Source of the DNA: Chloroflexota bacterium
GTDB lineage: Bacteria > Chloroflexota > Limnocylindria > Limnocylindrales > CSP1-4
Reading direction: 5' to 3'
Length of the DNA stretch: 8,414 nt
Assembly: GCA_025355255.1 (NCBI GenBank)
Contig: JANYAA010000292.1
Location: forward strand, 1 to 8,414
In this document: piece after piece, positions 1 to 8,414 of the stretch
How positions within the stretch are numbered: the first letter of the stretch is position 1
Layout: every line of letters begins with the position of its first letter
Position numbers and translations under genes: made by a program
Notes under the pieces: model-generated
Database searches by the model: none
Told to the model about the DNA's origin: nothing
The model's input: the letters and a program-made list of their open reading frames with translations, nothing else

Positions 1-1323
1 GATCTCCATGCGGCCGTCCTCGGCCAGGTTGGCGCCGCCGAAGGTGTACGCCGGGTACGGCGGCTCTGCGGTGGACAGGAACCACTCCGGGTGCTCCGCC
101 ACCCAGCGCGAGTCCAGACCCATGTGGTTGGGCACCATGTCCGAGGCCAGGCGGACGCCGCGCGCCCATGCCCGATGCCGCAGGTCTGACCAAGCCGCCT
201 CGCCCCCGAGGTCATCGGCGATCCGGTAGTCATCGAGCGAATAGGCGGATGCGGCCGCGTCGGGGTTGCCGCGCCACTCCTTGATCCGCCGCGACGCCTT
301 GCTCCGCTCCCACAGGCCGATCAGCCAGAGCCCTGTGATGCCCAACCGGGCGAGCCGGTCCAGCTCCTGGTCCGGGATGGCGTCGAGGGTGCGGATGGGC
401 CGGCTATAGCGCCGGGACAGCTGGTCAAGCCACACGTGCGTGGATTTCGCGATCAGCACCAGGCGCGGCATCCAGGCCGAATCCGACGAGAACCGCTCAG
501 GCTCAACGTCTAGACCCGCATAGCTTGGCGCCTCGCCGTGGTCGGGGCCATCGCCGAAGCCGCCGCCGCCAAACCGCAGGTGGAGCCCGCGCTCCTCTTC
601 GGCGATGACGTCCAGCGTCAGCGTGAGCCGGTCCAGCAGCTCCTCGAGGGACGCGCCCAGAAAGGAGCCCCAGAGCCCGCGGATGTACCGCAGCTGCCCG
701 GCCAGCGAGGTGGGGTGGGCACGCGCGGGCGCCCGGAGCAGGTCCACGAGCGTCTCGCCGTTGGGGCCAAGCGGCGTGCGGTCGGCGTGGTACGACTCCA
801 GCGCCCGCATGGCCAGATCGCGCTCCTGCCTCGGCAGCGGATCATCATCTATCAGGGCCCGCAGCGGCCGAGCCGCCGGGTTCTCGTTGGCGATGCGGAC
901 GAGCAGCAGCTCCTCGATGCGGTCCGGGACCGGGGACGGGGCCACGTCGGGGAACTCATAGGCCACCGCGCTGACGAGCGAGCCAAACGGCAGCACGCCG
1001 AGGCCCGCCTCCACCACGGTGGCGGACTCCGCCATCGATGCTGCGGGATCAGCTTCGGCTGCCTTGATGACAACCAGGTGCCCGATCTCGTGCAGCAGCT
1101 CCAGCGCGGCCAGCTCGCCGGCCTGGGCGCTTGCCTCGCCTGGCTTCCGTGCGGCGTTGACAGCAAAGGCAATTCGGCGGGCGGCGGGCAGGTTGGCGGC
1201 GAAACGCCGGGCTTCTGGCGCCGACGGGATGGCTACAGCGCCAGCCGCTGGGACCGCCGGATCGGGCGCCTCGGGGACATCGAAGCGGCGACGGGCGGTG
1301 CGGGAGATCGGCAAGGCGCGCAT
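1..1323 (-). CDS. GH13 alpha-amylase family protein, N-terminal 441 residues (runs off left edge)
   Basis: The frame is open from an ATG at 1321-1323 to the window edge, and an in-frame TAG at 1339-1341 limits how far upstream the start can lie. Residues 1 to about 290 form an Ala/Leu/Glu-rich, mostly helical N-terminal domain of no recognised function. From about residue 295 a GH13 TIM barrel begins: a conserved Trp segment (STHVWLDQLSRRYSRP), a segment around residues 361-374 (YSLDDYRIADDLGG), and GH13 conserved region I at residues 395-400 (DMVPNH). The catalytic Asp and Glu regions lie beyond the edge. The family cleaves or transfers alpha-glucan chains, probably in the cytoplasm, since no signal peptide is evident. 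The neighbouring GH57 genes on the same strand support a role in glycogen or maltodextrin metabolism. An amylase, maltosyltransferase or branching activity cannot be told apart here. No strong Shine-Dalgarno sequence precedes the start. Confidence 0.85.
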   Translation of the reverse strand, partial: MRALPISRTARRRFDVPEAPDPAVPAAGAVAIPSAPEARRFAANLPAARRIAFAVNAARKPGEASAQAGELAALELLHEIGHLVVIKAAEADPAASMAESATVVEAGLGVLPFGSLVSAVAYEFPDVAPSPVPDRIEELLLVRIANENPAARPLRALIDDDPLPRQERDLAMRALESYHADRTPLGPNGETLVDLLRAPARAHPTSLAGQLRYIRGLWGSFLGASLEELLDRLTLTLDVIAEEERGLHLRFGGGGFGDGPDHGEAPSYAGLDVEPERFSSDSAWMPRLVLIAKSTHVWLDQLSRRYSRPIRTLDAIPDQELDRLARLGITGLWLIGLWERSKASRRIKEWRGNPDAAASAYSLDDYRIADDLGGEAAWSDLRHRAWARGVRLASDMVPNHMGLDSRWVAEHPEWFLSTAEPPYPAYTFGGANLAEDGRMEI

Positions 1324-1505
1324 GGCGCCAGTGTGGCACTAGTCGCCGGAGCAGGAGGCAGATTGGCGATCAACAACCCGCAGACAGCCCGCGAGCCCCG
1401 CGCGATTCGCTCCTCGCCACGGCCTGCCGACGTGCGACGATGGGGGACGAGTAGACGCTCAACGCCGGATGAAGCGCACGTGGAGACCACGGCCAGACAG
1501 ATGAG
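1324..1505. promoter_or_regulatory. Divergent intergenic region between the GH13 gene and the ygcU-like operon
   Basis: These 182 bp separate two divergently oriented genes, so both promoters should lie here. I found no convincing -35/-10 pair, operator palindrome or riboswitch. The octamer CCACGGCC occurs twice (near 1418 and 1488), which is unremarkable at this GC content. No good Shine-Dalgarno lies at normal distance from the operon's first start; GGAG at 1482-1485 is too far away. The role as a promoter region is inferred from gene layout only. Confidence 0.35.
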
Positions 1506-2990
1506 ATGCTGCCACCGATGAACGCCGACGACCTCCTCGCGGCTCTGCGCGAGATCCTGGATCTAAGCCAGATCAACACAGACCTAGACGCGCTGTATGA
1601 CGCTGCCGCCGACCGCTACAAGAAGTACGCGAAGGCCAGGAAGGTCCTCGACGTCCCTTCACCCATCGCGATCGTCTACCCGGCATCGGTTGAAGAAGTC
1701 AGCCGACTTCTGGTCATGTGCAATGAGCACCGCGTCAACGTCATCCCGAGGGCCGGCAAGACCGCAACCGAGGGTGGCCTTGAGAACTGGAAGGATCTCA
1801 GCGTCGTCGTTGACTCGCAGAACCTCGACCGGATCCTGAAGATCGACCCCTACAACATGCAGGCGACGGTCCAGGCCGGCGTGCGCCTCCAGGACCTTGA
1901 GGACAAGCTGCGGGCGATGGGACTCACCACGGGCCATTCGCCGCAGTCAAAGCCGGTGGCGAAGTTTGGGGGCCTCGTCGCCACGCGCAGCATCGGCCAG
2001 TTCTCCACGCTCTATGGCGGCATCGAGGACATGGTCGTGGGGCTGGAGTGCGTCTTTCCGGACGGCCACGTGTCGCGGATCAAGAACGTTCCGAGGCGTG
2101 CAGGCGGTCCGGATATCCGTCACATCGCAATCGGCAACGAGGGCGCCCTCTGCTTCATCACCGAAGTGACCGTCAAGCTCTTCCGCTACTTCGGGGAGAA
2201 CCACAGGTTCTACGGGTACCTGGTGAACGATGTTGACACCGGGATCCGCGTCCTCCGAGAGGTGATGGTCAACGGCTATCGGCCGTCCGTTGCCCGCGTG
2301 TACTCGGAGGAAGATGCAAGGCAGCACTTCTACCACTTCTACAAGGACAAGTGCGTGCTCCTGTTCATGGCAGAGGGCAACAAGCACATCGTCGAGGCGA
2401 CCTGCCAAGGCATCGAGGAGGCTGTCCAGACGCATGCGGCCGGGATCATCGAGCGCGTTGACAGCGAGCTGATCGAGGGCTGGTTCAACCACCTCAACTG
2501 GTCCCAGAAGGACATCGACGACGAGCTTGCGGGCATGGTCGAGAACGACAGCCACGCAGGATTCACCACGGAGATCTCAGCTGATTGGGAGACGATCCCT
2601 GAGATCTACCGCAACGTGATGCGCCGGATCAAGAGCGAGTTCGCGCGCGCCGACGACCTGACCATGCTTGGGGGCCACTCCTCGCACAGCTACATCAACG
2701 GCACAAACATGTACTTCGTCTACAACTACACGATCCGCTGCGCACCCGAGGACGAGTTGCGGATCTACCACCACCCGCTGCAGACCATCATCGTGGAGGA
2801 GACGCTCAGGCTGGGCGGCTCCATGTGCCATCACCACGGGATTGGCAAGTACCGCAGCGAGTGGACCGTTGCTGAACACGGATCCGCCTACTACATGCTT
2901 GAGAAGCTGAAGGCGTCGTTTGATCCCAACGGGATCATGAACTTCGGCACGATCTTCCCCCAAGAAGAGGGCATGCGGTACGTGAGGTAG
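1506..2990 (+). CDS. ygcU: YgcU-like FAD-linked oxidase (alkyl-DHAP synthase/GlcD superfamily)
   Basis: A 494-residue flavoenzyme of the PCMH-type FAD-binding family. The FAD-binding domain covers roughly residues 50-235. It has the loop PRAGKTATEGG (81-91), a second flavin segment from GHSPQSKP (143-150) to about 177, and GNEGALCFITEVTVK (210-224). The cap/C-terminal domain carries TMLGGHSSHSY (386-396), a triple-histidine motif HHHG (442-445) and DPNGIMNFGT (473-482). The motifs and length match my memory of E. coli YgcU very closely. The HHH motif is also a hallmark of alkylglycerone-phosphate synthase. No membrane segment is seen. The next gene is an ETF, so the likely role is oxidation of a hydroxylated substrate with electrons passed to ETF; the substrate is unknown. 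The start may instead be the in-frame ATG at 1518 (490 residues), which fits the family's N-terminus slightly better; neither start has a clear Shine-Dalgarno. Confidence 0.93.
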   Translation: MLPPMNADDLLAALREILDLSQINTDLDALYDAAADRYKKYAKARKVLDVPSPIAIVYPASVEEVSRLLVMCNEHRVNVIPRAGKTATEGGLENWKDLSVVVDSQNLDRILKIDPYNMQATVQAGVRLQDLEDKLRAMGLTTGHSPQSKPVAKFGGLVATRSIGQFSTLYGGIEDMVVGLECVFPDGHVSRIKNVPRRAGGPDIRHIAIGNEGALCFITEVTVKLFRYFGENHRFYGYLVNDVDTGIRVLREVMVNGYRPSVARVYSEEDARQHFYHFYKDKCVLLFMAEGNKHIVEATCQGIEEAVQTHAAGIIERVDSELIEGWFNHLNWSQKDIDDELAGMVENDSHAGFTTEISADWETIPEIYRNVMRRIKSEFARADDLTMLGGHSSHSYINGTNMYFVYNYTIRCAPEDELRIYHHPLQTIIVEETLRLGGSMCHHHGIGKYRSEWTVAEHGSAYYMLEKLKASFDPNGIMNFGTIFPQEEGMRYVR

Positions 2991-3036
2991 ATGGGGCCCG
3001 GGTCGCGAGCGAGTTGGCAGCGGAGATGCTCCGGCA

Positions 3037-4266
3037 GTGAGAGTCGCATGCCTTGTGGACGGCGGCGGGGGCCAGGATCGGGCGGGGGAGCGACGGTCCT
3101 TGGCGCCAGCGGATGCCACAGCCTGTGCCTTCGCGTTGACGATGAAGGCGCGCTGGCCTGACACATATGTCGAGGTGGTTGCACTGGGGCCGCTGGTTGC
3201 GATTCCCGCGCTGGAGGACCTCCTGCGACTCGGGGCCGACAAGGCGACGCTGCTCAGCGATCCGGCGTTCGCCGGCAGCGACTCCCTTGTGCGAACCAGG
3301 ATCCTGGCCGAATACCTGCGTGGCGTGTCCTTCGACTGCATCCTCGCGGGGGCCCAGACCGCCGACGGGGCCGACGCGGAGGTGCCTCCGCACCTTGCCG
3401 ACCTCCTCGCGCTTCCCCAGGTATCGAACATCATCCGTGTCGATGAGGCATCGCTGGTCGAGGGCTGGCCGCTCGTCGATGTGGACGAGGGCAGGCTGCA
3501 GGCCACCTACCGGATCCCACTGCCAGCCGTGTTGAGCTTGAAGCACCATCACGCCCAGGTGTTGCCCCACGTGAGCCTCCGCGACTCGAGAGCCGACGTC
3601 GGCGACCGCCTCCACGTGATCGACAACGACCAGTTAGGCCTTCCGGCACACGAGGTTGGCACCCAGGGCTCGCTGACCCAGGTAGTGGAGGTGCTCGATC
3701 CACCCGTCCGGCAACGGGAGCCACGGTTCGTTCGCTGCAATGCTGAGGGGATCGAGCAAGTCCACGCATTCCTGCAGAGCCGTGGTCTGATCACGCACAC
3801 CACGGCGTTCTCCCCAAGCCACGTGCAAGGGGAGCAGGTGGTCCTCGTTGGGCGTCGTCCGAAGGACCCTCCGGGCGACATCAGGGATGCGGAGATCCTG
3901 ATTTCCGGCGGGGGCGGCGTGGCCGGGTCCTTCGATGAACTGCAGAAGCTTGCCGCGGTGATGGGCGGTCGCGTGACCGCGAGCAGGCGTGCCGTGGACC
4001 TCGGGGTTGCGGCCCGAGCGATCCAGGTGGGGCAGTCTGGCAGGACGGTGAGCCCCAGGCTCTACATCGCACTCGGGATCGACGGCGCGGGCCAGCACAT
4101 CGAGGGGCTTCGGAACATCGAGTCCATCATCTCGGTCAACACGAACCGGCATGCTCCGATCTGCAGCATCTCGGACATCGTCGTCGAGGGCCACGCGAGG
4201 GAGTTCATCGAACGGTTATGCCGCCGAATCAACGAGGGGACGACGGCCGCACTTGAGCCGCACTAG
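3037..4266 (+). CDS. Single-chain electron transfer flavoprotein: EtfB domain fused to EtfA FAD-binding domain
   Basis: A 409-residue protein starting at GTG 3037, with GGAG 11 nt upstream. It begins 46 bp after the oxidase. Residues 1 to about 250 are EtfB-like: APADATACAFAL (23-34), VVALGP and LRLGADKATLLSD (47-75), AGSDSL (79-84), AGAQTADGADAEVPP (104-118), IPLPAVLSLK (160-169) and the EtfB tail VLDPPVRQREPRFVRC (219-234). After a linker of about 30 residues, residues 284-409 are the EtfA C-terminal FAD-binding domain: EILISGGGG (286-294), ASRRAVD (315-321), VGQSGRTVSPRLYIALGI (331-348) and GAGQH (350-354). The N-terminal EtfA domain, normally about 150-190 residues, is absent and the frame is intact. 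The protein should accept electrons from the upstream flavin oxidase and hand them to a quinone reductase. A canonical Asp of the EtfA motif INKDPxAP appears as Asn370. It corresponds in place to E. coli YgcR plus the C-terminal half of YgcQ. Confidence 0.9.
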   Translation: MRVACLVDGGGGQDRAGERRSLAPADATACAFALTMKARWPDTYVEVVALGPLVAIPALEDLLRLGADKATLLSDPAFAGSDSLVRTRILAEYLRGVSFDCILAGAQTADGADAEVPPHLADLLALPQVSNIIRVDEASLVEGWPLVDVDEGRLQATYRIPLPAVLSLKHHHAQVLPHVSLRDSRADVGDRLHVIDNDQLGLPAHEVGTQGSLTQVVEVLDPPVRQREPRFVRCNAEGIEQVHAFLQSRGLITHTTAFSPSHVQGEQVVLVGRRPKDPPGDIRDAEILISGGGGVAGSFDELQKLAAVMGGRVTASRRAVDLGVAARAIQVGQSGRTVSPRLYIALGIDGAGQHIEGLRNIESIISVNTNRHAPICSISDIVVEGHAREFIERLCRRINEGTTAALEPH

Positions 4267-4285
4267 AAGGAATGGACGAGCCTTG
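4265..4285 (+). promoter_or_regulatory. Shine-Dalgarno and TTG start of the YgcW-like SDR
   Basis: AGAAGGA (4265-4271) overlaps the ETF stop codon TAG (4264-4266) and lies 11 nt before the TTG at 4283. An ATG at 4272 is out of frame for the SDR and abuts the Shine-Dalgarno too closely to be its start. The arrangement suggests translational coupling to the ETF. The start choice rests on alignment with the SDR family N-terminus. Confidence 0.55.
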
Positions 4286-5062
4286 GACATCAGCGACTTC
4301 GGGATCAACCGCTTCTCCGTCAAGGGGAAGAACGCGATCGTGACCGGCGGCAACAGCGGGCTTGGCCAAGCGTTCTCACTTGCCCTGGCCAAGGGCGGGG
4401 CGAACGTCATGGCGGCGAGCGTGTTCGACGACGGTGGCGAGACGAGGGCGCTCGTCGACGCGTGCGGCGTTGCCTACAGGCAGATCCATTCGGATCTCAC
4501 GCAGCCCGGCGAATGCCTCCGCGTTGTGGACGACTGCGTCGCGACCTGGGGAAGCATCGACATCCTGGTCAACTGTGCCGGGATCTCCATCAACGTCGAG
4601 GATGTCACCCGCTTCACGCGCGAACAGTGGGACAAGATGGTGGCGGTGAACCTGACCGCCGCCTTTGAGATGATCCACGAGTCCTGCAAGCACATGATCA
4701 GGCAGCAGCGCGGCAAGATCATCAACATCGCCTCGCTGTACGCGTTCCTTGGAGGCCAGTGGTCGCCGGCGTATGCCGCCACCAAGCACGGGATCGTGGG
4801 CCTGACCAAGGCCATGTGCGACGAGCTGGCGCAGTTCAACATCCAGGTCAATGCCATCGCGCCAGGCTACTTCGCGACCAAGCTCACCGCGAAGACGCAG
4901 GCTGACCCTGATCGCAATGGCGCCATCCTCGCCCACACGCCTGCAGGCCGATGGGGGTCTCTGGCCGATCTGATGGGGGCGTGCCTGTTCCTCGCGAGCC
5001 CCGCCTCGGACTACGTCAACGGGCACACGCTCACCGTTGACGGTGGCTATCTGGTCCGCTAG
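4283..5062 (+). CDS. ygcW: YgcW-like short-chain dehydrogenase/reductase (KduD-related)
   Basis: A 259-residue classical SDR, read from TTG 4283, which is 16 bp after the ETF stop and preceded by AAGGA at 4267-4271. It shows the Rossmann motif TGGNSGLG (21-28), NCAG in place of the usual NNAG (97-100), Asn123, and the catalytic Ser151, Tyr164 and Lys168 with the normal 13-residue Ser-to-Tyr spacing. The C-terminal region (PAGRWGSLADLMG, 220-232; ASDYVNGHTLTVDGGYLVR, 241-259) resembles 2-dehydro-3-deoxy-D-gluconate 5-dehydrogenase (KduD), and GGQWSPAYAATKHG (157-170) matches E. coli YgcW from memory. It should carry out NAD(P)-dependent alcohol/ketone conversion on a sugar-derived substrate in the cytoplasm. 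A longer reading from ATG 4151 would overlap the ETF by 116 bp and add 44 residues that do not look like SDR sequence, so TTG is preferred. Confidence 0.92.
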   Translation: MDISDFGINRFSVKGKNAIVTGGNSGLGQAFSLALAKGGANVMAASVFDDGGETRALVDACGVAYRQIHSDLTQPGECLRVVDDCVATWGSIDILVNCAGISINVEDVTRFTREQWDKMVAVNLTAAFEMIHESCKHMIRQQRGKIINIASLYAFLGGQWSPAYAATKHGIVGLTKAMCDELAQFNIQVNAIAPGYFATKLTAKTQADPDRNGAILAHTPAGRWGSLADLMGACLFLASPASDYVNGHTLTVDGGYLVR

Positions 5063-5069
5063 GAACCAC

Positions 5070-5073
5070 AGGA
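5070..5073 (+). promoter_or_regulatory. Shine-Dalgarno AGGA of the YgcE-like kinase
   Basis: AGGA lies 7 nt before the ATG at 5081, in the 18-bp gap after the SDR stop codon. It is the best-spaced ribosome binding site in the operon and supports the ATG start. Confidence 0.6.
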
Positions 5074-5080
5074 CGAAACC

Positions 5081-6544
5081 ATGTCGGATATGTACTTCAT
5101 CGGCGTCGACGGCGGGTCGCAGAGCACGAAGGTCTCGATCTTCAACCAGTCTGGCACTGTGATCTGCAGCGCGAGCGAACCGCTCAAGCCCATGGTGTCC
5201 CGGCAGCCGGGCTATATGGAGCATCCAGACGACGACTTGTGGGACAGCCTCAAGGTCGTGCTCAAGCGGGTGATGGGCTCGTTTCAGGGCGACCCCGGCG
5301 CGATCCTCGGGCTGGGTCTGTGCTCGATCCGCTGCTGTCGGGTCTTCATGCGGGCAGACGGAACGCTTGCGGCGCCCGTCATGAGCTGGATGGACATCCG
5401 GGCGTACGAGACGTTCGAGGACCGTCCCGACATCAGCTATACGTGCTCAACCACCGGCTACCTCACCCATCGCCTGACGGGCGAGTTCAGGGACGCTGCC
5501 GCCAACGCGTATCCGGGTCAGTTTCCCGTCGATGTGGACACCTGGGCCTGGACAGCCGATGCGCAGCGGCTTGGGGAGTTCGGGATCCCCAGGGTCAAGC
5601 TGCTCGAGATCGACCTGCCCGGAGTGATCCTGGGTCGTGTGAGCCCGAGTGCTGCGGCGCAGACGGGTCTTCCAGTCGGTCTTCCGGTGGTCGCCACCGC
5701 CAATGACAAGGCAGTGGAGGCCCTCGGTGCCGGGTTGACTGACCTGAACGTCGGCCTCGTGTCGCTCGGCACATACAGTGCGTCAATGGTCTACGGCGCC
5801 ACAAACCGAACCGATGCGACGCACTTCTTCACGAACATGGCGTGCGTCCCCCACCACTACCTGTATGAAGCCAGCGGCATTCGCAAAGGCATGGGGCATA
5901 TCTCGTGGTTCAAGTCCATCATCGGCGAGGAGTACGCGGCGAAGGCGAGCGCGGACGGCAGATCCGTCGAGGAGGCGCTTGGCCAAGAGGCGGCAGCCGT
6001 GCCCGCCGGGTCGGATGGCCTGCTGACGATCCCGGACTGGCTGGCGCCGGCCAGCCAACAGCACCGCAAGGGGGTCATCATCGGGTTTGACGACCGCCAC
6101 ACCAGGGGCCATATCTACCGGTCGCTGCTTGAGGCAATCGCGATGACCCTCATCAACTGCTACGACGACATGATCCGCGAGCTCGGGATCCACCCGGCCA
6201 GCATCCTCGTGTCGGGCGGCGGGGCGAGCAGCGACCTGCTCATGCAGATCCTGGCCGACGTCTCCGGCGTCAAGACGACCCGGAACGAGGTCACCGGCGC
6301 GGCCGCCTTGGGATCGGCCATGTGCGCCGCCGTGGCGGCCGGCGTCTACCAGGACGCCCACGAGGCGGCTGGCCACATGGTGAAGCGCCGTGATGAGTTC
6401 TTGCCAAACCCGCAGAGCCAGCAGGTCTACTCGAGGATCAACACCGAGGCGTATCGCCGGCTGGGATCGCTGCTGGAGCCCGCTCTGAAGGCCGTCCGCC
6501 GTGCGGTTGGCGAAGACTCCGAGGACGCTGCCCGGGCGGTGTGA
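5081..6544 (+). CDS. ygcE: YgcE-like FGGY-family carbohydrate kinase
   Basis: A 487-residue ATP-dependent sugar kinase with both FGGY (actin-fold) domains. The phosphate-1 loop is VDGGSQSTK (9-17). Subfamily signatures are MEHPDDDLW (46-54), GLCSIRCCR (79-87) and SWMDIRA (102-108). YLTHRLTGEF (127-136) follows. The catalytic base should be Asp209 in TANDKAVEALGAG (206-218). The phosphate-2 motif is SLGTYSA (228-234), and the adenosine-site motifs are SGGGASS (378-384) and GAAALGSA (406-413). The segment between Asp105 and the TGEF motif is about 35 residues shorter than in xylulokinase-type members, a trait I also recall in E. coli YgcE. The gene starts 18 bp after the SDR and ends the operon. 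It probably phosphorylates the sugar or ketose product of the oxidase and SDR steps; the substrate is not known. Confidence 0.92.
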   Translation: MSDMYFIGVDGGSQSTKVSIFNQSGTVICSASEPLKPMVSRQPGYMEHPDDDLWDSLKVVLKRVMGSFQGDPGAILGLGLCSIRCCRVFMRADGTLAAPVMSWMDIRAYETFEDRPDISYTCSTTGYLTHRLTGEFRDAAANAYPGQFPVDVDTWAWTADAQRLGEFGIPRVKLLEIDLPGVILGRVSPSAAAQTGLPVGLPVVATANDKAVEALGAGLTDLNVGLVSLGTYSASMVYGATNRTDATHFFTNMACVPHHYLYEASGIRKGMGHISWFKSIIGEEYAAKASADGRSVEEALGQEAAAVPAGSDGLLTIPDWLAPASQQHRKGVIIGFDDRHTRGHIYRSLLEAIAMTLINCYDDMIRELGIHPASILVSGGGASSDLLMQILADVSGVKTTRNEVTGAAALGSAMCAAVAAGVYQDAHEAAGHMVKRRDEFLPNPQSQQVYSRINTEAYRRLGSLLEPALKAVRRAVGEDSEDAARAV

Positions 6545-6598
6545 CGCGCCCGGCGACGTGGGCGACCGCCTGACATCGTGGGCTGGCCTCGCGTCAGG
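6545..6598. terminator. Convergent junction with a weak inverted repeat
   Basis: The kinase and the GH57 gene converge with 49 bp between their stop codons. An inverted repeat CCTGAC (6569-6574) / GTCAGG (6593-6598) has six paired bases around an 18-nt loop, and its right arm overlaps the GH57 stop codon. There is no T-tract on either strand, so an intrinsic terminator is only a weak possibility. Confidence 0.2.
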
Positions 6599-8018
6599 TC
6601 GGGGGCGGCTGGCCGGCCTCAGCCAGCGCGCGCCGGTACAGCGCGGCACCGTCCAGCCCGGTTGCGGGCGACCGGAGGATCGACAGATCGCGGACGAGCC
6701 GCCGCTCGAGCGACGTCCCGGCCAGCGCGTCCACCAGGCGTGCTGCTCTGGCCGCGGCCCGAAGGTTGGTCGCCGTCTCCGGTCTGGCCGGGTCCTCCCA
6801 GAACCAGCCATCGGAGGCGAACATCGCCAGACGCCAGCGCTGCGCCTCCAGAAGGGTCGCCAGCCGCCCGCGGTCTTCGGCGTCCGCCTTGCCGCCGGTG
6901 CACGCGTCGGCGAATGCCTCAGCGTCGGTAAGGCCAAGCACAACGTCCACGTAGGCGTCACGGGCAGCCCACGGGTCGTCCAGACCGGGGATCTGCGCGC
7001 CGACCATCTCGGTAACGACGTCAACCGCCCCGGCGAGGCGGTCCAGAGCTCCCCGCAGCGGCGCCTTCCAGCGCGCATCGTGGGCATCTGGGCACTCGCC
7101 GCCCCAGCGCGCAACACCGTGGTGGCAGCTCCAGGACGTCCGCTCCCGGATCCGGATCTCCGGGTGCGGGTCGTCGCTTGGGTCGGCGAGAAAGGCGCCC
7201 AGCGTCACGACGTCAAACCCTCGGTCCGGGCCGTTGGCGTCCGGCGCGACGAGCGCGCGCAGGAACAGGTCGCGGAACTGCTGGTGGTGCCCGTACAGCT
7301 CGCCGTCGCTGGCGATGACCACCGTCGGCGCGCGGCCGTCTGCGAGCGGCGGCGCAAGGCGGGGGAGGAGCTGCTCGCGAATGAACCGGTCAGCGTTGGC
7401 CGTGAGGTCCGGCACAAACGAGACCGCGCCCGAGAGGTCGCCGTCGTAGAACGCGACATCGAGATGGCGGCCGCCGCCGGTGGCAACGCGATAGGCGCGT
7501 CGGTCAAGATGGTCCACGTCGGCCTGCCAGGGCGCAAGCACCGTGCCGGTGATGCCCTCCTCCACGGCGACTCGGAGCGTGGCGAGGTCAACCGCGGTCT
7601 CAGGGAACCAGACCTGCGTTGCCGGCCGGCCAAAGCGGACCTCGAAGCTGCGCAGGCCCCAGCGGATCTCCGTGCGCCGGTCGTGGAGCGGCGCGTACGG
7701 CAGGATCGAGTGGTGGTAGGTCTGTGCGATCCCAGGCCCGTGGTGGCGGCCACCGCCTGCCCGGTCAGCGGCAGCGAAGTCCTGGAGCACGTCGGGCGCC
7801 GCATGCGCGAGGTACGACCCGAGGGTTGGCCCGAGATCCCACGACGCATGGGCGAGCGCGCCCGAAGCGGCGTTTGGCCGGTAGCAGTCAGCCGTGACGC
7901 GGGCGGCCCAGTCACGCGCCGGCGCGGCCGTGGGGTCGGGCGGCGTTTCCCCGGTGAACGGGTTGACTCGTGACGGCTGGTAGAAGTGGGCGTGCACGAC
8001 GAGACGCGGGCGTCTCAT
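6594..8018 (-). CDS. GH57 family glycoside hydrolase, short DUF3536-type
   Basis: A 474-residue GH57 enzyme read from ATG 8016-8018. It opens with the GH57 N-terminal strand HAHFYQPSRVNPFTG (9-23). GIAQTYHHSILP (96-107) is the second conserved region. VWFPE (136-140) holds the predicted nucleophile Glu140, and SDGELYGHH (237-245) holds the predicted acid/base Asp238. SWSCHHGVARW (295-305) follows. Residues 398-409 (AMFASDGWFWED) match the start of the region found in DUF3536-containing GH57 proteins. Those proteins are usually about 800 residues, so this one stops soon after that motif. The family acts on alpha-1,4-glucans, often as amylase or transferase in the cytoplasm; no signal peptide is seen. 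The upstream alpha-amylase/4-alpha-glucanotransferase gene on the same strand ends 34 bp before, indicating an operon. An upstream reading to ATG 8136-8138 would add 40 non-family residues overlapping that gene. Catalytic roles are assigned by family analogy. Confidence 0.9.
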   Translation of the reverse strand: MRRPRLVVHAHFYQPSRVNPFTGETPPDPTAAPARDWAARVTADCYRPNAASGALAHASWDLGPTLGSYLAHAAPDVLQDFAAADRAGGGRHHGPGIAQTYHHSILPYAPLHDRRTEIRWGLRSFEVRFGRPATQVWFPETAVDLATLRVAVEEGITGTVLAPWQADVDHLDRRAYRVATGGGRHLDVAFYDGDLSGAVSFVPDLTANADRFIREQLLPRLAPPLADGRAPTVVIASDGELYGHHQQFRDLFLRALVAPDANGPDRGFDVVTLGAFLADPSDDPHPEIRIRERTSWSCHHGVARWGGECPDAHDARWKAPLRGALDRLAGAVDVVTEMVGAQIPGLDDPWAARDAYVDVVLGLTDAEAFADACTGGKADAEDRGRLATLLEAQRWRLAMFASDGWFWEDPARPETATNLRAAARAARLVDALAGTSLERRLVRDLSILRSPATGLDGAALYRRALAEAGQPPPT

Positions 8019-8052
8019 CGCGGGCGCAGGTCCCGTTGGGCGCCGGACCGTG

Positions 8053-8414
8053 TCACGCGCCGGCCGCCGTGTGGTCCCGGCTGACGGCGGCGTCCTGGCG
8101 CACGGCGAAGCGGCGCGTCTCGCCGGGCTGCAGCACAAACGGCCAGGTGAACGTCAGGGCGCTGCCCTGGTACACGCGCTCGAAGCCGCCCTCAGAGTTG
8201 GACACGGTCTCGATGGGGCTCCACCACACGTCAGCCGTCGGCGAAGCGTGCGCCACGACTGCGAGGCCCACCCAGTCGTTGCCGAAGCTGATGACGCTGA
8301 CCCCATTCGCCTCACCGCTGCCGTCATGGCGGGATCGGGCTCCGGCCACGTCATACCAGGCCTGCGGGTTGCCGCCGCCGCCAAGCATGTGCAGCCCCCA
8401 CTCAAGTCCCAGCC
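8053..8414 (-). CDS. Alpha-amylase/4-alpha-glucanotransferase, C-terminal 119 residues (runs off right edge)
   Basis: The frame enters from the right edge and ends at TGA 8053-8055. It reads LGLEWGLHMLGGGGNPQAWY at the edge, followed later by DVWWSPIETVSNSEGGFE, VYQGSALTFTWPF and LQPGETRRF. The combination of an E-W-x-L strand, a PIETVSxSExGFE segment and a YQGS strand is characteristic of the beta-sandwich C-terminal domain (DUF1926-type) of GH57 alpha-amylases and 4-alpha-glucanotransferases. The catalytic GH57 barrel should lie beyond the window. The gene precedes the short GH57 gene by 34 bp on the same strand, so the two are probably co-transcribed and work together on maltodextrin or glycogen chains. 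Which reaction dominates cannot be judged from this part. Confidence 0.85.
   Translation of the reverse strand, partial: LGLEWGLHMLGGGGNPQAWYDVAGARSRHDGSGEANGVSVISFGNDWVGLAVVAHASPTADVWWSPIETVSNSEGGFERVYQGSALTFTWPFVLQPGETRRFAVRQDAAVSRDHTAAGA

What the first reader, a model, noticed from the sequence alone, without database searches (positions are those of the whole stretch)
3037..4266. Minimal single-chain ETF: EtfB fused directly to the EtfA FAD domain, with EtfA domain I missing
Canonical ETF is a heterodimer with three domains: alpha-I, alpha-II (FAD) and beta. This intact 409-residue frame shows EtfB hallmarks up to about residue 250, then alpha-II hallmarks from about residue 284 (ASRRAVD, VGQSGRTVSPRLYIALGI, GAGQH). 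The roughly 30-residue linker leaves no room for alpha-I. The order is beta then alpha-II. Alpha-I normally packs against beta and supports partner docking and the mobility of alpha-II, so its loss suggests either a dedicated partner (the adjacent YgcU-like oxidase) or a homodimeric arrangement. The change to Asn370 in the INKD-type motif also hints at an altered flavin environment.
Basis: partly seen in the sequence, partly recalled or inferred. Interest (0 to 1): 0.75.

Follow-up and report, generated by a model that had tools for sequence, protein, structure and literature searches.

The report
Single-chain electron carrier lacking one domain
In this bacterium the two genes for an electron-carrying flavoprotein are joined into one reading frame that lacks one of the usual three domains; the product likely still takes electrons from a neighbouring oxidase but would no longer be able to split them between two acceptors, and a close relative has none of these genes at the same place.

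Summary
Window 3037-4266 is an intact 409-codon frame with one Pfam ETF domain, then ETF_alpha. Its nearest relatives are separate EtfB and EtfA proteins; they meet at window 3792/3793, in the EtfA linker between alpha-I and alpha-II. Alpha-I is gone. EtfB has also lost 12 residues of its first loop. The model (mean pLDDT 82.5) shows beta, a disordered linker and alpha-II. Of 240 proteins examined, only this one and the near-identical P0002 have this architecture. The operon matches E. coli ygcU/ygcW/ygcE; a same-genus locus has it without ETF genes. My reading: a lineage-specific in-frame deletion product that likely keeps the oxidase-facing half of an ETF and has lost the half needed for bifurcation, including the arginine that contacts the bifurcating flavin. 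Whether it works or is decaying is open. The Asn370 hint fails: intact relatives share the motif. New variant of a known kind.

The parts
3037..4266 (+). fused two-domain ETF gene, 409 codons (GTG start), EtfB followed by alpha-II
3037..3792 (+). EtfB (beta) part, residues 1-252, ending at the last EtfB residue
3057..3058 (+). point of a 12-residue in-frame loss in the loop after the first beta strand, compared with separate EtfB relatives
3364..3390 (+). b-FAD-type motif region D110-P118 (DGADAEVPP; A. woodii has DGDTAQVGP); Gly111 matches the Gly123 that marks bifurcating ETFs
   Evidence: motif from PMC9232219 section 8, Gly123 from PMC12630350 section 4
3553..3579 (+). residues 173-181 (AQVLPHVSL), matching the EtfB recognition loop 185-193 of A. 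woodii that docks on the dehydrogenase
   Evidence: alignment, counted by hand; PMC9232219 section 6
3792..3793 (+). fusion junction: last EtfB codon to EtfA residue 164
3793..3876 (+). remaining EtfA inter-domain linker, residues 253-280, largely of low predicted confidence
3877..4263 (+). EtfA alpha-II FAD domain, residues 281-409
3979..4161 (+). conserved FAD-domain motifs ASRRAVD, QVGQSGRTVSPRLY and VNTNRHAPI, kept as in the nearest separate relatives
1506..2990 (+). YgcU-like FAD oxidoreductase (FAD_binding_4 + FAD-oxidase_C), 57% identical to E. coli YgcU
4283..5062 (+). YgcW-like SDR dehydrogenase (likely TTG start), 56% identical to E. coli YgcW
5081..6544 (+). YgcE-like FGGY kinase, 44% identical to E. 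coli YgcE

Best explanation
Window 3037-4266 encodes one chain of EtfB (short of one 12-residue loop) followed directly by the FAD domain of EtfA; it likely arose by an in-frame deletion of about 0.5 kb and is predicted to act as a simple FAD shuttle for the neighbouring YgcU-type oxidase that would no longer bifurcate electrons. Shown: the fused frame, the junction at the last EtfB codon, the absence of alpha-I, and the conserved alpha-II. Also inferred: loss of the bifurcation-connected state, because alpha-I would bring the arginine that contacts N5 of the bifurcating flavin and the surface on which the shuttle docks. In this genus the ETF of this operon seems to be on its way out, since a sister locus has none, so the fused form would be a reduced stage that keeps only the oxidase-facing half.
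Against: No expression or activity data. G007 keeps the operon without any ETF genes there, so an ETF of this operon seems dispensable in the genus. The own genome carries two other etfBA sets that could serve YgcU. The 12-residue loss in the first EtfB loop may harm beta; residues 11-19 there are of low confidence in the model. The b-FAD and NAD motifs are already degraded in intact relatives, so the ancestor may not have bifurcated at all. Alpha-II dN/dS against G006 (0.286) is higher than for SDR (0.135) and kinase (0.198) in the same pair. Conserved residues may only mean that the deletion is recent. Loss of alpha-I exposes a face of beta that is normally covered.
Confidence: 0.45

Rival explanations
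1. Decaying remnant: the ETF genes of this operon are no longer needed in this lineage, a deletion happened to leave an open frame, and the product does nothing useful.
For: Sister locus G007 lacks ETF genes entirely while keeping YgcU, SDR and kinase. A second in-frame lesion in EtfB. Two other etfBA sets in the genome. No other example of the architecture except the near-identical P0002 among the proteins examined. Alpha-II dN/dS against G006 above that of its neighbours.
Against: Both lesions keep the frame, the large one falls on domain borders, and conserved columns are kept about as well as in intact relatives.
Confidence: 0.37
2. Assembly artefact: a misjoin in a fragmented metagenome assembly removed the stop of etfB and the alpha-I coding part.
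For: 505 contigs, 83% complete, a contig of 8414 bases. No read data at hand.
Against: P0002, a 374-residue record on a contig of 2996 bases, has the same junction with two different residues. Its independence is not certain, since the search tool lists it with '-' as source, its mark for a protein of the window. The frame is intact on both sides, and the family searches of the own assembly show no intact copy of these genes.
Confidence: 0.1
3. Working homodimer: beta takes the place of alpha-I in a (beta-alpha-II)2 assembly, giving a symmetric ETF that keeps more of the usual function.
Against: No complex could be predicted here. The arginine contact to the beta flavin would still be missing.
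Confidence: 0.08

Closest known systems
Ldh-EtfAB (LctBCD) of Acetobacterium woodii, PDB 7qh2
   Same: EtfB and alpha-II are homologous, the neighbouring oxidase is a distant relative of LctD (7qh2_C, E 2.3e-16), and the recognition-loop region is present.
   Different: No alpha-I, no EtfA ferredoxin domain, single chain, altered b-FAD and NAD motifs, first EtfB loop shortened. The oxidase is nearer to alkyl-dihydroxyacetonephosphate synthase (4bby_A, E 7.3e-45) than to LctD.
E. coli ygcQ-ygcR / ygcU-ygcW-ygcE cluster
   Same: YgcU 57%, YgcW 56%, YgcE 44% identical; ETF genes nearby.
   Different: E. coli keeps two separate ETF subunits (YgcQ 286 aa, YgcR 259 aa); YgcR is only about 27% identical to the window's EtfB part.
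YgcU-EtfB-EtfA-SDR-kinase operon of Enterococcus malodoratus (L038)
   Same: Same gene order, YgcU 71% identical.
   Different: EtfB and EtfA are separate and EtfA has alpha-I.
Full-length fused ETF (beta-alpha-I-alpha-II, 557-645 aa in the 13 seen)
   Same: Beta then alpha in one chain (P0122 and others); also 10 frames of 632-786 codons in 10 of the 61 genomes, by my reading of its table.
   Different: Those classified keep alpha-I; the window does not. The frames were judged by length and match positions only.
Canonical ETF working with an Ldh (Fusobacterium nucleatum, PMC12630350)
   Same: ETF as simple carrier for an FAD-linked hydroxyacid dehydrogenase (abstract).
   Different: A three-domain heterodimer with a phenylalanine at the Gly123 position, taken by its authors to bind AMP in beta (section 4); the window keeps the glycine.

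Membership tests
Electron transfer flavoprotein (three-domain heterodimer) | EtfB (beta) domain, PF01012 | tested here: met
   (69 bits, residues 15-138)
Electron transfer flavoprotein (three-domain heterodimer) | EtfA FAD domain alpha-II, PF00766 | tested here: met
   (82 bits, residues 281-358)
Electron transfer flavoprotein (three-domain heterodimer) | EtfA domain alpha-I | tested here: not met
Electron transfer flavoprotein (three-domain heterodimer) | binds FAD and passes electrons from a dehydrogenase | not testable with these tools
   motifs kept; no assay
Bifurcating ETF | glycine at position 123 of EtfB (A. fermentans numbering) | tested here: met
   Gly111; criterion from PMC12630350 section 4
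Bifurcating ETF | DGDTAQVGP b-FAD motif and RxFxG NAD motif in EtfB | tested here: not met
   DGADAEVPP (4 of 9 positions changed) and PAFAG (Arg replaced by Pro); criteria from PMC9232219 section 8
Bifurcating ETF | alpha-I arginine contacting N5 of b-FAD (Arg205 of A. woodii) | tested here: not met
   alpha-I is absent; equivalent Arg126 invariant in 11 separate relatives
Full-length fused ETF | beta-alpha-I-alpha-II in one chain | tested here: not met
ygc-type operon | YgcU, YgcW and YgcE homologues together | tested here: met
ygc-type operon | complete pair of ETF subunits | tested here: not met
   intact pairs in L038 and E. coli

The most novel reading that the evidence does not exclude
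A natural ETF without domain I: a working two-domain, single-chain FAD shuttle that has shed its bifurcating half and serves only its own oxidase, as a monomer or as a (beta-alpha-II)2 homodimer in which beta replaces alpha-I.
Probability: 0.3. Interest if true: 0.75.

Novelty: new variant of a known kind. Interest (0 to 1): 0.45.

Why it matters
The structure paper on Ldh-EtfAB (PMC9232219, sections 6 and 8) splits the ETF into a base (EtfA domain I plus EtfB domain III) and a mobile shuttle (alpha-II plus the EtfB arm). A natural chain with beta and the shuttle but no alpha-I would test whether alpha-I is needed only for bifurcation or also for plain electron transfer. If it does not work, it still documents step-wise loss of an ETF from an otherwise conserved operon within one genus.

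Tried and rejected
Hidden alpha-I in residues 170-280: rejected by alignment and by the model. Asn370 as a special flavin feature: rejected, shared by intact relatives. Other natural beta-alpha-II proteins: a profile search (best 120 of 7177 hits seen, which came from the 7999 candidates sharing most words) gave one other candidate of similar size with both families, P0132, but it joins half of beta to half of alpha-I and keeps the alpha-I 'RPAFGG' segment, so it is not the same thing. A phylum draw of 400 genomes gave no other match at E <= 1e-28 (4 candidates scored in each genome shown). Phylum draws of 400 with the EtfA relative P0009 (E <= 1e-40) and with YgcU (E <= 1e-120) found only the own genome, and the own genome plus G007. 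All 80 loci have at least 163 in-frame residues before alpha-II, 5 of them running to a locus edge. The genome-contig scan with the fused protein confirmed no relative. The first structure job, on a thin alignment, was poor (mean pLDDT 57) and was replaced by one on a deeper alignment. A mixed alignment (A4) misaligned alpha-II and was dropped. A truncated neighbour (GH57/DUF3536 gene) was suspected, but the same-genus copy in G006 covers residues 43-513 of 514, so nothing points to a lesion there. Literature searches (for fused or domain-I-less ETFs; for ygcU/ygcW) listed no such protein by title or abstract start; I opened only PMC9232219 (abstract, sections 6 and 8), PMC12630350 (abstract, start of introduction, sections 4 and 15) and PMC2702500 (passages). 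The library holds open-licence PMC papers only.

Full report
What is there. The frame at 3037-4266 (+) is open for 409 codons and carries one ETF domain followed by ETF_alpha. It lies in an operon-like row with a YgcU-like FAD oxidoreductase (1506-2990), a YgcW-like SDR (about 4283-5062) and a YgcE-like FGGY kinase (5081-6544). These three are 57, 56 and 44% identical to the E. coli proteins. The window is contig C448 of an 83% complete, 505-contig genome.

The junction. The best matches in a database of 5.8 billion proteins, P0002 apart, are not fused: they are separate EtfB (264 aa, 258 in the best; up to 79% identical) and separate EtfA (up to 83% identical over the matched part) (the best 120 of 456 hits were listed). 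I placed the 5 nearest EtfB and 6 of the nearest EtfA on the window: 4 of 5 EtfB end at 3792 and 5 of 6 EtfA resume at 3793, at EtfA residue 164 in three of them. So the EtfB stop, the EtfA start and all of alpha-I are missing, while the last EtfB residue and the whole of alpha-II are kept. Under a uniform random-deletion model, 33% of joins are in frame, and 0.16% of those are as clean at both ends. The borders for 'clean' were set after seeing the case.

A second change. EtfB has also lost 12 residues in the loop after its first strand. The loop is present in the four relatives of A1 with a complete N-terminus (P0004, P0005, P0006, P0012), and P0003, which starts inside this region, has it too; so do the four more distant EtfB proteins. 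P0002 does not cover this stretch.

Is it real? P0002 (374 aa, contig of 2996 bases) has the same junction and differs at two residues. That argues against a misassembly, but the tool marks it as if it belonged to the window, so its independence is uncertain. No intact copy of these genes shows in the own assembly: the other PF01012 and PF00766 matches are in pairs of neighbouring frames on C113 and C138.

The genus. Of 107 genomes of the family, 2 (the own genome and G007) have the YgcU protein at E <= 1e-120. Of 12 genomes of the genus, 3 have the kinase at E <= 1e-60 (own, G006, G007). G006 has a separate EtfA with alpha-I before the SDR and kinase, but its contig begins inside etfA, so its EtfB was not seen. 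G007, 85-87% identical at the DNA level on both sides, goes from YgcU straight to the SDR: window 3025-4256 has no counterpart in that contig. The oxidase, SDR and kinase of the window and G007 differ with dN/dS of 0.16, 0.16 and 0.19, so the rest of the operon is maintained. Enterococcus malodoratus has the same order with separate ETF genes, and E. coli has separate ETF genes close by. So an intact ETF is likely ancestral and is being reduced or lost in this genus.

What is kept and what is lost. Alpha-II breaks 2 of 61 conserved columns, against a mean of 1.39 (sd 1.32) over 111 sequences, itself included; EtfB breaks 2 of 37 among 10 sequences, one through the lost loop. Relative-rate tests in 30 comparisons gave no p below 0.16. 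Against that, dN/dS of alpha-II between window and G006 is 0.286, higher than for SDR and kinase (0.135, 0.198). GC at third positions is alike in beta, linker and alpha-II (0.80, 0.79, 0.85). The EtfB recognition loop that docks on the dehydrogenase in A. woodii (185-193; PMC9232219 section 6) corresponds to residues 173-181 (counted on the alignment). The glycine that marks bifurcating ETFs (PMC12630350 section 4) is kept as Gly111. The b-FAD motif is changed at 4 of 9 positions, and the Arg of the NAD motif is Pro. This is not special to the fusion: the five nearest intact EtfB proteins also depart from the b-FAD motif, and 3 of the 5 lack the NAD arginine, so whether the intact form bifurcated is itself open. 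Arg205 of A. woodii EtfA, which contacts N5 of the bifurcating flavin and whose replacement abolishes bifurcation and confurcation (PMC9232219 section 8), lines up with an arginine that is invariant in the alpha-I of all 11 separate relatives of A3 (position counted by hand). In the window it is gone with alpha-I.

How rare. I hold 240 proteins: the window's, 120 listed by the first search and 119 more listed by the second. Of these, 114 are EtfB alone, 110 EtfA, 14 have beta, alpha-I and alpha-II (13 full fusions of 557-645 aa and the chimera P0132), and 2 are beta-alpha-II: the window and P0002. Each search listed only its best 120 of many hits (456 and 7177). In 80 loci alpha-II follows at least 163 in-frame residues.

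Mechanism. The parts that remain are those that face the oxidase: EtfB recognition loop, EtfB arm and alpha-II with its FAD site. The part that is lost belongs to the base, which holds the second nucleotide or flavin and receives the shuttle in the bifurcating state. I therefore think it most likely that the fused chain takes electrons from YgcU and hands them to a simple acceptor without bifurcation. A possible acceptor is the ETF-quinone oxidoreductase, of which the genome has a match on C443. The rival of almost equal weight is that it is a remnant on the way to the state of G007. I put 0.45 on the first and 0.37 on the second.

Noticed in passing
G007:C296 (L033), between YgcU and SDR: ETF genes are entirely missing at an otherwise conserved locus; the scar keeps what looks like the last codons of etfA before the SDR.
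   Followed up: yes
window 3057-3058: 12 residues of the first EtfB loop are missing compared with relatives, in frame.
   Followed up: partly
window 5081-6544: The kinase, like E. coli YgcE with which it aligns over 470 residues, matches the FGGY_N profile in two pieces; a shortened N-terminal part may be a trait of the YgcE-like subfamily.
   Followed up: no
P0125 (403 aa), P0135 (343 aa) and P0132 (435 aa): P0125 and P0135 are EtfB proteins with a repeated internal stretch, and P0132 is a half-beta/half-alpha-I chimera: either real rearrangements or assembly faults.
   Followed up: partly
same-genus and same-family genomes: 10 of the 61 genomes show a frame of 632-786 codons with both a beta and an alpha-II match, by my reading of the table: probably full-length fused ETFs.
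   Followed up: no
window 1-1323 and 6594-8138, - strand: Carbohydrate-active genes (alpha-amylase family; GH57 with DUF3536) flank the operon on both sides, in G007 too.
   Followed up: partly
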